Below, in pieces: positions 1 through 64,000 of a stretch of DNA of 64,000 nt. Origin of the DNA: Streptomyces sp. MUM 178J (lineage in GTDB: Bacteria > Actinomycetota > Actinomycetes > Streptomycetales > Streptomycetaceae); the NCBI RefSeq assembly GCF_022414575.1, contig NZ_JADWYQ010000003.1:1-64000 (forward strand). The letters run 5' to 3'. The first letter of the stretch is position 1. Each line of letters starts with the position of its first letter. The translations under genes were made by a program, and so were the position numbers. The notes beneath the pieces were generated by a model. It was not told the origin of the DNA and did not search any database. It saw nothing but the letters and a program-made list of their open reading frames with translations.

Positions 1-1445
1 GGCTCCGTGGCCTCCGTCTCGGCGGCGGCCGGTGCGCCTGCGCCCTGCTCCTCCACCGGCGCGCCCGCCCGCGTCCTCCTCCGCTGCCGCTGCGTCCGCT
101 GCCGCGCCGGCTGCTCCTCGCGTGCGCCGCGCCCGCGGCCACGGGCGGCGCCCGGCTCGCCCAGGTCCTCGATCTCCTCCGCGGCCAGACCGGCGCGGGT
201 CCGCTCGGCCCGCGGCAGCACGCCCTTCGTCCCCTCGGGGATGCCGAGGTCCGCGTAGAGGTGCGGAGACGTCGAGTACGTCTCCACCGGGTCGTTGAAC
301 TCCAGCTCCAGCGCCTTGTTGATCAGCTGCCAGCGCGGGATGTCGTCCCAGTCCACAAGCGTCACGGCCGTACCGGAGGCCCCTGCCCGGCCCGTGCGGC
401 CGATCCGGTGCAGATACGTCTTCTCGTCCTCGGGCGACTGGTAGTTGATCACATGCGTCACGCCCTCGACGTCGATGCCGCGAGCGGCGACGTCGGTGCA
501 GACGAGCACATCCACCTTGCCGTTGCGGAAGGCCCGCAGGGCCTGCTCCCGAGCGCCCTGCCCCAGGTCGCCGTGGACCGCGCCGGAGGCGAACCCGCGC
601 CGGGAGAGCTGGTCCGCGATGTCCGCCGCCGTCCGCTTGGTACGGCAGAAGATCATCGCGAGTCCGCGGCCCTCGGCCTGGAGGATGCGGGCGACCATCT
701 CGGGCTTGTCCATGGAGTGCGCGCGGTACACGCGCTGGGCGATGTTCGCGACGGTCGCGCCCTCGTCGTCCGGCGCGGTGGCGCGGATGTGCGTCGGCTG
801 GGACATGTACCGGCGGGCGAGGCCGATCACCGCGCCGGGCATGGTCGCCGAGAACAGCATGGTCTGCCGCTTCGCCGGCAGCAGCTGGATGATCTTCTCG
901 ACGTCGGGGAGAAAGCCCAGGTCGAGCATCTCGTCCGCCTCGTCGAGCACCAGCGCCCGCACATGGGAGAGGTTCAGCTTCTTCTGGCCGGCCAGGTCGA
1001 GCAGCCGCCCGGGGGTGCCGACGATGACGTCGACGCCCTTCTTCAGCGCCTCGACCTGGGGCTCGTACGCCCGGCCGCCGTAGATCGCGGTGACGCGCAC
1101 ATTGCGCACCTTGCCGGCGGTCAGCAGATCGTTGGTGACCTGGGTGCACAGCTCACGGGTGGGCACGACCACCAGAGCCTGGGGGGTGTCGGTGAGCTGC
1201 TCGGGCCGCGCCCGGCCCGCCTCGACGTCCGCGGGGACGGTGACGCGCTCCAGCAGCGGCAGGCCGAAGCCGAGCGTCTTGCCGGTGCCGGTCTTGGCCT
1301 GGCCGATGACGTCGGCGCCGGAGAGGGCGACCGGGAGCGTCATCTCCTGGATCGGGAAGGGAGTGGTGATGCCGACGGCTTCGAGGGCCTCGGCGGTCTC
1401 GGAGAGGATTCCGAGATCCCGGAAAGTCTTGGGCTGCGTAGTCAG
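1..1445 (-). CDS. DEAD-box ATP-dependent RNA helicase (3' end off window)
   Basis: ATP-driven RNA unwinding, probably in ribosome assembly or RNA turnover. The reverse-strand frame gives a complete helicase core: Q motif (PFPIQEM), Walker A AKTGTGKT at about residues 49-56, DEAD at about 168-171, SAT motif, and HRIGRTGRAG at about 344-353. A basic, RGR- and Ala-rich tail begins near residue 440 and runs off the left edge. Start choice is unusual: between the first conserved residues and the in-frame stop at 1671-1673 there is no ATG, GTG or TTG. A CTG at 1445-1443 lies 7 nt after AGAAGAGG (1460-1453), giving Met-Thr-Thr-Gln-Pro-Lys-Thr-Phe. The next ATG would delete the Q motif. Family certain; start inferred. 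Confidence 0.93.
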   Translation of the reverse strand, partial: MTTQPKTFRDLGILSETAEALEAVGITTPFPIQEMTLPVALSGADVIGQAKTGTGKTLGFGLPLLERVTVPADVEAGRARPEQLTDTPQALVVVPTRELCTQVTNDLLTAGKVRNVRVTAIYGGRAYEPQVEALKKGVDVIVGTPGRLLDLAGQKKLNLSHVRALVLDEADEMLDLGFLPDVEKIIQLLPAKRQTMLFSATMPGAVIGLARRYMSQPTHIRATAPDDEGATVANIAQRVYRAHSMDKPEMVARILQAEGRGLAMIFCRTKRTAADIADQLSRRGFASGAVHGDLGQGAREQALRAFRNGKVDVLVCTDVAARGIDVEGVTHVINYQSPEDEKTYLHRIGRTGRAGASGTAVTLVDWDDIPRWQLINKALELEFNDPVETYSTSPHLYADLGIPEGTKGVLPRAERTRAGLAAEEIEDLGEPGAARGRGRGAREEQPARQRTQRQRRRTRAGAPVEEQGAGAPAAAETEATE

Positions 1446-1864
1446 GGTGTTGCCTCTTCTGTGAGACGCGGCACAAAGGCGAACGCTGGGGGTCGTACCG
1501 CGCCTGGGTACGCGACCGGCCGTGGATTGGCCGGATGACGCGGGACCACTGCCGTCGCTCGAGCGCTCATGCCGCTGAGGGGGCCCCTCATCTGCGGAGG
1601 TGCGCCGCAGCGCACCGCCCGCGCGGAGGGCGGTCGGGTCGGAGCCGATCGGGCCACCGACCGGGCATCCTCATTCATCAGACGGCCCGTCGAGCAGAAA
1701 AAAGCATCCACACTCGGCAGGCTCAATACCACTGTACCCCGGATTCGCGCATCTGTGTTGGCCGAATTCACGGCAGCCGTTCCCGCCACTGTTCCGGGAG
1801 GTGTTGCGGCGGCCGGGCTGACCAGGTCCTTCCCGTGCGGCGCGAGCGGGCTATTGTGCGGTTC
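1446..1864. other. Divergent intergenic region (419 bp)
   Basis: Separates the leftward helicase and the rightward ferritin-like gene. It holds the helicase Shine-Dalgarno at its left edge and a leaderless-type promoter at its right edge. Longer reading frames that cross it lack family features and are shadows. I see no RNA gene or strong hairpin in it. Confidence 0.5.
1830..1857 (+). promoter_or_regulatory. Putative leaderless promoter of the ferritin-like gene
   Basis: TTCCCG (1830-1835), a 16-nt spacer and TATTGT (1852-1857) lie immediately before the ATG at 1865. The expected transcription start coincides with the A of the start codon, and no Shine-Dalgarno precedes the ATG. The -10 is reasonable and the -35 weak, so this is inference. 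Confidence 0.4.
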
Positions 1865-2602
1865 ATGGAGACGCCTGACACCGCCGCCGAGCATGCCGCC
1901 GAACACACCGGGATCGCCGCCCAGGACTGGGCCGCGGCCTCCGCGGACCCCCAGTACCGCGCCGCGGTGGTGGATCTGCTGGGCGCCCTCGCCTACGGCG
2001 AGCTCGCGGCCTTCGAGCGGCTCGCCGAGGACGCGAAGCTCGCGCCCACCCTGGCCGACAAGGCGGAGCTGGCCAAGATGGCGTCCGCCGAGTTCCACCA
2101 CTTCGAGCAGCTCAGGGACCGGCTCTCCGCGATCGACGAGGAGCCGACCGCAGCCATGGAGCCGTTCGCCCAGGCACTGGACGACTTCCATCGCCAGACG
2201 GCCCCGTCCGACTGGCTGGAGGGCCTGGTCAAGGCGTACGTCGGCGACTCGATCGCGAGCGACTTCTACCGCGAGGTGGCCGCCCGGCTGGACGGCGACA
2301 CCCGCGCGCTGGTCCTCGGCGTCCTGGACGACACCGGTCACGGCAACTTCGCCGTCGAGAAGGTCCGCGCCGCGATCGAGGCCGACCCGCGCGTCGGGGG
2401 ACGGCTGGCGCTGTGGGCCCGTCGACTGATGGGCGAGGCGCTCTCCCAGGCCCAGCGGGTCGTCGCCGAGCGCGATGCGCTGTCCACGATGCTGGTGGGC
2501 GGAGTGGCGGACGGCTTCGACCTGGCGGAGGTCGGCAGGATGTTCTCCCGTATCACCGAGGCGCACACCAAGCGAATGGCCGCGCTGGGCCTGGCGGCCT
2601 GA
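1865..2602 (+). CDS. Ferritin-like fold protein (MiaE-like superfamily)
   Basis: A 245-residue soluble, all-helical protein recognisable as the actinobacterial ferritin-like family beside the DEAD-box helicase. An acidic helix (AYGELAAFERLAEDAK) and a helix carrying EFHHFE at about residues 76-81 look like carboxylate/histidine metal-ligand helices of a diiron bundle. No signal peptide or membrane segment is present. The frame is open further upstream, but ATG 1865 is the start consistent with the family N-terminus and with a -10 box 7 nt before it. The substrate is unknown. A tRNA hydroxylase role like MiaE is possible, but residues outside the helix pair do not let me assign it. Confidence 0.8.
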   Translation: METPDTAAEHAAEHTGIAAQDWAAASADPQYRAAVVDLLGALAYGELAAFERLAEDAKLAPTLADKAELAKMASAEFHHFEQLRDRLSAIDEEPTAAMEPFAQALDDFHRQTAPSDWLEGLVKAYVGDSIASDFYREVAARLDGDTRALVLGVLDDTGHGNFAVEKVRAAIEADPRVGGRLALWARRLMGEALSQAQRVVAERDALSTMLVGGVADGFDLAEVGRMFSRITEAHTKRMAALGLAA

Positions 2603-2609
2603 CGGCCGG

Positions 2610-2699
2610 CCCCGGCTTGCGCCCCGACCCCGGCTTGCGCCCCGACCCCGGCTTGCGCCCCGGCCCCGGCTTGCGCCCCGGCCCCGGCTTCCGCGCCCG
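2610..2699. repeat. 18-bp tandem repeat, five units
   Basis: Five near-identical 18-bp units (core CCCCGGCTTGCG, starting at 2610, 2628, 2646, 2664 and 2682). They sit between the convergent ferritin-like and small membrane protein genes. The last unit is diverged. Intergenic. Confidence 0.9.
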
Positions 2700-2730
2700 C
2701 CGAGGCCGAACACGGCGGGCGGTCCGGACG

Positions 2731-3000
2731 CTACGGCAGGGCACGTCGCAGACGGCGGCTGCCGGAGGGCCGGATCAGCAGCGAGAGCAGTACGGCCCCG
2801 ATGGCCAGCGCGCCGGCCAGCGTCGCCAGCAGATGGCCCGGGCCGAGCGCCGCGTGGGTGACGTACGCGCCGAACAGGGCGCCGACCGGACCCGTGGCGT
2901 ACACCACGCGGCCGGACGGGAGACGGTCGGGCAGATGATGTGCGGCGGCCCAGGACAGGGCGAGTCCGAGCAGGACGGAGCCGAGCGCTTCCCAGAGCAC
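2731..3000 (-). CDS. Small hydrophobic membrane protein, function unknown
   Basis: 89 residues read from GTG 3000, preceded by a GAGG-containing ribosome site. Two clear hydrophobic stretches (about residues 4-20 and 58-76) and a weaker one around residues 35-50 suggest two or three membrane spans with a basic C-terminus (RRLRRALP). I recognise no named family. Its place between the ferritin-like and DUF3107 genes appears conserved in Streptomyces from memory. It is convergent with the ferritin-like gene across the 18-bp repeat array. Confidence 0.65.
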   Translation of the reverse strand: MLWEALGSVLLGLALSWAAAHHLPDRLPSGRVVYATGPVGALFGAYVTHAALGPGHLLATLAGALAIGAVLLSLLIRPSGSRRLRRALP

Positions 3001-3103
3001 TGCTGATCACCTCGCGGACACCGTGCGGGCAATGCGGTCGTAGCCCGTACTACCCGTCGTCAACGGACGGCAACCCTCCGAGACACCCTCTGCGAGCAGC
3101 GCA

Positions 3104-3132
3104 AAGGCCCCGGCGGATTCCGCCGGGGCCTT
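3104..3132 (-). terminator. Strong hairpin downstream of DUF3107 gene
   Basis: A near-perfect inverted repeat (AAGGCCCCGGCGGA and its complement, about 13 bp per arm) lies 28 bp past the DUF3107 stop. Its AAGG/CCTT edges are typical of Streptomyces bidirectional terminators. Confidence 0.8.
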
Positions 3133-3160
3133 CCTGAGTCGTGACGCCGCGTCGTGCGTG

Positions 3161-3388
3161 TTACGGCGCTCCGAACCCCACGCGCCGCGCCGTCGGCTCG
3201 CCCAGTTCGATATAGGCGATCCGCTCCGACGCCACCAGGACCTTGCGGCCCTTCTCGTCCGTGAGGCTGAGCAGCTCCGTCTTGCCGGTGAGCGCCTCGC
3301 TCACCGCGCGCTCGACCTCCTCGGCGGACTGCCCGCTCTCCAGAACGATCTCCCGGGGCGCGTGCTGCACGCCGATCTTGACCTCCAC
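3161..3388 (-). CDS. DUF3107 family protein
   Basis: 75-residue conserved actinobacterial protein, full length for the family. It begins MEVKIGVQHAPREIVLESGQ, has a central segment EEVERAVSEALTGKTELLSL and ends GEPTARRVGFGAP. No membrane segment or catalytic motif is evident, and the biochemical role is unknown. It lies on the same strand downstream of the TetR regulator with a 156-bp gap, and a strong terminator follows. Confidence 0.88.
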   Translation of the reverse strand: MEVKIGVQHAPREIVLESGQSAEEVERAVSEALTGKTELLSLTDEKGRKVLVASERIAYIELGEPTARRVGFGAP

Positions 3389-3544
3389 GGCTATGTCCCT
3401 CCGAACGGTCAGTGCGGTGCGCGGTCAGCCGCGCCGTACGCAGCACACATTAGCCCGGAGAGAGCACACGCCACGTCCGGGTCGCGCACGCCAGGAGCGA
3501 ACAGGCGGGCGGATCGGCCGGGCCGGCGTCGGTCGGCGGCTCCG

Positions 3545-4198
3545 TCAGAGTCCGTCGGGGTGCGGCTCGCCGCCGTGCAGCGGGAAGCCCGCGATGCCGC
3601 GCCACGCCAGCGAGGTCAGCAGCTGCACGGCCTTGTCGCGCGGAATGCCCGACTCGCTGGAGAGCCAGTACCGGGCGACCACCTGGGAGACCCCGCCCAG
3701 GCCCACGGCCAGCAGCATGGACTCCTCCTTGGACAGGCCGGTGTCCTCGGCGATCACATCGGAGATCGCCTCCGCGCACTGCAGGGACACCCGCTCCACG
3801 CGCTCGCGCACCGCGGGCTCGTTCGTCAGGTCGGACTCGAAGACCAGCCGGAACGCCCCGCCCTCGTCCTCCACATAGGCGAAGTAGGCGTCCATCGTCG
3901 CCGCGACGCGCTGCTTGTTGTCCGTCGTCGACGCGAGCGCCGTGCGCACCGCGTGGAGCAGCGACTCGCAGTGCTGGTCCAGCAGCGCCAGATAGAGCTC
4001 GAGCTTGCCGGGGAAGTGCTGGTAGAGCACCGGCTTGCTGACACCGGCCCGCTCGGCGATGTCGTCCATCGCGGCCGAGTGGTAGCCCTGGGCCACGAAC
4101 ACTTCCTGGGCCGCGCCCAGGAGCTGGTTTCTGCGGGCTCGGCGTGGCAGGCGTGTGCCCCGCGGGCGCGCCGCCTCTGTCTGCTCGATGGCTGTCAC
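3545..4198 (-). CDS. TetR/AcrR family transcriptional regulator
   Basis: About 217 residues with a classical N-terminal TetR helix-turn-helix: RRNQLLGAAQEVFVAQGYHS, then MDDIAERAGVSKPVLYQHFP. The all-helical C-terminal ligand and dimerisation domain follows. I chose GTG 4198 (Met-Thr-Ala-Ile-Glu) with GGAGG just upstream; ATG 4210 is an in-frame alternative four codons earlier. Ligand and targets are unknown. The gene stands between DUF3107 and a small acidic protein, on the same strand as both. Confidence 0.9.
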   Translation of the reverse strand: MTAIEQTEAARPRGTRLPRRARRNQLLGAAQEVFVAQGYHSAAMDDIAERAGVSKPVLYQHFPGKLELYLALLDQHCESLLHAVRTALASTTDNKQRVAATMDAYFAYVEDEGGAFRLVFESDLTNEPAVRERVERVSLQCAEAISDVIAEDTGLSKEESMLLAVGLGGVSQVVARYWLSSESGIPRDKAVQLLTSLAWRGIAGFPLHGGEPHPDGL

Positions 4199-4367
4199 GC
4201 CGCCTCCCATGATCGTCACATGTGCGCGTCGCACCGCGCGCGGCCATCGTACTTTTGGGTAACGCGGCTGTGTGCTGTGCGAGCGCAGAATTTCACGGAC
4301 CGGACAGTCGGCACGGGTCTCCGCCCACGCACATCGTGCGCACAATCATGGCGAGCTCGGTCAAAAG

Positions 4368-4402
4368 GGGGCGGATCACCGATAGGGGCGGATCACCGAT
4401 AG
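4368..4402. repeat. 17-bp tandem duplication over a stop codon
   Basis: GGGGCGGATCACCGATAG occurs at 4368 and again at 4385, a direct 17-bp duplication. The second copy includes the TGA stop (4395-4393) of the acidic small protein. The first copy lies just beyond it. Confidence 0.85.
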
Positions 4403-4620
4403 TCGTCCTCGTTGAGTGCCACAACCCGGGCCTGCTCCGCGCGGTCGGCTTCGTTGGCCTCGCCCCGGGCGGCGTCCGTCATCTCGTCGTCGCGCTCCTG
4501 CCGTACGTCGGTGTGCTGTTCGGCGGCGTCGGCCTCCGGCACCTCCTCGTCGAGGTCGACGGCTGCGTCGTCCTCGGCGATGTCCTCGAAGGTGTCGGGA
4601 TCGGTCGGATCGACAGCCAT
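4393..4620 (-). CDS. Small acidic protein, function unknown
   Basis: 75 residues, strongly acidic (long Asp/Glu runs such as DTFEDIAEDDAAVDLDEEVP), with a helical-looking Ala/Glu/Arg middle and the C-terminus VVALNEDDYR. No cysteine, membrane or catalytic motif; probably disordered. ATG 4620 is the only sensible start. It is kept as real because its composition is protein-like rather than antisense-like, and a similar protein occurs at this position in other streptomycetes as far as I recall. Confidence 0.7.
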   Translation of the reverse strand: MAVDPTDPDTFEDIAEDDAAVDLDEEVPEADAAEQHTDVRQERDDEMTDAARGEANEADRAEQARVVALNEDDYR

Positions 4621-4742
4621 GCGGCACCGCTTTCCACGAGAGGGCCTCTTCTACGAGACTACGAGCTACCCATGTGGCGCGCTATGCGATGTGTGACGCC
4701 GAACACGCGAGCGCTCGCGTGATCGTCTCGTAACATCGGCTT

Positions 4743-5708
4743 ATGTCTTCGACCGAGCTGTCCGGAGTCGGCTCCGCCGCTGCCGCGGCGGAGCCGAAGG
4801 TCCAGGCCGTGCGCGTGGCCGAGGGAGAGGCGCTGCGCACCGTGATGCTGCCCGGGCTGAGGCTCAGTGTCAGATCCAGACCGCCGGCGGGCGCCGGGCT
4901 GCCGCCCGCGCTGTACGTCCACGGGCTCGGCGGCTCCTCGCTGAACTGGTCGGAGCTGATGGCCCGGCTCGAGGGCGACGTGGACGGCGAGGCGGTCGAC
5001 CTCCCCGGCTTTGGCGCCTCCCCGCCGCCGGAGGACGGCGACTACTCGATCACCGGGCACGCCCGCGCCGTCATCCGCCTCCTCGACGAGGGCGGCCGGG
5101 GGCCCGCGCATCTGCTCGGCAACTCCCTGGGCGGGGCGGTGTGCACCCGCATCGCCGCCGTACGGCCCGACCTGGTCCGCAGCCTGACCCTCGTCTCACC
5201 CGCCCTGCCCGAGCTGCGGGTGCAGCGCTCGGCCGTGCCGACGGCGCTGCTCGCCGTGCCCGGCGCGGTGGGCGTCTTCCGCAGGCTGACCCAGGGGTGG
5301 ACGGCGGAGCAGCGCACCCTGAGCGTGCTTGCGCTGTGCTACGGAGATCCGGCCAGGGTCACCGAGGAGGGGCTGCGCCACGCCGTGCAGGAGATGGAGC
5401 GGCGGCTGCAGCTCCCGTACTTCTGGGAGGTGATGGCCCGCTCCGCACGCGGCATCGTGGACGCCTACACGCTGGGCGGTCAGCACGGGCTGTGGCGGCA
5501 GGCGGAGCGGGTTCTCGCGCCGACCCTGCTCGTCTACGGAACACGGGACCGGCTTGTCTCGTACCGTATGGCGCGAAAGGCGGCCGCGGCCTTCCCCGAT
5601 TCGCGGCTGCTGACCCTTCCGGAGGCGGGACACGTGGCGATGATGGAGTATCCGGAGACGGTCGCCCAGGCCGTCCGGGAACTGATCGACGACTGTGGTG
5701 GAGGCTGA
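4743..5708 (+). CDS. Alpha/beta-fold hydrolase
   Basis: 321-residue cytoplasmic serine hydrolase. The oxyanion strand YVHGLGGSSLNW is followed by the nucleophile elbow GNSLGG (Ser about 128), acid YGTRD (Asp about 269) and base GHVAM (His about 297), so the triad is intact. A cap region sits between the nucleophile and the acid. Substrate is unknown; the family includes esterases, C-C hydrolases and haloperoxidases. TAACAT (4731-4736) lies 6 nt before the ATG and no Shine-Dalgarno is visible, so the transcript may be leaderless. The DUF3152 gene follows 8 bp downstream. Confidence 0.9.
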   Translation: MSSTELSGVGSAAAAAEPKVQAVRVAEGEALRTVMLPGLRLSVRSRPPAGAGLPPALYVHGLGGSSLNWSELMARLEGDVDGEAVDLPGFGASPPPEDGDYSITGHARAVIRLLDEGGRGPAHLLGNSLGGAVCTRIAAVRPDLVRSLTLVSPALPELRVQRSAVPTALLAVPGAVGVFRRLTQGWTAEQRTLSVLALCYGDPARVTEEGLRHAVQEMERRLQLPYFWEVMARSARGIVDAYTLGGQHGLWRQAERVLAPTLLVYGTRDRLVSYRMARKAAAAFPDSRLLTLPEAGHVAMMEYPETVAQAVRELIDDCGGG

Positions 5709-5716
5709 TCCGGGGC

Positions 5717-7108
5717 GTGGGACGGCATAGTCGCAAAGGCCCCGCACCCAAGGGCTCCGACACAGCAGACGGCAGCAGGACACCCGGCATAGCCGGCGAG
5801 CGGCGCGAGGCCGACGGGGCGGCGGGCCGGGGCGGCGGGCGGCGCAGGCGGACCGGCCCGGCCGTGCACGACCATCACGCTCCCGCGCCCCCGCCCGAAC
5901 GCCCCGGCGTGTACGAAGGGCGGCCCGGATCCCAAACCGGTCCGGCGCCCGGCGGCTCCGCGCCCTTCCGCGACGGCGGCCTCGCCCGAGGCGGGCATCC
6001 CCAGCAGTACGAGGCCGGCGGCGGATGGGGCGCCCCGCCCGCGTACGGACCCGGGGCCGAGCGGGCGGGGACCGCCGTCGCGTCGCCCCCGCGCGGCGGG
6101 GGCGACGCGTTCATCCCGGGGCCGCGCCGCGAGTTCGTCGAGGCGTTCGACGACGACCGCGGTGAGGCGTCCGCGCGGCGCGGACCCGGCCGGGACGCCG
6201 ATCGCGATGCCGACCGGGACGCCTCAGAGTCCGAGTACGGCGTCGAAGGGGCCGAGGACGGAGACGGCAGGGCCGCGGGCAGCGGCAGGGGTGGCGGCAG
6301 GGGCCGCACCTTCACCGGGATCGCGGCCGCCGCGGTGACCACCGTGCTGGCCGTCGTCGTCGCCGGCCAGGTCGGAACGGAGGGGCCGGACAGGACGGAC
6401 GCGCGCACCGCCGACCAGGGCCGGGACGCCGAGGAGCGGCCGGGCCGCTCCGACGGCCGGCCGACGCCGTCCGAGAGCGGGCAGGCCGTCGCCTCCCCCT
6501 CTCCGCCCGGCTACGAGCAGCTGATGGCCGAGCAGTTCCCGATCGACCCGGAGCTGAAGCTGTCGGGCGAGTTCGCGGCGGTGCCCGGAATCGACAAGGC
6601 GCCCGGCGAGGGCCGCAAGGTCACCTACCGGGTGGACGTCGAGGAGGGCCTCGACCTCGATGCGGCGGTGTTCGCCCGCGCGGTCCGGGAAACCCTGAAC
6701 GACGACCGCAGCTGGGCGCACGGCGGCGCCATGACCTTCGAAAGGGTCTCCTCCGGGAAGCCGGACTTCGTCATCACCCTCGCCAGCCCGGGCACCACGG
6801 CCGTCTGGTGCGCCAAATCGGGCCTGGACACGACCGTCGACAACGTCTCCTGCGACTCGGCGGCAACCGACCGCGTGATGATCAACGCCTACCGCTGGGC
6901 GCAGGGCGCGGAGACCTACGGGCCGGACCGGATGCTCGCCTACCGGCAGATGCTGATCAACCATGAGATCGGGCACCGCCTCGGCCACAACCATGTGAAC
7001 TGCACGACGCCCGGCGCGCTCGCCCCTGTGATGCAGCAGCAGACCAAGACCTTGGAGATCAACGGGATCACATGCCGTGTCAATCCCTGGGTGCACCCCG
7101 GCGAATGA
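5717..7108 (+). CDS. DUF3152 membrane-anchored protein with metzincin-type zinc motif
   Basis: About 463 residues from GTG 5717 (Met-Gly-Arg-His-Ser-Arg, typical of the family). The first 195 residues are disordered, rich in Pro, Gly, Arg and Asp, including a short DADRDADRDA repeat. One transmembrane helix at about 198-221 follows, then a Thr/Ser/Pro linker and a C-terminal DUF3152 domain. That domain contains INHEIGHRLGHNH: residues 416-426 match HEXXHXXGXXH exactly, so an extracytoplasmic zinc peptidase is plausible. Two or more Cys (CAKSG, VSCDS, NCTT, ITC) may form disulfides outside the cell. Downstream of the hydrolase with an 8-bp gap; probably co-transcribed. Confidence 0.85.
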   Translation: MGRHSRKGPAPKGSDTADGSRTPGIAGERREADGAAGRGGGRRRRTGPAVHDHHAPAPPPERPGVYEGRPGSQTGPAPGGSAPFRDGGLARGGHPQQYEAGGGWGAPPAYGPGAERAGTAVASPPRGGGDAFIPGPRREFVEAFDDDRGEASARRGPGRDADRDADRDASESEYGVEGAEDGDGRAAGSGRGGGRGRTFTGIAAAAVTTVLAVVVAGQVGTEGPDRTDARTADQGRDAEERPGRSDGRPTPSESGQAVASPSPPGYEQLMAEQFPIDPELKLSGEFAAVPGIDKAPGEGRKVTYRVDVEEGLDLDAAVFARAVRETLNDDRSWAHGGAMTFERVSSGKPDFVITLASPGTTAVWCAKSGLDTTVDNVSCDSAATDRVMINAYRWAQGAETYGPDRMLAYRQMLINHEIGHRLGHNHVNCTTPGALAPVMQQQTKTLEINGITCRVNPWVHPGE

Positions 7109-7374
7109 CGACGATGCACGGGGCGGACGAGTCCGCCGGATGAGTCGGTGAGCGTGGCGCCGGTCGCGCACCCCTGCATATCTCACGGTGTGTAGTCGAA
7201 AAGGCTTGTAGCGCAACGGAACGCAACCGGGGCGCGAAAGTTACGAGCATTCACCCCTTCCGGTGGCGCGACGGACAACCGTCCGTCGCGTCGCCCGCCT
7301 ATCCGCTTACCGTCGTCCCGCTGCGAGTCGCCGACCAACGGCGGCCGTCCACAAGGGAGATCGGGGGTGCGCTC

Positions 7375-9384
7375 GTGCGGATCGGACTGCTTACGGAGAG
7401 TGGTTACCCGTATGCGACGGGTGAGTCCAGGCTCTGGTGCGACCGGCTTGTACGCGGGCTTGACCAGCATGATTTTGACGTCTACGCCCTGAGCGGCAGC
7501 GCTCGGCAGGAGGCGGGCGGCTGGGTCTCACTCCCGCCCCAGGTGGGTCGGGTGCGTACCGCGCCGCTCTGGACGCCTGACTTCCGGCCCGGCGGAGACG
7601 GGCGCGGACAGGGGGCGCGGGAGCGTGCGTACGGCCGGCGCGAACGGCGGCGATTCCTGGAGTGCTTCGAGCCTCTGGCCGCTGCCGTCTGCACTGAGGA
7701 GGCGGGCGGGACGACAGCGGCGGGCAGGCCGGGAGGAGACCACGAGGACGGGCGCGACGGAGCTGACAGCGGTGACGGCGGATTCGCCGACGGGCTGTAC
7801 GCACTCGCCGGCCTCGCCCGCGAGCGCGGCGGACTGCCCGCCGCCCTGCGCTCCGAACACACCGTGCGCGTACTGGAGTCCGCCTGCCGCGCCCCCGGTG
7901 CGCGCCGCGCCGTGCGCTCCGCGGGTGTCGCCGACTACCTGCTCTTCGCCGACCAGTTGGAGCGCGCTCTGCGTCCGCTCTCGCTGGACTGGTACGACGA
8001 TGAGGAGGACGGACTGGGCGCCGTCGACCTCTGCCATGCCGCATCGGGCGGTTCCGCGGCCCTGCCCGGCCTTGTGGCCAAACGCTTCTTCGGAGTTCCG
8101 CTGCTGGTCACGGAGTACGGCGTACAACTCCGCGCGCATTATCTGGCGTCGGGCGGCGCACTGAGCGCTCCGGTCCGCGCCCTGCTTGCCGGCTTCCACC
8201 GTCGGCTGGCGGCCGAGATCTACCGCCGGGCCTCGGTGATCACCCCCGGCAACACCCATGCGCGCCGCTGGCAGGAGAAGTGCGGCGCCGACCGCGCCAA
8301 GCTGCGCACGGTCTACCCCGGCATGGAGGCGGACCGTTTCGCGGCGGTAGGCGAGAGCGAGCCGGAGCGCGGAAGCGGGCCGTGCGGCGGCGGCAGGGCA
8401 CGCGCGTACGGCGGCTACAGCGGGCATGCCGGACACGGCTGTTGGGACGACGGCGTGAGCGGTGCGGATGACGGTGTGAGCGGCGGGGACGACGGTGTGA
8501 GCGGCGGGGGCGCGGCGGCCGAGGCGGAGGCGCAGACCCTCGTCTGGGTCGGCCGGATCGAGCCCGCGAAGGACCTCATCGCGCTGCTCCACGCCTTCGC
8601 GGAGATCCGCAGGGAGGAGCCCCGCACACGGCTGCGCATCTTCGCCGCCCCCGGGCAGGGACGCCACTCTGGGCCCTATCTCGACCACTGCCAGGCGCTG
8701 GCCGCCCAGCTCTTCCCCGACGAGGCCGCCGACGCACACGCGGTCGGGGACAACCCGGTCTCCTTCGAGGAGATCGGCGGCCCGGAGGCTCCGGAACTCG
8801 CCGACGCCTACGCCTCGGGCGGGATCACGGTCCTCTCCAGCGTCGTCGAAGGCTTTCCGATCAGCCTGATCGAGGCCATGTTCTGCGCACGCGCGACCGT
8901 GTCAACGGATGTGGGCGCGGTCGTCGAAGTCATCGGCGGCACCGGCCTCGTGGTGCCGCCGCGCAACCCGCGCGCGCTCGCCGACGCCTGTCTGGCCCTG
9001 CTGCGAGACCCGGAGCGCAGTCGGCGGCTGGGCGCTGCCGCCCGCGCACGTGCGATGGAACTGTTCACCGTCGAACAGAATGTGGCGGCGTTCCGTGAGA
9101 TCTACCTGGAGCTGATCTCCCACTCGCCGGTGCGGCGCGACGTGGTCGACGAGGACGGCGAGCCGCTGCCGTTCGCCAACCCCGTCGAAGTCCATGTGCC
9201 GGGCGGCTGGCCCTCCAGTCACGCGGACGCCCACGGCCCCAGCCGCCCGCGCCCGGCGCGGACCGCCCACGCCTCTGAGCCGACCGGCCCGGCGGCCCAC
9301 ATCGGCGCCCACGCACTCGCTTACCCGCTCGTCGACTCCGCGCTGCCGCCGGCGGACTCCCCGGCGAAGGAGGCCTGCCCATGA
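7375..9384 (+). CDS. PelF-like GT4 glycosyltransferase with DUF3492 domain
   Basis: 669-residue cytoplasmic glycosyltransferase. The N-terminal DUF3492 domain starts MRIGLLTESGYPYATGES, the signature of PelF-type enzymes. The C-terminal GT1/GT4 domain has LVWVGRIEPAKDL and the nucleotide-sugar E-x7-E pair (Glu about 492 and 500 in VVEGFPISLIEAM). PelF polymerises Pel polysaccharide from a UDP-sugar in other bacteria; here the product is unknown. A Gly/Asp-rich insertion (about residues 325-385) carries a DDGVSGG repeat and separates the two domains. Start GTG 7375; the stop overlaps the next start (ATGA). First gene of a coupled operon. Confidence 0.88.
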   Translation: MRIGLLTESGYPYATGESRLWCDRLVRGLDQHDFDVYALSGSARQEAGGWVSLPPQVGRVRTAPLWTPDFRPGGDGRGQGARERAYGRRERRRFLECFEPLAAAVCTEEAGGTTAAGRPGGDHEDGRDGADSGDGGFADGLYALAGLARERGGLPAALRSEHTVRVLESACRAPGARRAVRSAGVADYLLFADQLERALRPLSLDWYDDEEDGLGAVDLCHAASGGSAALPGLVAKRFFGVPLLVTEYGVQLRAHYLASGGALSAPVRALLAGFHRRLAAEIYRRASVITPGNTHARRWQEKCGADRAKLRTVYPGMEADRFAAVGESEPERGSGPCGGGRARAYGGYSGHAGHGCWDDGVSGADDGVSGGDDGVSGGGAAAEAEAQTLVWVGRIEPAKDLIALLHAFAEIRREEPRTRLRIFAAPGQGRHSGPYLDHCQALAAQLFPDEAADAHAVGDNPVSFEEIGGPEAPELADAYASGGITVLSSVVEGFPISLIEAMFCARATVSTDVGAVVEVIGGTGLVVPPRNPRALADACLALLRDPERSRRLGAAARARAMELFTVEQNVAAFREIYLELISHSPVRRDVVDEDGEPLPFANPVEVHVPGGWPSSHADAHGPSRPRPARTAHASEPTGPAAHIGAHALAYPLVDSALPPADSPAKEACP

Positions 9385-10598
9385 GCGAGCGGCAGGACAG
9401 ACCGGCCATGCGACGGCCGCACATCGCCCCGCGCCGCGGACCCGCCGACCCGGTCAAGGCGCTGCTGCACCGCCACCGGGAGCTGTGCGAACGGGCCGTC
9501 GACCCACTGGAGATCGCCGCGGGCCTGGAAGTACACGGCGTCACCGACAGAACGGCCGCCCGCTTCCGCCACCGCGACGTCTTCGCACTGGCCGAGGAGT
9601 TGTACGCGCGCGTGCCGCGCGGCGGGGTGACCGCCTCGGCCGTCCGCGGATCGGGACGCGGACCGGCGGCGCCCGGCTTCGACCCGCCCTCCCGGGACAC
9701 CGAAGCGTGCCCCCGGGACGCCGAAGCGTGCGCCGGACGCCCCGGCGCACGGCCCCGCGGCGCAGCATCGCTCGGCCGGGTGGGATACGCCGCCCTCACC
9801 TTGACACCCGGCGCGGTGTGCGCGCTGGCCGTCGCCGGCTGGCAGACCGCCGAGGGCACGGCCCGCATCGTCGCCGCCGCAGCCGGAACCGCCGCCGTCG
9901 CCGCCGCGCTGCTCCTCTGCCTGCGGAGCGGCCCGCTGTCCGTGCCGGGACGGCGCACCGGAGCCGCCACGCGCCTCTGCACACTCTGGCTGCTGGCCTA
10001 CGCGGCCTACGGGCACCGGCTTCCGGACGAGCTGATCGGCGGCGGCCCCGCCGGGCCGTGGGCGCCCACCCCGCAGCCGCTCGTCGGCCTCGCGCTCGCC
10101 GTGGCCCCTGCGGCCTGGTGCGCCCGCCTCTTCGGCGTGAGGGCCCGCAGACGGCTGGCGGCCAGCCGGGGGCTGGCCGACTTCTCGACGGCCGCCCGCC
10201 CGCTGCTGTTCTCGACGACGGCGCTCTACCTGCTCTGCCTGGCAGTGCTGCTCGCCGTCGCACGGCTCGCGTTCCCGTACGAACACCTCGGCCCCGCCGT
10301 CGCCCTGGGCGCCCTGCTCTTCCTGGCCCGACTGCTCGCCGTGCACGGCTCGGCAGGCCCCTCCCGCACCGGACTCGCCGCCGCCTGCGGCCTCGAACTC
10401 GCCGTCCCCACGCTGCTCCTGGCCGCCCGGTTGCCCGGCTGCGGCTTCCTGGCGGCGCCCGTCGAGTCGGCGGTCGCGGCCTGGGGTTCCGCCGCCCTGC
10501 CCCAACTCGCCTGCGGCGCCGCCGCCCTCGCCCTGCTCGCCCACGCCGCCGTGGCGCTCTCCCGGGCCTCGGCCCACACCGCCGTTCCGTCCGGCTGA
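9381..10598 (+). CDS. Polytopic membrane protein of the polysaccharide operon
   Basis: 405 residues. A cytoplasmic N-terminal region of about 130 residues contains a helical segment (KALLHRHRELCERAVDPLEI) similar in style to a small regulatory domain. About eight hydrophobic helices follow, separated by short Arg-rich loops. I do not recognise a named family and see no catalytic motif. Its ATG overlaps the glycosyltransferase stop (ATGA at 9381), so the two are translationally coupled. The likely role is export or membrane docking of the GT, analogous to PelG or PelE, but this is inferred from context, not from sequence similarity. Confidence 0.8.
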   Translation: MSERQDRPAMRRPHIAPRRGPADPVKALLHRHRELCERAVDPLEIAAGLEVHGVTDRTAARFRHRDVFALAEELYARVPRGGVTASAVRGSGRGPAAPGFDPPSRDTEACPRDAEACAGRPGARPRGAASLGRVGYAALTLTPGAVCALAVAGWQTAEGTARIVAAAAGTAAVAAALLLCLRSGPLSVPGRRTGAATRLCTLWLLAYAAYGHRLPDELIGGGPAGPWAPTPQPLVGLALAVAPAAWCARLFGVRARRRLAASRGLADFSTAARPLLFSTTALYLLCLAVLLAVARLAFPYEHLGPAVALGALLFLARLLAVHGSAGPSRTGLAAACGLELAVPTLLLAARLPGCGFLAAPVESAVAAWGSAALPQLACGAAALALLAHAAVALSRASAHTAVPSG

Positions 10599-10651
10599 CC
10601 CGCCACGCGCATCCCCGGCTCCCACAGCACCACCACGAAGGAGAGAAGGAC

Positions 10652-10711
10652 ATGACCCCCCAACCACCCCTGACGGCAACCTCCGGACGTCCTCGAGGAG
10701 CGGTGCGATGA
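10652..10711 (+). CDS. 19-residue micro-ORF coupled to the epimerase gene
   Basis: ATG 10652 follows a very strong Shine-Dalgarno (AAGGAGAGAAGG, 10638-10649). It encodes MTPQPPLTATSGRPRGAVR, and its TGA overlaps the epimerase ATG as ATGA at 10708-10711. The epimerase itself has only GAGG upstream. The arrangement looks like a leader peptide that loads ribosomes onto the epimerase, or a short functional peptide. Not a recognised family. Confidence 0.6.
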   Translation: MTPQPPLTATSGRPRGAVR

Positions 10712-11667
10712 GGGTGCTTCTGCTCGGCGCCAATGGATTCCTCGGCCGGTTCGTCGCCGAACGCCTGCTCGCCGACCCCGCCGTCCATCTCACCGCGCTG
10801 GGGCGGGGTGACGACGCCGATGTGCGCTTCGACCTGGCCGGCGGCAGCCCCGGCGCCCTCACCCGCTTCCTGAGCGCCGTCCACCCGGGCGTCGTCATCA
10901 ACTGCGCGGGCGCCACCCGAGGCGGGGCACGGGAGCTGACCCGGCACAACACCGTCTCCGTCGCCACCGTCTGCGAGGCGCTGCGCCGCAGCGGCTGCGG
11001 CGCACGGCTCGTGCAGATCGGCTGCGCCTCCGAGTACGGGCCCTCCCAGCAGGGCTCCTCCACAGCGGAGGACGCCATTCCGCGCCCGGGCGGCCCGTAC
11101 GGCGTCAGCAAGCTCGCCGCCACCGAACTGGTCCTCGGCTCCGGACTCGACGCCGTCGTGCTCCGGATCTTCTCCCCGGTCGGGCCCGGCACCCCGGCCG
11201 GCTCCCCGCTCGGCAGACTCGCCGAGGCCATGCGCCGGACCATGCAGTCCGGGGACGGCGAGCTCAAACTCAGCGGCCTCGGGGTGCAGCGAGACTTCGT
11301 CGACGTACGCGACGTGGCCCGGGCCGTGCACGCGGCCTCCCTCTCCGCCGCGCAGGGCGTGGTCAACATCGGCACGGGGCGCGCGGTGCGGCTGCGCGAT
11401 GCGGCCGCCGTCCTGGCGCGCGTCGCGGGCTACACGGGCACCCTCCACGAACTGGACGTGCCGCCGGGCCGACCCGCCATCGGAGCCCAGCGGGTGGAGA
11501 GCGGGATGGAACATATGGCCGTCTCTCCCATGCCATACCCGGACGGCTGCGGCCCCTGGCAGCAAGCCGATGTGCGCACCGCGCGCGACCGGCTCGGCTG
11601 GCGGCCGCGCATCAACCTCGAGGAGTCCCTCGCCGACATCTGGATGGAGGCGGCATGCCGCATCTGA
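10708..11667 (+). CDS. NAD-dependent epimerase/dehydratase (extended SDR)
   Basis: 319 residues. N-terminal Rossmann motif LLGANGFLGRFVAERLL (GxxGxxG), a catalytic-type Ser region (GCASEYGPS), then YGVSKLAATEL with the YxxxK pair, and SDR sugar-binding elements (VLRIFSPVGPG, QRDFVDVRDVARA). This is a nucleotide-sugar epimerase, dehydratase or reductase. In context it probably supplies the UDP- or NDP-sugar used by the PelF-like enzyme, but the sugar cannot be read from sequence. It is coupled upstream to the 19-residue micro-ORF and overlaps the next gene by 13 nt. Confidence 0.9.
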   Translation: MRVLLLGANGFLGRFVAERLLADPAVHLTALGRGDDADVRFDLAGGSPGALTRFLSAVHPGVVINCAGATRGGARELTRHNTVSVATVCEALRRSGCGARLVQIGCASEYGPSQQGSSTAEDAIPRPGGPYGVSKLAATELVLGSGLDAVVLRIFSPVGPGTPAGSPLGRLAEAMRRTMQSGDGELKLSGLGVQRDFVDVRDVARAVHAASLSAAQGVVNIGTGRAVRLRDAAAVLARVAGYTGTLHELDVPPGRPAIGAQRVESGMEHMAVSPMPYPDGCGPWQQADVRTARDRLGWRPRINLEESLADIWMEAACRI

Positions 11668-12524
11668 CCGACTCCGACGTCACGGCGGCCGGGAGGCCCC
11701 GGCCGGGCTGCCGAAAACAGCCGGGGGAGGAGGGGTGGGGCAGGCTCGCCCTGGGCGTCCCAGGGCTCGCCCACCCGCTGCTCGCCCCTGCCGAGTGGGG
11801 AGGACTGAGCCGGTCCGGCGCCTCGCTGGACTGGGTGGTCCTCAATGTCTCCGGAGGGCGGGTCGACCGCAAGGTCTCCGGAGGCCCGGGCGAGCGGCCG
11901 GACCCGCACTGCCTGGAAGCGGTCGGACGTCTGCGCAACGCGGGCGTGTGCGTCCTGGGCCATCTCGATCTGTGCGGCGGGGAGCGGCCCCACGCGGATC
12001 TCATCGGTGACGCTTGTCACTTCCTCGAGTGGTACCGGGTCGACGGCTTCTTGCTGGACCGGTGCCCGGCGGACCGCGCCGCGCTGTCACGCGTATGCCG
12101 TACGACGGCCATGCTGGAGGTGCTCTCCGACGACGGGCATCTGGTGCTGGGGCAGGGCGTCCATCCGTACCCCGGGTACGCGGAGGCCGCCGACCAGCTG
12201 ATCACGTTCTGCGGCCACTGGACGGAGTACCGCTGGTCACAGGTGGCGGAGTGGACGGCCGACTATCCGGCGGAACGGTTCGCCCATGTCGTCCAGGGCG
12301 TCCCGCGCACCCATCTGGAGGAGGCCGCGCGGATCGCTCGCTGGCAGGGCGCGAGCACGGTCTTCTTCACCGACCGCACGGAACGGGCGGCTCGTGCCGG
12401 ACACTCAGTGCAGACGGGGCGTTCACAACGGATTCCGGAGTACACGGCAAACACGGCATTCGACACGCTGCCCGGCTACTGGGACGAAATCGTCTCGCAG
12501 ATCGGACTCGGTGTCTCGGAATGA
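11655..12524 (+). CDS. Spherulation-specific family 4 (spherulin 4-like) putative glycosidase
   Basis: 289 residues with features of the spherulin-4/GH135-like barrel: LALGVPGLAHPLLAPAEW, VVLNVSGG, VLGHLDLC (strand ends), WYRVDGFLLDRCP and QGVHPYPGY. The family includes Sph3, which cleaves alpha-1,4-linked galactosaminogalactan, a polymer related to Pel. No N-terminal signal peptide is visible, which is odd for a polysaccharide hydrolase and suggests either intracellular action or non-classical export. It overlaps the epimerase by 13 nt. The last codons contain the GGAAT of the moeZ promoter. Family fairly sure, activity inferred. Confidence 0.78.
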   Translation: MPHLTDSDVTAAGRPRPGCRKQPGEEGWGRLALGVPGLAHPLLAPAEWGGLSRSGASLDWVVLNVSGGRVDRKVSGGPGERPDPHCLEAVGRLRNAGVCVLGHLDLCGGERPHADLIGDACHFLEWYRVDGFLLDRCPADRAALSRVCRTTAMLEVLSDDGHLVLGQGVHPYPGYAEAADQLITFCGHWTEYRWSQVAEWTADYPAERFAHVVQGVPRTHLEEAARIARWQGASTVFFTDRTERAARAGHSVQTGRSQRIPEYTANTAFDTLPGYWDEIVSQIGLGVSE

Positions 12525-12543
12525 GGAGGGCCGTGGCAGTGTT
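12517..12543 (+). promoter_or_regulatory. Sigma-R-type promoter of moeZ
   Basis: CGGAAT (12517-12522), exactly 18 nt, then GTT (12541-12543) matches the published Streptomyces sigma-R consensus GGAAT-N18-GTT. The -35 overlaps the stop codon of the upstream gene. The expected transcription start is near 12550, about 39 nt before the moeZ GTG. Confidence 0.7.
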
Positions 12544-12588
12544 ACGGGAAGACCAAACCGTACTGACTTACCGATCTACGGAGCCCCC

Positions 12589-13767
12589 GTGTCGCTGCCA
12601 CCCCTGGTCGAGCCAGCTGCTGAGCTCACCGTCGACGAGGTCCGCCGGTACTCCCGCCACCTGATCATCCCGGACGTGGGGATGGACGGGCAGAAGCGGC
12701 TGAAGAACGCCAAGGTGCTCTGCGTGGGCGCGGGCGGCCTGGGTTCGCCCGCCCTGATGTACCTGGCGGCGGCCGGTGTCGGCACCCTCGGCATCGTGGA
12801 GTTCGACGAGGTCGACGAGTCGAACCTGCAGCGCCAGATCATCCACAGCCAGTCCGACGTCGGCCGCTCCAAGGCGGAGTCCGCCCGCGACACGGTCAAG
12901 GGCATCAACCCGTATGTGGACGTCGTCCTTCACGAAGAGCGGCTCGAGGCCGAGAACGTGATGGACATCTTCCGCCAGTACGACCTGATCGTCGACGGCA
13001 CCGACAACTTCGCCACCCGCTATCTCGTCAACGACGCGTGCGTGCTGCTGAACAAGCCGTACGTCTGGGGCTCCATCTACCGCTTCGACGGCCAGGCCTC
13101 CGTCTTCTGGTCCGAGCACGGCCCCTGCTACCGCTGCCTGTACCCGGAGCCCCCGCCGCCGGGCATGGTGCCGAGCTGCGCCGAGGGTGGCGTGCTGGGC
13201 GTGCTCTGCGCCTCCATCGGATCCATCCAGGTCAACGAGGCCATCAAGCTGCTCGCAGGCATCGGCGAGCCGCTGGTCGGCCGACTGATGATCTACGACG
13301 CCCTGGAGATGCAGTACCGCCAGGTCAAGGTGCGCAAGGACCCGAACTGTGCGGTCTGCGGCGAGAACCCGACCGTCACGGAGCTCATCGACTACGAGGC
13401 CTTCTGCGGAGTCGTCTCGGAGGAGGCCCAGGAGGCGGCCGCCGGTTCGACGATCACTCCCAAGCAGCTCAAGGAGTGGCTCGACGACCGGGAGAACATC
13501 GAGCTCATCGACGTCCGTGAGCCGAACGAGTACGAGATCGTCTCCATCCCGGGCGCGAAGCTGATCCCGAAGAACGAGTTCCTGATGGGCTCGGCGCTGG
13601 GCGATCTGCCGCAGGACAAGAAGATCGTCTTGCATTGCAAGACGGGTGTCCGCAGTGCGGAAGTCCTCGCCGTCCTCAAGTCCGCCGGCTTCGCGGACGC
13701 CGTCCATGTCGGCGGAGGCGTGATCGGGTGGGTCAACCAGGTCGAGCCGGAGAAGCCGGTCTACTGA
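12589..13767 (+). CDS. moeZ: Adenylyltransferase/sulfurtransferase MoeZ
   Basis: 392 residues, full length. N-terminal ThiF/MoeB E1 domain: LCVGAGGLGSP at about 45-55, the NLQRQIIH catalytic region, DGTDNFATRYLVND, and zinc cysteines in CYRCLYP and CAVCG. C-terminal rhodanese domain with the active-site loop HCKTGVRS (Cys about 350). It adenylates and thiocarboxylates sulfur-carrier proteins for molybdopterin, thiolated-cofactor and some secondary-metabolite pathways. GTG 12589 follows GGAG by 5 nt. A sigma-R-type promoter upstream links it to thiol stress. moaE lies about 31 kb away in the same window. Confidence 0.96.
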   Translation: MSLPPLVEPAAELTVDEVRRYSRHLIIPDVGMDGQKRLKNAKVLCVGAGGLGSPALMYLAAAGVGTLGIVEFDEVDESNLQRQIIHSQSDVGRSKAESARDTVKGINPYVDVVLHEERLEAENVMDIFRQYDLIVDGTDNFATRYLVNDACVLLNKPYVWGSIYRFDGQASVFWSEHGPCYRCLYPEPPPPGMVPSCAEGGVLGVLCASIGSIQVNEAIKLLAGIGEPLVGRLMIYDALEMQYRQVKVRKDPNCAVCGENPTVTELIDYEAFCGVVSEEAQEAAAGSTITPKQLKEWLDDRENIELIDVREPNEYEIVSIPGAKLIPKNEFLMGSALGDLPQDKKIVLHCKTGVRSAEVLAVLKSAGFADAVHVGGGVIGWVNQVEPEKPVY

Positions 13768-13802
13768 TCCGCCGCCGCGGAACGCCGCGGAACACGGCCT
13801 CG

Positions 13803-13834
13803 GGCCCCGGACCGGAACCATCCAGTCCGGGGCC
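13803..13834 (+). terminator. Terminator hairpin after moeZ
   Basis: Perfect 10-bp arms (GGCCCCGGAC and GTCCGGGGCC) with a 12-nt loop, 36 bp past the stop, followed by TTC. Confidence 0.8.
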
Positions 13835-14079
13835 TTCGCCGTTCCGCGCGGACCGCGGCGGCCGTCCCGGGCCGCGCCGGGCGTCATGGGGCGCGGCGGG
13901 CAGCCTCGGCGCGGGCTGGGCCGTCTCGCTCCGGGCTGGGGCCGTCTCGGGACACGCCGGACCGTCCCCGGACACGCGGGGCCGTCCTGCGGTGTGCCGG
14001 GCAGACTCGGGGTGTGCCGGGCCGCCTCGGTCCGGGCTGGGCAGTATCGGCGCGGGACGGGCGGCGGGCCGTGGCCCTG
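13835..14079. other. Low-complexity convergent intergenic DNA
   Basis: Between the moeZ terminator and the end of the leftward TAP-type hydrolase gene. It is built of degenerate repeats of CCGGGCTGGGCCGTCTCG-like and GGACACGC-like words. No RNA gene, promoter or conserved coding potential is seen; the open frames across it are compositional. Confidence 0.5.
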
Positions 14080-15651
14080 TCACAGCGATCCGCCGCAGAC
14101 GGCGCCGTCCTCGGGGACCGCGCCCTCCAGGAGATAGGCGTCCACGACCCGCATCACACATGTGTCGCCGGTGTTGTACGCGCCATGCCCTTCGCCCTCG
14201 TAGGTCAGCTCCACGCCCACGCCGTCCCCGAGCGCCTCGGCCATGGCCCGCGCGCCCTCGTACGGCGTCGCCGGGTCGCCGGTGGTGCCGATCACCAGGA
14301 TCGGGGGCGCGCCCGGGGCCGACACGTCCGGCGTGGGCGCGAGACCGGGCACCGGCCACTCGCTGCACGACATCAGCGCCCAGCCCATGGTGTCCCCGAA
14401 CACCCGGGACGCCTCGCGGAACTCGGGCAGTTTGGACTTCGTCTGCCCCAGGGTGTAGCGGGCGCTGGAGTCGACGCAGTTGATGGCCGTGTTGGCGGCT
14501 TGGATGTTGCTGTAGGTTCCGTTCTCGTTGCGGCCGTTCAGCGAGTCGGAGAACGCCAGCAGCAGCGCTCCGGAGCCGGCGTCGGCCTCGTCGAGCCCCT
14601 GCTCCAGCAGCGGCCAGAACTCCTTTGAGTACAGGGTCTGGGCGATTCCGTTGATGGCCTGGGTCTCGTTGAGCCGCCGCAGCCCGATTCCGGAGATCGG
14701 GTCCTCCCGCAGCCGGTCGAGCAGCGCGATGATCCCGTCGACGACCTCGTTCGCGGTCGCCCCGGGCAGCAGGCAGTCGTCGCCCCGGTTGACGCAGTCC
14801 TGGGCGAAGTTGTCCAGAGCCAGCTGGAAGCCCCGGGCCTGGCCGAGCGCGCCCTGCTCCATGTTCTTGGTCGGGTCCACGGCGGCGTCGAAGACCGCTC
14901 GGCCGACGTTCCTCGGATAGAGATGGGCGTAGACGCCGCCCAGTTCGGTGCCGTACGAGATGCCGAAGTAGTACAGCTTGTCGTCGCCGAGGACCTGGCG
15001 CATCAGATCCATGTCGCGGGCGGCGTTGACCGTGCCGACATACGGCAGCTCCTTGCCGGAGCGCTCCTCGCAGCCGTCGGAGAACTCCTCGATGCCGTCG
15101 ACGAACTCCTTCTCCTCGGCCGCGTCCTCGGGGGTCGCGTCCTCGGCGAAGTACGCCTGCAACTGCTCGTCGTCCAGGCACTCCACCCCCGCGCTGTCCC
15201 CGACGCCCCGCGGGTCAAAGCTGACCAGGTCGTACCGGGCGCGCAGGGTCTCGAAGTCCTCGGCGAAGCCGGGCAGCGTGGCCACCCCGGAGCCGCCGGG
15301 CCCGCCGAAGTTGAAGATCAGTGAGCCGATGCGGCGGTCGGGGTCGCGTGCCCGGGCGCGGATGAGGGCCAGGGAGACGGTGTCGCCGCCGGAGTCGTCG
15401 TAGTCCAGCGGTACGTCCATCGAGGAGCACTCCCACTCGGCGCCGCCCGGCAGCGGGGAGGGGGCGGGACCGTTCCCCTGCTCTTCCGAGGGAGGCCCGC
15501 AGGCTTCCCACTCGAGCTCCTGGGAGGCCAGATCCTGCGCACGGTCGCGGTCGTTTCCCCCGCCTCCGTCGCCCGAGCAGCCCGCGGCCAGCAGCACGGA
15601 CACGGCGACGGCGAGCGCGGCGGCCCGCCCGGCGGAGGAAGAGGTCGGCAT
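14080..15651 (-). CDS. Secreted alpha/beta hydrolase lipoprotein, TAP family (SlpD/SlpE-like)
   Basis: 523 residues with a lipoprotein signal (hydrophobic h-region, lipobox LAAGC, Cys about 25). The alpha/beta hydrolase fold has an oxyanion segment NFGGPGGSG, then FDPRGVG, nucleophile GISYGT, and a TAP-like C-terminal domain with TTGDPATPYEGA and GEGHGAY supplying Asp and His. The family comprises tripeptidyl aminopeptidases and the Streptomyces mycelium-associated proteinases SlpD/SlpE. It should act at the outer face of the membrane on short peptides. ATG 15651 is the start that places the signal peptide at the N-terminus; the frame is open upstream. Confidence 0.92.
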   Translation of the reverse strand: MPTSSSAGRAAALAVAVSVLLAAGCSGDGGGGNDRDRAQDLASQELEWEACGPPSEEQGNGPAPSPLPGGAEWECSSMDVPLDYDDSGGDTVSLALIRARARDPDRRIGSLIFNFGGPGGSGVATLPGFAEDFETLRARYDLVSFDPRGVGDSAGVECLDDEQLQAYFAEDATPEDAAEEKEFVDGIEEFSDGCEERSGKELPYVGTVNAARDMDLMRQVLGDDKLYYFGISYGTELGGVYAHLYPRNVGRAVFDAAVDPTKNMEQGALGQARGFQLALDNFAQDCVNRGDDCLLPGATANEVVDGIIALLDRLREDPISGIGLRRLNETQAINGIAQTLYSKEFWPLLEQGLDEADAGSGALLLAFSDSLNGRNENGTYSNIQAANTAINCVDSSARYTLGQTKSKLPEFREASRVFGDTMGWALMSCSEWPVPGLAPTPDVSAPGAPPILVIGTTGDPATPYEGARAMAEALGDGVGVELTYEGEGHGAYNTGDTCVMRVVDAYLLEGAVPEDGAVCGGSL

Positions 15652-15799
15652 GCCGCCATCCTGCGCCCGCCCGACCCCGGCCGCCCCCGCGGCGGTCCAT
15701 GCGGGTGGTCGCGCCGCCCGGCGCCCCGGCAGCTCCCGGAGCGCGCTCGACCGCGTCCGTCGCACCGCAGGCAGTGCCCCGGCCGCGCCGCCGACGGGG

Positions 15800-18700
15800 C
15801 TACAGCAGTCCCTTGCGCGTGAGCTGGCTGAAGGCGAACCAGCCGGGCAGCACCGGCAGCCACAGCGTCAGCGTCCGGTACAGCAGGACCGCGGGGGCCG
15901 CCACGTCCTTGGGCAGGCCCACCAGGAGCAGACCGCCCAGCAGCGCGCCCTCGACCGCTCCCACGCCGCCGGGCGTCGGCGCCGCCGAGCCGAGCGCGTT
16001 GCCCGCCAGGAACACCACGGCGACCGCGGCATAGCTCACCGGCTGGGCGCCGTTCCCGAACGCCCGGATCGACGCGTCCAGGCACATCACGAACACACCG
16101 GTCAGCAGCAGCATTCCGCCGATGCCGGTGAGCAGCTTCAACGGTCGCTGGAGCACGTCCAGCATGCGCGGCACCACACCCGCGAACAGCGAGCGCAGCC
16201 GGGTGACCACGAACTTCCGCAGGAACGGGATCGCCGTGACCACCAGCACCAGCACCGCGACCGTCAGCAGCCCGGCGATGACCGTCCTCGACGGCGTCAG
16301 CGACGCCGTCTCCTCCGTGCCGGTCAGATAGCCGAAGGACAGCAGGAGCAGGATGTGCGCGCCCAGCCCGAAGAGCTGGGACGCGCCGACGCTGGCCACG
16401 GCCAGGCCCGGCCGTACCCCGGAGCGCTGCAGGAAGCGGGTGTTGAGCGCCACGCCGCCGACCGCCGCCGGAGCGACGATCTTCACAAAGGACCCGGCGA
16501 CCTGGGCCAGCACGGTCCGCATGAAGCCCACCCGCTCCGGCACAAAGCCCAGCAGGGCCATGGCGGCGGCGAAGTAGCTCAGGGCCGAGAACACGGCCGC
16601 AGCGGCGACCCAGCCCCAGTGCGCCTGCGAGAAGATCGTGCCGAAGTCGATCCCGGCGATCTGCGAGAGCAGGAAGTAGGCGGCGACCGCGCCGGCGATC
16701 AGACTGACCAGCGTCCGCGGCTTGATCCGCTCCAGCCGCACCGGCTCCACCGGCGCCTGGGGTCTGATCAGCAGTACCTCGTGGCGGATCTGGGTGAGCA
16801 GATCCTCCTCGCGAACCTCGTCCAGCGCCTCGTCGATGGCCTTCTTGTCGGCCAGCTTCTCCGCGCGTTCGGTCTTGCGCTGGGCCTTGCGGTCCCCGGC
16901 GGCGGCCCCCGCGCCCGCCGCCGTACGCGCCCTGTGGGAGGCCTCGGCCGCCTTGAGCACCGCTTCGCGCTCCCGCTGCGCCCGTTCGCGGGCCAGCCGG
17001 CGCAGCGTGGCCCGCGTCGAACGGCTCAGCGCGATCGGCTGGAGCAGCGGCAGGCAGCCGGCGACCGCGTCAGGGCCGAGCACCTCGACCGCGCCCGCGA
17101 CGGCGCGCTCCGCGCCCACCCTCAGGCCGAGCGTGGTCAGCAGCTGTGCCACGTCCATGCGCAGCACCACATCGCCGGCCGCGATCTCGCCGCCCCGCAG
17201 GTCCGTGAGGATGACCTTGCCGGAACGATCCACCAGCACGGCGTCGCCGGTCAGCCTGCGGTGCGCGATCCGCCGCGACTGCAGCGCTCTCACCTGCTGC
17301 CAGGCGCCCCGCACCACCTCGTCGGTGATCTCCTCGTCAGTCAGCGCGTCCAGGTACCGACCGCCCAGATGCTCGTACACCAGCATCACGGCGTCCGGGC
17401 CCAGCTCGGAGGTGGCGATCAGTTTGGGGGCGTTGGCGCCGGCCGCGATCGCCGCGTAGGCCAGGAGGGCCTCCTGCTCCAGGGCCTGGCGCAGGGTCTG
17501 GATGGAGCGGCGGGTGGTGATGGAGCGCAGCGTCAGCCGCCGCCACAGGCGGTAGAAGAAGCCGTGTGCCTGCTGCTCGCGGTCCACGACCGTGACATCG
17601 AGCGGGGGGCCGTCCTCCAGGGTGACCAGGTAGCGGCGGCCGCGGTCGCCGCCCTCGCCGTTCGCCTCGGCCTCGACGGGGGGCTCCTCGGCGCGCCGGG
17701 CGCTGACCGGGTGGAAGCCCACATGGCGAAGGCCCGCGAGGAGGTTCTGCCCGGTGGGGCGCACATTGGGCGAGCCGACGGCGTACAGGGTGCCGTAGGC
17801 GACCGTCCAGCCGAGCAGCACGGTCAGGATGATCGAGAAGGGTGTGGTGTAGCCGGCGACCAGCATCGCGAAGGCGTCCATCAGCAGGACCACCCACAGG
17901 GCGACGCGCCAGCGCGGTCTTCGGGCCATGCCGACGGCCGTCATATAGGCGATGACCGGGGCGAGATAGCCGTGTACGGGGTCGGTCAGATCGCCGCCCG
18001 CCTGCTGCTGCGTCAGGGCGTCCTGGAGCGAGTCGGGCGCGGCCTCGGCCACCCACAGGTCGGTGGCGAGGGTGACGCCGTGTGCGAGGACGGCGGCCAG
18101 CACGCCGTCGGCGATCCGCAGTCCGTCACGTTTGACCAGCCGCTCGATGGCGAAGGCGACGGGGACGAGCAGCACGGCGATGCTGGAGGCCAGTCCGGCG
18201 ATCTTGACGAGGAGGGCGGGGGCTCCTTGCGTGCCCTTGTCGATGTCCTGTTCCAGGCCGGTGGTCGTGCCCTGGGCGAAGGCGGCGACGGCGAGGATGA
18301 CGGCGATCGCCAGGATGCCGATCAGCAGCCGCATCAGATCGGACGGCCGGTGCACGCGCGCGGCGAGCAGCGGCTCGTCCCGGGAGACGCTGTCGGCCTG
18401 GATCACCTCGGGTTCGCGAGGCTCCTCCGATCCCTTCCGGTTCTTCGGTCCCTTCGAGCGGGAGGGGCGGTTCGACGGCGGGTCGTCCGGGTCGGGGCGG
18501 TCTGACGGCGGGTCGTCCGGGTCGGGGCGGTCTGACGGCGGGTCGTCCGGGTCGGGGCGGTCTGACGGCGGGTCGTCCGGGTCGGGGCGGTCTGACGGCG
18601 GGTCGTCCGGGTCGGGGCGGTCTGACGGCGGGTCGTCCGGGTCGGGGCGGTCTGACGGCGGGTCGTCCGGGGCGGGGTCGTCCGGCCCGTCCGGGTCGCG

Positions 18701-18982
18701 GACCGGTCCGGGCCGCCCGCCTGCGGGCTCGCCGCCGGCGGCTCCTCCCGTGGCCGTTTCCCCCTCGCCGTCGGCTCCGTCGGCCCCGGCCCCGGCCCGG
18801 GCCTCGCCGTCGGCTCCCCGGGCTTCCTGCACATGTCCGGGCACGCCGCTGGCCGGGCCGTGCGCCGCGCGCCTGGACCCGGGATCGTCCGGATACGGCT
18901 CGGGCTCGGGCGCGCCGGCCGCCATGCGAGGCTGCACGCCCTGCTCCTTCGCCGTCTCTGTCTCTTCTTGGTCTCGTATCAC
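15800..18982 (-). CDS. Large lysyl-PG synthase-type (LPG_synthase_TM) membrane protein with kinase-like domain
   Basis: 1060 residues. An N-terminal disordered acidic/proline region (1-205) includes seven units of the 10-residue repeat DDPPSDRPDP. Hydrophobic helices span about 215-400. A degenerate protein-kinase/RIO-like domain covers about 440-690 (LVYEHLGGRYLDAL, then HRRLTGDAVLVD and LTDLRGG where HxDLxxxN and DFG would be). A C-terminal flippase-like LPG_synthase_TM domain covers about 740-1050 (AAVGGVALNTRFLQRSGV, TPGGVGAVEGALLGGL). The related family flips or synthesises aminoacyl or glycosylated lipids. The kinase-like part lacks canonical catalytic residues, so it is probably a pseudokinase. 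Substrate unknown. Confidence 0.85.
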   Translation of the reverse strand: MIRDQEETETAKEQGVQPRMAAGAPEPEPYPDDPGSRRAAHGPASGVPGHVQEARGADGEARAGAGADGADGEGETATGGAAGGEPAGGRPGPVRDPDGPDDPAPDDPPSDRPDPDDPPSDRPDPDDPPSDRPDPDDPPSDRPDPDDPPSDRPDPDDPPSDRPDPDDPPSNRPSRSKGPKNRKGSEEPREPEVIQADSVSRDEPLLAARVHRPSDLMRLLIGILAIAVILAVAAFAQGTTTGLEQDIDKGTQGAPALLVKIAGLASSIAVLLVPVAFAIERLVKRDGLRIADGVLAAVLAHGVTLATDLWVAEAAPDSLQDALTQQQAGGDLTDPVHGYLAPVIAYMTAVGMARRPRWRVALWVVLLMDAFAMLVAGYTTPFSIILTVLLGWTVAYGTLYAVGSPNVRPTGQNLLAGLRHVGFHPVSARRAEEPPVEAEANGEGGDRGRRYLVTLEDGPPLDVTVVDREQQAHGFFYRLWRRLTLRSITTRRSIQTLRQALEQEALLAYAAIAAGANAPKLIATSELGPDAVMLVYEHLGGRYLDALTDEEITDEVVRGAWQQVRALQSRRIAHRRLTGDAVLVDRSGKVILTDLRGGEIAAGDVVLRMDVAQLLTTLGLRVGAERAVAGAVEVLGPDAVAGCLPLLQPIALSRSTRATLRRLARERAQREREAVLKAAEASHRARTAAGAGAAAGDRKAQRKTERAEKLADKKAIDEALDEVREEDLLTQIRHEVLLIRPQAPVEPVRLERIKPRTLVSLIAGAVAAYFLLSQIAGIDFGTIFSQAHWGWVAAAAVFSALSYFAAAMALLGFVPERVGFMRTVLAQVAGSFVKIVAPAAVGGVALNTRFLQRSGVRPGLAVASVGASQLFGLGAHILLLLSFGYLTGTEETASLTPSRTVIAGLLTVAVLVLVVTAIPFLRKFVVTRLRSLFAGVVPRMLDVLQRPLKLLTGIGGMLLLTGVFVMCLDASIRAFGNGAQPVSYAAVAVVFLAGNALGSAAPTPGGVGAVEGALLGGLLLVGLPKDVAAPAVLLYRTLTLWLPVLPGWFAFSQLTRKGLL
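18481..18660. repeat. Perfect 30-bp minisatellite, six copies, in coding sequence
   Basis: Six identical consecutive 30-bp units (18481-18660), flanked by partial units. They encode the DDPPSDRPDP repeat of the LPG-type protein. Because the unit is divisible by three, several other frames are also open. Lack of any third-position divergence indicates recent amplification or homogenisation. Confidence 0.95.
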
Positions 18983-18991
18983 CGGTCACCT

Positions 18992-19017
18992 CCCCCTACG
19001 CCCCAGAGGCGTGGGGG
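18992..19017. repeat. Streptomyces-type intergenic palindrome
   Basis: CCCCCTACGCC and GGCGTGGGGG pair around a short loop with one bulge, between two divergent genes. This resembles the ubiquitous CCCC...GGGG dispersed palindromes of Streptomyces intergenic DNA and may influence transcript ends. Confidence 0.55.
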
Positions 19018-19125
19018 ACCCCCGGCACGATGGTGGCACGAGCGGACGGCAACGGGGGCATCAGGGTGCATCCCGAAGATCCGCTCATGGGGCCATTGTC
19101 GGTGGCGTGCGGCAGGATGGGCCGG

Positions 19126-19461
19126 ATGGATGCGCTGCCTGAGTACGCGGAGCGGGTGCTGGAGGTCGCGGAACGGATCCCGCCCGGCCGTGTGATGACG
19201 TACGGAGACGTGGCCGAGTGGCTCGACGAAGGCGGTCCACGCCAGGTGGGCCGGGTGATGGCCCTCTACGGGGGCGGGGTGCCGTGGTGGCGTGTGGTCC
19301 GCGCGGACGGGGCGCTGCTGCCCGGTCATGAGCTGCGCGCGCTCCGGCACTACCGCGCGGAGGGGACCCCGCTGAGGGAGGCGACGGCCGCAGCGGAGGG
19401 GCATACGCCTCGGATCGATATGAAACGGGCCCGGTGGGACGGCGGCGGAACTCACATATGA
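19126..19461 (+). CDS. Alkyltransferase-like protein (ATL), MGMT_C family without the acceptor Cys
   Basis: About 111 residues: MDALPEYAERVLEVAERIP, then PGRVMTYGDVAEWL (helix-turn-helix with Arg finger position), VGRVMALYGGGVPWWRVVRADG and a short tail. In active O6-alkylguanine transferases the motif is PCHRV; here the Cys is Trp (PWWRV), the hallmark of ATL proteins. These bind O6-alkylguanine without repairing it and hand it to nucleotide-excision repair. ATG 19126 and ATG 19117 are both possible starts. It lies 197 bp upstream of adnA on the same strand, fitting a DNA-damage context. Confidence 0.88.
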   Translation: MDALPEYAERVLEVAERIPPGRVMTYGDVAEWLDEGGPRQVGRVMALYGGGVPWWRVVRADGALLPGHELRALRHYRAEGTPLREATAAAEGHTPRIDMKRARWDGGGTHI

Positions 19462-19658
19462 CAGCTTCCGCCACGGGCCGACGGTGCGGGCGCACGCCGT
19501 TCCGTACGGAGCAGGGAAGCGCGTGCGGGCCCGGGCGCGGGCACGGCCGACTGTGCGTCCGCCGCGGGCTGACGTAGCGTCTCTGAGTCCCTGCGGCTCT
19601 CCCCGCGGCGCGAACCGCACTCTCCGCATCAGCACACCCACCAGGACCGGCGATCCAC

Positions 19659-22600
19659 GTGAGCTCCTCCTCCACCACCGGGCGTACGCCATACGCACCG
19701 CACCAGCGACAGGCGCGGCGGCGGACCCCTGGCGCATACCGGCTGGTGCGCACCCCGCCGGCCCGGCCCGAGCCCCCTCTCCTGGACGCAGCCCAGCGGG
19801 AGGTGGTTGCCCATGGCGAGGGCCCGCTGCTGGTGCTCGCGGGCCCCGGGACCGGGAAGACCACCACCCTGGTCGAGGCGGTCGCCGCCCGGGTGGCGCG
19901 CGGGGTCGACCCGGAGAGGATCCTGGTGCTCACCTTCAGCCGCAAGGCCGCGGCGGAGCTGCGGGACCGGATGGCGGTACGGCTGGGGGGAGTGCAGGGG
20001 CCGCCGGCGACGACCTTCCACTCCTTCTGCTACGCGCTGGTGCGGGCGCATCAGGATGCCGAGTTGTTCGCCGAGCCGCTGCGACTGCTGTCCGGACCCG
20101 AACAGGACGTCGCCGTAAGGGAGCTGCTGGCCGGTCAGCTCGACTTCGAGCGGGCGGGCGCGGCCCGCATACGCTGGCCGGACGAACTGCGCGCTGCTCT
20201 GACGACGCGCGGCTTCGCCGACGAGGTGCGGGCAGTGCTTGCGCGCAGCCGGGAGCTGGGCCTCGGGCCCGGCGCCCTGGCCCGGTTCGCGGACCGCACC
20301 GGCCGCCCCGACTGGGGGGCGGCCGCGGCGTTCCTCGCCGAGTACCTAGACGTGCTGGACCTGCAGGGCGTTCTCGACTACGCCGAGCTGGTGCACCGTG
20401 CGGTCCTGCTGGCCGAGCGGGTGGAGTTCCCGGACGAGGCGTTCGGCTACGACGCGGTCTTCGTGGACGAGTACCAGGACACCGACCCCGCCCAGGTGCG
20501 GCTGCTCCGGGCGCTGGCGGGCCGCGGCCGCACACTCGTCGCCTTCGGCGACCCGGACCAGTCGATCTACGCCTTCCGGGGCGCAGACGTGAACGGCATC
20601 CTCGACTTCCCGGACGCCTTCCGCCGCACCGACGGCCGGCCCGCCCCGGTGGCGGTGCTGACCCGCTCCCGCCGCAGCGGCGCGGACCTCCTGGCCGCCA
20701 CCCGGCTGCTGACCCGCCGTATGCCGCTGCCCCGGCTGCCCGCGGACAAGGCACGGGCACACCGGGAGCTCGCCGCCGTGCGGGAAGGCGGCCGAGTGGA
20801 GGCGTACACCTATCCCACGGCCTCCGCGGAACTCGACAACATCGCGGACATCCTGCGCCGGGCCCACCTGGAAGACGGCGTCCCCTGGAACCAGATGGCC
20901 GTCCTCGTCCGCGCCGGCGGCCGCACCATCCCGACGGCCCGCCGCGCCCTGACCGCCGCGGGCGTCCCCGTCGAAACGGACGGCGCGGACATCCCCCTCC
21001 GCCACGAACCGGCCGTCGCCTCCCTCCTGACGGCCCTCCGCGTATCAGCCACGCTTCCCACGCCCGGAACGGCCCCCGAACAGCCTTCAACGCCTTCACC
21101 GCCTTCCGGTGATCCGGCCGAGCGGTCGGCCTCTGCGGCGGGTCCTGGCGGGTGCTTGCCGGGGGGCGTCGAGCCGTTCGACGCGGCGGTGGGCGCGTGG
21201 AGCGGCAGCTCGGACGGAGCGCCGGTCGACGCCGAGGGCAGCGCGCCGGAGCGGCCCGAGTCCGGTCCCGGCAGCGCCGGGGGTGTACCGTCCGGCGACG
21301 CCGACGGCTTCGCCGGGGAGCCGGCCGGGGCGCGCCGCGAGGCGGGCGCGCCGGAGTCCGGGGCGGAGCCCCGGTTCCGGGAAAGGGCGGGGTGGGGGAA
21401 CGACCCCCTCGACCCCGAGACCGCCCTCACCCTCCTCACCTCGCCCCTCGGCGGCATGGACACCGCCGACCTCCGCCGCCTCGCCCGCGCCCTGCGCGAC
21501 GAGGAGCGGGCCGCGGGCAACAAGCTGCCGCCGCCCTCCGACCGGCTCCTCGCCCGCGCGCTCGCCGAACCCGAGCGGCTCGTCGTGCACGACCCCGCGT
21601 ACGCCCGCGGCGCGCAGATCCTCGGCGCGCTTCTGCACAAGGCGAAGGAGCTCCTCCTCGGCGGCGGCACCGCCGAGGAGGCCCTCTGGCTGCTGTGGAA
21701 CGGCACGTCCTGGCCGCAGCGCCTGCACCGCGCCGCCCTGCGAGGCGGCGCGGCCGGCCGCAACGCCGACCGCGACCTCGACGCCGTCTGCGCCCTCTTC
21801 GACGCCGCCGCCCGCGCCGAGGACCGCACCGGCGGCCGCGGCGTCCTCAACTTCCTCGAAGAGCTCGACGCCCAGGACATCGCCGCCGACACGCTCGCCA
21901 AGCGCGCCGTACGCCCCGACGCCGTACGCCTGATGACCGCCCACCGCTCCAAGGGCCTCGAGTGGCGGCTCGTCGTCGTCGCGGGCGTGCAGGAGGGACT
22001 GTGGCCCGACCTCCGCCGCCGCGGCTCCCTCCTGGAGGCCGACCGCATCGGCCGCGACGGTCTCGCCGAACCCCTCACGCCAAGCGCTCTCCTCGCCGAG
22101 GAGCGCCGTCTCTTCTACGTCGCCGCCACCCGCGCCCGCGACCGGCTCGTCGTCACCGCCGTCAAGGCCCCCGCCGACGACGGAGACACCCCTTCCCGCT
22201 TCCTCGCCGAACTCGGCGTGGAGCCGAAGGACGTCGCCGGCCGCCCGCGCCGCCCTCTCGCCGTCGCCCCGCTCGTCGCCGAACTCCGCGCCGCCACCGT
22301 CGACCCGGAGGCCTCTTCGGCCCTGCGTGAGGCCGCCGCCCGCCGCCTCGCCCGCCTCGCCGCGCTCTCCGACGACGAGGGCCAGCCACTGGTGCCCGCC
22401 GCACACCCGTTCCGCTGGTGGGGGCTGAACGAACCCACCCACAGCGCTGTTCCCCTCCGCGACCGCAGTCACCCGATCGTGTTGTCCCCGAGCTCCCTGG
22501 AGAAGCTCGCCGACGGCGCCTGCGCCCTGCAGTGGTTCCTCGGCCGCGAGGTGAAGGCCGACGCCCCCGCCACCGCCGCCCAGGGCTTCGGCAACGTCGT

Positions 22601-23279
22601 GCACGTCCTCGCCGACGAGGTCGCCTCCGGCCGCACCCCCGCCGACCTCGCCGTCCTGATAGAACGGCTGGACACGGTCTGGGACGCCCTCGCCTTCGAC
22701 GCCCCATGGAAGTCGCGGCAGGAGAAGGAACACGCGCGTGCCGCCCTCGAACGCTTTCTGCGCTGGCACGTCATGGACCGCGGCGGCCGCACACCCGCCG
22801 CGACCGAGCACCCCTTCGACGTGACCCTGGAGGCAGGCCCGTACGAGGTGCGGATCCGCGGCTCCATGGACCGCGTGGAGACCGACGGGCACGGCCATGC
22901 GTACGTGGTCGATTTCAAGACCGGCAAACAGGCTCCGACCAAGGACGAGGTCGCGGCCCACCCGCAGCTCGCCGTCTACCAGCGGGCGGTCCGCGAGGGC
23001 GCGGTGGACGAGGCGTTCGACGGCCGCCGCCCCGAACCGGCGGGCGCGGAACTGGTCCAGCTCCGCCGGCCCGCCCCCAAGAAGGAGGGCGGCGAAGCCC
23101 TCCCGCGCGTGCAGTCCCAGGCGCCCCCCGCCGACGCCTGGGTCGGCGAGCTCCTCGCCGGCGCCGCGGGCCGCGTCCTCGACGAGCGCTTCACCCCCAC
23201 CGCCGGTTCGCAGTGCGAGAACTGCGCCTTCCGCTCCTCCTGCAGCGCCCGCCCCGAGGGCCGCCATGTCGTCGAGTGA
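19659..23279 (+). CDS. adnA: UvrD/REP helicase with C-terminal RecB-type nuclease, AdnA-like
   Basis: 1206 residues from GTG 19659. The SF1A motor motifs are intact: Walker A AGPGTGKT (about 61-68), VDEYQDTDPAQ, GDPDQSIYAFRGAD, TAHRSKGLEW and AATRARDRLVV. The C-terminal PD-(D/E)XK nuclease has VVDFKTGKQ near residue 1085, and a Cys cluster (CENC and CSARP region, plus an upstream Cys in GACALQW) likely holds an iron-sulfur cluster. AdnAB is the actinobacterial double-strand-break resection motor/nuclease. The AdnA label rests on gene order and the Cys cluster. Residues about 467-577 are a low-complexity insertion absent from the usual motor. Confidence 0.88.
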   Translation: MSSSSTTGRTPYAPHQRQARRRTPGAYRLVRTPPARPEPPLLDAAQREVVAHGEGPLLVLAGPGTGKTTTLVEAVAARVARGVDPERILVLTFSRKAAAELRDRMAVRLGGVQGPPATTFHSFCYALVRAHQDAELFAEPLRLLSGPEQDVAVRELLAGQLDFERAGAARIRWPDELRAALTTRGFADEVRAVLARSRELGLGPGALARFADRTGRPDWGAAAAFLAEYLDVLDLQGVLDYAELVHRAVLLAERVEFPDEAFGYDAVFVDEYQDTDPAQVRLLRALAGRGRTLVAFGDPDQSIYAFRGADVNGILDFPDAFRRTDGRPAPVAVLTRSRRSGADLLAATRLLTRRMPLPRLPADKARAHRELAAVREGGRVEAYTYPTASAELDNIADILRRAHLEDGVPWNQMAVLVRAGGRTIPTARRALTAAGVPVETDGADIPLRHEPAVASLLTALRVSATLPTPGTAPEQPSTPSPPSGDPAERSASAAGPGGCLPGGVEPFDAAVGAWSGSSDGAPVDAEGSAPERPESGPGSAGGVPSGDADGFAGEPAGARREAGAPESGAEPRFRERAGWGNDPLDPETALTLLTSPLGGMDTADLRRLARALRDEERAAGNKLPPPSDRLLARALAEPERLVVHDPAYARGAQILGALLHKAKELLLGGGTAEEALWLLWNGTSWPQRLHRAALRGGAAGRNADRDLDAVCALFDAAARAEDRTGGRGVLNFLEELDAQDIAADTLAKRAVRPDAVRLMTAHRSKGLEWRLVVVAGVQEGLWPDLRRRGSLLEADRIGRDGLAEPLTPSALLAEERRLFYVAATRARDRLVVTAVKAPADDGDTPSRFLAELGVEPKDVAGRPRRPLAVAPLVAELRAATVDPEASSALREAAARRLARLAALSDDEGQPLVPAAHPFRWWGLNEPTHSAVPLRDRSHPIVLSPSSLEKLADGACALQWFLGREVKADAPATAAQGFGNVVHVLADEVASGRTPADLAVLIERLDTVWDALAFDAPWKSRQEKEHARAALERFLRWHVMDRGGRTPAATEHPFDVTLEAGPYEVRIRGSMDRVETDGHGHAYVVDFKTGKQAPTKDEVAAHPQLAVYQRAVREGAVDEAFDGRRPEPAGAELVQLRRPAPKKEGGEALPRVQSQAPPADAWVGELLAGAAGRVLDERFTPTAGSQCENCAFRSSCSARPEGRHVVE
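21356..21378. repeat. Dispersed Streptomyces repeat inside adnA
   Basis: GTCCGGGGCGGAGCCCCGG at 21356 is identical over 19 nt to the intergenic palindrome at 47515-47533. Here it is read in frame within the low-complexity insertion of adnA. Confidence 0.8.
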
Positions 23280-23369
23280 CGCGAATCACGATCCGGCAGT
23301 GCATCCATATGGCTGGAACGCGAGTCCGATGGTGCGGCATAAGCAGCACCTAAATGGGGAGCGCGAACG

Positions 23370-24179
23370 GTGAACAACCGGAAGTTTCTGGTCACGGCGA
23401 CGCTGTGTGTGACAGCGGCCATGGGCCTGGCCGCCTGCGGCGGCAACAAGGACGGCGAGGACAAGAAGGCCGACGCCGCAGCGTCCCCGTCGCCGAAGGC
23501 GACGGAGAAGCCGGACCCGCTCGCCGGGCTCACGGCCGACCAGATCGCCGACAAGGCGCTCGACACGACCAAGGCCGTGAACTCCCTGAAGGTGAAGGGC
23601 TCAAAGAACGCGGACGGCGAGCTCACGGAGTTCGATGTGGCCGTCACCCAGAAGGGCGACTGCGCCGGCACCCTGCGCTCCGGCGGCAGCACTGCGGACA
23701 GCGGCAGCAGCGCGGACATACGCGTGGTGGGCAAAGCGGCCTATGTGAAGGGCGACGAGAAGTACTACCAGGAGACGGGCGAGGAGGACGGCGCCTCCGC
23801 CGAGGAGGGCGCCGGCATAGCCGAACTGCTCAAGGGCCGCTGGATCAAGGTCCCCGAGGACGAGGGCGACCCGGACGACCTGGCCGCCATATGCGACGTG
23901 GACATCCACCTGGAGCTTGCGGACCGCTCCAAGACCGGCCTCGCCAAGGGCGAGGACGCCGACGTCGACGGCAAGAAGGCCGCCGTGCTCACCAAGAAGA
24001 GCGGAGCGGAGACGTTCACCTACTACGTATCCAAGGACGGTGAGCCCTACCTGCTCAAGTTCACCTCCGAAGGCGGCAAGGAGCCCGAGTCGGTTCAGTT
24101 CGCCGACTTCAACGCATCCCTCACCGTCGAGGCGCCGCCCGCCGACCAGGTCCTTGACCCGGCCAAGCTGGGCGGCTGA
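23370..24179 (+). CDS. Secreted lipoprotein, possibly LppX/LprAFG-like
   Basis: 269 residues from GTG 23370. Signal peptide with lipobox LAAC (Cys about 23), an acidic Lys/Asp/Ala/Pro linker, then a domain of about 200 residues starting LTADQIADKALDTTKAVNSL and ending ADFNASLTVEAPPADQV. The helix-then-beta pattern (DVAVTQKGDCAGTL, IRVVGKAAYVKGDEKYYQ) resembles LppX/LprG-type lipid-binding lipoproteins, but I cannot confirm this. Extracytoplasmic, membrane-anchored. It is inserted between adnA and adnB on the same strand, unlike the directly adjacent adnAB pair I recall in mycobacteria. Confidence 0.85.
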   Translation: MNNRKFLVTATLCVTAAMGLAACGGNKDGEDKKADAAASPSPKATEKPDPLAGLTADQIADKALDTTKAVNSLKVKGSKNADGELTEFDVAVTQKGDCAGTLRSGGSTADSGSSADIRVVGKAAYVKGDEKYYQETGEEDGASAEEGAGIAELLKGRWIKVPEDEGDPDDLAAICDVDIHLELADRSKTGLAKGEDADVDGKKAAVLTKKSGAETFTYYVSKDGEPYLLKFTSEGGKEPESVQFADFNASLTVEAPPADQVLDPAKLGG

Positions 24180-24201
24180 CGCACCCCCCCCGCCAGGCTG
24201 C

Positions 24202-24244
24202 GGGGCCGCTGACAGCGCCGGCTTCAGGCGCTGTCAGCGGCCCC
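24202..24244 (+). terminator. Perfect 18-bp hairpin between lipoprotein gene and adnB
   Basis: Arms 24202-24219 and 24227-24244 are perfectly complementary over 18 bp with a 7-nt loop. There is no T tract. The right arm ends 16 nt before the adnB GTG, so it could both terminate the lipoprotein message and limit adnB read-through. Confidence 0.8.
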
Positions 24245-24260
24245 TACTAGCCTCTTGCAG

Positions 24261-27200
24261 GTGACCGCACGCATCACCGACCCCGAGCAGCTCAAGGAGC
24301 TCCTCGGCATCCCCTTCACCCCGGAGCAGACGGCCTGCATCACCGCGCCGCCCGCCCCGCAGGTCATCGTGGCCGGAGCCGGCTCGGGCAAGACGACGGT
24401 CATGGCGGCGCGGGTGGTCTGGCTCGTCGGCACCGGACAGGTCGCCCCCGAACAGGTCCTCGGCCTCACCTTCACCAACAAGGCCGCCGGCGAGCTCGCC
24501 GAACGGGTCCGCACCGCTCTCGTCCGCGCCGGGGTGACCGACCCCGACACCCATGAAGCACCGGGCACGCCCGGCGGCCACCCGGACGCCCCGCAGGGCG
24601 AGCCCCGCATCTCCACCTACCACGCCTTCGCCGGACAGCTGCTGACCGACCACGGCCTCCGCATCGGCCTCGAACCGACCGCACGGCTGCTCGCCGACGC
24701 CACCCGCTACCAGCTCGCCGCCCGCGTGCTGCGCGAGGCCCCCGGGCCGTACCCCTCCCTCACCCGCTCCTTCTCCCTCCTCGTCGCCGACGTGCTCGCC
24801 CTTGACGCGGAACTCGCCGAACACCTCGTACGCCCCGAGCAGCTCCTGGCCCACGACAGCGAGCTGCTGCGCACGCTCGAGGTCTCCAGGCTGACCAACG
24901 CCGATCTGCGCAAGGTCCCGGAGGCAGCCGCCGCCCGCCGCGAGCTGCTGGAGCTGACCGTCCGCTACCGCGAGGCCAAGCACGCCCGCGACCTGCTCGA
25001 TTTCGCCGACCAGATCGCCCTCTCCGCGGAGCTCGCCCTCACCCGGCCGGAGGTCGGGTCGATGCTGCGCGACGAGTTCCGCATCGTCCTCCTCGACGAG
25101 TACCAGGACACCTCCGTCGCACAGCGGCTGCTGCTGTCCGGCCTGTTCGGCCAGGGCACCGGCCACGCCGTCACCGCCGTCGGCGACCCCTGCCAGGCCA
25201 TCTACGGCTGGCGCGGCGCCTCGGTGGCCAATCTGGACGACTTCCCCGCCCACTTCCCCCACGCCGACGGCCGCCCCGCCACCCGCTACGCCCTCAGCGA
25301 GAACCGCCGCAGCGGCGGCCGCCTCCTCCAACTCGCCAACGGCCTGGCGGCACCCCTGCGCGCCCTGCACGAAGGCGTCGAGGCGCTCCGCCCCGCCCCC
25401 GGCGCCGAACGCGACGGATCCGTCCGCTGCGCCCTGCTGCCCACCCACGCCGAAGAGCTCGAATGGCTCGCCGACCAGATCGCCCACCTCGTGCGCACGG
25501 GCCGGGAACCGGGCGAGATCGCCGTCCTGTGCCGCACCGCCGCCGACTTCCCCCGCATCCAGGGCGCCCTCGTGGCCCGCGACGTCCCCGTCGAAGTCGT
25601 CGGCCTGTCCGGGCTGCTGCATCTGCCCGAAGTCGCCGACCTGGTCGCCATGTGCGAGGTCCTCCAGGACCCCGGGGCCAACGCCTCACTTGTCCGGCTG
25701 CTCACCGGCCCCCGCTGGCGGATCGGCCCCCGCGACCTCGCCCTGCTCGGCCGCCGCGCCCGGCTGCTCGTCCACCGCGAACGCGCAGCCGACGACGCCG
25801 ACGCGGACGAGCGGCTCGCCGCCGCCGTCGAAGGCGCCGACCCCGCCGAAGTGATCTCCCTCGCCGACGCCCTCGACACCTTCCTGGCCACGACCGCGCC
25901 CGACGAGGACGACGACCGCCTGCCCTTCTCCGCCGAGGCACGCGTCCGCTTCGCCCGCTTTGCCGCCGAACTGCGCGAGCTGCGCCGGGGCCTCGCCGAC
26001 CCCCTGATGGACGTCCTGCACCGCGTCCTCGCCGCCACCGGTCTGGAGGTCGAGCTCTCGGCCTCCCCGCACGCCCTCGCCGCCCGCCGCCGCGAGACCC
26101 TCTCCGGCTTCCTCGACATCGCCGCGGGCTTCGCCGCCCTCGACGGAGAGGCCACGCTCCTGGCCTTCCTCGGCTTTCTGCGCACCGCCGCCCAGTACGA
26201 GAAGGGTCTGGACAACGCCCTGCCGGGCGGCGAGAACACGGTCAAGGTGCTCACCGCCCACAAGTCCAAGGGGCTCGAGTGGGACGTCGTCGCCGTCCCC
26301 GGGCTGGTCGCCAAGCAGTTCCCCAGCGAGCAGCCGCGCGAGGCGTGGACCGCCCAGGCCAAGGTTCTGCCGCACCCGCTGCGCGGAGACGCGGCCACCC
26401 TGCCCGTGGTGCCGTCCTGGGACCCGAAGGGGATCAAGGCGTTCAAGGAGGCGCTGAAGGACCACCAGCACACCGAGGAACTGCGCCTCGGATATGTCGC
26501 CTTCACCCGGCCCCGCTCCCTGCTGCTGGGCTCAGGCCACTGGTGGGGGCCCACCCAGAAGCGGCGGCGCGGCCCCTCGCCGTTTCTCCGGGAGTTGTAC
26601 GAGCACTGTGCGCAAGGCCATGGAGAGATCGAGGCCTGGGCGGACGAACCGGCCGAGGACGCGGAGAACCCGGCCCTGCGGGACGCCGCCGCCGAGCAGC
26701 CCTGGCCCCTGCCGCTCGACCCCGGCTCCCTCGCCCGCCGCCGCGAGGCCGCCGACACCGTCCTGGCGCACCTCGCCCGGACCTCCGCGCAGGAGCCCGG
26801 CTCCGAGCCGGCTCCCGGGACCGCATCCGGCTCCGGACGCTGCGCGGAGCGGGCGGCAGCGCCCGATGACGACCCGCTACCCGATGACCCCGTCCCCGAC
26901 GACGCACCGGAACCGGACTGGGACGACTGGGGCCACGTGGACGACTGGGACGGCGAGGCAGAGGAGCCCGGCCCCCGGGACCCCGATCCATGGGACCCCG
27001 AACCGTCCGGCCCCGAACCATGGGAAGCCGGCGCTCCACGGGACCCCGAACCATGGGAAGCCGGCGCTTCATGGGACCCCGAGGCCCCGGAGGACGGTCC
27101 CGGGACCGGTGCGGACCATGCGCCCGTCGCCCTGCCCGCACCCCGCCACGCCCCTACGGCCGACACTTCTCCCCCGAACCTCACCCCCGAGGACGCCCGC

Positions 27201-27950
27201 ACCATCGCCTCCTGGGACCGCGACCTCGACGCACTCGCCGGGGAACTGCGCCGCAGCCGCGCCGCCGTGCACGACGTCCTCGTACCGCCCTCCCTGTCCG
27301 CCTCCCAGCTGCTGCGTCTCGCCGCCGACCCCGACGGCTTCGCCGAGGAGCTGGCCCGCCCCATGCCCCGGCCCCCGCAGCCCGCGGCCCGCCGCGGCAC
27401 CCGCTTCCACGCCTGGGTCGAGTCACGCTTCGAGGCGCTGCCGCTGCCGATGCTCGGCCCCGACGAACTGCCCGGCGGCGACGAGGACGACCCGGAGATC
27501 GCCGACGAGCGCGACCTCGCCGCCCTCAAGGAGGCCTTCGAACACACCCCGTACGCCCACCGCACCCCCTACCGCGTCGAGGCCCCCTTCCAGATCACGC
27601 TCGCGGGCCGGGTCGTGCGCGGACGGATAGACGCCGTCTACCGCACCGATGCGCCCCCCGCGGCCGATGCGCCCTCGCCGGCCGACGCGGCCGCCGGACC
27701 CGGCGCACCGCAGTACGAGATCGTCGACTGGAAGACCAACCGCCGCCACACCGCCGACCCGCTCCAGCTCGCCGTCTACCGCCTCGCCTGGGCCGAGCAG
27801 CACGGCATCCCCCTGCAGGCCGTGACCGCCGCCTTCGTCTACGTCCGCAGCGGGGAGGTGGTCCGCCCCGACGCCCTGCCCGGCCGGGCCGAGCTGGAGC
27901 GCATCCTGCTGGGCGAGACGGCGGACGAGACGGCCTCCCCGGCCCGTTAG
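24261..27950 (+). CDS. adnB: UvrD/REP helicase with C-terminal RecB-type nuclease, AdnB-like
   Basis: About 1229 residues. Complete SF1A motor: AGAGSGKTTVMA (about 36-47), LTFTNKAAGEL, LLDEYQDTSVAQR, VGDPCQAIYGWRGAS, LTAHKSKGLEWDVV and YVAFTRPRSLLL. A C-terminal PD-(D/E)XK nuclease carries EIVDWKTNRR near residue 1151 and lacks a Cys cluster. It should pair with AdnA to unwind and resect broken DNA ends. Residues about 848-965 form an acidic Asp/Pro/Trp-rich insertion with a WEAGA-type repeat. GTG 24261 is preferred over TTG 24255. The M20 peptidase follows 10 bp downstream. Confidence 0.88.
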   Translation: MTARITDPEQLKELLGIPFTPEQTACITAPPAPQVIVAGAGSGKTTVMAARVVWLVGTGQVAPEQVLGLTFTNKAAGELAERVRTALVRAGVTDPDTHEAPGTPGGHPDAPQGEPRISTYHAFAGQLLTDHGLRIGLEPTARLLADATRYQLAARVLREAPGPYPSLTRSFSLLVADVLALDAELAEHLVRPEQLLAHDSELLRTLEVSRLTNADLRKVPEAAAARRELLELTVRYREAKHARDLLDFADQIALSAELALTRPEVGSMLRDEFRIVLLDEYQDTSVAQRLLLSGLFGQGTGHAVTAVGDPCQAIYGWRGASVANLDDFPAHFPHADGRPATRYALSENRRSGGRLLQLANGLAAPLRALHEGVEALRPAPGAERDGSVRCALLPTHAEELEWLADQIAHLVRTGREPGEIAVLCRTAADFPRIQGALVARDVPVEVVGLSGLLHLPEVADLVAMCEVLQDPGANASLVRLLTGPRWRIGPRDLALLGRRARLLVHRERAADDADADERLAAAVEGADPAEVISLADALDTFLATTAPDEDDDRLPFSAEARVRFARFAAELRELRRGLADPLMDVLHRVLAATGLEVELSASPHALAARRRETLSGFLDIAAGFAALDGEATLLAFLGFLRTAAQYEKGLDNALPGGENTVKVLTAHKSKGLEWDVVAVPGLVAKQFPSEQPREAWTAQAKVLPHPLRGDAATLPVVPSWDPKGIKAFKEALKDHQHTEELRLGYVAFTRPRSLLLGSGHWWGPTQKRRRGPSPFLRELYEHCAQGHGEIEAWADEPAEDAENPALRDAAAEQPWPLPLDPGSLARRREAADTVLAHLARTSAQEPGSEPAPGTASGSGRCAERAAAPDDDPLPDDPVPDDAPEPDWDDWGHVDDWDGEAEEPGPRDPDPWDPEPSGPEPWEAGAPRDPEPWEAGASWDPEAPEDGPGTGADHAPVALPAPRHAPTADTSPPNLTPEDARTIASWDRDLDALAGELRRSRAAVHDVLVPPSLSASQLLRLAADPDGFAEELARPMPRPPQPAARRGTRFHAWVESRFEALPLPMLGPDELPGGDEDDPEIADERDLAALKEAFEHTPYAHRTPYRVEAPFQITLAGRVVRGRIDAVYRTDAPPAADAPSPADAAAGPGAPQYEIVDWKTNRRHTADPLQLAVYRLAWAEQHGIPLQAVTAAFVYVRSGEVVRPDALPGRAELERILLGETADETASPAR

Positions 27951-27960
27951 GCTCAAGAGC

Positions 27961-29388
27961 ATGAGCCCTACCCCGGACAGCGCCGTCCGACAGTACGTCC
28001 GGCAGCACCGCACAGCCTTCCTCGACGACCTCGCCGACTGGCTGCGCATCCCGTCCGTGTCGGCACAGCCCGAGCACGCGGCGGACGTACGGCGCAGTGC
28101 CGACTGGCTCGCGGAGAAGCTCAAGGAGACCGGCTTCCCGATCACCGAGGTCTGGACCCCGGACGGCTCCGGGGACGCTGCCCCCGCCGCGCCCGCCGCG
28201 CCCGCCGTCTTCGCCTCCTGGCCGTCCGACGACCCGGACGCGCCGACGGTCCTCGTCTACGGCCACCACGACGTACAGCCCGCCGCCCGCGAGGACGGCT
28301 GGCGCACCGACCCCTTCGAGCCGCAGACCGCCGACGGACGGATGTACGGCCGCGGCGCGGCCGACGACAAGGGGCAGGTCTTCTTCCACACCCTGGGGCT
28401 CCGCGCCCACCTCGCCGCCACCGGCCGCACCGCGCCGGCCGTCAACCTCAAGCTGCTGGTCGAGGGCGAGGAGGAGTCCGGCTCCCCGAACTTCCGCACC
28501 CTCGTCGAAGCCAACGCCGCCCGCCTCACCGCCGACGCGGTGATCGTCTCGGACACCGGCATGTGGTCCGAGACGACCCCCACCGTGTGCACCGGCATGC
28601 GCGGCGTCGCAGACTGCGAGATCGCCCTGTACGGCCCCGACCAGGACATCCACTCCGGCTCATTCGGCGGCGCGGTCCCCAACCCGGCCACCGCCGCCGC
28701 CCGCCTCGTCGCAGCCCTGCACGACGCCGAGGAGCGCGTCGCCGTTCCCGGCTTCTACGACGGCGTCACCCCACTCACCGACGCCGAACGAGAGCTCTTC
28801 GCCGAGCTCCCCTTCGACGAGGCGTCCTGGCTGCGCACCGCCAAGTCCCACGGCACGCTCGGCGAAGCCGGCTACTCCACCCTGGAGCGCGTCTGGGCCC
28901 GCCCCACCGCCGAGGTCAACGGCATCGGCGGCGGCTACCAGGGCCCCGGCGGGAAGACGATCGTGCCGGCCTCCGCCCGGATCAAGCTGTCCTTCCGCCT
29001 TGTGGCGGACCAGGACCCCGAGAAGATCGAACTGGCGGTGCGCGACTGGGTCGCCGCGCAGCTTCCCCGGGGCATCCGCCACGAGATCGAGTTCGGCGCC
29101 CCGACGCGCCCCTGCCTGACCCCGCTCGACCACCCCGCCCTGCAGTCGGCAGCCCGCGCCATGTCCCGTGCCTTCGACGGCCAGAAGGTCCGCTTCACCC
29201 GCGAGGGCGGCTCCGGGCCGGCCGCCGACCTGCAGGACGTCCTCGGCGCGCCCGTCCTCTTCCTCGGCGTCTCCGTCCCCTCCGACGGCTGGCACGCCCC
29301 CAACGAAAAGGTCGAACTGGACCTGCTTCTCAAAGGAGCGGAGAGCGCCGCCCATCTGTGGGCTGACCTGCCGAACGCCCTTCGCTGA
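27961..29388 (+). CDS. M20 family dipeptidase/metallopeptidase
   Basis: 475 residues. Zinc-ligand motifs of M20: YGHHDVQP (first His and Asp), RGAADDKGQV (bridging Asp), EGEEESGSP (catalytic Glu and ligand Glu), DTGMW (Asp ligand) and a C-terminal HAPNE (His ligand). A dimerisation insert lies between about 215 and 360. It is predicted to hydrolyse dipeptides or N-acyl amino acids in the cytoplasm (CNDP-like). ATG 27961 lies 10 bp after adnB, so co-transcription is likely, although no functional link is evident. Confidence 0.93.
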   Translation: MSPTPDSAVRQYVRQHRTAFLDDLADWLRIPSVSAQPEHAADVRRSADWLAEKLKETGFPITEVWTPDGSGDAAPAAPAAPAVFASWPSDDPDAPTVLVYGHHDVQPAAREDGWRTDPFEPQTADGRMYGRGAADDKGQVFFHTLGLRAHLAATGRTAPAVNLKLLVEGEEESGSPNFRTLVEANAARLTADAVIVSDTGMWSETTPTVCTGMRGVADCEIALYGPDQDIHSGSFGGAVPNPATAAARLVAALHDAEERVAVPGFYDGVTPLTDAERELFAELPFDEASWLRTAKSHGTLGEAGYSTLERVWARPTAEVNGIGGGYQGPGGKTIVPASARIKLSFRLVADQDPEKIELAVRDWVAAQLPRGIRHEIEFGAPTRPCLTPLDHPALQSAARAMSRAFDGQKVRFTREGGSGPAADLQDVLGAPVLFLGVSVPSDGWHAPNEKVELDLLLKGAESAAHLWADLPNALR

Positions 29389-29425
29389 GCTGACACCCAA
29401 ACCATCAGGGGGAGTTGGAAGTACC

Positions 29426-30391
29426 GTGAGCACCGACAGCTACGCCACCGCGAGCCGCGCGGCCGACCTCGCCGCCCCGATCAGCCTCACCGCCCCCAGC
29501 GGCATCGACCGCGAGGCGCACCACCGCCTCGACGAGGCCTGGCTGGCGGCGGCGTGGAGCCACCCCACGACCCGGGTCTTCGTGGTCTCCGGCGGACAGG
29601 CGCTGATCGACGACACCCCCGACGGGCGCACCGAACTGGTCATGACCCCCTCGTTCGAGGCCCCCGTCACCGAGACCCACCGCTACTTCCTGGGCACCGA
29701 CGCCGACGGGGTGCGCTACTTCGCCCTCCAGAAGGACGTCCTTCCGGGCCGTATGGACCAGTCCGCGCGCCCCGCGGGCCTGCGTGAGGCCGGGCTGCTG
29801 CTCTCCCCGCGCGACGCCGGACTCCTCGTCCACGCCGTCGCCCTGGAGAACTGGCAGCGGATGCACCGCTTCTGCTCCCGCTGCGGCGAACGCACCGTCA
29901 TCGCCGCGGCCGGGCACATCCGACGCTGCCCGGCCTGCGGCGCCGAGCACTACCCCCGCACCGACCCGGCCGTCATCATGCTCGTCACCGACGACGAGGA
30001 CCGCGCGCTCCTGGGGCGGCAGGTCCACTGGCCCGAAGGCCGCTTCTCCACCCTGGCCGGTTTCGTCGAGCCCGGGGAGTCCATCGAGCAGTCAGTGCGC
30101 CGAGAGGTGTTCGAGGAGGCGGGCGTCACGGTCGGGGACGTCGAGTACATCGCCAGCCAGCCCTGGCCCTTCCCCTCCAGCCTGATGCTCGGCTTCATGG
30201 CCCGCGCCACCTCCGCCGAGATCGACGTCGACGGCGAGGAGATCCACGAGGCGCGCTGGTTCTCGCGGGAAGAGCTGCGGGCCGCATTCGAGTCCGGGGA
30301 GGTCCTGCCTCCCTACGGCATCTCGATCGCGGCCCGCCTGCTCGAGCTCTGGTACGGCAAGCCGCTCCCCAAGCCGGGAGAACTCACCTGA
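29426..30391 (+). CDS. nudC: NAD+ diphosphatase NudC (NADH pyrophosphatase, RNA deNADding)
   Basis: 321 residues from GTG 29426 behind GGGGGAG. An N-terminal NudC domain is followed by a four-Cys zinc ribbon (FCSRCG and RCPACG, about residues 150-172), the Nudix box GFVEPGESIEQSVRREVFEE (about 212-231) and the diagnostic NudC motif SQPWPFPSS. It hydrolyses NADH/NAD to NMNH plus AMP and removes NAD caps from RNA. It is 37 bp after the M20 gene and just upstream of the oppositely oriented mycoredoxin gene, an order I recall from mycobacteria too. Confidence 0.95.
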   Translation: MSTDSYATASRAADLAAPISLTAPSGIDREAHHRLDEAWLAAAWSHPTTRVFVVSGGQALIDDTPDGRTELVMTPSFEAPVTETHRYFLGTDADGVRYFALQKDVLPGRMDQSARPAGLREAGLLLSPRDAGLLVHAVALENWQRMHRFCSRCGERTVIAAAGHIRRCPACGAEHYPRTDPAVIMLVTDDEDRALLGRQVHWPEGRFSTLAGFVEPGESIEQSVRREVFEEAGVTVGDVEYIASQPWPFPSSLMLGFMARATSAEIDVDGEEIHEARWFSREELRAAFESGEVLPPYGISIAARLLELWYGKPLPKPGELT

Positions 30392-30425
30392 CCCCTGACG
30401 GCCTCTGACCCGGGATCGGCGCCAC

Positions 30426-30470
30426 TCAGACGCCGATCTTCTGCTTGACCTGGGCCGGCGAGGGGGCGTA
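30426..30470 (-). pseudogene. Remnant of a second mycoredoxin 3' end
   Basis: Reverse-strand translation ends PSPAQVKQKIGV then TGA. The intact mycoredoxin 110 bp away ends PSLAQVKQALAV. Eight of 12 residues match and the nucleotides align around the shared stop context TCAGACG. Upstream of the matched part nothing resembles a mycoredoxin. It looks like a decayed tandem duplicate, or a previous 3' end displaced by an insertion. Confidence 0.55.
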
Positions 30471-30501
30471 CCGGCTGGCGGTTGCGCCCGGACACGAGAG
30501 A

Positions 30502-30516
30502 GCCCCCCGCGGGGGC
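30502..30516 (-). terminator. GC hairpin after mycoredoxin
   Basis: GCCCCC and GGGGGC arms around a 3-nt loop, 22 bp past the mycoredoxin stop. It is followed in the transcribed direction by a pyrimidine-rich TCTCTCG. Confidence 0.55.
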
Positions 30517-30537
30517 GTCCTCTGTATAGGGCGCGGC

Positions 30538-30795
30538 TCAGACGGCGAGGGCCTGCTTCACCTGGGCAAGGCTCGGATTCGTCATCACGATGTCGTCGCC
30601 GCCGTTGGGGGGAACTACCAGAACCGTCGGCACGGTCTGATTGCCTCCGTTGGCCTTCTCGACGAAGGCCGCCGACGCCGGGTCCTGCTCGATGTTGATC
30701 TCGGTGTAGGCGATGCCCTCGCGGTCCATCTGGCTCTTCAGCCGACGGCAGTAGCCGCACCACGTGGTGCTGTACATCGTCACGGTCCCCAGCAT
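30538..30795 (-). CDS. mrx1: Mycoredoxin (mycothiol-dependent glutaredoxin-like)
   Basis: 85 residues with a glutaredoxin fold. Active site WCGYC near residues 12-16, the cis-Pro loop QTVPTVLV, and the C-terminal helix LAQVKQALAV. Mycoredoxin-1 reduces mycothiolated proteins in Actinobacteria. ATG 30795. It is transcribed away from uvrD2 and towards nudC. A sigma-R-type promoter (GGGAAT-N18-GTT) about 90 bp upstream places it in the thiol-oxidative stress regulon, as expected for this family. A diverged copy of its last codons lies downstream. Confidence 0.94.
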   Translation of the reverse strand: MLGTVTMYSTTWCGYCRRLKSQMDREGIAYTEINIEQDPASAAFVEKANGGNQTVPTVLVVPPNGGDDIVMTNPSLAQVKQALAV

Positions 30796-30885
30796 CGTCT
30801 CTCGCTCTCCTCACGGTCCGGGACGTCGGACCCGGCTCGGCCAACACCCCACGGGGGTATTCCGGGGGCTCGTTTCCCCGCGTAA

Positions 30886-30912
30886 AACGTACGCGACCCG
30901 GCCGCCATTCCC
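30886..30912 (-). promoter_or_regulatory. Sigma-R-type promoter of mycoredoxin
   Basis: On the minus strand GGGAAT (30912-30907), exactly 18 nt, then GTT (30888-30886) matches the sigma-R consensus perfectly. The predicted start near 30877 gives a leader of about 80 nt to the mycoredoxin ATG. Confidence 0.75.
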
Positions 30913-30988
30913 GTATTCGTACGACTGCGTCCCCACGGCTGTGGACGACCGTCCCACCCGCCCGATGCGGACCTGGCAGCATGGCGGG

Positions 30989-33163
30989 GTGACAGCAGCA
31001 ACGCACCTCTCCCATTTCCCGCAGGTCCCCGAGTCGGCCGACGCGGTGCTCGAGGGGCTCGACCCCGAGCAGCGCGAGGTCGCGACGGCGCTGCATGGCC
31101 CGGTGTGCGTGCTGGCAGGCGCCGGCACGGGCAAGACTCGCGCCATCACCCACCGCATCGCCTACGGGGTGCGCGCCGGGATACTCCCGCCCGCCAGCGT
31201 CCTCGCCGTCACCTTCACCAATCGGGCCGCGGGCGAGATGCGGGGCCGGCTGCGGCAGCTCGGCGCGGGGGGCGTCCAGGCCCGCACCTTCCACTCGGCC
31301 GCACTGCGCCAGCTCCAGTACTTCTGGCCGAAAGCGGTCGGAGGCGAGCTGCCCCGGCTGCTGGAGCGCAAGATCCAGCTCGTCGCCGAGTCCGCCGCCC
31401 GCTGCCGAGTCCGGCTGGACCGCAACGAGCTGCGGGACGTCACCGGCGAGATCGAATGGGCGAAGGTCACCCAGACCGTGCCCGCCGACTATCCCGCCGC
31501 AGTCGCCAAGTCCCACCGCGACGCCCCGCGCGACACGGCGGAAATCAGCCAGATCTACGGCGCCTACGAACAGTTGAAGCGCGACCGCTCGATGATCGAC
31601 TTCGAGGATGTGCTGCTGCTCACCGTGGGCGTCCTCCAGGACCGGCACGACATCGCCGACCAGGTCCGCCGCCAGTACCAGCACTTCGTGGTGGACGAGT
31701 ACCAGGACGTCAGCCCCCTCCAGCAGCGACTGCTCGAGCTGTGGCTCGGCGATCGCGACAGCCTCTGCGTCGTCGGCGACGCCAGCCAGACGATCTACTC
31801 CTTCACCGGGGCCACCCCCGACCACCTGCTGAACTTCCGCACCCGTCATCCCGACGCCACGGTCGTCAAACTGGTCCGTGACTACCGCTCCACACCTCAG
31901 GTGGTCCATCTCGCCAACGGGCTGCTCGACCAGGCCCGCGGCCGCGCCGCAGAGCACCGTCTGGAGCTGATCTCCCAGCGCGACCCCGGCCCGGAGCCCG
32001 TCTACAGCGAGTACGCGGACGAGCCCGCCGAGGCCGAGGGCACCGCCCGCCGCATCCGCGAGCTGATCGAGGCGGGCGTCCCGGCCGGAGAGATCGCCGT
32101 GCTGTACCGGGTCAACGCGCAGTCGGAGGTCTATGAGCAGGCCCTCGCCGACGCGGGCGTGCCCTACCAGCTGCGCGGGGCCGAGCGTTTCTTCGAACGG
32201 CAGGAGGTGCGCGAGGCCGGCGTCGCCCTGCGGGGGGCCGCCCGTGCAGGGAGCAACGACTCCTTGCTCGACGATGCGGAGGACCTGCCCGCCCAGGTCC
32301 GTGCGGTGCTCTCCGCCAAGGGCTGGACCGCCGAGCCGCCCGCGGGTTCCGGGGCCGTGCGCGACCGCTGGGAATCGCTGGCCGCGCTCGTCCGCCTCGC
32401 CGAGGACTTCGCCCGGGCCAGGCCGGAGGCGTCACTCGCGGATCTGGTGGCCGAGCTGGACGAGCGTGCCGCCGCTCAGCACGCGCCCACCGTCCAGGGC
32501 GTCACCCTCGCCTCACTCCACTCCGCGAAGGGCCTGGAGTGGGACGCGGTGTTCCTCGTCGGCCTCACCGAGGGCATGATGCCGATCACCTACGCCAAGA
32601 CGGACGAACAGGTGGAGGAGGAGCGGCGGCTGATGTACGTAGGCGTCACCCGCGCCCGGCTGCATCTGTCCCTGTCCTGGGCGCTGTCCCGCTCGCCGGG
32701 CGGACGCGCGAGCCGTCGCCCCACCCGGTTCCTGAACGGGCTGCGGCCCGGCTCCACGGCCTTCGGCGCACGGAGCGCCGGCGGCGCGGGAGGCGTCGAG
32801 CGCGGCAGCGGCGGCCGTCGCAAGCGCCGGGGCCCGGTGCTGTGCCGCGTCTGCGGCAAGACGCTCACCGACGCGGGTGAGATGAAGCTGATGCGCTGCG
32901 AGGACTGCCCCTCCGACATGGACGAGGCGCTGTACGAGCGGCTTCGCGAGTGGCGCTCGGACCAGGCCAGGGAGTTGGGCCAGCCCGCCTACTGCGTCTT
33001 CACCGACAAGACGCTGATGGCGATCGCCGAGGCCACTCCGGGCAGCGAGGGGGAGCTCGCCGCCATCTCCGGAGTCGGCGGCCGCAAGCTGGAACGCTTC
33101 GGCGCCGATGTGCTTGCCATCTGCGCAGGCCAGGACGTTGGGGGAGGCGATGGGGAGGGCTGA
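30989..33163 (+). CDS. uvrD2: ATP-dependent DNA helicase UvrD2
   Basis: 724 residues. SF1A helicase motifs: AGAGTGKTRAI, TFTNRAAGEM, VDEYQDVSPLQQ, GDASQTIYSFTGA, LASLHSAKGLEWD and YVGVTRARLHL. A four-Cys zinc module (CRVCGKTL and CEDC, about residues 618-640) and a C-terminal HRDC domain (about 650-720) follow. This Cys4 plus HRDC architecture is that of mycobacterial UvrD2, which is essential there. GTG 30989 is chosen; ATG 30965 is an in-frame alternative and neither has a good Shine-Dalgarno. The frame continues upstream into the mycoredoxin gene as a shadow. The wblC promoter begins 13 bp after the stop. Confidence 0.93.
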   Translation: MTAATHLSHFPQVPESADAVLEGLDPEQREVATALHGPVCVLAGAGTGKTRAITHRIAYGVRAGILPPASVLAVTFTNRAAGEMRGRLRQLGAGGVQARTFHSAALRQLQYFWPKAVGGELPRLLERKIQLVAESAARCRVRLDRNELRDVTGEIEWAKVTQTVPADYPAAVAKSHRDAPRDTAEISQIYGAYEQLKRDRSMIDFEDVLLLTVGVLQDRHDIADQVRRQYQHFVVDEYQDVSPLQQRLLELWLGDRDSLCVVGDASQTIYSFTGATPDHLLNFRTRHPDATVVKLVRDYRSTPQVVHLANGLLDQARGRAAEHRLELISQRDPGPEPVYSEYADEPAEAEGTARRIRELIEAGVPAGEIAVLYRVNAQSEVYEQALADAGVPYQLRGAERFFERQEVREAGVALRGAARAGSNDSLLDDAEDLPAQVRAVLSAKGWTAEPPAGSGAVRDRWESLAALVRLAEDFARARPEASLADLVAELDERAAAQHAPTVQGVTLASLHSAKGLEWDAVFLVGLTEGMMPITYAKTDEQVEEERRLMYVGVTRARLHLSLSWALSRSPGGRASRRPTRFLNGLRPGSTAFGARSAGGAGGVERGSGGRRKRRGPVLCRVCGKTLTDAGEMKLMRCEDCPSDMDEALYERLREWRSDQARELGQPAYCVFTDKTLMAIAEATPGSEGELAAISGVGGRKLERFGADVLAICAGQDVGGGDGEG

Positions 33164-33175
33164 TGCAAACTCGTC

Positions 33176-33216
33176 GAAAAAATAGTTTGCGCACGCCCCA
33201 GCCGTCCCCATAGGTT
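33176..33216 (+). promoter_or_regulatory. WblC-type promoter with AT tract
   Basis: GAAAAAATAG (33176-33185) abuts TTGCGC (33187-33192); an 18-nt spacer leads to TAGGTT (33211-33216). An AT-rich block just upstream of the -35 is the known binding feature for the WhiB7/WblC AT-hook at principal-sigma promoters. This implies autoregulation of wblC. Confidence 0.65.
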
Positions 33217-33328
33217 CTTAACCACGGAAACAGCGACTTCTCTGAAGCGCTGCCTCCGTGTTGTACTTATCCGAATACGCGCGACCGGCCCCGGCCGGTC
33301 CCCGAGACGCCGAGAGGAGGCGATTGAA

Positions 33329-33649
33329 GTGATCAGCATCAAGACCAGCACCGTCAGCACCGCCAAAATGACCGATCGCTCGGTCGTCTCCGCGTGCTTG
33401 CTCGGCCTCTCCTTCTCGTTCTCCGGCACCCGTATGTCCGGCGGCTGCGCCGTGCCTCCCGTGTCCGGCCTGGGCGGCCTCCCCGTCCGGGAGCGCAATG
33501 AGCGACCGACCAAGGCACTGGAAGCAGGAGCAGCAGCGGCGCAGGCCCGGGCCTATGCCTTTGCGGCGGCCAGTGCCGAGATGGACCAGACGCAGCACCA
33601 CACGAAGTGGGCCTTCCGTGGGCTCGAACCCTGGAGTGATCCAGCCTGA
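33329..33649 (+). CDS. wblC leader ORF (uORF), 106 residues
   Basis: GTG 33329 is preceded by an excellent Shine-Dalgarno (GAGGAGG, 8-nt spacing). The peptide starts MISIKTSTVSTAKMTDRSVV, is hydrophobic/Ser-rich in the middle, and ends at TGA 33647-33649. It resembles no enzyme. The stop lies 24 nt before an intrinsic terminator that precedes wblC, so the ORF probably senses translation rate: stalled ribosomes would change leader folding and let transcription continue. Such uORF-dependent attenuation is reported for whiB7/wblC leaders. The peptide itself may have no function. Confidence 0.7.
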   Translation: MISIKTSTVSTAKMTDRSVVSACLLGLSFSFSGTRMSGGCAVPPVSGLGGLPVRERNERPTKALEAGAAAAQARAYAFAAASAEMDQTQHHTKWAFRGLEPWSDPA

Positions 33650-33673
33650 CTGAGACTCAGGCCGGCGCCTTCA

Positions 33674-33715
33674 GGGCCGCGGAACCCCACCCGGGATCCG
33701 CGGCCCTTCTGTTTT
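33674..33715 (+). terminator. Intrinsic attenuator in the wblC leader
   Basis: A perfect 10-bp stem (33674-33683 with 33697-33706, GGGCCGCGGA/TCCGCGGCCC), a 13-nt loop, then TTCTGTTTT. A competing small stem (GCCTGA/TCAGGC, about 33644-33663) spans the uORF stop and could act as part of an antiterminator. Confidence 0.75.
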
Positions 33716-33822
33716 CCCCGAACGGGGAGAGCGGAGTGAAGGGGCCTCGGGACAAGAAACACCCGGTACCAGCCTCCCCCCGGCCGACCGGCCGGGCCGA
33801 CCAGACGAGGAACGACACCACC

Positions 33823-34191
33823 GTGCAACTCGAAGCGCACGCCCCGTCCGTACCGAACGCCAAGACCGTCCCCCCGCCCGTCCCCACGGAGGACTCCACC
33901 TTGTCCCCGCTCACCGCGCTCACCGCTCTCGACGACGCCATCGAGAACCTCGGCGAGTCCGTGCCCTGCCGCTCCTACGACCCGGAGGTCTTCTTCGCCG
34001 AGTCTCCGGCAGACGTCGAGTACGCCAAGTCCCTCTGCCGCACCTGCCCGCTGATGGAGGCCTGCCTCGCAGGCGCCAAGGAGCGGCGTGAGCCGTGGGG
34101 CGTCTGGGGCGGAGAGCCCTTCGTCCAGGGTGTGGTCGTCGCCCGCAAGCGGCCGCGTGGCCGCCCGCGCAAGAACCCGGTCACGGCATGA
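33823..34191 (+). CDS. wblC: WhiB-like transcription factor WblC (WhiB7)
   Basis: 122 residues. The four iron-sulfur Cys are at about 49, 72, 75 and 81 (CRTCPLMEAC), followed by the WhiB GVWGGE turn and a C-terminal AT-hook RPRGRPRK (about 109-116). The AT-hook distinguishes WhiB7/WblC, which binds the principal sigma factor region 4 and activates intrinsic antibiotic resistance genes. GTG 33823, preceded by GAGGAA, yields the usual MQLEAHAPSVP start. A GTG at 33736 is in frame but lies in the leader. Expression is predicted to be controlled by autoregulation and by attenuation in the leader. The stop overlaps the next gene (ATGA). Confidence 0.96.
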   Translation: MQLEAHAPSVPNAKTVPPPVPTEDSTLSPLTALTALDDAIENLGESVPCRSYDPEVFFAESPADVEYAKSLCRTCPLMEACLAGAKERREPWGVWGGEPFVQGVVVARKRPRGRPRKNPVTA

Positions 34192-34511
34192 ACGCCACCG
34201 GAACGATCGATCGCCCCCTCACGCACAACCCCCAGAAGCAGGCCCTCATGACCTCTTCCACCAGCGAGCCCGCGCGCTCCGCGACCCAGAACTTCAACAC
34301 CATCGGTGCGAACACCTCGCGCCAGAACAGGACCCGCGAAATGCAACTCATCCCAGAAGCCCTGGCCCGTGCGCATATGCACGACCGCCTGCGGGAGGCC
34401 GACCGCGACCGCCTGGCCGTACGCCTGGCCGCCGCGCGCCGGATGCAGCGCCGCGCCGAGCGTGTCTCCATGCGCGCCCGCCGCGCGCTGGCCCTGGCGA
34501 TCATGAACTGA
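34188..34511 (+). CDS. Small basic protein translationally coupled to wblC
   Basis: 107 residues from ATG 34188, which overlaps the wblC stop as ATGA. The Thr/Ser/Asn-rich N-terminal half (SARSAT-like, NFNTIGANTSRQNRT) is followed by a strongly basic helical half (LAVRLAAARRMQRRAERVSM, ending ALALAIMN). ATG 34248 is an alternative start giving 87 residues. No family is recognised. Coupling implies production in fixed ratio with WblC, so it may bind nucleic acid, ribosomes or WblC itself; that is speculation. Confidence 0.7.
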   Translation: MNATGTIDRPLTHNPQKQALMTSSTSEPARSATQNFNTIGANTSRQNRTREMQLIPEALARAHMHDRLREADRDRLAVRLAAARRMQRRAERVSMRARRALALAIMN

Positions 34512-34543
34512 CCGCCGGCGGCTGTACGTCTGAGGAACCCTAG

Positions 34544-34574
34544 CGGGGGCCGGTCGAACGGACCGGCCCCCGCG
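34544..34574 (+). terminator. Terminator after the wblC operon
   Basis: Perfect 13-bp arms (GCGGGGGCCGGTC and complement) around a 5-nt loop, 33 bp past the stop of the basic protein. No T tract, as is usual in Streptomyces. Confidence 0.85.
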
Positions 34575-34617
34575 GTGCGTTGTCCCTGCACCCGGTCGTC
34601 AGCGGAGTTATCGTCAC

Positions 34618-34836
34618 GTGGTGGACCAGCACCAGCCCCCCGATTCCGCAAGACCAGAGGCCGCAAGACCCGACTCCGAGCCCGTCATCTGCTCCCGCTG
34701 CGGCAAGCGCGCCGATGCCGCGCCCTTGACCTGGACCTGTTCCGTGGAGAACGGCGTCCGCCGCTACTTCTGCGACGACTGCGCCCGCGCCAACATCAGA
34801 TCCATCGAAGGACGTCTCGACTCTGCATGGTGGTGA
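34618..34836 (+). CDS. Small zinc-ribbon protein, function unknown
   Basis: 72 residues; start at GTG 34618 or the adjacent GTG 34621. A disordered Pro/Asp/Ala N-terminus is followed by ICSRCGKRADAA and then FCDDCARANIRSIEG, two CxxC knuckles about 25 residues apart that should bind one zinc. It ends SAWW. No named family is recognised; similar small proteins occur beside wblC in streptomycetes from memory. Convergent with the ABC1 kinase gene, 26 bp apart. Confidence 0.72.
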   Translation: MVDQHQPPDSARPEAARPDSEPVICSRCGKRADAAPLTWTCSVENGVRRYFCDDCARANIRSIEGRLDSAWW

Positions 34837-34862
34837 GCCGCCGGAGCCCCGCCGCCACGTTG

Positions 34863-36239
34863 TCAGGCCTGGGCCTCGCCCGCAGGAGCGGCAGGGGCCT
34901 CGTCCGGCGCGGGCGGGAGGAATCCCGGGACCCAGGACTCCAGTTCGTCCCTGAGGCGGACCGTCGCGTTCAGCTGGCAGAGCACCCCGATCGTGCTCAG
35001 GGTCACCCGGTGTATCAGTAGGTACGACGGGGGCAGATTGAGCTGCTTGCCGAGCTGATGCGCGGGGGATCGGACATCGGCTATCCGGGCTGCCTGGGTG
35101 CGCATCCAGGCGCGGGTGAAGGTGAACTCCTCCACCTGCGCGGGCTCGATGATCGGCAGCAGATAGTCCAGAACCGCATCCGGGTCGAGGTCGATGGACT
35201 CCTTGACGAAACCCTCCTCGCACAGCAGGGCATAGACCTCCTCCGCCTGGCCCTCCAGGGTCATGCGCAGGCAGTCGCCGATCGTCTGGGGCAGGCCCCC
35301 GGGCAGTCGGTCGACGGTGCCGAAGTCGAGCACTCCCAGCCGCCATCCCTCGCCGCCGTCCTCCGGGGCCAGAAGGCGGAAGTTCCCGGGGTGGGGGTCC
35401 GCGTGCAGCAGGCGCGTGCGGGCCGGGCCCGAGAAGAGGAAGCGGGCGAGGAGCTGGCCCGCACGGTCCCGCTGGTCCGGGGCTCCGTCGGCGATCACCT
35501 CGGCCAGCGGTATGCCGTCGATCCACTCCGTGACCAGCACCTGGTCGGACTGGTGCACCACATCGGGGACCAGGACGTCCGGATCGTCGGCGAAGGTCGC
35601 GGCATGCTCCCGCTGAGCCTGTGCCTCCAGTTCATAGTCGAGTTCCTCGGTCACCCGGTCGCGGAGCTCGGCGATCAGCGGCTTGATGTCCATGCCCGGG
35701 ATCAGCGGTCCCAGCAGCCGGGCGAAGCGGCTGAGCTGGCTCAGATCTGACAGCAGGGCCTCACCCGCTCCGGGATACTGCACCTTCACCGCGACCTCCC
35801 GCCCGTCGTGCCAGACGGCGCGATGGACCTGGCCTATGGACGCGGCTGCCGCGGGCTTGTCCTCGAAACTGAGGAACAGCTCCCGCCACTGTCCGCCGAG
35901 CCGCTCCTCGAGCACCGTGTGCACGGTGCGTGTCGGCAACGGGGGCGCGGCGTCCTGAAGCTTCGTCAGCGCGGCACGGTAGGGGCCCGCCAGCTCCTCC
36001 GGGAGGGCCGACTCGAACACCGACATGGCCTGGCCGAACTTCATCGCGCCCCCCTTCAGTTCGCCGAGGACCTTGAACAGCTGCTCGGCCGTGCGCTGTT
36101 GCAGCTCGCGTGCGACGATCTCCGCCGACTTGCCTCCGATCCGCCTGCCCAGCCCCCAGGTCGCCCGCCCGGCGAAACCCAGGGGCAGCGCGGCCAGCTT
36201 GGCGGTCCGGGTGACCGCCTTCCGGGGAAGATCAGACAT
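34863..36239 (-). CDS. ABC1/AarF (UbiB-type) atypical kinase
   Basis: 458 residues from ATG 36239 (GGAGGGG upstream). UbiB-family signatures: KFGQAMSVFESALPEE (KxGQ motif), AAAASIGQVHRAVW (Ala-rich loop replacing the Gly-rich loop), VAVKVQYPG (Lys), HADPHPGNF (catalytic loop) and LDFGTVDRL (DFG). Members are ATPases/kinases tied to quinone or lipid metabolism. The mycobacterial homologue next to whiB7 has been linked to antibiotic tolerance as I recall. Downstream of the ThiF-like gene by 40 bp on the same strand, probably one operon. Confidence 0.93.
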   Translation of the reverse strand: MSDLPRKAVTRTAKLAALPLGFAGRATWGLGRRIGGKSAEIVARELQQRTAEQLFKVLGELKGGAMKFGQAMSVFESALPEELAGPYRAALTKLQDAAPPLPTRTVHTVLEERLGGQWRELFLSFEDKPAAAASIGQVHRAVWHDGREVAVKVQYPGAGEALLSDLSQLSRFARLLGPLIPGMDIKPLIAELRDRVTEELDYELEAQAQREHAATFADDPDVLVPDVVHQSDQVLVTEWIDGIPLAEVIADGAPDQRDRAGQLLARFLFSGPARTRLLHADPHPGNFRLLAPEDGGEGWRLGVLDFGTVDRLPGGLPQTIGDCLRMTLEGQAEEVYALLCEEGFVKESIDLDPDAVLDYLLPIIEPAQVEEFTFTRAWMRTQAARIADVRSPAHQLGKQLNLPPSYLLIHRVTLSTIGVLCQLNATVRLRDELESWVPGFLPPAPDEAPAAPAGEAQA

Positions 36240-36279
36240 GCGCCCCTCCAAATCCCAGACAGCCCGTGCCGCATATGCC

Positions 36280-37467
36280 CTACGGCGTTGCTCCGTTGAC
36301 GGCGGTTACCCGGACATTGTGTCGTGCGGCGGCCTCCCGCCCGAGGTGTGCTCCCTCACTGTCGCCTCCCGCACTGCAGCCGCAGTCGAGTCGAGGAGCG
36401 ATCCGCTCGGCTCGCCATTGGAGCAGCGGCAACGACGTCTCCCACCGTGTGCCGATGCTGGCCGGGGACTCCCCGTCAAGAAATGCCAGGGCATGAGCGG
36501 CGGCCAGGCCCGCGACCGCCGTGGCCAGCGCCACATCGCAGGACTGCGCAACCCTGCGGCGTCCCGAACGCCACTGCGCCAGCAGCCTCGGTCGTCCTGG
36601 GTCGCCCTGCCCCCTGCCGAGTTCCAGACACCCGGCGCAGGCGGTCCCGCCCGGCAGCACCAGCGGGCCCACCACGCCCGTGGCCTCCACCACCCCCGCG
36701 TACAGATGCGGCGTGCCGGCGGCGACCCACGGCTCCGCCGTGGCGGGCTCCGGGACGTAGGCCGCCAGTCCGTCGCGGGGCGCGACGACGATCAGTCCGA
36801 GGCCCGGTTCGCCCGCGGCGGCGCCCGGACAGTCCCCCGAAGCGCCGGGGCCCGCGGTGCGGGGACGACGGCCGGGCGCGCAGCGCCCCACCAGCCGACG
36901 CGCCGAGACGTCCCGGCGCTGGCCCACCGCCTCCGCGGGCAGCCCTCCGGGTGCGACGTCCGACGGCTCGGCGCAGCCGCCGTCCAGCACCTCGACCTGC
37001 CCCACCCCGGCGGCCGACAGCACCGACGCCACCGTGGCGCCGACCCTGCCCGCACCACGCACCTGAACGCGCATGGCCCGGCGGGCGGTCAGCCGCCGTA
37101 TCCCCGCGCCCGGCTCGGGGTGGACCACGGTGAGCGACGCCAGATCGGGCCGCAGCCGCTCCAGCGCGCCCTCCTCCAGACGCCGCCGTGCCGCCCCGCG
37201 CCCGCCCCCGGCCATGGTGTCGTCGAGCAGGCCGGCGGCGGCCAGCCGGACCAGCAGGGCGTCCGCCTGCCCGTCGGGCAGGCCCATCGCCCGTGCCTCC
37301 TCCCGCAGCAGCGGCAGCCCCCGTGTCCCGTCGAGCAGTTCCAGAAACGCGCCGGTCGCGGTGTCCACCGGACCGAGCGTCACGGCATGTGCGGGTGTGA
37401 CCCCGAACTGCACGGACTGCCGCTCCCGCCACGCCCGCCGCAATGCAGGCTTGACCATCGGATGCAT
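36280..37467 (-). CDS. Orphan ThiF-like E1 protein with N-terminal peptide-binding-like domain (TOMM cyclodehydratase C-protein type)
   Basis: 395 residues from ATG 37467 (or ATG 37458). The N-terminal 90 residues (VKPALRRAW, then FLELLDGTRGLPLL and ADALLVRLAAAGLLDD) look like the winged-helix leader-peptide-binding domain of azoline-forming C proteins. The remainder is a Rossmann ThiF domain (VRGAGRVGATVASVLSAAGV; VEVLDGGCAEPSDVAPGG). Zinc-like cysteines lie at CAGC (about 277-280) and CGC (about 359-361). No YcaO partner or precursor peptide is visible nearby, so its substrate is unknown. Operon partner is the ABC1 kinase. Conserved position in Actinobacteria, as I recall. Confidence 0.82.
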   Translation of the reverse strand: MHPMVKPALRRAWRERQSVQFGVTPAHAVTLGPVDTATGAFLELLDGTRGLPLLREEARAMGLPDGQADALLVRLAAAGLLDDTMAGGGRGAARRRLEEGALERLRPDLASLTVVHPEPGAGIRRLTARRAMRVQVRGAGRVGATVASVLSAAGVGQVEVLDGGCAEPSDVAPGGLPAEAVGQRRDVSARRLVGRCAPGRRPRTAGPGASGDCPGAAAGEPGLGLIVVAPRDGLAAYVPEPATAEPWVAAGTPHLYAGVVEATGVVGPLVLPGGTACAGCLELGRGQGDPGRPRLLAQWRSGRRRVAQSCDVALATAVAGLAAAHALAFLDGESPASIGTRWETSLPLLQWRAERIAPRLDCGCSAGGDSEGAHLGREAAARHNVRVTAVNGATP

Positions 37468-37554
37468 ATATCCGCCCCCGCCTTGATCGTCTTGCTTCCC
37501 GCCGCTGCGGCCTGTGTCGGCAGAATGCCCGTCCGCGGCAGGGCGTGTGAAAAG

Positions 37555-37563
37555 TTATCCACA
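37555..37563 (+). promoter_or_regulatory. Isolated perfect DnaA box
   Basis: TTATCCACA, the consensus DnaA box, lies between the divergent ThiF-like and metallopeptidase genes. It is single, so it is not an origin. It may titrate DnaA, regulate a flanking gene, or be chance. Confidence 0.35.
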
Positions 37564-37667
37564 GGCGAGGGGTATTAGTCGTTCAAATGGTGCGCACATG
37601 GAGTGGATCAAGCGCGAACCGTTCCGTAGACGGGACTTCCGCCGCTGGCAGCGGGTAACGTCAAGGC

Positions 37668-38264
37668 GTGCCCGCCGACCCCCTGCACAGCGCCGAGAGC
37701 CAGCAGCGCAGTCCGACGAACCGCCCGTCCCGCGGATCGGGGACGAGTGCGGTCGAGGTCCGCAGGAGTACCCGGCGCAGCAGAACGGTCTCCGCCTATC
37801 GCGAGGGCGACCGCACCATCGTGCTCATCCCGGCGCGGATGTCCGAGGCCGAAGAGCAGCGCTGGGTCGGTGTGATGCTGGACAAGCTGGCAGCTCAGGA
37901 GAGCAGGCACATCCTGGGCGACGCCGAACTGGCCGAGCGCGCGGAACGGTTGTCGGAGCAGTACTTCGACGGCCGCGCCCGGCCCGCGTCCGTGCGGTGG
38001 GTGACCAACCAGAACACCCGCTGGGGTTCCTGCACCCCCGCGGAAGGCAGCATCAGGCTGTCGCACCGGCTCCAGGGGATGCCCGAGTACGTCATCGACT
38101 ATGTGCTCGTCCATGAGTTGGCGCATCTGCTGGTGCCCGGGCACGGCCCGCGTTTCTGGCGGTTGCTGGAGGCCTATCCGCGTACCGAGCGCGCCCGCGG
38201 CTACCTGGAGGGAGTCGTCGCCGCCGAGCGGTTGCCGCATGTGCCGTCCGCACGCGGAGAGTGA
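37668..38264 (+). CDS. YgjP-like (DUF45/M48-type) zinc metallopeptidase
   Basis: 198 residues from GTG 37668. A basic, disordered N-terminus of about 45 residues precedes the domain: RWVTNQNTRWGSCTPAEGSI, VIDYVLVHELAHLLVPGHGP. HELAH is at residues 149-153 with the third His at 159 (HELxHx5H), followed by FWRLLEAYPR. Cytoplasmic; substrates of the family are uncertain. It is upstream of the TerD gene on the same strand with a 108-bp gap. Confidence 0.9.
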   Translation: MPADPLHSAESQQRSPTNRPSRGSGTSAVEVRRSTRRSRTVSAYREGDRTIVLIPARMSEAEEQRWVGVMLDKLAAQESRHILGDAELAERAERLSEQYFDGRARPASVRWVTNQNTRWGSCTPAEGSIRLSHRLQGMPEYVIDYVLVHELAHLLVPGHGPRFWRLLEAYPRTERARGYLEGVVAAERLPHVPSARGE

Positions 38265-38372
38265 TCGTCAACAGTCCTGTACCGAATGTGTACCGGCTTG
38301 GCTCGATGTCGTCCATAGCCGTTAGCCTGTCGCGACGCATTCACATTCTGGGATGGGGGACGGTCGTTACGC

Positions 38373-40031
38373 ATGGCCAGGGAATTCCAACGCGGCCACA
38401 AGGCCAAGATCAGTGATCTCACGTCGGGAACGGATCTGTACGTGGGTGTGCAGATCGCCGCTCCCGGGCTGACCTTCGACATCAGCTGCTTCGGTCTCGA
38501 CGCGGACGAGCGGCTCTCCGACGACCGTTACTTCATCTTCTTCAACCAGCCGAAATCGCCTGAGGAGTCCATTCAGCTGCTGGGTCCGCAGGCCGGTGAC
38601 ACGGAGTCGTTCCGGGTCACGCTCGACCGCGTCCCGGCTTCGGTCCAGAGGCTGTCGTTCACCGCGACGATCGACGGGGCGGGGCAGATGTCCCAGATCG
38701 GCCCCGGGTATCTCCGCGTCGTCGCGGGCGGCGAGGAGATCGCTCGGTACGCGTTCGACGGCTCGGAGTTCTCCACCGAACGCGCGGTGATGCTGGGCGA
38801 CTTCTACCTGAAGGACGTGTGGCGGTTCGCCGCCGTCGGGCAGGGCTTCGACGGCGGCCTGGAGGCTCTGCTGAAGAACTTCGGTGGCGAGGTCGCCGAG
38901 GAGGAGCCGACGGCCGCGCAGCCGCAGACCGGCGCGCCGCCCGCCTTCGCCCCGCCCGCGGAGCCCGCCGCCCCGCCGCCCTTCGCCCCGCCGTCCGCGC
39001 CCCAGCCGCAGACGGCGCAACCCCAGACGCCACAACCCCAGGCGGCCGCACCGCCGCCCCCTGCTCCGCAGCCGTACCAGGCGCCCCCGGCGCCTCAAGC
39101 GCCCCAGCCGGCACCAGCTTTCGGTGCGCCGGCCGCACAGCCTCCCGCCCCGCCCGCTGCCCCGCAGACGCACTCCGCACCGACGGTCGCGGCCCCGATG
39201 GCCGCCCCGATGTCCCCGCCGACCGCACCCGCGCCCGCCCCCTATGGCCAGATTCCGGGCCAGGGGCAGCCGGTCCCGGCTCCGGCGCCGTACGGTCAGC
39301 AGCCTCCTGCCCCGTATGGCGGGCCGCCCGTTCCCGGAATCCCGCAGACGCCGGCCGTCCCGCAGGCCGGCGCGGGTCTGGAGGCGGCTCTCCAGCCGTA
39401 CCGGGAGAAGCCCACGGGGCAGCGCTGGACCCCGCAGAACCAGCAGCTCATGCGGGTCGACCTCACCATGGGCGGCATGCCCGTCCTCGCTCGCCAGGGC
39501 AGCATGGTGATGTACCAGGGCAAGGTCGACTTCAGCTACAAGGGCGCGGGCTTCACCGGCCGCATCGTGGGCAACGCCACCGGCCAGGAGATGCAGCTGA
39601 TGCGCTGCACCGGCCGCGGCCAGGTCTTCCTCGCCGAGAACGGCGCGCAACTGCACCCCATCGAGCTCCAGGGCGACGGCATCTGCGTCTCCGCGGAGAA
39701 CGTCCTCGCCTTTGACGAGTCGCTGCACCACGAGGTCCGCCGGATCGAGGGCCACGGCATCCCGGGCGGTGCGCTGTTCACCATGATGTTCCAGGGGACG
39801 GGCACGGTCGTCGTGAAGACCCAGGGCGTCCCGGTGGTGCTGCCCGTCACACCGACGACCTTCGCCGACGCCAACGCCGTCGTCGCCTGGTCCGCGGCCT
39901 CCCAGGTGATCCTCTCCAGTCAGGTCAGACTGCGCCGCAACGCCTACCCCGGGCACAGCGGGGAGACCGTCAACCTCCAGTTCCGGGGCGCTCCCGGGAA
40001 CTTCATCGTCGTTCAGCCGTACGAGGTCTGA
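38373..40031 (+). CDS. TerD-AIM24 fusion protein
   Basis: 552 residues. N-terminal TerD domain (about 1-175), including the calcium-site-like segment FGLDADERLSDDRYFIFFNQ. A Pro/Ala/Gln linker (about 185-335) is followed by a C-terminal AIM24 domain (about 345-552: LMRVDLTMGGMPVLARQGSM, GQEMQLMRCTGRGQVFLAEN, ending FIVVQPYEV). TerD proteins bind calcium and belong to tellurite/stress systems. AIM24 is a beta-rich scaffold of unknown role. No signal peptide. First of three adjacent AIM24-containing genes, 14 bp before the next. Confidence 0.9.
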   Translation: MAREFQRGHKAKISDLTSGTDLYVGVQIAAPGLTFDISCFGLDADERLSDDRYFIFFNQPKSPEESIQLLGPQAGDTESFRVTLDRVPASVQRLSFTATIDGAGQMSQIGPGYLRVVAGGEEIARYAFDGSEFSTERAVMLGDFYLKDVWRFAAVGQGFDGGLEALLKNFGGEVAEEEPTAAQPQTGAPPAFAPPAEPAAPPPFAPPSAPQPQTAQPQTPQPQAAAPPPPAPQPYQAPPAPQAPQPAPAFGAPAAQPPAPPAAPQTHSAPTVAAPMAAPMSPPTAPAPAPYGQIPGQGQPVPAPAPYGQQPPAPYGGPPVPGIPQTPAVPQAGAGLEAALQPYREKPTGQRWTPQNQQLMRVDLTMGGMPVLARQGSMVMYQGKVDFSYKGAGFTGRIVGNATGQEMQLMRCTGRGQVFLAENGAQLHPIELQGDGICVSAENVLAFDESLHHEVRRIEGHGIPGGALFTMMFQGTGTVVVKTQGVPVVLPVTPTTFADANAVVAWSAASQVILSSQVRLRRNAYPGHSGETVNLQFRGAPGNFIVVQPYEV

Positions 40032-40045
40032 GGGAGCCCGAAGAT

Positions 40046-40726
40046 ATGAACCAGCAGCTCGCGGGCTTTGCCCCCGCCCCCGTCACGGCCCGTATGGAGA
40101 ACCACGGCAGCACCATGCTCAAGGTCGCCATGGCCTCCGGCCAGGACCTGTACGCCCGCACCGGGGCGATGGTGTCCTACGAGGGCTTCGTCCAGTACGA
40201 GCCCAACCCGCCCGCCGTCCGCCAGATCGCCGCCCAGTGGGTGACGGGCGAAGGCGCGCCGATCATGAAGTGCTCGGGGGACGGGCTTCTCTACCTCGCC
40301 GACTACGGCGCGGACATCGTCGTCGTCAACCTCGCCAACGACTCCATCTCCGTCAACGGCTCCAATGTGCTCGCCTTCGACGCACACCTCCAGTGGGGCG
40401 TCGAAAAGGTCAAGGGCCTGGCCAAGTTCGCCGGACAGGGCCTGTGGAACGTGCAGATCGGCGGCACCGGCTGGGTCGCCCTCACCTCCCGGGGCACTCC
40501 CATCGTGGTCGACTGCGGCCGCGGCGACGACGAGACGTATGTCGACCCCGACGCGCTCGTCGCCTGGTCCCCGAACCTCAAGGTGAAGGGCAAGCGCAGC
40601 TTCAAGGCGTCCTCGCTCATCGGGCGGGGCAGCGGAGAGGCCTACCAGATGGCCTTCTCGGGCCAGGGCATCGTCGTCGTACAGCCCAGCGAGGACAGCA
40701 CCGACCGCCTGCGGATCCGGCACTGA
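40046..40726 (+). CDS. AIM24 family protein (first stand-alone copy)
   Basis: 226 residues comprising essentially one AIM24 beta-sandwich: MLKVAMASGQDLYARTGAMV, APIMKCSGDGLLYLADYGAD, ISVNGSNVLAFDAHLQWGVE and ending GQGIVVVQPSEDS. It is paralogous to the C-terminal half of the TerD fusion and to the following gene. Soluble, no catalytic motif. Probably co-transcribed with both neighbours (gaps of 14 and 16 bp), suggesting a hetero-oligomer. Confidence 0.9.
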   Translation: MNQQLAGFAPAPVTARMENHGSTMLKVAMASGQDLYARTGAMVSYEGFVQYEPNPPAVRQIAAQWVTGEGAPIMKCSGDGLLYLADYGADIVVVNLANDSISVNGSNVLAFDAHLQWGVEKVKGLAKFAGQGLWNVQIGGTGWVALTSRGTPIVVDCGRGDDETYVDPDALVAWSPNLKVKGKRSFKASSLIGRGSGEAYQMAFSGQGIVVVQPSEDSTDRLRIRH

Positions 40727-40742
40727 GGGGGAGCCACACACC

Positions 40743-41498
40743 ATGCAGAGTCCGCTTTTCAACCATGCCGAGCAGCAGTCCCAGGAGCGGTACACCGTGC
40801 AGAACCCGCAGCTGCTGCGGGTCGCGCTCACCGGCCATGACGACATCCTCGCCCGCAAGGGATCGATGGTGGCCTACCAGGGGCTCGTCGACTTCGACGG
40901 CGAGTACCAGTCGAGCAGCCAGCGCCGCGCCCGCGCCCACACCGGCGAGGGCCTGGATCTGATGCGCTGCTCCGGGCAGGGCACCGTCTACTTCGCCAAC
41001 CTCGCGCAGCACATCCATGTCGTGGATGTCGACCACGAGGGGCTGACCGTCGACAGTGCCTATGTGCTGGCGCTTGACTCCACGCTGAACACCGAGGTCA
41101 TCGCGGTGGACAGCCAGTACGGAATCTCCGGGTCCGGCAAGTACCAGCTCAATGTCTCCGGGCGCGGCAAGGTCGCGCTGATGACCTCGGGCCAGCCGCT
41201 GATGATGCAGGTCACGCCAGAGAAGTACGTCAGCGTCGACGCAGACGCCATCGTCGCCTGGTCCTCCGGGCTGCGGGTGCAGATGCAGGCCCAGACGCAC
41301 TCCTCCGGTGTGCTGCGGCGGCGCGGCAACACGGGGGAGGGCTGGGAGCTCAGCTTCCTGGGCCAGGGCTTCGCCCTCGTGCAGCCCAGCGAGGTGATGC
41401 CCCCGCAGAACGCCGCGACCGGGCAGGGGCTGCGCGCCCAGTACGGCGTGGGCCAGCACGGCGCCCATGCGCAGAACCAGAACAACGTCTGGGGCTGA
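40743..41498 (+). CDS. AIM24 family protein (second stand-alone copy)
   Basis: 251 residues. AIM24 core: LLRVALTGHDDILARKGSMV, GLDLMRCSGQGTVYFANLAQ, LTVDSAYVLALDSTLNTEVI and a C-terminal GFALVQPSEVMPPQ. A Gln/Asn/His-rich tail ends in NNVWG. It starts MQSPLFNHAEQQSQERYTVQ, unlike the preceding paralogue. Last gene of the TerD-AIM24 operon; convergent with the Nudix gene. Confidence 0.9.
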   Translation: MQSPLFNHAEQQSQERYTVQNPQLLRVALTGHDDILARKGSMVAYQGLVDFDGEYQSSSQRRARAHTGEGLDLMRCSGQGTVYFANLAQHIHVVDVDHEGLTVDSAYVLALDSTLNTEVIAVDSQYGISGSGKYQLNVSGRGKVALMTSGQPLMMQVTPEKYVSVDADAIVAWSSGLRVQMQAQTHSSGVLRRRGNTGEGWELSFLGQGFALVQPSEVMPPQNAATGQGLRAQYGVGQHGAHAQNQNNVWG

Positions 41499-41659
41499 GC
41501 GTTCCGCATGGAAGTGCCGCGATGGGCCGTCGAGGGTGTGTGGTCCGTCGCGGTCGGCCTCGCCTACGCGGCACAGCCGCATATCGATATGGCTCCGCGC
41601 TCCTTCGGGGGCTGCCGAACTGCACCGGACTCTGCCGGACCCGCTGAGCCAGGGGCGCA

Positions 41660-41699
41660 TGGGTAAGGGCCGGCCGCCCTGGCGACCGCCCCTTACCCA
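41660..41699. terminator. Bidirectional hairpin between convergent genes
   Basis: TGGGTAAGGG (41660-41669) pairs with CCCTTACCCA (41690-41699), with further GC pairing inside. The right arm contains the TAA stop of the Nudix gene. Confidence 0.7.
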
Positions 41700-42235
41700 C
41701 GCCTCTCGTCGTCTTCTGGCCGGAGTCGTTCGCGGGTGCGCTGCATCAGACGCACCACCGACTCGTCGGCCACGTCCGCCACCTCGGCATAGCCGAACCA
41801 GCGCAGATCCAGCGACTCGTCGCTGATGGCCTCCACCGCCCCCGCCGGAGCCAGCGCCGCGTACTGGACGTCCAGATGCCAGGCGCACGGCGTCTGATGG
41901 CGGTCGAGCCGGACCGGCCCGCCCGGCAGCAGAGCGAGCCCCTCGATGCCGGACTCCTCCACGCCCTCCCGCAGCGCTGCCGCCGCGAGGGTCGCGTCGT
42001 CCGGCTCGCAGTGGCCGCCCATCTGCAGCCATTTCCTGATCTTCCCGTGGAGCGTCAGCAGCACCCGTTCCCGCGCGGGGTCGACGACCAGGGCGCTCGC
42101 CGTGATGTGGCCCGCCCCGCAGGCCTTCCACGTGCCGTCCGGGTGCGCCGTGAGATGGTCCAGATACAGTCGGCGCAGCTCCTGCTGGTCCTCATACGCC
42201 TTCAGTACGAGGACGGCGTCATCGTGCAGGCTCAC
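41693..42235 (-). CDS. Nudix hydrolase
   Basis: 180 residues from GTG 42235. ASALVVDPARERVLLTLHGK is followed by a Nudix box: GGHCEPDDATLAAAALREGVEE (GX5EX7REXXEE, shortened by one substitution near the start). It probably acts on a nucleoside diphosphate derivative; the exact substrate is not predictable. The start overlaps the metalloprotease stop by 4 nt (GTGA), so translation is coupled. Confidence 0.9.
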   Translation of the reverse strand: MSLHDDAVLVLKAYEDQQELRRLYLDHLTAHPDGTWKACGAGHITASALVVDPARERVLLTLHGKIRKWLQMGGHCEPDDATLAAAALREGVEESGIEGLALLPGGPVRLDRHQTPCAWHLDVQYAALAPAGAVEAISDESLDLRWFGYAEVADVADESVVRLMQRTRERLRPEDDERRG

Positions 42236-43779
42236 TTGTCGGTCTCGTCCTCGCCCCGGTTCTTCTCGCCCCGGTTCTTCTCGTCCGGATGCTCCTCGTC
42301 CGGATGCTCCTCGTCCGGATGCTCCTCGTCCGGATGCTCCTCGTCCGGATGCTCCTCGCCCCGGTTCTCCTCGCGCCGGTCCTCGTCCTTCGGGCGGGGC
42401 CCGCTCGCCGCCTCGCCGAGCATCTTGTCCAGCTCGGAGAAGTCGATCTGCTCGCGGTGCACAAAGCCGTCCGGGTCGTCCAGGTCCGTCGCCGTGGGCA
42501 GCATGTCCGGGTGCTCCCACAGCCCGTCCCGGCCGTCGACCCCGCGCGCGTCGGTGAGCGAGGCCCACAGCCGCGATGCGTCCCGCAGACGACGCGGCCG
42601 CAGCGTCAGACCGATCAGCGTGGCGAAGGTCTGCTCCGCGGGCCCCCCGCTGGCACGGCGGCGGCGCAGTGTCTCGCGCAGGGCGTTCGCCGCGGTCAGC
42701 CGGGATGCGGCGGCCTCGTGCACCACCGCGTCCACCCAGCCTTCCACCAGGGCCAGCGCGGTCTCCAGGCGGGCCAGGGCGGCCTTCTGCTCCGGGGTGT
42801 CCTCCGGCTGGAACATGCCCTGCTGCAGCGCCTCCTGCAGCTGCTCCGGGTGCGTCGGGTCGAACTGGCCGACCACGTCCTCCAGCTTGCCGGTGTCGAC
42901 CTTGATCCCGCGCGCATAGCCCTCGACGGCGCCGAACAGATGCGACCGCAGCCAGGGCACATGGGCGAAGAGGCGCTGGTGGGCGGCCTCGCGCAGGGCG
43001 AGATACAGCCGCACCTCCTCCCGCGGCACACCCAGGTCCTTGCCCAGCGCGTCCACGTTCAGCGGCAGCAGCGCGGCCTGGCCGGCCGGGCCCAGGGGGA
43101 GCCCGACGTCGGTCGAGCCGACCACCTCGCCCGCCAGGACGCCGACCGCCTGGCCGATCTGCTGCCCGAACATCGCGCCGCCCATCGACCGCATCATGCC
43201 GATCAGCGGGCCGGCCATGGCCTTCATCTCCTCCGGCAGCACATCGCCCATGGCGACGCCGACCCGCTCGGCGACCGGGTCGACCAGCTGCTGCCAGGCG
43301 GGGAGCGTCGCCTCGACCCACTCCGCGCGGCTCCACGCCACGGCCGTGCTCGCCCCGGAGGGCAGGGACGTCACACCGTCCAGCCACACGTCCGCAAGGC
43401 GCAGCGCCTCCTCGACGGCCGCCCGGTCGGCGGGGCCGACGCTGACGTCCTTCGTGCCGTCCGGCGTGCCCTGGGAGACCGTCTGGCGGGCGATCTGCTT
43501 GGCCATGTCCCAGTTCACAGGCCCGCCCTCGTAGCTCAGCATCTGGCCGAGCTGCTGGAAGGCGGCGCCCAGATCCTGGGGGCCCATGGAGCCGAACATC
43601 GCGGCGAACGGATTGTCACCGCCCGCGCCGCCCGGCATGCCGAAGCCGAAGGGGTTGCCCGGACCGCCGCTCTGGCCGCCGGAACCCTGCCCACCTCCGG
43701 CGGGGTCCTTCTTCTTGCCCTCGTCGCCGTTCTCCGGCTCCTCCGGCGGAAGGCCGAATCCGAATGGGGTGTCACTCAC
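42232..43779 (-). CDS. Zinc-dependent metalloprotease of the DUF2342 family
   Basis: 515 residues from GTG 43779 (Met-Ser-Asp-Thr-Pro-Phe-Gly-Phe). A Gly/Pro-rich N-terminus (FGFGLPPEEPENGDEGKKKD) precedes the family core with WDMAKQIARQTV, LPLNVDALGKDLGVPREEVR and the zincin segment REAAHQRLFAHVPW. The Glu/His arrangement departs from plain HEXXH but is the family form. The C-terminal tail carries five perfect EEHPD units and then KNRGEKNRGEDETDK. It corresponds to mycobacterial Rv3195 by family and neighbourhood, from memory. Substrate unknown. Confidence 0.88.
   Translation of the reverse strand: MSDTPFGFGLPPEEPENGDEGKKKDPAGGGQGSGGQSGGPGNPFGFGMPGGAGGDNPFAAMFGSMGPQDLGAAFQQLGQMLSYEGGPVNWDMAKQIARQTVSQGTPDGTKDVSVGPADRAAVEEALRLADVWLDGVTSLPSGASTAVAWSRAEWVEATLPAWQQLVDPVAERVGVAMGDVLPEEMKAMAGPLIGMMRSMGGAMFGQQIGQAVGVLAGEVVGSTDVGLPLGPAGQAALLPLNVDALGKDLGVPREEVRLYLALREAAHQRLFAHVPWLRSHLFGAVEGYARGIKVDTGKLEDVVGQFDPTHPEQLQEALQQGMFQPEDTPEQKAALARLETALALVEGWVDAVVHEAAASRLTAANALRETLRRRRASGGPAEQTFATLIGLTLRPRRLRDASRLWASLTDARGVDGRDGLWEHPDMLPTATDLDDPDGFVHREQIDFSELDKMLGEAASGPRPKDEDRREENRGEEHPDEEHPDEEHPDEEHPDEEHPDEKNRGEKNRGEDETDK
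42281..42355. repeat. 15-bp tandem repeat, five perfect copies
   Basis: TCGTCCGGATGCTCC repeated five times without mismatch, encoding the EEHPD tail of the metalloprotease. The antisense frame is open through it, producing a spurious long ORF. Confidence 0.95.
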
Positions 43780-43977
43780 GGGTTTCCTCGGCTCGTAGGG
43801 CCGCCGGCTTCCTGCCGGCGGCGAATGCCCGACAACACCACCCAGCGTAGACATCCGGGCCGCATCCGGGCTCGGTGCTCCACCGACTGCCGGCCTGCGG
43901 CAGGATGGACGCACCCGGTACGCACGCGCCGTGCGCGTCGGTACTTCGGTACTGAAGACAACCGCTGGAGACGCCTG

Positions 43978-45105
43978 GTGAGTTCCCCAGATCCGCAGGT
44001 TCGCGCAGCGCGAAACCGCTCAATCCCGGCCGACGGCCGCAGTCCCGCAGGCCGCGGCCCCGTCGTCGCGGTCACCGGCGCCTCGTCCGGCGTCGGTGAC
44101 CTGCTGGTGCGGCGGCTTGCCGACTGTGACGAGATCAAGCAGGTCATCGCCATCGACGAACGTCGCGGCGAGGTCACGGAGGCGCAGTGGCACATCCTCG
44201 ACGTCCGCGACCCGGCCATCGCCGAGAAGCTGCGCGGAGCCGACGTCGTGGTCCACCTGGCCCTCGACCTGGACCTGGAGACCGATCCGGCCGCCCGTAC
44301 CGCGTACAACGTACGCGGCACGCAGACCGTGCTGACCGCCGCGGCGGCCGCCGGAGTGCACCGGGTCGTCCTGTGCACGTCGGCGATGGTCTACGGGGCG
44401 CTGCCCGACAACGACATCCCGCTCTCCGAGGACGCGGAGCTGCGCGCCACTGCCGAGGCCACCGGCGTCGGCGATCTGCTGGAGATCGAGCGGCTCGCCC
44501 GGCGTGCGCCGCGCGCCCACCCGGGGCTGAACGTCACCGTGGTCCGCCCCGCCGTCCTGGTCGGCGGCACGGACACGGCACTGACCCGCTACTTTGAGTC
44601 GCCGCGCCTCCTGGTGGTGGCCGGCTCCCGTCCCACCTGGCAGTTCTGCCATATCGAGGACCTGGTCAGCGCGCTGGAGTACGCCGCTCTGGAGAAGGTG
44701 GAAGGGGAACTCGCGGTCGGCTGCGACGGCTGGCTGGAGCAGGAGGAGGTGGAGGAGCTCAGCGGCATCCGCCGCATGGAGCTGCCGTCCGCCGTCGCCC
44801 TGGGGGCCGCCACCCGGCTGCACCGGATCGGGCTCACCCCGTCCCCCGCCGGGGATCTCGCGTACACCATGCATCCCTGGGTCGTCAGCGTCAGCCGGCT
44901 GCACGACGCGGGCTGGCGTCCGCAGTGGACGAACGAGGAGGTCCTGGCCGCGCTGCTGGAGGAGGCGGCGGGACGGCACACCGTCGCGGGCCGCAGGCTC
45001 GGCCGCAAGGACGCCACCGCGGCGGGCGCCGCCGGTGCGACCGTGGCCCTGCTCGGCACCGCCGCCCTGGTGCGCAGGGCCCGCAAGGCGCGCCGCAGGC
45101 TGTGA
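43978..45105 (+). CDS. SDR/NAD-dependent epimerase-like protein with C-terminal membrane tail
   Basis: 375 residues from GTG 43978 (GGAG 9 nt upstream). Rossmann motif VAVTGASSGVGDLLVRRLAD, VVVHLALDLDLE, then SAMVYGALPDND in place of the YxxxK stretch (no clear catalytic Lys), and FCHIEDLVSALEYA. The C-terminus has a hydrophobic stretch AAGATVALLGTAALV followed by RRARKARRR, suggesting membrane attachment. Divergent from the metalloprotease. It probably binds NAD(P); enzymatic activity uncertain. Confidence 0.87.
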   Translation: MSSPDPQVRAARNRSIPADGRSPAGRGPVVAVTGASSGVGDLLVRRLADCDEIKQVIAIDERRGEVTEAQWHILDVRDPAIAEKLRGADVVVHLALDLDLETDPAARTAYNVRGTQTVLTAAAAAGVHRVVLCTSAMVYGALPDNDIPLSEDAELRATAEATGVGDLLEIERLARRAPRAHPGLNVTVVRPAVLVGGTDTALTRYFESPRLLVVAGSRPTWQFCHIEDLVSALEYAALEKVEGELAVGCDGWLEQEEVEELSGIRRMELPSAVALGAATRLHRIGLTPSPAGDLAYTMHPWVVSVSRLHDAGWRPQWTNEEVLAALLEEAAGRHTVAGRRLGRKDATAAGAAGATVALLGTAALVRRARKARRRL

Positions 45106-45218
45106 CGCGGTGCGCCCGACACGCCGGCACGGCGCTGTAGGAGGCTCCAACCGGGGCCTCGGCCGGCCGGTGGAAACGGGTATTCCGCGCTGTCGGCGGC
45201 GTACGGCACGATGGTCAT

Positions 45219-45680
45219 ATGGCACGCAGGAACGATCACCCCGGAGAACAGGCGGCGCAGGACCCGATCAGGCTGGTCGCGATCCGCGACACCCCGCTCT
45301 CCGTCGACGAGGTCTTCACGGCCGTCGGCGACGACGCGGCGGGCGGGACGGCGCTCTTCGTGGGCACCGTGCGCAGCCATGACGGCGGCGCGGACGTGGA
45401 CAAGCTGGGCTACTCCTGCCATCCCACGGCCGAAGCCGAGATGCGGCGGATCGCTGAGGAGGTCGCCGCCCGGTTCCCGGTGCGGGCGCTCGCCGCCGTC
45501 CACCGGGTGGGCGACCTCGCCGTGGGGGACCTGGCCGTCGTCGTGGCCGTGTCATGCCCGCACCGGGGGGAGGCGTTCGAGGCCTGCCGCAAGCTGATCG
45601 ACGACCTCAAGCACCAAGTGCCGATCTGGAAGCACCAGACGTTCTCGGACGGCACGGAGGAGTGGGTCGGGGCCTGCTGA
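45219..45680 (+). CDS. moaE: Molybdopterin synthase catalytic subunit MoaE
   Basis: 153 residues. MoaE signatures: DEVFTAVGDDAAGGTALFVG (substrate loop), HRVGDLAVGDLAVVVAVSCP and the catalytic tail LKHQVPIWKHQTFSDGTEEW with the conserved Lys pair. It converts precursor Z to molybdopterin together with MoaD, whose thiocarboxylate is made by a MoeZ-type enzyme such as the one at 12.6 kb. ATG 45219. No moaD is in the window. Confidence 0.95.
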   Translation: MARRNDHPGEQAAQDPIRLVAIRDTPLSVDEVFTAVGDDAAGGTALFVGTVRSHDGGADVDKLGYSCHPTAEAEMRRIAEEVAARFPVRALAAVHRVGDLAVGDLAVVVAVSCPHRGEAFEACRKLIDDLKHQVPIWKHQTFSDGTEEWVGAC

Positions 45681-45831
45681 GCAAGGGGTCCCGGGGGACA
45701 TGAGGCTGAAAATTTTCGACCACATCCGCCCCGATTTGCGTAACCGCACACCCGCGACGAGCGTTGAACCGGTAGACGACTAATCTGCTGATCACTCGGT
45801 TGCTGTCACTCGCGTGGTGAGGGAGGTTGCG

Positions 45832-46002
45832 ATGGGTGTGCTCGCCTGGTTGTTGATTCCGCTGTTCGCCGTCGTCTGCGCCGGCATATGGGGAAGCTGG
45901 GCCGCGCGGGACCGTACGTCCGGTGATGTGGCGGAGCTCGCCGGGTATGCCCGGTTCCGCGATGCAATGGACAAATCAGGCTCACAGACCGACGTGGTGT
46001 GA
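45832..46002 (+). CDS. Small single-span membrane protein
   Basis: 56 residues from ATG 45832 (GGGAGG about 7 nt upstream; GTG 45814 in frame but before that site). One hydrophobic helix MGVLAWLLIPLFAVVCAGIW, then a short hydrophilic tail with RDRTSGDVAELAGYARFRDA. Function unknown. It lies between moaE and the PDZ protease gene on the same strand. Confidence 0.7.
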   Translation: MGVLAWLLIPLFAVVCAGIWGSWAARDRTSGDVAELAGYARFRDAMDKSGSQTDVV

Positions 46003-46144
46003 GCCGGGCCGCTGGCCGAGGCGCGCACGGGAGCGGGGCGCACGCCCGTGAGCCGGCGCATGGTCCGCTCCGCAGTCCGGTTCCGCAGCCCGGACGGACC
46101 GATCCGGGCGGTGCGCCGACAGGTCTGTCCCGTACTGTCGTTCC

Positions 46145-47233
46145 ATGCCACGCCGCACAGCGACGATGCTCGCCTCCACACTCGCTTTCATCGCGCTGCT
46201 CTGTGTCGGCGTGTTTCTGCCTGTGCCGTACTCCGAGATGTCGCCCGGCCCCACCGTGAACACCCTCGGCTCGACGGACGGCGAGCAGGTGCTCGAGATC
46301 TCCGGCCGCGAGACCTATCCGACAAGCGGCAATCTCAACATGACGACCGTCCGGGTCACCGGCGCCGACTACCGCATGAACCTCGTCGAGGCGATCTACG
46401 GCTGGCTGGCCCACGACAACGTCGTGGTGCCGCACGACACGCTCTACCCCGACGGGCAGACGGAGGAAGAGTCCACGCAGGAGAACGCCGAGGAGTTCAC
46501 CCAGTCGCAGGAGAGCGCCAAGGTGGCGGCGCTGGAGCAGCTGAACATTCCGGTGGCCTCGCGCGTGGTGGTCTCCTCCGTCCTCAAGGACTCTCCCGCT
46601 GAGAAGCGGCTGCACGCCGGTGATGTGATCCGCGAGGTGGACGGCACGGCGGTGAAGGAGCCCGGCGACGTCGCGAAGCTCGTCGTGAAGCACCAGCCGG
46701 GCGAAGACGTCGTCTTCACGATCGTCCCGGCCGACGAGGCGGCGGCCGCGGAGAAGGCGGGCCGCGAACCCACGGTCACCCGGAAGGTCACGGTCCCCAC
46801 GGTGAAGGCCCCGGAGGACGACCGGGCGATCGTCGGGATCCACGCCGGGACCGACCACACCTTCCCGTTCACCGTCGACATCAATCTCGCCGACGTGGGC
46901 GGGCCGAGCGCGGGGCTGATGTTCGCCCTCGGGATCATCGACAAGCTCACCCCGGGCGCCATGACCGGCGGCACGTTCGTGGCCGGCACCGGGACCATCG
47001 ACGACGACGGGAAGGTCGGGCCGATCGGCGGCATCGAGATGAAGCTCGTCGGCGCGCGGAACGCGGGCGCGGAGTACTTTCTGACCCCCGCCGACAACTG
47101 CGCGTCGGCGGCGTCCGACACCCCGGACGGGCTGACCCTGGTCAAGGTCGACACCATCGCGGACGCGACGAAGTCCCTGGAGAAGATCCGCGAGGGGGAC
47201 ATCGAGCAGCTGCCGAGCTGCGAGGTGGGCTGA
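46145..47233 (+). CDS. PDZ-domain, Lon-like (S16) membrane-anchored serine protease
   Basis: 362 residues. N-terminal signal anchor TMLASTLAFIALLCVGVFLP, a PDZ domain (about 125-215: VSSVLKDSPAEKRLHAGDVI), then an S16 domain with VGGPSAGLMFAL (Ser about 255) and GGIEMKLVGAR (Lys about 300), the Ser-Lys dyad spaced as in Lon. No ATPase module. Orthologous in type to YlbL and mycobacterial Rv3194c. It should act outside the membrane, possibly in envelope quality control. Followed by an intergenic repeat region. Confidence 0.93.
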   Translation: MPRRTATMLASTLAFIALLCVGVFLPVPYSEMSPGPTVNTLGSTDGEQVLEISGRETYPTSGNLNMTTVRVTGADYRMNLVEAIYGWLAHDNVVVPHDTLYPDGQTEEESTQENAEEFTQSQESAKVAALEQLNIPVASRVVVSSVLKDSPAEKRLHAGDVIREVDGTAVKEPGDVAKLVVKHQPGEDVVFTIVPADEAAAAEKAGREPTVTRKVTVPTVKAPEDDRAIVGIHAGTDHTFPFTVDINLADVGGPSAGLMFALGIIDKLTPGAMTGGTFVAGTGTIDDDGKVGPIGGIEMKLVGARNAGAEYFLTPADNCASAASDTPDGLTLVKVDTIADATKSLEKIREGDIEQLPSCEVG

Positions 47234-47546
47234 CGGCGTCGTGACGGGGCGGCGAACCGTTCCTGCGGGGATGGACCTGCCCCCGCCCCGCTTCCCGACC
47301 GGGAGGAAAGCCCCCGGACCTCCTTCGGAGCGGGCCTCGGGCCTGCCGCCCCGGGTCCCGGAGGGCGGCAGGCTTCGCATCGCCGGACCCCGTACGGCCT
47401 TCGGCCGTGTCCTCGGGCTCCCCCGGACTTCTCCCCCAGCCGCCGCTGGGAGGCGCCCCAGCAGGGCCCCGGACGGGCTGTGTTCTCCAGCCCGTCCGGC
47501 GTTTGCGGCGCGGGGTCCGGGGCGGAGCCCCGGGAACGGTTCGGCG
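47234..47546. repeat. Composite of dispersed Streptomyces intergenic repeats
   Basis: Between two convergent genes (313 bp). It contains CTCCCCCAGCC...GGCTGGGAGG-like words (47427-47460), a 12-bp hairpin CCGGACGGGCTG/CAGCCCGTCCGG (47469-47498) and GTCCGGGGCGGAGCCCCGG (47515-47533). These resemble common dispersed palindromes of Streptomyces. The hairpin is a plausible bidirectional terminator. No gene seen. Confidence 0.75.
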
Positions 47547-48104
47547 CTACGCCTCGAAGGTCGCCGCCAGGGCCTCCGCCAGGCCCGGGACCAGGTCCGC
47601 GCCGGTGAGGACCTCCGTCGGGGTGTCCTTCTCGCGCAGACGGAGCGCGGACTCGCGGGTGCCGTCCCGCAGGACCGCCACCGTCATCCGGACCTCCTTG
47701 CGGTCCGGATGCTCGGCGACCCAGCGGGCGAGGGCCTCCTCGTCGAGGCCCTCGGGCACGGAGGTCTCCGCGGACGGCGGGAGCATCAGCCGCTCCACGG
47801 TCAGCGCGCAGCCGGCCACCGCGTCGGGCCAGGCGATGGTGGCGAGGAATTCGTCCAGCGGCTTGCCGGGCGGGATCTCGTCCTGCTCGATCGGGGTCAG
47901 CGGGGCTGACTCCGCATCGTCGTCGAGGCCGAGCTGGGCGGCCAGCGACGGTTCCTGGGCGCGCAGCTGCGCGGTGTCGACCAGGGCGAAGAGCCGGGCC
48001 GGCTGGTCCCAGCCGAGCCCGGCTGCGTACTCGTCGATCTCGAGCACGGCGCGGGTGAGGGGGCTCGCGGCCATCGGGGGGCCTGAGGAGGAAACGTTGG
48101 ACAT
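47547..48104 (-). CDS. PPA1309 family protein
   Basis: 185 residues from ATG 48104. Conserved start PLTRAVLEIDEYAAGLGWDQ followed by PARLFALVDTAQLRAQEPSL, a hydrophilic middle and ALARWVAEHPDRKEVRMTVA. Typical of a small actinobacterial family located next to UPF0182 genes. Soluble, with no recognisable catalytic site. Divergent from the UPF0182 gene, 124 bp apart. Confidence 0.87.
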   Translation of the reverse strand: MSNVSSSGPPMAASPLTRAVLEIDEYAAGLGWDQPARLFALVDTAQLRAQEPSLAAQLGLDDDAESAPLTPIEQDEIPPGKPLDEFLATIAWPDAVAGCALTVERLMLPPSAETSVPEGLDEEALARWVAEHPDRKEVRMTVAVLRDGTRESALRLREKDTPTEVLTGADLVPGLAEALAATFEA

Positions 48105-48228
48105 GGTCAATATCCTGCCTGGTTCGGGCCCGGGGTCGGGAACTAGGTAAAGCCTTAGTAAGTTGCATCAGTGGGCTCTACGATCGCGGGGCCCGATTCA
48201 CACGACCGCGAACTTCGAGGTGCGCACG

Positions 48229-51126
48229 TTGGCTTTCCAGATGCCGGACCGCGGCGGAGGCCCGACCGGGCCACGGATGAGAGTGGGCCGTCCCTCCCGG
48301 CGTGTCCGCACCCTGCTCATGACACTGGGCGTCCTGGCCGTGCTGGCCATGGCGTTCGTCATGTTCGCCGGGTTCTGGACCGACTGGCTGTGGTACCGCT
48401 CTGTCAAGTACTCCTCCGTCTTCACCACGACTCTGTGGACCAAGATCGGCCTGTTCGCCGTCTTCGGGCTGTTGATGGCGGCGGCGGTCGGGCTGAACAT
48501 CTGGCTCGCCCACCGGCTGCGCCCGCCGCTGAGCGCGATGTCGCTGGAGCAGCAGAGCCTGGACCGCTACCGGATGAGCATCGCCCCGTACAAGAAGTGG
48601 GTGCTGATCGGGGTCACCGCCCTGGTCGGGCTGATCGCCGGAGCGTCCGCCACCGGCCAGTGGCGCACCTGGATGATGTGGATCAACGGCGTGCCCTTCG
48701 GCACGAAGGACCCGCAGTTCCAGCTGGACGTCTCCTTCTACGCCTTTGAGCTGCCCTGGTACCGCTTCCTGCTGGGCTTCGGCTTCGCGGCCACCGTGCT
48801 GTCGCTGCTCGCCGCCGCTCTGACGCACTACCTGTACGGGGGGCTGCGCATCACCAGCCCCGGTGCGCGGGCGACGGCCGCGGCCACCGGCCATCTGTCG
48901 GTGCTGCTCGGCGTCTTCGTCTCGCTCAAGGCCGTCGCCTACTGGCTCGACCGGTACGGCCTCGCGGTGAAGTCCAGCGACTTCAAGGCGACGGGCAACT
49001 GGACCGGTCTGCGCTATGTGGACGCCAACGCCTATCTGCCGGCGAAGACGATCCTCTTCTGCATCGCCGTGATCTGCGCGCTGCTGTTCTTCGCCACGCT
49101 GTGGCGGCGCACCTGGCAGCTCCCGGTGATCGGCTTCGGCCTGATGGTGCTGTCCGCGATCCTCATCGGCGGGCTCTACCCGGCGATCGTGCAGAAGTTC
49201 CAGGTCCAGCCGAACGAGCAGGCCAAGGAAGCGGAGTACATCCGCAAGAACATCGCCGCCACGCGCGAGGCGTACGGCATCGAAGGCGCCAAGATCACCG
49301 ACTACGGGGGCAAGGGCGACGCCGAGGCCGAGGACGGCACGAAGCTCCGCAAGGACGCCAACGCCGCGGCCAGCTACCGCATGATGGACCCCAATGTGGT
49401 CTCGCCCGCCTTCCAGCAGCTCCAGCAGCGCCGCAACTACTACACGTTCCCCGCGACCCTGGACGTCGACCGCTACAAGACGGAAGACGGCAAGACGCAG
49501 GACACGGTCGTCGGTCTGCGTGAGCTCGACATCACGGGCATCCCCAAGCGGAACTGGATCAACGACCACTTCACCTACACGCACGGCTACGGCGCGATCG
49601 CCGCGGACGGCACGGGCACCGGCAAGGAGCCGGCGGGCTCGCCGCTGTTCACCGAGTCCGGGCTGCCGTCCGGCGGTCAGTTCGGCGAGTACGAGCAGCG
49701 GATCTACTACGGCGAGAAGACCACGCAGTACTCGATCGTGGGCGGCCCCCAGAAGGAGCTGGACTACGAGGAGGACGGCGAGCGCACCACCAGCTACGAG
49801 GGCGACAGCGGCGTCGCGCTGGACAACCCGCTGAACCGCGCCGCGTACGCGGTCTCCTTCAGCGAGCCGCAGATCCTCTACTCCGGAGCCATCGGCGACG
49901 GCTCGCGGATCCTGTACAACCGCACGCCCAAGGAGCGGGTGGAGGCCGTCGCGCCCTGGCTGACCATCGACGGCGACGCCTACCCGGCCGTCATCGACGG
50001 CCGGGTCCAGTGGATCATCGACGCGTACACCACGACCAACGGCTACCCCTACGCCTCCCGTACGACGCTGGGGGACACCACGGCCGACTCGCTGACCGAC
50101 ACCCAGCGCGCGGTGGTCGCCCAGCAGAACCAGGTCAACTACATCCGGAACTCGGTCAAGGCCACCGTCGACGCCTACGACGGCACGGTGAAGCTGTACG
50201 AGTGGGACACCGAGGACCCGGTGCTCAAGACGTGGATGAAGGCGTTCCCTGGCACAGTCGAGCCGAAGAGCGAGATCAAGCCGAGCCTGAAGGCCCATCT
50301 GCGCTATCCGCAGGACATGTTCAAGGTCCAGCGGGAGCTGCTGACCCGGTACCACGTCACCGACCCCGCCCAGTTCTACAGCGGCAGTGACGCCTGGCAG
50401 GTGCCGGACGACCCGACGACCAAGGACAAGGAGTCGGTCCCGCCGTACTACCTGAGCCTGCGGATGCCGGGCGACGAGGCGCAGAAGTTCTCGCTGACCA
50501 CCACGTTCACACCCAATGGACGCCCCAACCTAGGCGCGTTCATGGCCGTGGACGCCGACGCCGACAGCGAGACCTACGGGTCGATAAGGCTGTTGAAGGT
50601 CAGCGAGACCGTCAAGGGTCCTCAGCAGGTGCAGAGTGAACTCAACGGTCTGCCGGAGGTCGCGGAGTTTGTCCGCAACCTGCGGGGCACCGACTCCGAC
50701 ATCGAGTACGGAAATCTGCTGACGGTGCCGCTCGGCAAGGGCTTCCTCTATGTCGAGCCGGTCTATGCGCGAGGCGGTACGCAGAAGCTGCCGCTGCTGC
50801 GCATGGTGGGCGCATCCTACGGCGAGAAGATCGTCTTCAAGCAGAGCCTGTCCGAGGCGCTGAACGCGGTGTTCGGCGTGGAGGACAGCGAGGAGACGCC
50901 GCCGAGCACCGAGCAGCCGCCGGGCGAGGAGCAGCCCGAGCAGCCGCCGGCCACCGGTGACGCCGCGCTGAAGGCCGCCATCGCGGATGCGCAGAAGGCG
51001 TACGACGAGGCGCAGGCGGCGCTGGAGAAGGACCCGACGGACTGGCAGGCCTACGGCAAGGCGCAGGCGGATCTGGAGTCCGCGCTGCGCCGGGCCGCGG
51101 AGGCCCAGGGACGGCAGCAGGAGTAG
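48229..51126 (+). CDS. UPF0182 family large membrane protein
   Basis: About 965 residues. TTG 48229 is chosen (Met-Ala-Phe-Gln-Met-Pro-Asp-Arg); GTG 48220 and ATG 48241 are alternatives. Seven hydrophobic helices lie in the first 330 residues ([20 protein letters not shown] first). A large extracytoplasmic domain follows, with conserved [42 protein letters not shown] and [19 protein letters not shown]. The Pro/Glu-rich tail ends in a coiled-coil-like [15 protein letters not shown]. Function unknown; widespread in Actinobacteria (Rv3193c type). Confidence 0.92.
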
Positions 51127-51206
51127 TGCGCCGGTGGTTCCCCCCGCCGCGGCCCAGGTCGTGGCGGGGGGAACCGCACCGCCGTGATACGGTTGCTGCA
51201 CAACGG

Positions 51207-51280
51207 CGCGGGGTGGAGCAGCTCGGTAGCTCGCTGGGCTCATAACCCAGAGGTCGCAGGTTCAAATCCTGTCCCCGCTA
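51207..51280 (+). tRNA. Initiator tRNA-fMet (CAT), copy 1
   Basis: 74-nt cloverleaf without encoded CCA. Acceptor CGCGGGG pairs with CCCCGC plus a C1-T72 mismatch. The anticodon stem CTGGG/CCCAG has three consecutive G-C pairs next to the loop CTCATAA. The mismatch plus GGG/CCC are initiator hallmarks. The T arm GCAGGTTCAAATCCTGT is normal. Identical to the copy at 53982. Confidence 0.95.
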
Positions 51281-51291
51281 CTCGAAGAAGA

Positions 51292-51323
51292 GGGCCCGGA
51301 TCCTTCAGGATCCGGGCCCTTTT
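51292..51323 (+). terminator. Terminator after initiator tRNA copy 1
   Basis: 12-bp perfect stem (GGGCCCGGATCC/GGATCCGGGCCC), a 4-nt loop and TTTT. Confidence 0.9.
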
Positions 51324-51495
51324 CGTGCCTGTGTGTTCGCGCATGTGTACTGCGCGCTGAGAACTGCGTGGCGATGGGGGCGAGTTGGAGCCGGACGTGT
51401 TTGACTTATCTCTCTGTGGGCATGTCGACAAAACGCTGAAGTGACCTCACTGGCTGCGGTATACCGGGTGTACGCAGGTTGCAGGTGGTGCGACG

Positions 51496-53880
51496 ATGGA
51501 ATTTATGGGGGACAGGGCAACTCTGTTGGAGACGGAGCGGTTTGCACAGCCGCATGCCGGGAGCGCCGTGGACGCCGTGGACGCGGTGATCACAGTCGAC
51601 GTGCCCGACCGCATGGATGACAACGTTGACGCTGCCGTCACAGCCGTGACCGCTGAAGCCTCGGACGCCTCCGGCGTCTCCGACATCCCCGAGCTGACCG
51701 CGGGACTGGCCGCAGCGGCCGTCTTCCCGCCGTCCGTGTGCGAGGGGGGCGAGCCGGACACCGAGGGCACGGAAGGCATCGACGCCGCGGAAGCAGTGGA
51801 GAAGGCGGGGTTTGAGGCCCGGCACCGGCGCGCCGCGGAGGCCGGGGACGCCGCGTCGATGAGCGTGCTCGGCGCACTGCTGCTGCGCCGCGGAGACCTC
51901 GACGGCGCGGAGCCCTATCTGCGCGCGGCCACCGCGGAGGGGGACCGGGCCGCCGCCAACAACCTGGGCGTCCTGCTGCACCAGCGCGGCTATCCGGACG
52001 AGGCCGCCGGCTGGTGGCGCATCGCGGCGGTCGCCGGATCCGCTGCGGCGGCGCACGCCCTGGGGCGGCACTACCGGGAGCGCGGCGACGAGCCCGCCGC
52101 GGAGTACTGGCTGCGGCAGTCCGCGGAGCAGGGGCACGCGCTCGGTGCGTACGCCCTCGCCGACCTGCTGGAGCACCGCAGCGACGTCGGCGCGGAGCGC
52201 TGGCTTCGAGCGGCCGCGGAACAGGGGCACCGGGAGGCCGCCTACCGGCTGGCCCGCGCCCTGGAGCGCCGGGCGGCGGACGAGATCCGCCGCAGCGGCG
52301 ACGCCGGCCTGCTCCGCGGCGAGCCTGCCACGGGCGCCCGCCTGCCCGCCCAGAGGGCGCGGCCGGAGGCCGCCGCATCCCGGGACCAAGGCTCGCGCGC
52401 CGGTGCGGGATCCCCGCCGGACGCGGCGGGGGAGCCCAGCCGGGCCGCCCGGCAGGAGACGGGCGCACCCGGCCGTGAGCCCCGCGTTCCGTACGGCACG
52501 GAGAGCCGGGCCGTAAGTGTGCCCCGCGCCCGGCGGGGTGACGCCGGCGGCCGGCAGGACCGAGCGGACCGCACGGCCGCCCGGGCGGACCGGACCGACC
52601 GGACCGATCAGACGGGCCGGGCGGTACGGGCGCACCGGGCGGAGGAGAGCGCCGACGGCGAGCGGCCGAGCGAGCTCGCCGAGGCCGAGCAGTGGTACCG
52701 GCAGGCCGCCGCGCGCGGGCACCGGCGGGCGGCGCTGCACCTCGGGGCGATCCTCGAGCGGCGCGGCGATCTCAAGGAGGCCGGCCAGTGGTACCTCAGC
52801 GCGGCCAAGGACGGCGAGGCCCGCGCCGCGTGCGCCCTCGGCTTCCTGCTGAAGGACGCCGGAGACGAGGAGAGCGCCGCCGTCTGGTGGCTGCGCGCCG
52901 CCCAGGACGGCGACGGCAACGCTGCCAACGCCCTCGGGGCCCTGCACGCCGCCCGCGGCGAGCAGCAGACCGCCGAGCGCTGGTACCGCGCCGCGATGGA
53001 CGCGGGCGACGTCAACGGCGCCTACAACCTGGGCCTGCTCTGCGCCGCCCAGGACCGGCTGCCGCAGGCGGAGCAGTGGTACCGGCGGGCCGCCTACGCG
53101 GGGCACCGCGAGGCCGCCAACGCCCTGGCCGTCCTGCTGCTCCAGGCCGGGGACGCGGTCGGCGCCGAGCCGTGGTTCTCCAAGGCGGCCGAAGCCGGCA
53201 GCGTCGACGCCGCCTTCAACCTGGGCATCCTGTACGTCGGCCGGGACGACGACAGGACCGCGCTGCGCTGGTACGAGCGGGCCGCGGCCGCCGGGCACAC
53301 CGAGGCCGCGCTGCAGGTCGGCATCGCCCAGCTCAGGGACGGAGACGAGCAGTCCGCCGAGGATCATCTGCGGCTGGCGGCGGGCAGCGGCAGCGCCGAG
53401 GCCGCCTTCCGGCTGGCAGCCCTGCTCGATGCCCGGCAGCCGCCGCCCGGCCCGCCCGCGCTGGGTGAGCCGGTGGCCGAGAAGAGCGAGTGCGAGGAGT
53501 GGTACGAGCGCGCGGCGGAGCAGGGGCACCGGCGCGCGCAGGTCCGCGTCGGCATGCTCGCCGCCGCCCGCGGCGACGCCTCCGAGGCGGCCCGCTGGTA
53601 CCGGGAGGCCGCGGAGGCGGGTAGCCGCAGCGGCGCGTTCAACCTTGGGCTGCTGCTCGCCCGCGAGGGCGGCGAACGCGAGGCCGCCCTGTGGTGGACG
53701 CGCGCCGCCCGCGCCGGCCACGGCCGCGCCGCCCTGCGACTGGCGCTCCTGGCCGCCCGCCGCGGCGAACTCAAGGACGGCCAGCGCTGGTGCGCCCGCG
53801 CCGTCGAGCTGGGCCCGGCGGAGGTCGCCGAGCGAGCCGCCCGGCTGCGGGAGGCGCTGCTCCAGGAGCTCACGGCGTAA
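51496..53880 (+). CDS. Sel1/TPR-repeat protein
   Basis: 794 residues. The N-terminal 105 residues are Val/Ala/Asp-rich and unstructured. From about residue 108 a series of Sel1-type repeats of about 36 residues begins (AEAGDAASMSVLGALLLRRG, AATAEGDRAAANNLGVLLHQ, SAEQGHALGAYALADLLEHR). The array is interrupted at about 256-395 by an Arg/Ala/Pro/Gly-rich disordered insertion and continues to the C-terminus. Sel1 solenoids are protein-interaction scaffolds; partners unknown. ATG 51496 is chosen (ATG 51505 also possible). The gene is flanked by two identical initiator tRNA genes. Confidence 0.9.
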   Translation: MEFMGDRATLLETERFAQPHAGSAVDAVDAVITVDVPDRMDDNVDAAVTAVTAEASDASGVSDIPELTAGLAAAAVFPPSVCEGGEPDTEGTEGIDAAEAVEKAGFEARHRRAAEAGDAASMSVLGALLLRRGDLDGAEPYLRAATAEGDRAAANNLGVLLHQRGYPDEAAGWWRIAAVAGSAAAAHALGRHYRERGDEPAAEYWLRQSAEQGHALGAYALADLLEHRSDVGAERWLRAAAEQGHREAAYRLARALERRAADEIRRSGDAGLLRGEPATGARLPAQRARPEAAASRDQGSRAGAGSPPDAAGEPSRAARQETGAPGREPRVPYGTESRAVSVPRARRGDAGGRQDRADRTAARADRTDRTDQTGRAVRAHRAEESADGERPSELAEAEQWYRQAAARGHRRAALHLGAILERRGDLKEAGQWYLSAAKDGEARAACALGFLLKDAGDEESAAVWWLRAAQDGDGNAANALGALHAARGEQQTAERWYRAAMDAGDVNGAYNLGLLCAAQDRLPQAEQWYRRAAYAGHREAANALAVLLLQAGDAVGAEPWFSKAAEAGSVDAAFNLGILYVGRDDDRTALRWYERAAAAGHTEAALQVGIAQLRDGDEQSAEDHLRLAAGSGSAEAAFRLAALLDARQPPPGPPALGEPVAEKSECEEWYERAAEQGHRRAQVRVGMLAAARGDASEAARWYREAAEAGSRSGAFNLGLLLAREGGEREAALWWTRAARAGHGRAALRLALLAARRGELKDGQRWCARAVELGPAEVAERAARLREALLQELTA

Positions 53881-53940
53881 GGGGTGCCGGGCGGATGCGC
53901 CCCCGGACACCCCTGCCGTGGCGGTCCACCGGGAATGGAT

Positions 53941-53969
53941 TTGCTCTGGTCGGCGTGGTCACGTAATGT
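53941..53969 (+). promoter_or_regulatory. Promoter of initiator tRNA copy 2
   Basis: TTGCTC, a 17-nt spacer and TAATGT place the transcription start about 5 nt before the tRNA, a typical principal-sigma arrangement for a tRNA gene. Confidence 0.6.
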
Positions 53970-53981
53970 TGTGTTCACCGA

Positions 53982-54055
53982 CGCGGGGTGGAGCAGCTCG
54001 GTAGCTCGCTGGGCTCATAACCCAGAGGTCGCAGGTTCAAATCCTGTCCCCGCTA
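53982..54055 (+). tRNA. Initiator tRNA-fMet (CAT), copy 2
   Basis: Identical in all 74 positions to the gene at 51207, with the same C1-T72 mismatch and three G-C pairs above the CAT anticodon loop. No encoded CCA. Flanking sequences differ upstream. The downstream terminator is similar, so the duplicated unit may include it. Confidence 0.95.
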
Positions 54056-54062
54056 CTGAATC

Positions 54063-54094
54063 GAAGGCCCGGATCCTCAAGGATCCGGGCCTTC
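54063..54094 (+). terminator. Terminator after initiator tRNA copy 2
   Basis: 14-bp perfect stem (GAAGGCCCGGATCC and complement) with loop TCAA. It shares the GGCCCGGATCC core with the terminator of copy 1. Confidence 0.88.
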
Positions 54095-54245
54095 GTCATT
54101 TCTGCTTATTCGGTTGTCCGTATATCTGCATGCGGGACATCTGTATGCAGGCGTGCCCGATGTCTGCGTCCGGGCAGGCAGCCCCCGCAGCCCCCGCAGC
54201 CCCCGCAGCCCCGCGCACCTGGCACGCCGCGTGTGTCCGCAGCCG

Positions 54246-54286
54246 AAGGCCCCGGCCCCAGAATCCGCTTCAGGGGTCGGGGCCTT
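54246..54286 (-). terminator. Hairpin downstream of the Fur-family gene
   Basis: AAGGCCCCGGCCCC pairs with GGGGTCGGGGCCTT (one G-T wobble) over 14 bp with a 13-nt loop, 31 bp past the Fur stop. Confidence 0.7.
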
Positions 54287-54316
54287 GGCGCCTAGGTGAC
54301 AGCCGGCGTCGGAGCG

Positions 54317-54733
54317 TCAGGCCGATGCGCAGTTCGGGCATGTGCCCCGGTAGGTCACCTCGACATCGGAGACCGTGAAGCCGAAGCGCTCCGCGTCCGG
54401 GAGGTCGGCCAGCGGGTTGCCCAGGGGGTGTACATCCCGGATCGCGCCGCACTGGCCGCACACGAGGTGGTGGTGGGGGCGGTGGGCGTTCGGGTCGTAC
54501 CGCTTGGCGCGGCGGTCCGTGGAGACCTCCAGGACCTCGCCCAGGCTGACCAGCTCACCGAGCGTGTTGTAGACCGTCGCGCGGGAGATCTCGGGCAGCC
54601 GCTCGACGGCCCGCGCGTGCACCTCGTCGGCCGTCAGATGGACATGGTCGCCGTCGAGGACCTCGGCCACGACACGCCGCTGGGCGGTCATGCGCCAGCC
54701 GCGTCCGCGAAGTCGTTCCAACAGGTCACTCAT
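54317..54733 (-). CDS. Fur-family repressor (PerR/CatR-like)
   Basis: 138 residues from ATG 54733. N-terminal winged helix: LRGRGWRMTAQRRVVAEVLD and LPEISRATVYNTLGELVSLG. The metal-sensing dimer domain has HRPHHHLVCGQCGAIRDVHP and a C-terminal CPNC, the two CxxC pairs of the structural zinc site. Divergent transcription from a catalase gene, with an operator-like palindrome in the shared promoter, makes a peroxide-sensing role (PerR/CatR type) more likely than iron sensing. Confidence 0.92.
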   Translation of the reverse strand: MSDLLERLRGRGWRMTAQRRVVAEVLDGDHVHLTADEVHARAVERLPEISRATVYNTLGELVSLGEVLEVSTDRRAKRYDPNAHRPHHHLVCGQCGAIRDVHPLGNPLADLPDAERFGFTVSDVEVTYRGTCPNCASA

Positions 54734-54783
54734 AGGGACCAGCCTAACAGCGGCGGGACCTGGGTCAGGTCCCGAAGGGGTAT

Positions 54784-54827
54784 GACTTTGGATATTCATT
54801 TGACTTGGACAAAGTCCATTGTAGGAT
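54784..54827 (+). promoter_or_regulatory. Catalase promoter with Fur-type operator
   Basis: TTGACT (54800-54805), a 16-nt spacer and TAGGAT (54822-54827) form a near-consensus promoter. The spacer is the palindrome TGGACAAAGTCCA (54806-54818). A wider inverted repeat, GACTTTG (54784-54790) with CAAAGTC (54810-54816), also covers the -35. Bound repressor would block RNA polymerase directly. Confidence 0.6.
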
Positions 54828-54870
54828 CGAGTGCAGCACAAGCGAGGGACAGGACACGCAGGAGGCGTAC

Positions 54871-56322
54871 GTGACGCAGGGACCGCTCACCACGGAGGCC
54901 GGCGCGCCGGTCGCCGACAACCAGAACAGCGAGACGGCGGGCGTCGGCGGTCCTGTTCTGGTCCAGGACCAGTTGCTGCTGGAGAAGCTCGCGCACTTCA
55001 ACCGCGAGCGCATCCCGGAGCGCATCGTGCACGCGCGCGGCGCCGGCGCATACGGCACGTTCACCGTGACCGCGGACGTCACGCCCTACACACGCGCCGC
55101 GTTCCTCTCCGAGATCGGCAAGCAGACCGAGGTCTTCCTGCGCTTCTCCACGGTCGCGGGCAATCTGGGCGCTGCGGACGCGGTGCGCGACCCGCGCGGC
55201 TTCGCGCTGAAGTTCTACACCGAGGAGGGCAACTACGACCTCGTCGGCAACAACACCCCGGTGTTCTTCATCAAGGACGCCGTCAAGTTCCCGGACTTCA
55301 TCCACACCCAGAAGCGCGACCCGTACACGGGCAGCCAGGAGGCGGACAACGTCTGGGACTTCTGGGGGCTCAGCCCGGAGAGCACCCACCAGGTGACCTG
55401 GCTGTTCGGCGACCGCGGCATCCCCGCCTCGTACCGCCACATGAACGGCTACGGCTCGCACACCTTCCAGTGGAACAACGAGGCGGGCGAGGTCTTCTGG
55501 GTCAAGTACCACTTCAAGACCGACCAGGGCATCGAGAACCTCACCCAGGCCGAGGCCGACGTGCTCGCCGGCAAGGACCCCGACTCGCACCAGCGTGACC
55601 TGCGCGAGGCCATCGAGCGCGGTGAGTTCCCGACCTGGACCGTGCAGGTGCAGATCATGCCCGCGGCGGACGCGGCGGACTACCGCTTCAACCCGTTCGA
55701 CCTCACCAAGGTGTGGCCGCACGAGGACTACCCGCCGATCGAGATCGGCAAGCTGGAGCTCAACCGCAACCCGGAGAACATCTTCGCCGAGGTCGAGCAG
55801 TCCGTCTTCTCGCCCGCCCACTTCGTGCCGGGCATCGGACCGTCGCCGGACAAGATGCTCCAGGGCCGTCTCTTCGCCTACGGCGACGCACACCGCTACC
55901 GGGTCGGAATCAACGCCGACCATCTGCCGGTGAACCGCCCGCACGCCACCGAGGCGCGGACCCACGGCCGGGACGGCGTAATGTACGACGGCCGCCACGG
56001 CCGGGCGAAGAACTACGAGCCGAACAGCTTCGGCGGCCCGTTCCAGACGGACAGGCCGCTGTGGCAGCCGGTCGCCGTCACCGGCGCCACCGGTGACCAG
56101 GCGGCCCCGTCGCATGCCGAGGACGACGACTTCGTGCAGGCGGGCAACCTCTACCGGCTGATGTCCGAGGGCGAGAAGACCCGTCTGGTCGAGAACCTGT
56201 CCGGGTTCATCGCCAAGGTGTCGCGCGACGACATCGCCGAGCGCGCGGTCGACAACTTCCGCCGGGCGGACGGAGACTTCGGCAAGCGGCTCGAGGCCGC
56301 GGTCCAGGCCCTGCGCGGCTGA
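54871..56322 (+). CDS. Monofunctional haem catalase (small-subunit, clade 3 type)
   Basis: 483 residues from GTG 54871 (GGAGG 7-8 nt upstream). Catalytic His about 54 in [54 protein letters not shown]; haem-ligand Tyr about 337 in [13 protein letters not shown]. Length and lack of a C-terminal flavodoxin-like domain indicate the small-subunit class. It degrades hydrogen peroxide in the cytoplasm. Expected to be derepressed by peroxide through the divergent Fur-family protein. Confidence 0.97.
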
Positions 56323-56344
56323 GGGCGCTTGCCGTGGAAGGGCG

Positions 56345-56380
56345 CGGGCCGGACCCCTGTCCAGGGGGGTCCGGCCCGTT
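56345..56380 (+). terminator. Terminator after catalase
   Basis: 13-bp perfect arms (CGGGCCGGACCCC and complement) with an 8-nt loop followed by TT, 22 bp past the stop. Confidence 0.85.
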
Positions 56381-56421
56381 GCCGTGCCGTGCGGCGCAGT
56401 GCCGTGCCCGGGGCCGGGGGG

Positions 56422-56835
56422 TCAGGCCGGGATCTGGTCCGCCAGCGGCGCCGGATGGCGGCGGGCCGGGGCCCAGCAGCGGATGATGTCGCGTACGGAG
56501 ACGATGCCGACGGGACCTGCCCCGTCCAGCACGATCAGATGGCGGAACCCGCCGTGCGCCATGGCCTCGGCGGCCTCCTCCAGGGTCCAGGAAGGCGCGG
56601 CGAAGACGACGTCGGGCGTGGTGTGGGCGCCTGCGGTCTCCAGGTCCGGGTCCAGGCCGGAGCCCACCGCGTTGAGAATGTCGCGCTCGGTCAGAATGCC
56701 GAGCCCGCCCGCGTCCGAGTCGAGGACGACGGCCGCGCCGACCCGGCGTGCGGCCATCAGGCGGGCTGACTGGCGGAGAGTGTGTGTGGGCCCGATGGTG
56801 AGGACCACCGTGCTCATGGCGTCACGGACGAGCAT
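56422..56835 (-). CDS. CBS-domain pair protein
   Basis: 137 residues from ATG 56835; GAGGAGG lies 11 nt upstream, which overlaps and argues against the in-frame GTG 56847. Two CBS motifs: MLVRDAMSTVVLTIGPTHTL with GGLGILTERDILN, and TTPDVVFAAPSWTLEEAAEA with GPVGIVSVRDIIR. Stand-alone CBS pairs bind adenine nucleotides and act as energy or redox sensors; the target is unknown. Convergent with catalase. Confidence 0.9.
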   Translation of the reverse strand: MLVRDAMSTVVLTIGPTHTLRQSARLMAARRVGAAVVLDSDAGGLGILTERDILNAVGSGLDPDLETAGAHTTPDVVFAAPSWTLEEAAEAMAHGGFRHLIVLDGAGPVGIVSVRDIIRCWAPARRHPAPLADQIPA

Positions 56836-57008
56836 GGATGGAGCCACCTCCTCGGTGGATCGGCCGATTCGATCGCTTCGAGAACCGATTCACAAGTTCA
56901 CAAGTGGGGGGACTCTCAGAGTCGCAGCCTTGCGGGGCGGCGGCAAGGGGGCGCGCGACGCCGATCTCCGGCGCGCGGCGGCGTGCCGGCCGCGACGGAA
57001 CGCGGAAG

Positions 57009-57809
57009 TCAGGACCGCTGGTTGAGATAGCCCAGCAGTTCGTCGTGGAGCAGCCCGTTCGACGCGGCCGCGTTGCCGCTGTGCGGGCCGCGGCGGCCGT
57101 CCAGGCCGGTGAAGGCGCCGCCCGCCTCCTGTACGACGATTGCGTTCGCCGCCATGTCCCACAGCGACAGCTCCGGCTCCGCGCAGATGTCCACCGACCC
57201 CTCAGCGACCATCATGTACGGCCAGAAGTCGCCGTACCCCCGGGTGCGCCAGCAGGCGCGGGTCAGATCCAGGAACCCGTCCAGCCGGCCCCGCTCCTCC
57301 CAGCCGCTGAGCGAGGAGTACGCGAAGGAGGCGTCCGAGATGCTCTGCACCCGCGACACGTGCATCCGCGTCGCCGACGTCAGGCTGCGCCCCGTGTACG
57401 CCCCGCCCCCGGTCACCGCCCACCAGCGGCGGCCCAGCGCGGGGGCGGAGACCACGCCCACCACGGGCTGGTAGTCCTCTTCGCCCTCCACCATCAGGGA
57501 GATCAGCGTCGCCCACACCGGGACGCCCCGGACGTAGTTCTTGGTGCCGTCAATCGGGTCGATCACCCAGCGGCGCGGCCCCGTGCCCTCGATGCCGTAC
57601 TCCTCGCCGAGGATCGCGTCGCGCGGCCGCGCCCGCTGGAGCTGTCCGCGGATCAGCTCCTCCGCCGCCTTGTCGGCCTCGCTCACCGGAGTCATGTCCG
57701 GCTTGGTCTCGACCTTGAGGTCCAGCGCCTTGAACCGCTCCATCGTGGCGGCGTCGGCGGCATCCGCGAGAACATGGGCGAAACGCAGATCATCGTGGTA
57801 GTCGGGCAT
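57009..57809 (-). CDS. hisN: Histidinol-phosphatase HisN (inositol-monophosphatase family)
   Basis: 266 residues from ATG 57809. Metal-binding motifs: GEEYG (Glu), WVIDPIDGTKNYVRG (DPIDGT) and ELSLWDMAA (WD). The N-terminus PDYHDDLRFAHVLADAADAA and VETKPDMTPVSEADKAAEEL are typical of actinobacterial HisN rather than of generic SuhB. It catalyses dephosphorylation of histidinol phosphate in histidine biosynthesis; no other his gene is nearby, which is normal. Divergent from a TetR gene. Confidence 0.93.
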   Translation of the reverse strand: MPDYHDDLRFAHVLADAADAATMERFKALDLKVETKPDMTPVSEADKAAEELIRGQLQRARPRDAILGEEYGIEGTGPRRWVIDPIDGTKNYVRGVPVWATLISLMVEGEEDYQPVVGVVSAPALGRRWWAVTGGGAYTGRSLTSATRMHVSRVQSISDASFAYSSLSGWEERGRLDGFLDLTRACWRTRGYGDFWPYMMVAEGSVDICAEPELSLWDMAANAIVVQEAGGAFTGLDGRRGPHSGNAAASNGLLHDELLGYLNQRS

Positions 57810-57952
57810 GGCCGTCACTCTATCGACACGGCCCCTGACCAATGACGGCAGTCTTGACAGCGCGTGGCGGCGCGTCAACGCTGAGCCGAGAACCGTCGGC
57901 GACGCACAGGCGGGTGCGGACCCGCGACCCGCTCCGGCCCGGGGAGGCGACG

Positions 57953-58714
57953 ATGCCCACGGCGCGAGAGTCCCTGCTGAACGCCGCCTTCCGGGCGCTG
58001 TCAGAGCTGCCCTGGTCCGCCGTCCGCATGGTCGACGTCGCCTCCGCCGCGGGAGTGTCACGGCAGACCCTCTACAACGAGTTCGGCAGCAAGGAGGGGC
58101 TTGCCCGCGCGCTCGTCCGCAAGGAGGCGGACGTGTTTCTCCACGGTGTCGACCGCGTGCTCACTGCGGGCAGCGGCAGCGGCAGCGGCAGCGGCGGCGG
58201 CGCCGAGGCGGCATGCCGGGGGTCGGCCGACACGCTCGCCTCGGTCGCCGAGTGGACGGTGGACATGGCGCGCGCCCGGCCCTTGCTGCGCGCGCTGCTC
58301 ACCGGCTGCTGGAGCGACCGGCTGCCCGCGCCCCGGCCCGCCCGGGGGGACGCCGCCCGCTCCGGCGTCCCCGCCCAGCGGCGTGCCGACGGCCCGCTGC
58401 CGGCCCCGGCGGAGCTGCTCGCGACGGTGCGCGACCGGTCGCTGGCGGCGCTGGGCGGTACGGGCACGGGCACGGCGTCCCTCGGCGGCGGGCCCGCAAC
58501 CGCGCCCCGGACGGCGGCTGCGACCCCCTGGGCGCAGACCGCCAGGGGGCGGGAGGGCACCGAGCTCCGCGATCTCGCGCACCACTGCGAGCTGGCCCTG
58601 CGGCTCGCCCTCTCCTATGTCGTCGTGCCCGTGCCGGACGATGTGGGCGCCGCGGTCCGCACGGCCCTCGGCTCTCCCGTCAGTGGGTCGAACCTGAGAG
58701 CTGCAGGCCGATGA
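57953..58714 (+). CDS. TetR family regulator (probable regulator of adjacent SMR transporter)
   Basis: 253 residues from ATG 57953 (GGGGAGG 5 nt upstream). DNA-binding helices LLNAAFRALSELPWSAVRMV and VASAAGVSRQTLYNEFGSKE. The ligand domain has a Gly/Ser repeat (SGSGSGSGGG, 58165-58202) and a second Gly/Thr/Ala-rich disordered stretch near the middle. Its 3' end overlaps the convergent SMR gene by 35 bp, an arrangement typical of a repressor and its efflux target, although convergent rather than divergent. Confidence 0.88.
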   Translation: MPTARESLLNAAFRALSELPWSAVRMVDVASAAGVSRQTLYNEFGSKEGLARALVRKEADVFLHGVDRVLTAGSGSGSGSGGGAEAACRGSADTLASVAEWTVDMARARPLLRALLTGCWSDRLPAPRPARGDAARSGVPAQRRADGPLPAPAELLATVRDRSLAALGGTGTGTASLGGGPATAPRTAAATPWAQTARGREGTELRDLAHHCELALRLALSYVVVPVPDDVGAAVRTALGSPVSGSNLRAAGR

Positions 58715-59003
58715 CCCCGACGATCACCAGTGAGATGGAGACGATCTTCAGCGTGGAGACCAGATCCCCGAGGAAGATCATCCCGTAGATCGCGGTGCCC
58801 GCCGCGCCGATGCCCGTCCACACGGCATACGCGGGGCCCACGTCCAGCCGCTTCAGCGCCAGAGTCAGCAGCCCGAAACTGCCCAGGGCGAAGGCCGCGA
58901 AGGCGATGGTGGGCCAGAGTCTGGTGAAGCCGTGAGAGAGCTTGAGGCAGACGGCGAAGCCCGTCTCCAGTAGTCCGGCGACAATGACCAGCAGCCACGC
59001 CAT
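58680..59003 (-). CDS. SMR family efflux protein (SugE/EmrE-like)
   Basis: 107 residues with four membrane helices: WLLVIVAGLLETGFAVCLKL (contains the conserved Glu14-equivalent in GLLETGF), LWPTIAFAAFALGSFGLLTL, AYAVWTGIGAAGTAIYGMIF and LKIVSISLVIVGVIGLQL. The GLLE and AYAVWTGIG motifs fit the SugE/Gdx branch, which exports guanidinium. A single gene rather than a pair implies a homodimer. No guanidine riboswitch is obvious in the 123 bp upstream. Confidence 0.92.
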   Translation of the reverse strand: MAWLLVIVAGLLETGFAVCLKLSHGFTRLWPTIAFAAFALGSFGLLTLALKRLDVGPAYAVWTGIGAAGTAIYGMIFLGDLVSTLKIVSISLVIVGVIGLQLSGSTH

Positions 59004-59126
59004 CGTCAGTGCCTCCCGTGTCGGTCGGTGACTGCCTACGTCTCGGCCTGCCTTGTCTCGACTGCTTCGTCTCGCTTGGTGCGAGTATGCACTTACCAGC
59101 AGTCGTCGACCGCAAACGTGAGCGGA

Positions 59127-60140
59127 TCAATCCCCTTCGCGTCGTTCACGGGTCGCCAGCAGCCGCCGCAGCGAGTGGAGCCGCGCCGGGTCGGCATGGC
59201 CGTCCGCCACCCACCGGTCCAGTGCGCAGTCCGGCTCGTCGTGGCTGCAGGCGCGCGGACAGTCCTCCGTGCCCGGTTCCAGATCCGGGAAGGCATGGAT
59301 CACCCGAGACGGATCGACGTGGTTCAGACCGAACGACCGCACCCCCGGGGTGTCGATCACCCAGCCTCCCGCCGGGTCCGCCAGCGGCAGCGCCAGCGCC
59401 GAGGTGGTGGTGTGCCGGCCGCGGCCGGTGACGGCGTTGACCACACCGGTCGTCCGCCGCCGCTCCTTCGGCACCAGCGCGTTGACCAGCGTCGTCTTCC
59501 CGACGCCCGAGTGTCCGACGAAGGCGGTGGTACGGCCTCTGAGGTGCTCGTGCACCCGGTCGGCCGCCACGCCGTCCACGAACTCCTCGCGTGTGGTCAC
59601 CACATGGGGCACGCCCAGCGCCCCGTACAGCGCCAGCAGCTCGTCCGGCGGGGCGAGATCCGACTTGGTGAGCACCAGCAGCGGCTCCAGACCCCCGTCG
59701 TAGGCGGCCACCAGACAGCGGTCGATCAGCCGCGGTCGCGGCTCCGGGTCCGCGAGAGCGGTCACGATGGCGAGCTGGTCGGCGTTGGCGACCACCACCC
59801 GCTCGTACGGATCGTCGTCGTCCGCCGTACGGCGCAGCACCGAGGAGCGCTCCTCGATCCGCACGATGCGGGCGAGGGTGTCCTTGGCGCCGGACAGGTC
59901 CCCGACGATGGCGACCCGGTCGCCGACGACGGCGGCCTTGCGGCCCAGCTCGCGGGCCTTCATCGCCATCACTGCCCGGTCCTCGACCAGACAGGTCAGC
60001 CGGCCGCGGTCGACGGTGAGGACCATGCCCTCGGCAGCGTCCTCGTGCTTGGGCCGGATGTTGGTGCGCGGCCGGTTGCCCTTGCGGTTGGGGCGCACCC
60101 GGACGTCGTCCTCGTCGGCGTGCTTGCCGTAACGGCGCAT
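59127..60140 (-). CDS. rsgA: Ribosome small-subunit-dependent GTPase RsgA
   Basis: 337 residues. N-terminal OB fold (VLTVDRGRLTCLVEDRAVMA), a circularly permuted GTPase with G4 TKSD before G1 GHSGVGKTTLVN and G3 DTPGVRSF, and a C-terminal zinc knuckle CPRACSHDEPDCAL. It assists 30S maturation. The start ATG 60140 lies 6 bp after the aroA stop, so the two genes form an operon, a common Streptomyces arrangement. Confidence 0.96.
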   Translation of the reverse strand: MRRYGKHADEDDVRVRPNRKGNRPRTNIRPKHEDAAEGMVLTVDRGRLTCLVEDRAVMAMKARELGRKAAVVGDRVAIVGDLSGAKDTLARIVRIEERSSVLRRTADDDDPYERVVVANADQLAIVTALADPEPRPRLIDRCLVAAYDGGLEPLLVLTKSDLAPPDELLALYGALGVPHVVTTREEFVDGVAADRVHEHLRGRTTAFVGHSGVGKTTLVNALVPKERRRTTGVVNAVTGRGRHTTTSALALPLADPAGGWVIDTPGVRSFGLNHVDPSRVIHAFPDLEPGTEDCPRACSHDEPDCALDRWVADGHADPARLHSLRRLLATRERREGD

Positions 60141-60146
60141 GGCGCT

Positions 60147-61493
60147 TCAGACCCCGAGCATTTCTGCCCACATCTGCGGGAAGTCGGGCAGGGTCTTGCC
60201 GGTGGTCGCCACGTTCTCGATCTGCACGCCCTCGACCGCCAGGCCGATGACCGTGCCGGCCGTGGCCATGCGGTGGTCGTCGTACGTGTGGAACACGCCG
60301 CCGTGCAGCCGGCGCGGGCGGATGTGCAGACCGTCCTCGGTCTCCGTCACATCACCGCCCAGCTCGTTGATCTCCTTGGTCAGGGCGGCCAGCCGGTCCG
60401 TCTCGTGAAGCCGCAGGTGGGCGACGCCGCGCAGCGTCGAGGGGGAGTCGGCGAGGGCGGCGACGGCCGCGATGCCCGGGGTCAGCTCGCCGACCTCGCT
60501 CAGGTCCACATCGATGCCGTGGATGCGACCGGAGCCGGTGAACACCAGACCGGCGTCGGTCAGCTCACAGGAACCGCCCATCTCGGTGAAGATCTCCCGC
60601 AGCGCGTCACCGGGCTGGGTGGTGCGCTCCGGCCAGTCGGGGATGACCACCCGCCCGCCGGTGACCAGCGCGGCCGCGAGGAACGGCTGGGCGTTGGACA
60701 GATCGGGCTCGATCGTCAGATCGCGGCCGAGGACGGCGCTGGGCGAGACCCGCCAGACGTTCGGCTCGCCGCCGGTCTCCGGCTCGTCGACCTGCGCGCC
60801 GACGGCCCGCAGCATGTCGACGGTCATCCGGATGTGCGGCATGGAGGGCAGCGTGCGGCCGGTGTGGCGCACCTCGACGCCCTGGTTGAAGCGCGGGGCG
60901 GACAGCAGCAGCGCGGAGACGAACTGGGAGGACGACGAGGCGTCGATCTCCACCGTCCCGCCGTCCAGCGCGCCGCCGCCGTGGACGGTCATCGGCAGCG
61001 AGCCGCGGCCGTCGTCGTCGATGCGGGCGCCGAGGACGCGCAGTGCGTCGATCACGCCGTTCAGGGGGCGCTCGTACGAGCGGGGGTCGCCGTCGAAGCG
61101 GATCGGACCGTCGGCGAGGGCGGCGACCGGGGGAAGGAAGCGCATGACCGTGCCGGCGTTGCCCACGTCGACCGTGGCGGGTCCGTGCAGGCCGGAGGGG
61201 ATGACACGCCAGGCCTCGCCGCCTTCCGAGAGTTCCGCGCCCGGCGCGGCGGCGGAACTCGAGGAGACGGTCTCCTCGATGCCGACGCCCAGCGCACGGA
61301 GGGCGGCGGCCATCAGCAGCGTGTCCCGGGAGCGCAGCGGACGGCGCAGCCAGCCGGGCTCGGCGGCCAGCGCGGCCAGCACCAGGGCCCGGTTGGTGAC
61401 GGATTTCGATCCGGGCACGGTGACCGTCGCTTCGACGGCTCCGGTCGCGTAGGGGGCGGGCCAGAGGGCGGGGTGCACGGAGCTTTCGGTCAT
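60147..61493 (-). CDS. aroA: 3-phosphoshikimate 1-carboxyvinyltransferase (EPSP synthase)
   Basis: 448 residues from ATG 61493 (ATG 61499 also possible). Motifs: [20 protein letters not shown] (PEP-binding Lys), [12 protein letters not shown], the [17 protein letters not shown] stretch, [26 protein letters not shown] and a terminal [14 protein letters not shown]. It transfers enolpyruvyl from PEP to shikimate-3-phosphate in aromatic amino-acid synthesis. First gene of the aroA-rsgA pair. Confidence 0.97.
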
Positions 61494-61548
61494 GGCCATC
61501 ACTTTAGTGGGTCCACGCACGGACGAATCTTGATCAGATCTGCTGAGA

Positions 61549-62253
61549 TCACAGGCCGAGCAGCCATCGGCCACCGCCGATGAGCGAGCACACCGACACC
61601 GCGTGGAACAGGAACAGCCACATCGCGGCCGGGACGTTGGTCAGCCTGGCCAGCTGATCGGCGTCGGAGTCCGGCGCACCGCCGTGCCGGCGCTTCGACT
61701 GCAGCTCGAAGGCCGGCCGGACGCCGCCGAGCAGCAGAAACCACACGGCCGTGTACGCGAAAGCGGACTGCACCTGCGGCCCGGTCAGCCAGGAGACCAG
61801 CAGGAACGCCGCACCTGTGAGGACCACCGTGAGCGCCCCGTACGCGTTGCGGATCATCACCAGCATGGCCAGCAGCAGCGCGGTGGCCAGCCACAGCAGC
61901 AGCGTGATGTGGTGGGCGGCCAGCAGCCACGCCCCGCCGAGGCCGAGCAGCGGAGGGGCGGTGTAGCCGGCCACCGCGGTGAGGATCATGCCGACGCCGG
62001 TGGGCTTGCCGCGGCTGACGGTCAGACCGCTGGTGTCCGAGTGCAGCCGTATTCCGTCCAGGCTGCGGCCGGTGGCCAGCGCGACCAGGCCGTGGCCGCC
62101 TTCGTGGGCGATGGTGATGGCGTTGCGCGAGATCCGCCAGACGCGGTGCGGGACGACGATGGCGAGCGCGGCGAGGCCGGTGACGATGACGAGCCACTCG
62201 TCAGGGGCGGACTGGGTGCCGAAAAGTCGGTCCCACAGGGATGTCGTGACCAT
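61549..62253 (-). CDS. M50 family membrane metallopeptidase
   Basis: 234 residues, five to six membrane helices. The zinc motif HEGGH is at residues 50-54 in the helix [20 protein letters not shown]. The usual C-terminal M50 LDG/Asp motif is not obvious, so this is a minimal site-2-protease-like member. Actinobacteria carry this gene beside aroA from memory. Possible role in regulated intramembrane proteolysis; no anti-sigma substrate is seen beyond proximity to the putative sigR. Confidence 0.87.
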
Positions 62254-62315
62254 TTCTCGGGCGGCTCCTCAAGGGCGGTGGTCGGGCGGCGGGCAGGAGT
62301 GGCAGTGTGGCACTC

Positions 62316-63131
62316 ATGTGCGGACGGTATGCAGCGAGTCGCAGGCCCGAGGATCTCGTAGGGCTCTTCGAGGTCGAGAAGTGGGAGCCCGAGGAGACGC
62401 TGGAGCCCGACTGGAACGTGGCCCCCACGAAGGAGGTCTACGCGATCCTCGAGCGTCCTGTGAAAGACGCGGCGGACCGCCGTCCGGTTCGCCAGCTCAG
62501 GGCGTTGAAATGGGGGCTCGTGCCGTCCTGGGCGAAGTCCCCGGAGGGCGCGGCCCGGATGATCAACGCCCGAGCGGAGACGCTGCACGAGAAGCCGTCG
62601 TTCCGGAAGGCGTTCCTCGCGCGGCGGTGCATTCTGCCGGCGGACGGCTATTACGAGTGGGTGACCGGCCCGGACGAGCGGGATCTGGAGGTCGCGGGGA
62701 AGAAGAAGCGGCCGCGGAAGCAGCCGTACTTCGTCACCCCGGCGGACGGGTCGGTGATGGCGATGGCCGGGCTGTACGAGTTCTGGCGAGACCGGACCCT
62801 GCCGGACGAGCATCCGCTCGCCTGGTGGGTGACCTGCTCCGTGATCACGACGGAGGCGGCCGCCGGCCCGCTGGGGGTGGCCCCGGCCGAGGGCCCGCAG
62901 TCGCTGTCCGACATCCACCCCCGTATGCCGCTGATGCTGACCCCGGACCGGTGGGACGCCTGGCTGGACCCGTCCCGGACGGAGGAGGAGGCGCTGCGGG
63001 GGCTGCTGGAGCCGCCGGAGGGCGGGCTGATGCGGGCGTACGCGGTGGGGACCGCGGTGAGCAATGTGCGCAACAACGGGCCGGAGCTGCTGAAGGAGCT
63101 GGAGGGCCCTGAGGAGGGGACGCTGTTCTGA
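62316..63131 (+). CDS. SRAP family DNA-protein crosslinking protein (YedK/HMCES-like)
   Basis: 271 residues. ATG 62316 rather than the in-frame GTG 62307, because the family requires Met-Cys-Gly-Arg with Cys2 exposed as the nucleophile. Other active-site elements are present: WNVAPTKEVYA (Asn), INARAETLHEKPSF (Glu) and LSDIHPRMPL (His). It forms a thiazolidine crosslink with abasic sites in single-stranded DNA. Divergent from the M50 gene, fitting the damage-response character of the window. Confidence 0.94.
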   Translation: MCGRYAASRRPEDLVGLFEVEKWEPEETLEPDWNVAPTKEVYAILERPVKDAADRRPVRQLRALKWGLVPSWAKSPEGAARMINARAETLHEKPSFRKAFLARRCILPADGYYEWVTGPDERDLEVAGKKKRPRKQPYFVTPADGSVMAMAGLYEFWRDRTLPDEHPLAWWVTCSVITTEAAAGPLGVAPAEGPQSLSDIHPRMPLMLTPDRWDAWLDPSRTEEEALRGLLEPPEGGLMRAYAVGTAVSNVRNNGPELLKELEGPEEGTLF

Positions 63132-63163
63132 CCGGAAGGCCGTGTTCCGGCAGGATTGGGGGC

Positions 63164-63805
63164 GTGATGCGAAGCGAGAGCGTGGGGACGGACGCCGGCG
63201 AGGCCCGGGTCACCTGGGCGGTGCCCGAGGGCGCGCGGCTGGTCGTGGCGCTGGGGCACGGGGCCGGAGGGGGGATCGAGGCGCGGGACCTGCAGGGGCT
63301 CGCCCGGGCCCTGCACCGGGACAAGGTCGCCGTCGCCCTCGTCGAGCAGCCCTGGCGCGTCGCCGGGAAGAAGGTCGCGCCCGCGCCCAGGACGCTCGAC
63401 ACCGGCTGGCGCGGCATCTGGCCCGCGCTGCGGAAGCCGGGGCTTCCCGTCGTCGCCGGCGGCCGCAGCGCCGGCGCCCGTGTGGCCTGCCGCACCGCCG
63501 AGGACCTCGGCGCCGTGGGCGTGCTCGCGCTGAGCTTCCCCCTGCACCCGCCCGGCAAGCCCGAGAAATCCCGGGCCGACGAGCTCCTCGACGCGGCCCG
63601 GACCCTCCCCACGCTCGTCGTACAGGGGGCGAACGATTCGTTCGGGAAACCCGAGGAGTTTCCCCAGGGGCCGTACAAGCTGGCGGCCGTGCCCTACGGC
63701 GACCACTCCTTCGCCGTGCCCAAACGCAGCGGAATGACGCCGGACGACGCCGTCAGGACGGTCGTCGACGCCGTACGTCCATGGGTCCTCGGGCTCCGGG
63801 AATAG
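63164..63805 (+). CDS. Alpha/beta-family hydrolase (KANL3/Tex30-like)
   Basis: 213 residues from GTG 63164 (ATG 63167 also possible). ALGHGAGGGIEARDLQGLAR supplies the oxyanion element, VVAGGRSAGARVACR the nucleophile (GRSAG), GANDSFGKPEE the acid and YGDHSFAVPKRSG the base His. Small bacterial KANL3/Tex30-type hydrolase of unknown substrate. The stop codon overlaps the -35 of a sigma-R-type promoter. Confidence 0.9.
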   Translation: MMRSESVGTDAGEARVTWAVPEGARLVVALGHGAGGGIEARDLQGLARALHRDKVAVALVEQPWRVAGKKVAPAPRTLDTGWRGIWPALRKPGLPVVAGGRSAGARVACRTAEDLGAVGVLALSFPLHPPGKPEKSRADELLDAARTLPTLVVQGANDSFGKPEEFPQGPYKLAAVPYGDHSFAVPKRSGMTPDDAVRTVVDAVRPWVLGLRE

Positions 63806-63825
63806 CGCGCCCCCGCCCTGCCGTT
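63798..63825 (+). promoter_or_regulatory. Sigma-R-type promoter upstream of putative sigR
   Basis: GGGAAT (63798-63803), a 19-nt spacer and GTT (63823-63825). Sigma-R promoters accept 18-19 nt. The position, about 50 nt before the first ATG of the next gene, matches the autoregulated distal promoter described for sigR. Confidence 0.6.
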
Positions 63826-63876
63826 GCAGCGGATGCCGGAAGTCAGTGCATCGAGCATGGAGTAGGAGTCCGCCGC

Positions 63877-64000
63877 ATGGGTTCGACCATATGCCCCGAC
63901 CGCGCGCACGCCGCCGAGCTGGACTGGACCGTGCTCCCCGCGGCCCGGACCGCGCATATTCCGGCGGCGGCACCGGTGGGCAGTCGTCTATTCTCCGAAT
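63877..64000 (+). CDS. 5' end of a gene, probably sigR (extended N-terminus)
   Basis: ATG 63877 follows AGGAG by 8 nt and opens a frame of at least 41 codons to the window end (starts MGSTICPDRAHAAELDWTVL). The peptide alone is not diagnostic. The assignment rests on position after aroA, M50, SRAP and hydrolase genes, as I recall for sigR in S. coelicolor, and on the sigma-R-type promoter. There sigR has a longer form translated from an upstream start on the induced transcript. TATTCT (63990-63995) could be the -10 of a second, constitutive promoter. Confidence 0.45.
   Translation, partial: MGSTICPDRAHAAELDWTVLPAARTAHIPAAAPVGSRLFSE

Follow-up and report, generated by a model that had tools for sequence, protein, structure and literature searches.

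The window, a 64,000-nucleotide stretch of the Streptomyces sp. MUM 178J genome, carries a compact cluster encoding a PelF-like glycosyltransferase, a polytopic membrane protein, an NDP-sugar epimerase, and a Spherulin-4 protein, and this cluster is a conserved Streptomycetaceae unit adjoining moeZ. Judged from alignments, catalytic residues are conserved in the glycosyltransferase and in the epimerase, while the Spherulin-4 protein, which has a GH135 fold, is without the catalytic Glu. On balance, we favor a reading in which a galactosaminogalactan (GAG)/Pel-type cluster has been reduced and fixed beside moeZ, where it would make a putative HexNAc envelope glycan and where a noncutting GH135 protein would bind the chain or the synthase. 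The cluster comprises the following features:

7375..9384, + strand: PelF-like GT4 glycosyltransferase (DUF3492 + Glycos_transf_1), 669 aa (Pfam DUF3492, 87.2 bits)
9381..10598, + strand: polytopic membrane protein of no known family, ~8 transmembrane (TM) segments, 405 aa (AF2 model)
9444..9623, + strand: soluble domain at the N terminus of the membrane protein, conserved, residues ~22 to 81 (invariant columns)
10652..10711, + strand: leader micro-ORF, 19 codons, its stop overlapping the epimerase start (ATGA) (frame conservation)
10708..11667, + strand: SDR NDP-sugar epimerase/dehydratase family protein, 319 aa (Pfam Epimerase, 125.2 bits)
11655..12524, + strand: Spherulin-4 (GH135-fold) protein, probable pseudoenzyme, 289 aa (Pfam, 48.2 bits; AF2 and Foldseek)

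A sequence-only reading of this DNA had described five parts fused by overlaps. All five are present as described, and the overlaps hold for the glycosyltransferase and membrane protein genes (ATGA, 9381-9384), the micro-ORF and the epimerase gene (ATGA, 10708-10711), and the epimerase and Spherulin-4 genes (13 nt, 11655-11667), but a 53-nt gap separates the stop of the membrane protein gene from the start of the micro-ORF. The 13-nt overlap was kept in 75 of 79 named loci, and across 71 distinct intergenic regions, window included, 66 of the 69 ATGs preceded by a Shine-Dalgarno sequence share the frame of the micro-ORF; the conservation of both is above chance. The last residues of the micro-ORF also hold the ribosome site of the epimerase gene, which would fit a chance artifact; this is countered by the frame test, which argues that the leader micro-ORF is real. 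No promoters or terminators were found in a scan of the sigma-70 type, which is little informative in Streptomyces.

The genes co-occur well outside this strain. The Spherulin-4 gene is followed by moeZ in all 80 named loci, and the complete order of glycosyltransferase, membrane protein, epimerase, Spherulin-4, and moeZ was found in 69 of them; in 10 of the remaining 11, the sequence upstream of the Spherulin-4 match is shorter than 3 kb. The membrane partner was found in 74/80 loci, with too little upstream sequence in 5 of the other 6. Close matches were present in 25 of 28 same-genus genomes, among those listed, and the counterpart genes of S. coelicolor would be SCO5178-5182. A DUF3152 match accompanied 33/80 named loci (32/66 of those with the glycosyltransferase and more than 2.5 kb before it). 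The tree sets the 56 moeZ-linked rows apart by a branch with 99/94 support; it was midpoint rooted, and the order of the loci L050 and L048 in it is weak (support, 81/36). Median omega values were 0.33 for the Spherulin-4 gene, 0.31 for the glycosyltransferase, 0.097 for the epimerase, the most constrained of the four, and 0.49 for the membrane protein. Since its median dN/dS of about 0.33 is like that of the neighboring glycosyltransferase gene, the Spherulin-4 gene is not decaying. It is extremely improbable that the whole cluster is a decaying remnant without function: the gene and active-site losses described below, the absence of the glycosyltransferase and membrane protein from L114 (Mangrovactinospora) despite 9 kb of upstream sequence, and an internal stop in the G056 copy, where L085 is cut short, would fit decay, but dN/dS is well below 1 in all four genes, and the 13-nt overlap and the micro-ORF frame are conserved.

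The sequence-only reading had called the cluster a Pel-like operon while suspecting a distinct actinobacterial machine. The kinship of the glycosyltransferase to PelF was borne out by the Pfam DUF3492 match (87.2 bits; cutoff, 23.3), and the genome search turned up no second DUF3492 gene. Against the curated NCBIfam PelF model, however, it reached 70 bits, below the 100-bit cutoff, while the glycosyltransferases of two full clusters away from moeZ passed at 174.7 and 161 bits (2/2 tested); its acceptor or product may therefore have changed. The absence of a recognizable PelG, also claimed earlier, extended to the whole genome, with 0 matches where a control genome gave one. Class-wide, 5/197 genomes gave PelG matches, all of them short and partial, inside longer frames, at 10 to 32 bits about the cutoff. 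PelD had no match in the genome in a search whose control gave none either; PelD, PelE, and PelA were not recognized among the cluster proteins by Pfam, nor was a PelA deacetylase domain in the four proteins. The available text on the Gram-positive Pel operon pelDEADAFG describes, as in the window, a PelF-type glycosyltransferase accompanied by a GalE-like epimerase and, close by, a glycoside hydrolase, and some of its PelD SDR domains were judged inactive, a parallel to the loss seen here (PMC7112168). Unlike that operon, the window cluster has no PelG, and its GH135 takes the place that the hydrolase domain of PelA has there. It is thus not Pel as defined, and the suspicion of a distinct machine was upheld.

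The identity of the membrane protein as PelG was rejected, as no PF16933 match was found in the cluster proteins or the genome. The protein belongs to no Pfam family, and its AF2 model (long helices beginning at residue 133; mean pLDDT, 78.9) matched no PDB fold (best E value, 0.17); a profile of the full-cluster membrane proteins found no PDB match either. Its C-terminal part matched the larger full-cluster membrane protein in profile-profile comparison (hhalign, 99.6%), and the compact-locus protein is the shorter of the two. The N-terminal soluble domain, which holds 24 of the 43 invariant alignment columns, is the stretch mostly picked up by tblastn in full-cluster homologues, and it had no second match in the genome below an E value of 0.9.

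Among known systems, the fungal GAG cluster with its bacterial relatives comes nearest, not the Pel operon. A glycosyltransferase, a multispan membrane protein, an epimerase, and a GH135 protein, the combination that marks GAG-type clusters, occur together in the window cluster, and no GH114 protein or deacetylase is among its genes. The fungal cluster, as given in the accessible text of PMC7229062, consists of uge3, gtb3, agd3, sph3, and ega3. An epimerase, a membrane glycosyltransferase system, and GH135 (Sph3) are common to both; unlike in the fungal cluster, the window glycosyltransferase and membrane protein are separate, GH114 and deacetylase are absent, and GH135 is without its catalytic Glu. 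Larger bacterial relatives share further parts with the fungal cluster, namely GH114 and, in some of them, a deacetylase-like protein. These larger clusters fit the agd3 operons of Actinobacteria, described in the same partly accessible account as holding a cytoplasmic glycosyltransferase, a multispan membrane protein, GH114, and in some cases spherulin-4; in its accessible part, that account does not mention a compact moeZ-linked version or a loss of the GH135 active site (PMC7229062). By title, none of the listed papers deals with this cluster apart from that one, which treats related operons, and none turned up on DUF3492 glycosyltransferases; subscription journals were poorly covered, so prior publication is possible.

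By sequence comparison, the compact cluster is homologous to these larger GAG-like clusters. L050, an early branch among the moeZ loci, holds a complete cluster (deacetylase-like protein, glycosyltransferase, membrane protein, 4,6-dehydratase, nucleotidyltransferase, epimerase, GH135, and GH114) with an intact GH135 active site. It is the sole moeZ-linked locus with GH114 (1/43 versus 26/36 other loci) and the sole one with the 4,6-dehydratase (1/43 versus 25/36). Among the 80 named compact loci, none showed a GH114, 4,6-dehydratase, or deacetylase-like gene, and the compact form is also without the nucleotidyltransferase. The genome's GH114 match lies away from the cluster (G000:C26:31899-32546), and the deacetylase-like protein had no match in the genome in a search run without a control. 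Assignment of that 652-aa protein to CE18/Agd3 could not be confirmed, as PDB searches with the single sequence and with a profile gave no match even at an E value of 10. Its alignment has invariant DD and HxxxH elements that agree in part with the motif described in the accessible text of PMC7229062, though they stand ~90 residues apart, not >120; we call the protein deacetylase-like only. Probably, then, the four-gene form with its nonhydrolytic GH135 is what reduction left of a full GAG-like cluster, the direction, reduction as opposed to growth, being based on the placement of L050 and on parsimony.

It is unlikely that the glycosyltransferase makes no polymer and instead glycosylates a lipid, a protein, or a small molecule, with the pseudo-GH135 as specificity subunit. 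The PelF score under the cutoff, the shorter membrane protein, and the disappearance of the linked polymer-processing enzymes are consistent with such a role, but the DUF3492 domain is kept, as are the GT4 catalytic residues (E492/E500 in 68/68 named relatives), and the membrane partner is present in 74/80 named loci. The epimerase likewise retains Y131 in 78/79 and K135 in 79/79 named relatives.

The Spherulin-4 protein scored 48.2 bits against Pfam Spherulin4 (cutoff, 30.2), and the best Foldseek matches of its AF2 model in the PDB were Sph3 structures 5d6t and 5c5g (E values, 1.8e-9 and 2.3e-9; TMt, 0.73), the model having a mean pLDDT of 69 with the first two strands in low-confidence stretches. 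The kinship to GH135 claimed in the sequence-only reading therefore stands. Four of its codons are singled out here:

12057..12059, + strand: Asp135, retained counterpart of the catalytic Asp of Sph3 (profile alignment to 5d6t/5c5g)
12150..12152, + strand: Gly166, at the position of the NPG-motif Asn, lost (alignment)
12210..12212, + strand: Cys186, at the position of Sph3 catalytic Glu222, lost (alignment)
12372..12374, + strand: Asp240, invariant acid after strand beta-8 (alignment)

These sites were compared between 118 moeZ-linked rows (117 distinct on recount) and 34 full-cluster rows away from moeZ, excluding L047, L048, L050, L070, L071, and L114 as well as rows shorter than 180 aa (L085 and L096). 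The catalytic Glu was present in 34/34 full-cluster rows versus 0/117 moeZ-linked rows, one of which, L088, has Asp there. Among the excluded rows, the basal L047 and L050, and likewise L070 and L071, which lie away from moeZ, have Glu at this position, and L048 and L114, whose sequences are identical, have Asp. Asp135, which lines up with the GIFFDE Asp of 5d6t/5c5g, is conserved in 98/117 rows and replaced in 19/117. The NPG Asn position reads N in 27/34 and G in 7/34 full-cluster rows, so its loss alone is not diagnostic. Because the catalytic Glu is absent, the window protein should not cleave GalNAc polymers via the known mechanism; where the earlier reading named a hydrolase, the protein has the fold but has lost the catalytic Glu. 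We accordingly hold it very unlikely that this is an ordinary exopolysaccharide operon of the Pel/GAG-like kind whose cytosolic GH135 hydrolase is active, given the missing Glu in every moeZ-linked row, the additional Asp replacements, the genome without PelG, and the compact loci without GH114, 4,6-dehydratase, or deacetylase-like genes, even though a PelF-type glycosyltransferase, an SDR protein, and a GH135 fold do occur together and the catalytic Asp is mostly kept. The missing signal peptide noted earlier was confirmed, with no signal peptide or TM segment in the window protein (highest 19-residue KD mean, 0.88) and a mean of 1.6 reached in 0/80 named relatives, but it is not peculiar to this strain, as relatives with an intact active site are also without one (34/34).

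Position 240 is D in 117/117 moeZ-linked rows and P, T, or G in 34/34 full-cluster rows. TIM-barrel active sites lie at the C-terminal ends of barrel strands, and D240 occupies such an end in the AF2 model; together with H220, W276, S195, and Q181, it is fixed in compact rows and rare elsewhere. W60 is another residue fixed in this group. GH135 could thus still be an enzyme with an active site rebuilt around Asp240 and these fixed residues, performing transglycosylation or acting on another substrate. We consider this quite unlikely, as Asp240 already stands beside an intact Glu in L050 and L047 and is thus not a replacement for it, and as the partner Asp135 differs in 19/117 rows, unusual for a catalytic residue. 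The presence of Asp240 in L050, L048, and L047 indicates that it predates the Glu loss. More broadly, 29 positions are fixed in compact rows and rare in others, of which 21 are present in L050, 23 in L048, and 24 in L047; with a 38-row subset of the compact rows alone, the count is 22, and L4, one of the 29, faces gaps in the alignment. Fixation is favored by the closer kinship among compact rows, whose mean pairwise identity is 0.70 (0.65 in the 38-row subset) versus 0.57. The case for reading these positions as the mark of a role gained after the Glu loss is weakened, since L050, with its intact active site, already has 21/29; most of the constraint predates the loss, and no postloss role is shown by it.

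Retention of the gene despite loss of the catalytic Glu suggests a role other than cutting. In the reduced-cluster reading that we favor, the compact form would have arisen from a full cluster; the epimerase would supply NDP-HexNAc, probably UDP-GalNAc, from which the PelF-like glycosyltransferase would build an alpha-linked HexNAc chain at the inner membrane face, and the ~8-TM protein would export it. The cytosolic pseudo-GH135 may bind the chain or the glycosyltransferase complex, setting processivity or length without cutting. As the cluster has no deacetylase or GH114, the product may be a glycan that stays acetylated and associated with the wall or membrane, in contrast to a cationic biofilm matrix. 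Fungal Sph3, in the accessible text of two reports, is membrane bound and thought to act as the polymer exits the synthase (PMC12054363, PMC11356417), unlike the window protein with its lack of a signal or TM segment. The same texts report that Sph3 is required for GAG synthesis in A. fumigatus (PMC12054363, PMC11356417), and one that an N. crassa mutant in GH135 had not lost adherence to glass (PMC11356417), so GH135 is not always needed.

More tentatively, the cluster could represent a new type of PelF-class synthase complex, widespread in Streptomyces, with a nonhydrolytic GH135 as an intracellular, chain-binding ruler or as a scaffold for the glycosyltransferase, an ~8-TM non-PelG exporter, and an unrecognized envelope HexNAc glycan as product, a proposal we regard as possible rather than probable. 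If it is true, L050 and L047 preserve steps on the way from an active hydrolase to a binding protein. The requirement of Sph3 for GAG synthesis leaves open why a synthase needs an adjacent hydrolase; a hydrolase kept without its catalytic residue separates binding from cutting and makes the question testable with natural Streptomyces proteins. The cluster points to an overlooked glycan system in Streptomyces.

The sequence-only reading had described five overlapping coding units, and their coordinates and overlaps were confirmed on the window sequence, with a 53-nt gap preceding the micro-ORF. The cluster and its flanking genes are as follows:

5141-7108, DUF3152 protein, directly 5' of the cluster
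7375-9384, glycosyltransferase (GT)
9381-10598, membrane protein
10652-10711, micro-ORF
10708-11667, SDR epimerase
11655-12524, Spherulin-4 protein
from 12589, moeZ (ThiF-rhodanese protein), 3' of the cluster; start placed by comparison with L050, a relative's locus

The domain search of the window proteins placed DUF3492 and GT4 domains in the GT, classed the third protein as an SDR and the last as a Spherulin-4 protein, and assigned the membrane protein to no family. Catalytic residues of the GT and the epimerase are retained. The membrane protein opens with a soluble domain of about 60 residues (9444-9623), common to compact and larger clusters and possibly a GT docking domain, of which no second occurrence was found in the same genome.

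The structural model of the Spherulin-4 protein (mean pLDDT, 69.2) contains eight strands, of which the first two fall in regions of low confidence; residues 81 to 240 reach a pLDDT of at least 77 in each block of ten. Its best structural matches were Aspergillus clavatus Sph3 (5d6t and 5c5g; E values, 1.8e-9 and 2.3e-9; TMt, 0.73); the PelA hydrolase domain ranked fifth. The relatives' profile retrieved the same two Sph3 entries (best E, 5.1e-25). The protein thus fits the GH135 fold, and the families proposed from sequence were right. In the profile alignment, the Asp of GIFFDE, Asn of HNPG, and Glu of VFEA in Sph3 correspond to D135, G166, and C186. By hand count on the printed chain, the Sph3 Asp lies 56 residues N-terminal of the Glu, which makes it 166 if the Glu is 222; a passage of PMC12054363 prints Asp196/Glu222. 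Glu and Asp were each present in all 34 full-cluster rows, while Glu was found in none of 117 distinct compact rows (S 61, A 25, R 9, C 7, Q 3, L 3, N 3, T 2, H 2, D 1, V 1). The 80 compact loci alone gave no Glu and one Asp. Position 135 was substituted in 19 of the 117 compact rows. Loss of the Asn is undiagnostic because Gly stands there in 7/34 full-cluster rows. Judged from these alignments, the GH135-fold protein of the compact cluster has lost its active site; it also lacks a signal or transmembrane segment. The reading of the locus as a Pel operon with a hydrolase was not borne out. The window Spherulin-4 protein has a nine-residue insertion with a VSGG repeat (11844-11880) that none of the other 20 rows of protein alignment A1 shares.

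The system is real and conserved. A Spherulin-4 match was present in 94 of 121 genomes of the family. Among the same-genus genomes listed, 25 of 28 had a close match (E <= 1.5e-58); the 28 may be an undercount, and seven matchless genomes lie outside that list. A class-level draw of 197 genomes gave 19 matches at E <= 1e-10, of which 15, counting the window's own, fall in the same genus and 4 are distant. The genome scan yielded 80 compact loci, almost all from Streptomyces, which are the best-scoring of 489 relatives and hence no random sample. Co-occurrence outside this strain was upheld: moeZ followed the Spherulin-4 gene in all 80, and the order GT, membrane protein, epimerase, Spherulin-4, moeZ was seen in 69. 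Ten of the remaining 11 had less than 3 kb of sequence ahead of the Spherulin-4 match; in L114, a Mangrovactinospora locus, no GT or membrane protein was found in the 9 kb ahead of it. The DUF3152 gene was upstream in 32 of 66 compact loci with a GT and more than 2.5 kb before it.

Besides the compact type, many Streptomycetaceae carry larger clusters away from moeZ, encoding a GT, a membrane protein, a LegB-like 4,6-dehydratase, a nucleotidyltransferase, an epimerase, a Spherulin-4 protein, and a GH114 lipoprotein. A deacetylase-like gene often lies upstream of these. The gene set parallels the fungal galactosaminogalactan (GAG) cluster, and PMC7229062 already describes actinobacterial operons that combine a GT, a multi-span membrane protein, and GH114, in some cases together with spherulin-4. 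Relevant loci in relatives are as follows:

L055 7715-8716 and 6960-7673, LegB-like 4,6-dehydratase and sugar-1-phosphate nucleotidyltransferase of a larger cluster
L064 23-1978 and relatives (alignment A6), conserved deacetylase-like protein with invariant DD and HxxxH
L050 1747-10386, complete GAG-like cluster with intact GH135 active site; moeZ from 12889, deacetylase-like match further upstream

Architecture was counted in a separate set of 79 loci with at least one cluster gene (of 80 fetched), 43 moeZ-linked and 36 other. GH114 occurred in 1/43 moeZ-linked versus 26/36 other loci, the 4,6-dehydratase in 1/43 versus 25/36, and the deacetylase-like gene in 1/43 versus 16/36, the counts for other loci being lower bounds because some stretches stop short of the outer genes. 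The median membrane-protein length was 392 residues in compact loci versus 481 in larger clusters, with mostly 7 to 8 versus mostly 8 to 12 hydrophobic segments. The L055 dehydratase scored 453.6 bits against the LegB model (cut-off, 475). Pure GalNAc synthesis would call for neither the dehydratase nor the nucleotidyltransferase; the larger-cluster polymer may include a deoxy or amino sugar. For the deacetylase-like protein, nothing in Pfam scored above its cut-off, and NCBIfam and PDB gave no match. The window genome's sole GH114 match (G000:C26:31899-32546; L073), a lipoprotein-like frame, lies apart from its only DUF3492 GT.

A midpoint-rooted tree of 91 rows (support as paired values) placed the 56 moeZ-linked rows on one side of a branch (99/94); beside them lay L070, which retains the Glu, has a long branch, and is not near moeZ. 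L050 and L048/L114 fell outside the remaining 53 moeZ-linked rows (100/98); which of them is deeper is weakly supported (81/36). L050, which carries all eight genes at moeZ and whose active site is intact, is an apparent intermediate; L048/L114 have Asn replaced by Ser and Glu by Asp. L047 (Glu retained, Asn lost) branches next (86/64 for the rest), followed by the remaining 52. This order suggests that the cluster was reduced at the moeZ locus and the active site lost stepwise.

Median omega, from Nei-Gojobori counts restricted to pairs with 0.1 < pS < 0.5, was 0.33 for the Spherulin-4 gene, 0.31 for the GT, 0.49 for the membrane protein, and 0.10 for the epimerase, values that are rough given high GC and shared ancestry and are meant for within-operon comparison. 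By this measure the Spherulin-4 gene is not decaying. At 29 positions, at least 93% of compact rows were fixed for a residue found in less than 30% of full-cluster rows; the converse held at 5. L050, whose active site is intact, already has 21 of the 29 residues, and the compact rows are more closely related to one another; the positions are thus a signature of the moeZ-linked group and not of a role change at Glu loss.

The micro-ORF (10652-10711 and the L114-L193 intergenic regions) is conserved in frame, variable in length (15 to about 50 codons in printed examples, some with simple repeats), and coupled to the epimerase by ATGA. The 71 distinct intergenic regions between membrane-protein and epimerase genes hold 69 ATGs with a ribosome-site-like sequence, and 66 of these are in the frame ending at the TGA over the epimerase ATG (frame counts for all ATGs, 73, 14, and 13), although a binomial value overstates the case because the regions share ancestry. 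Lengths change by whole codons, which supports translation of the putative peptide. Its shared C-terminal residues may be kept for the epimerase ribosome site, which they overlap.

An active-looking GT and epimerase, a membrane partner, a GH135-fold protein, and overlapping genes form the sequence-level basis of a mechanism in which the GT system would synthesize a HexNAc chain, the membrane protein would export it, and the pseudo-hydrolase would act as a binding, ruler, or scaffold part. Inactive enzyme domains have a parallel in such systems: PMC7112168 describes PelD proteins, some of which carry an altered SDR domain. As far as literature searches go, the compact moeZ-linked form and the wide loss of the GH135 catalytic Glu are new.
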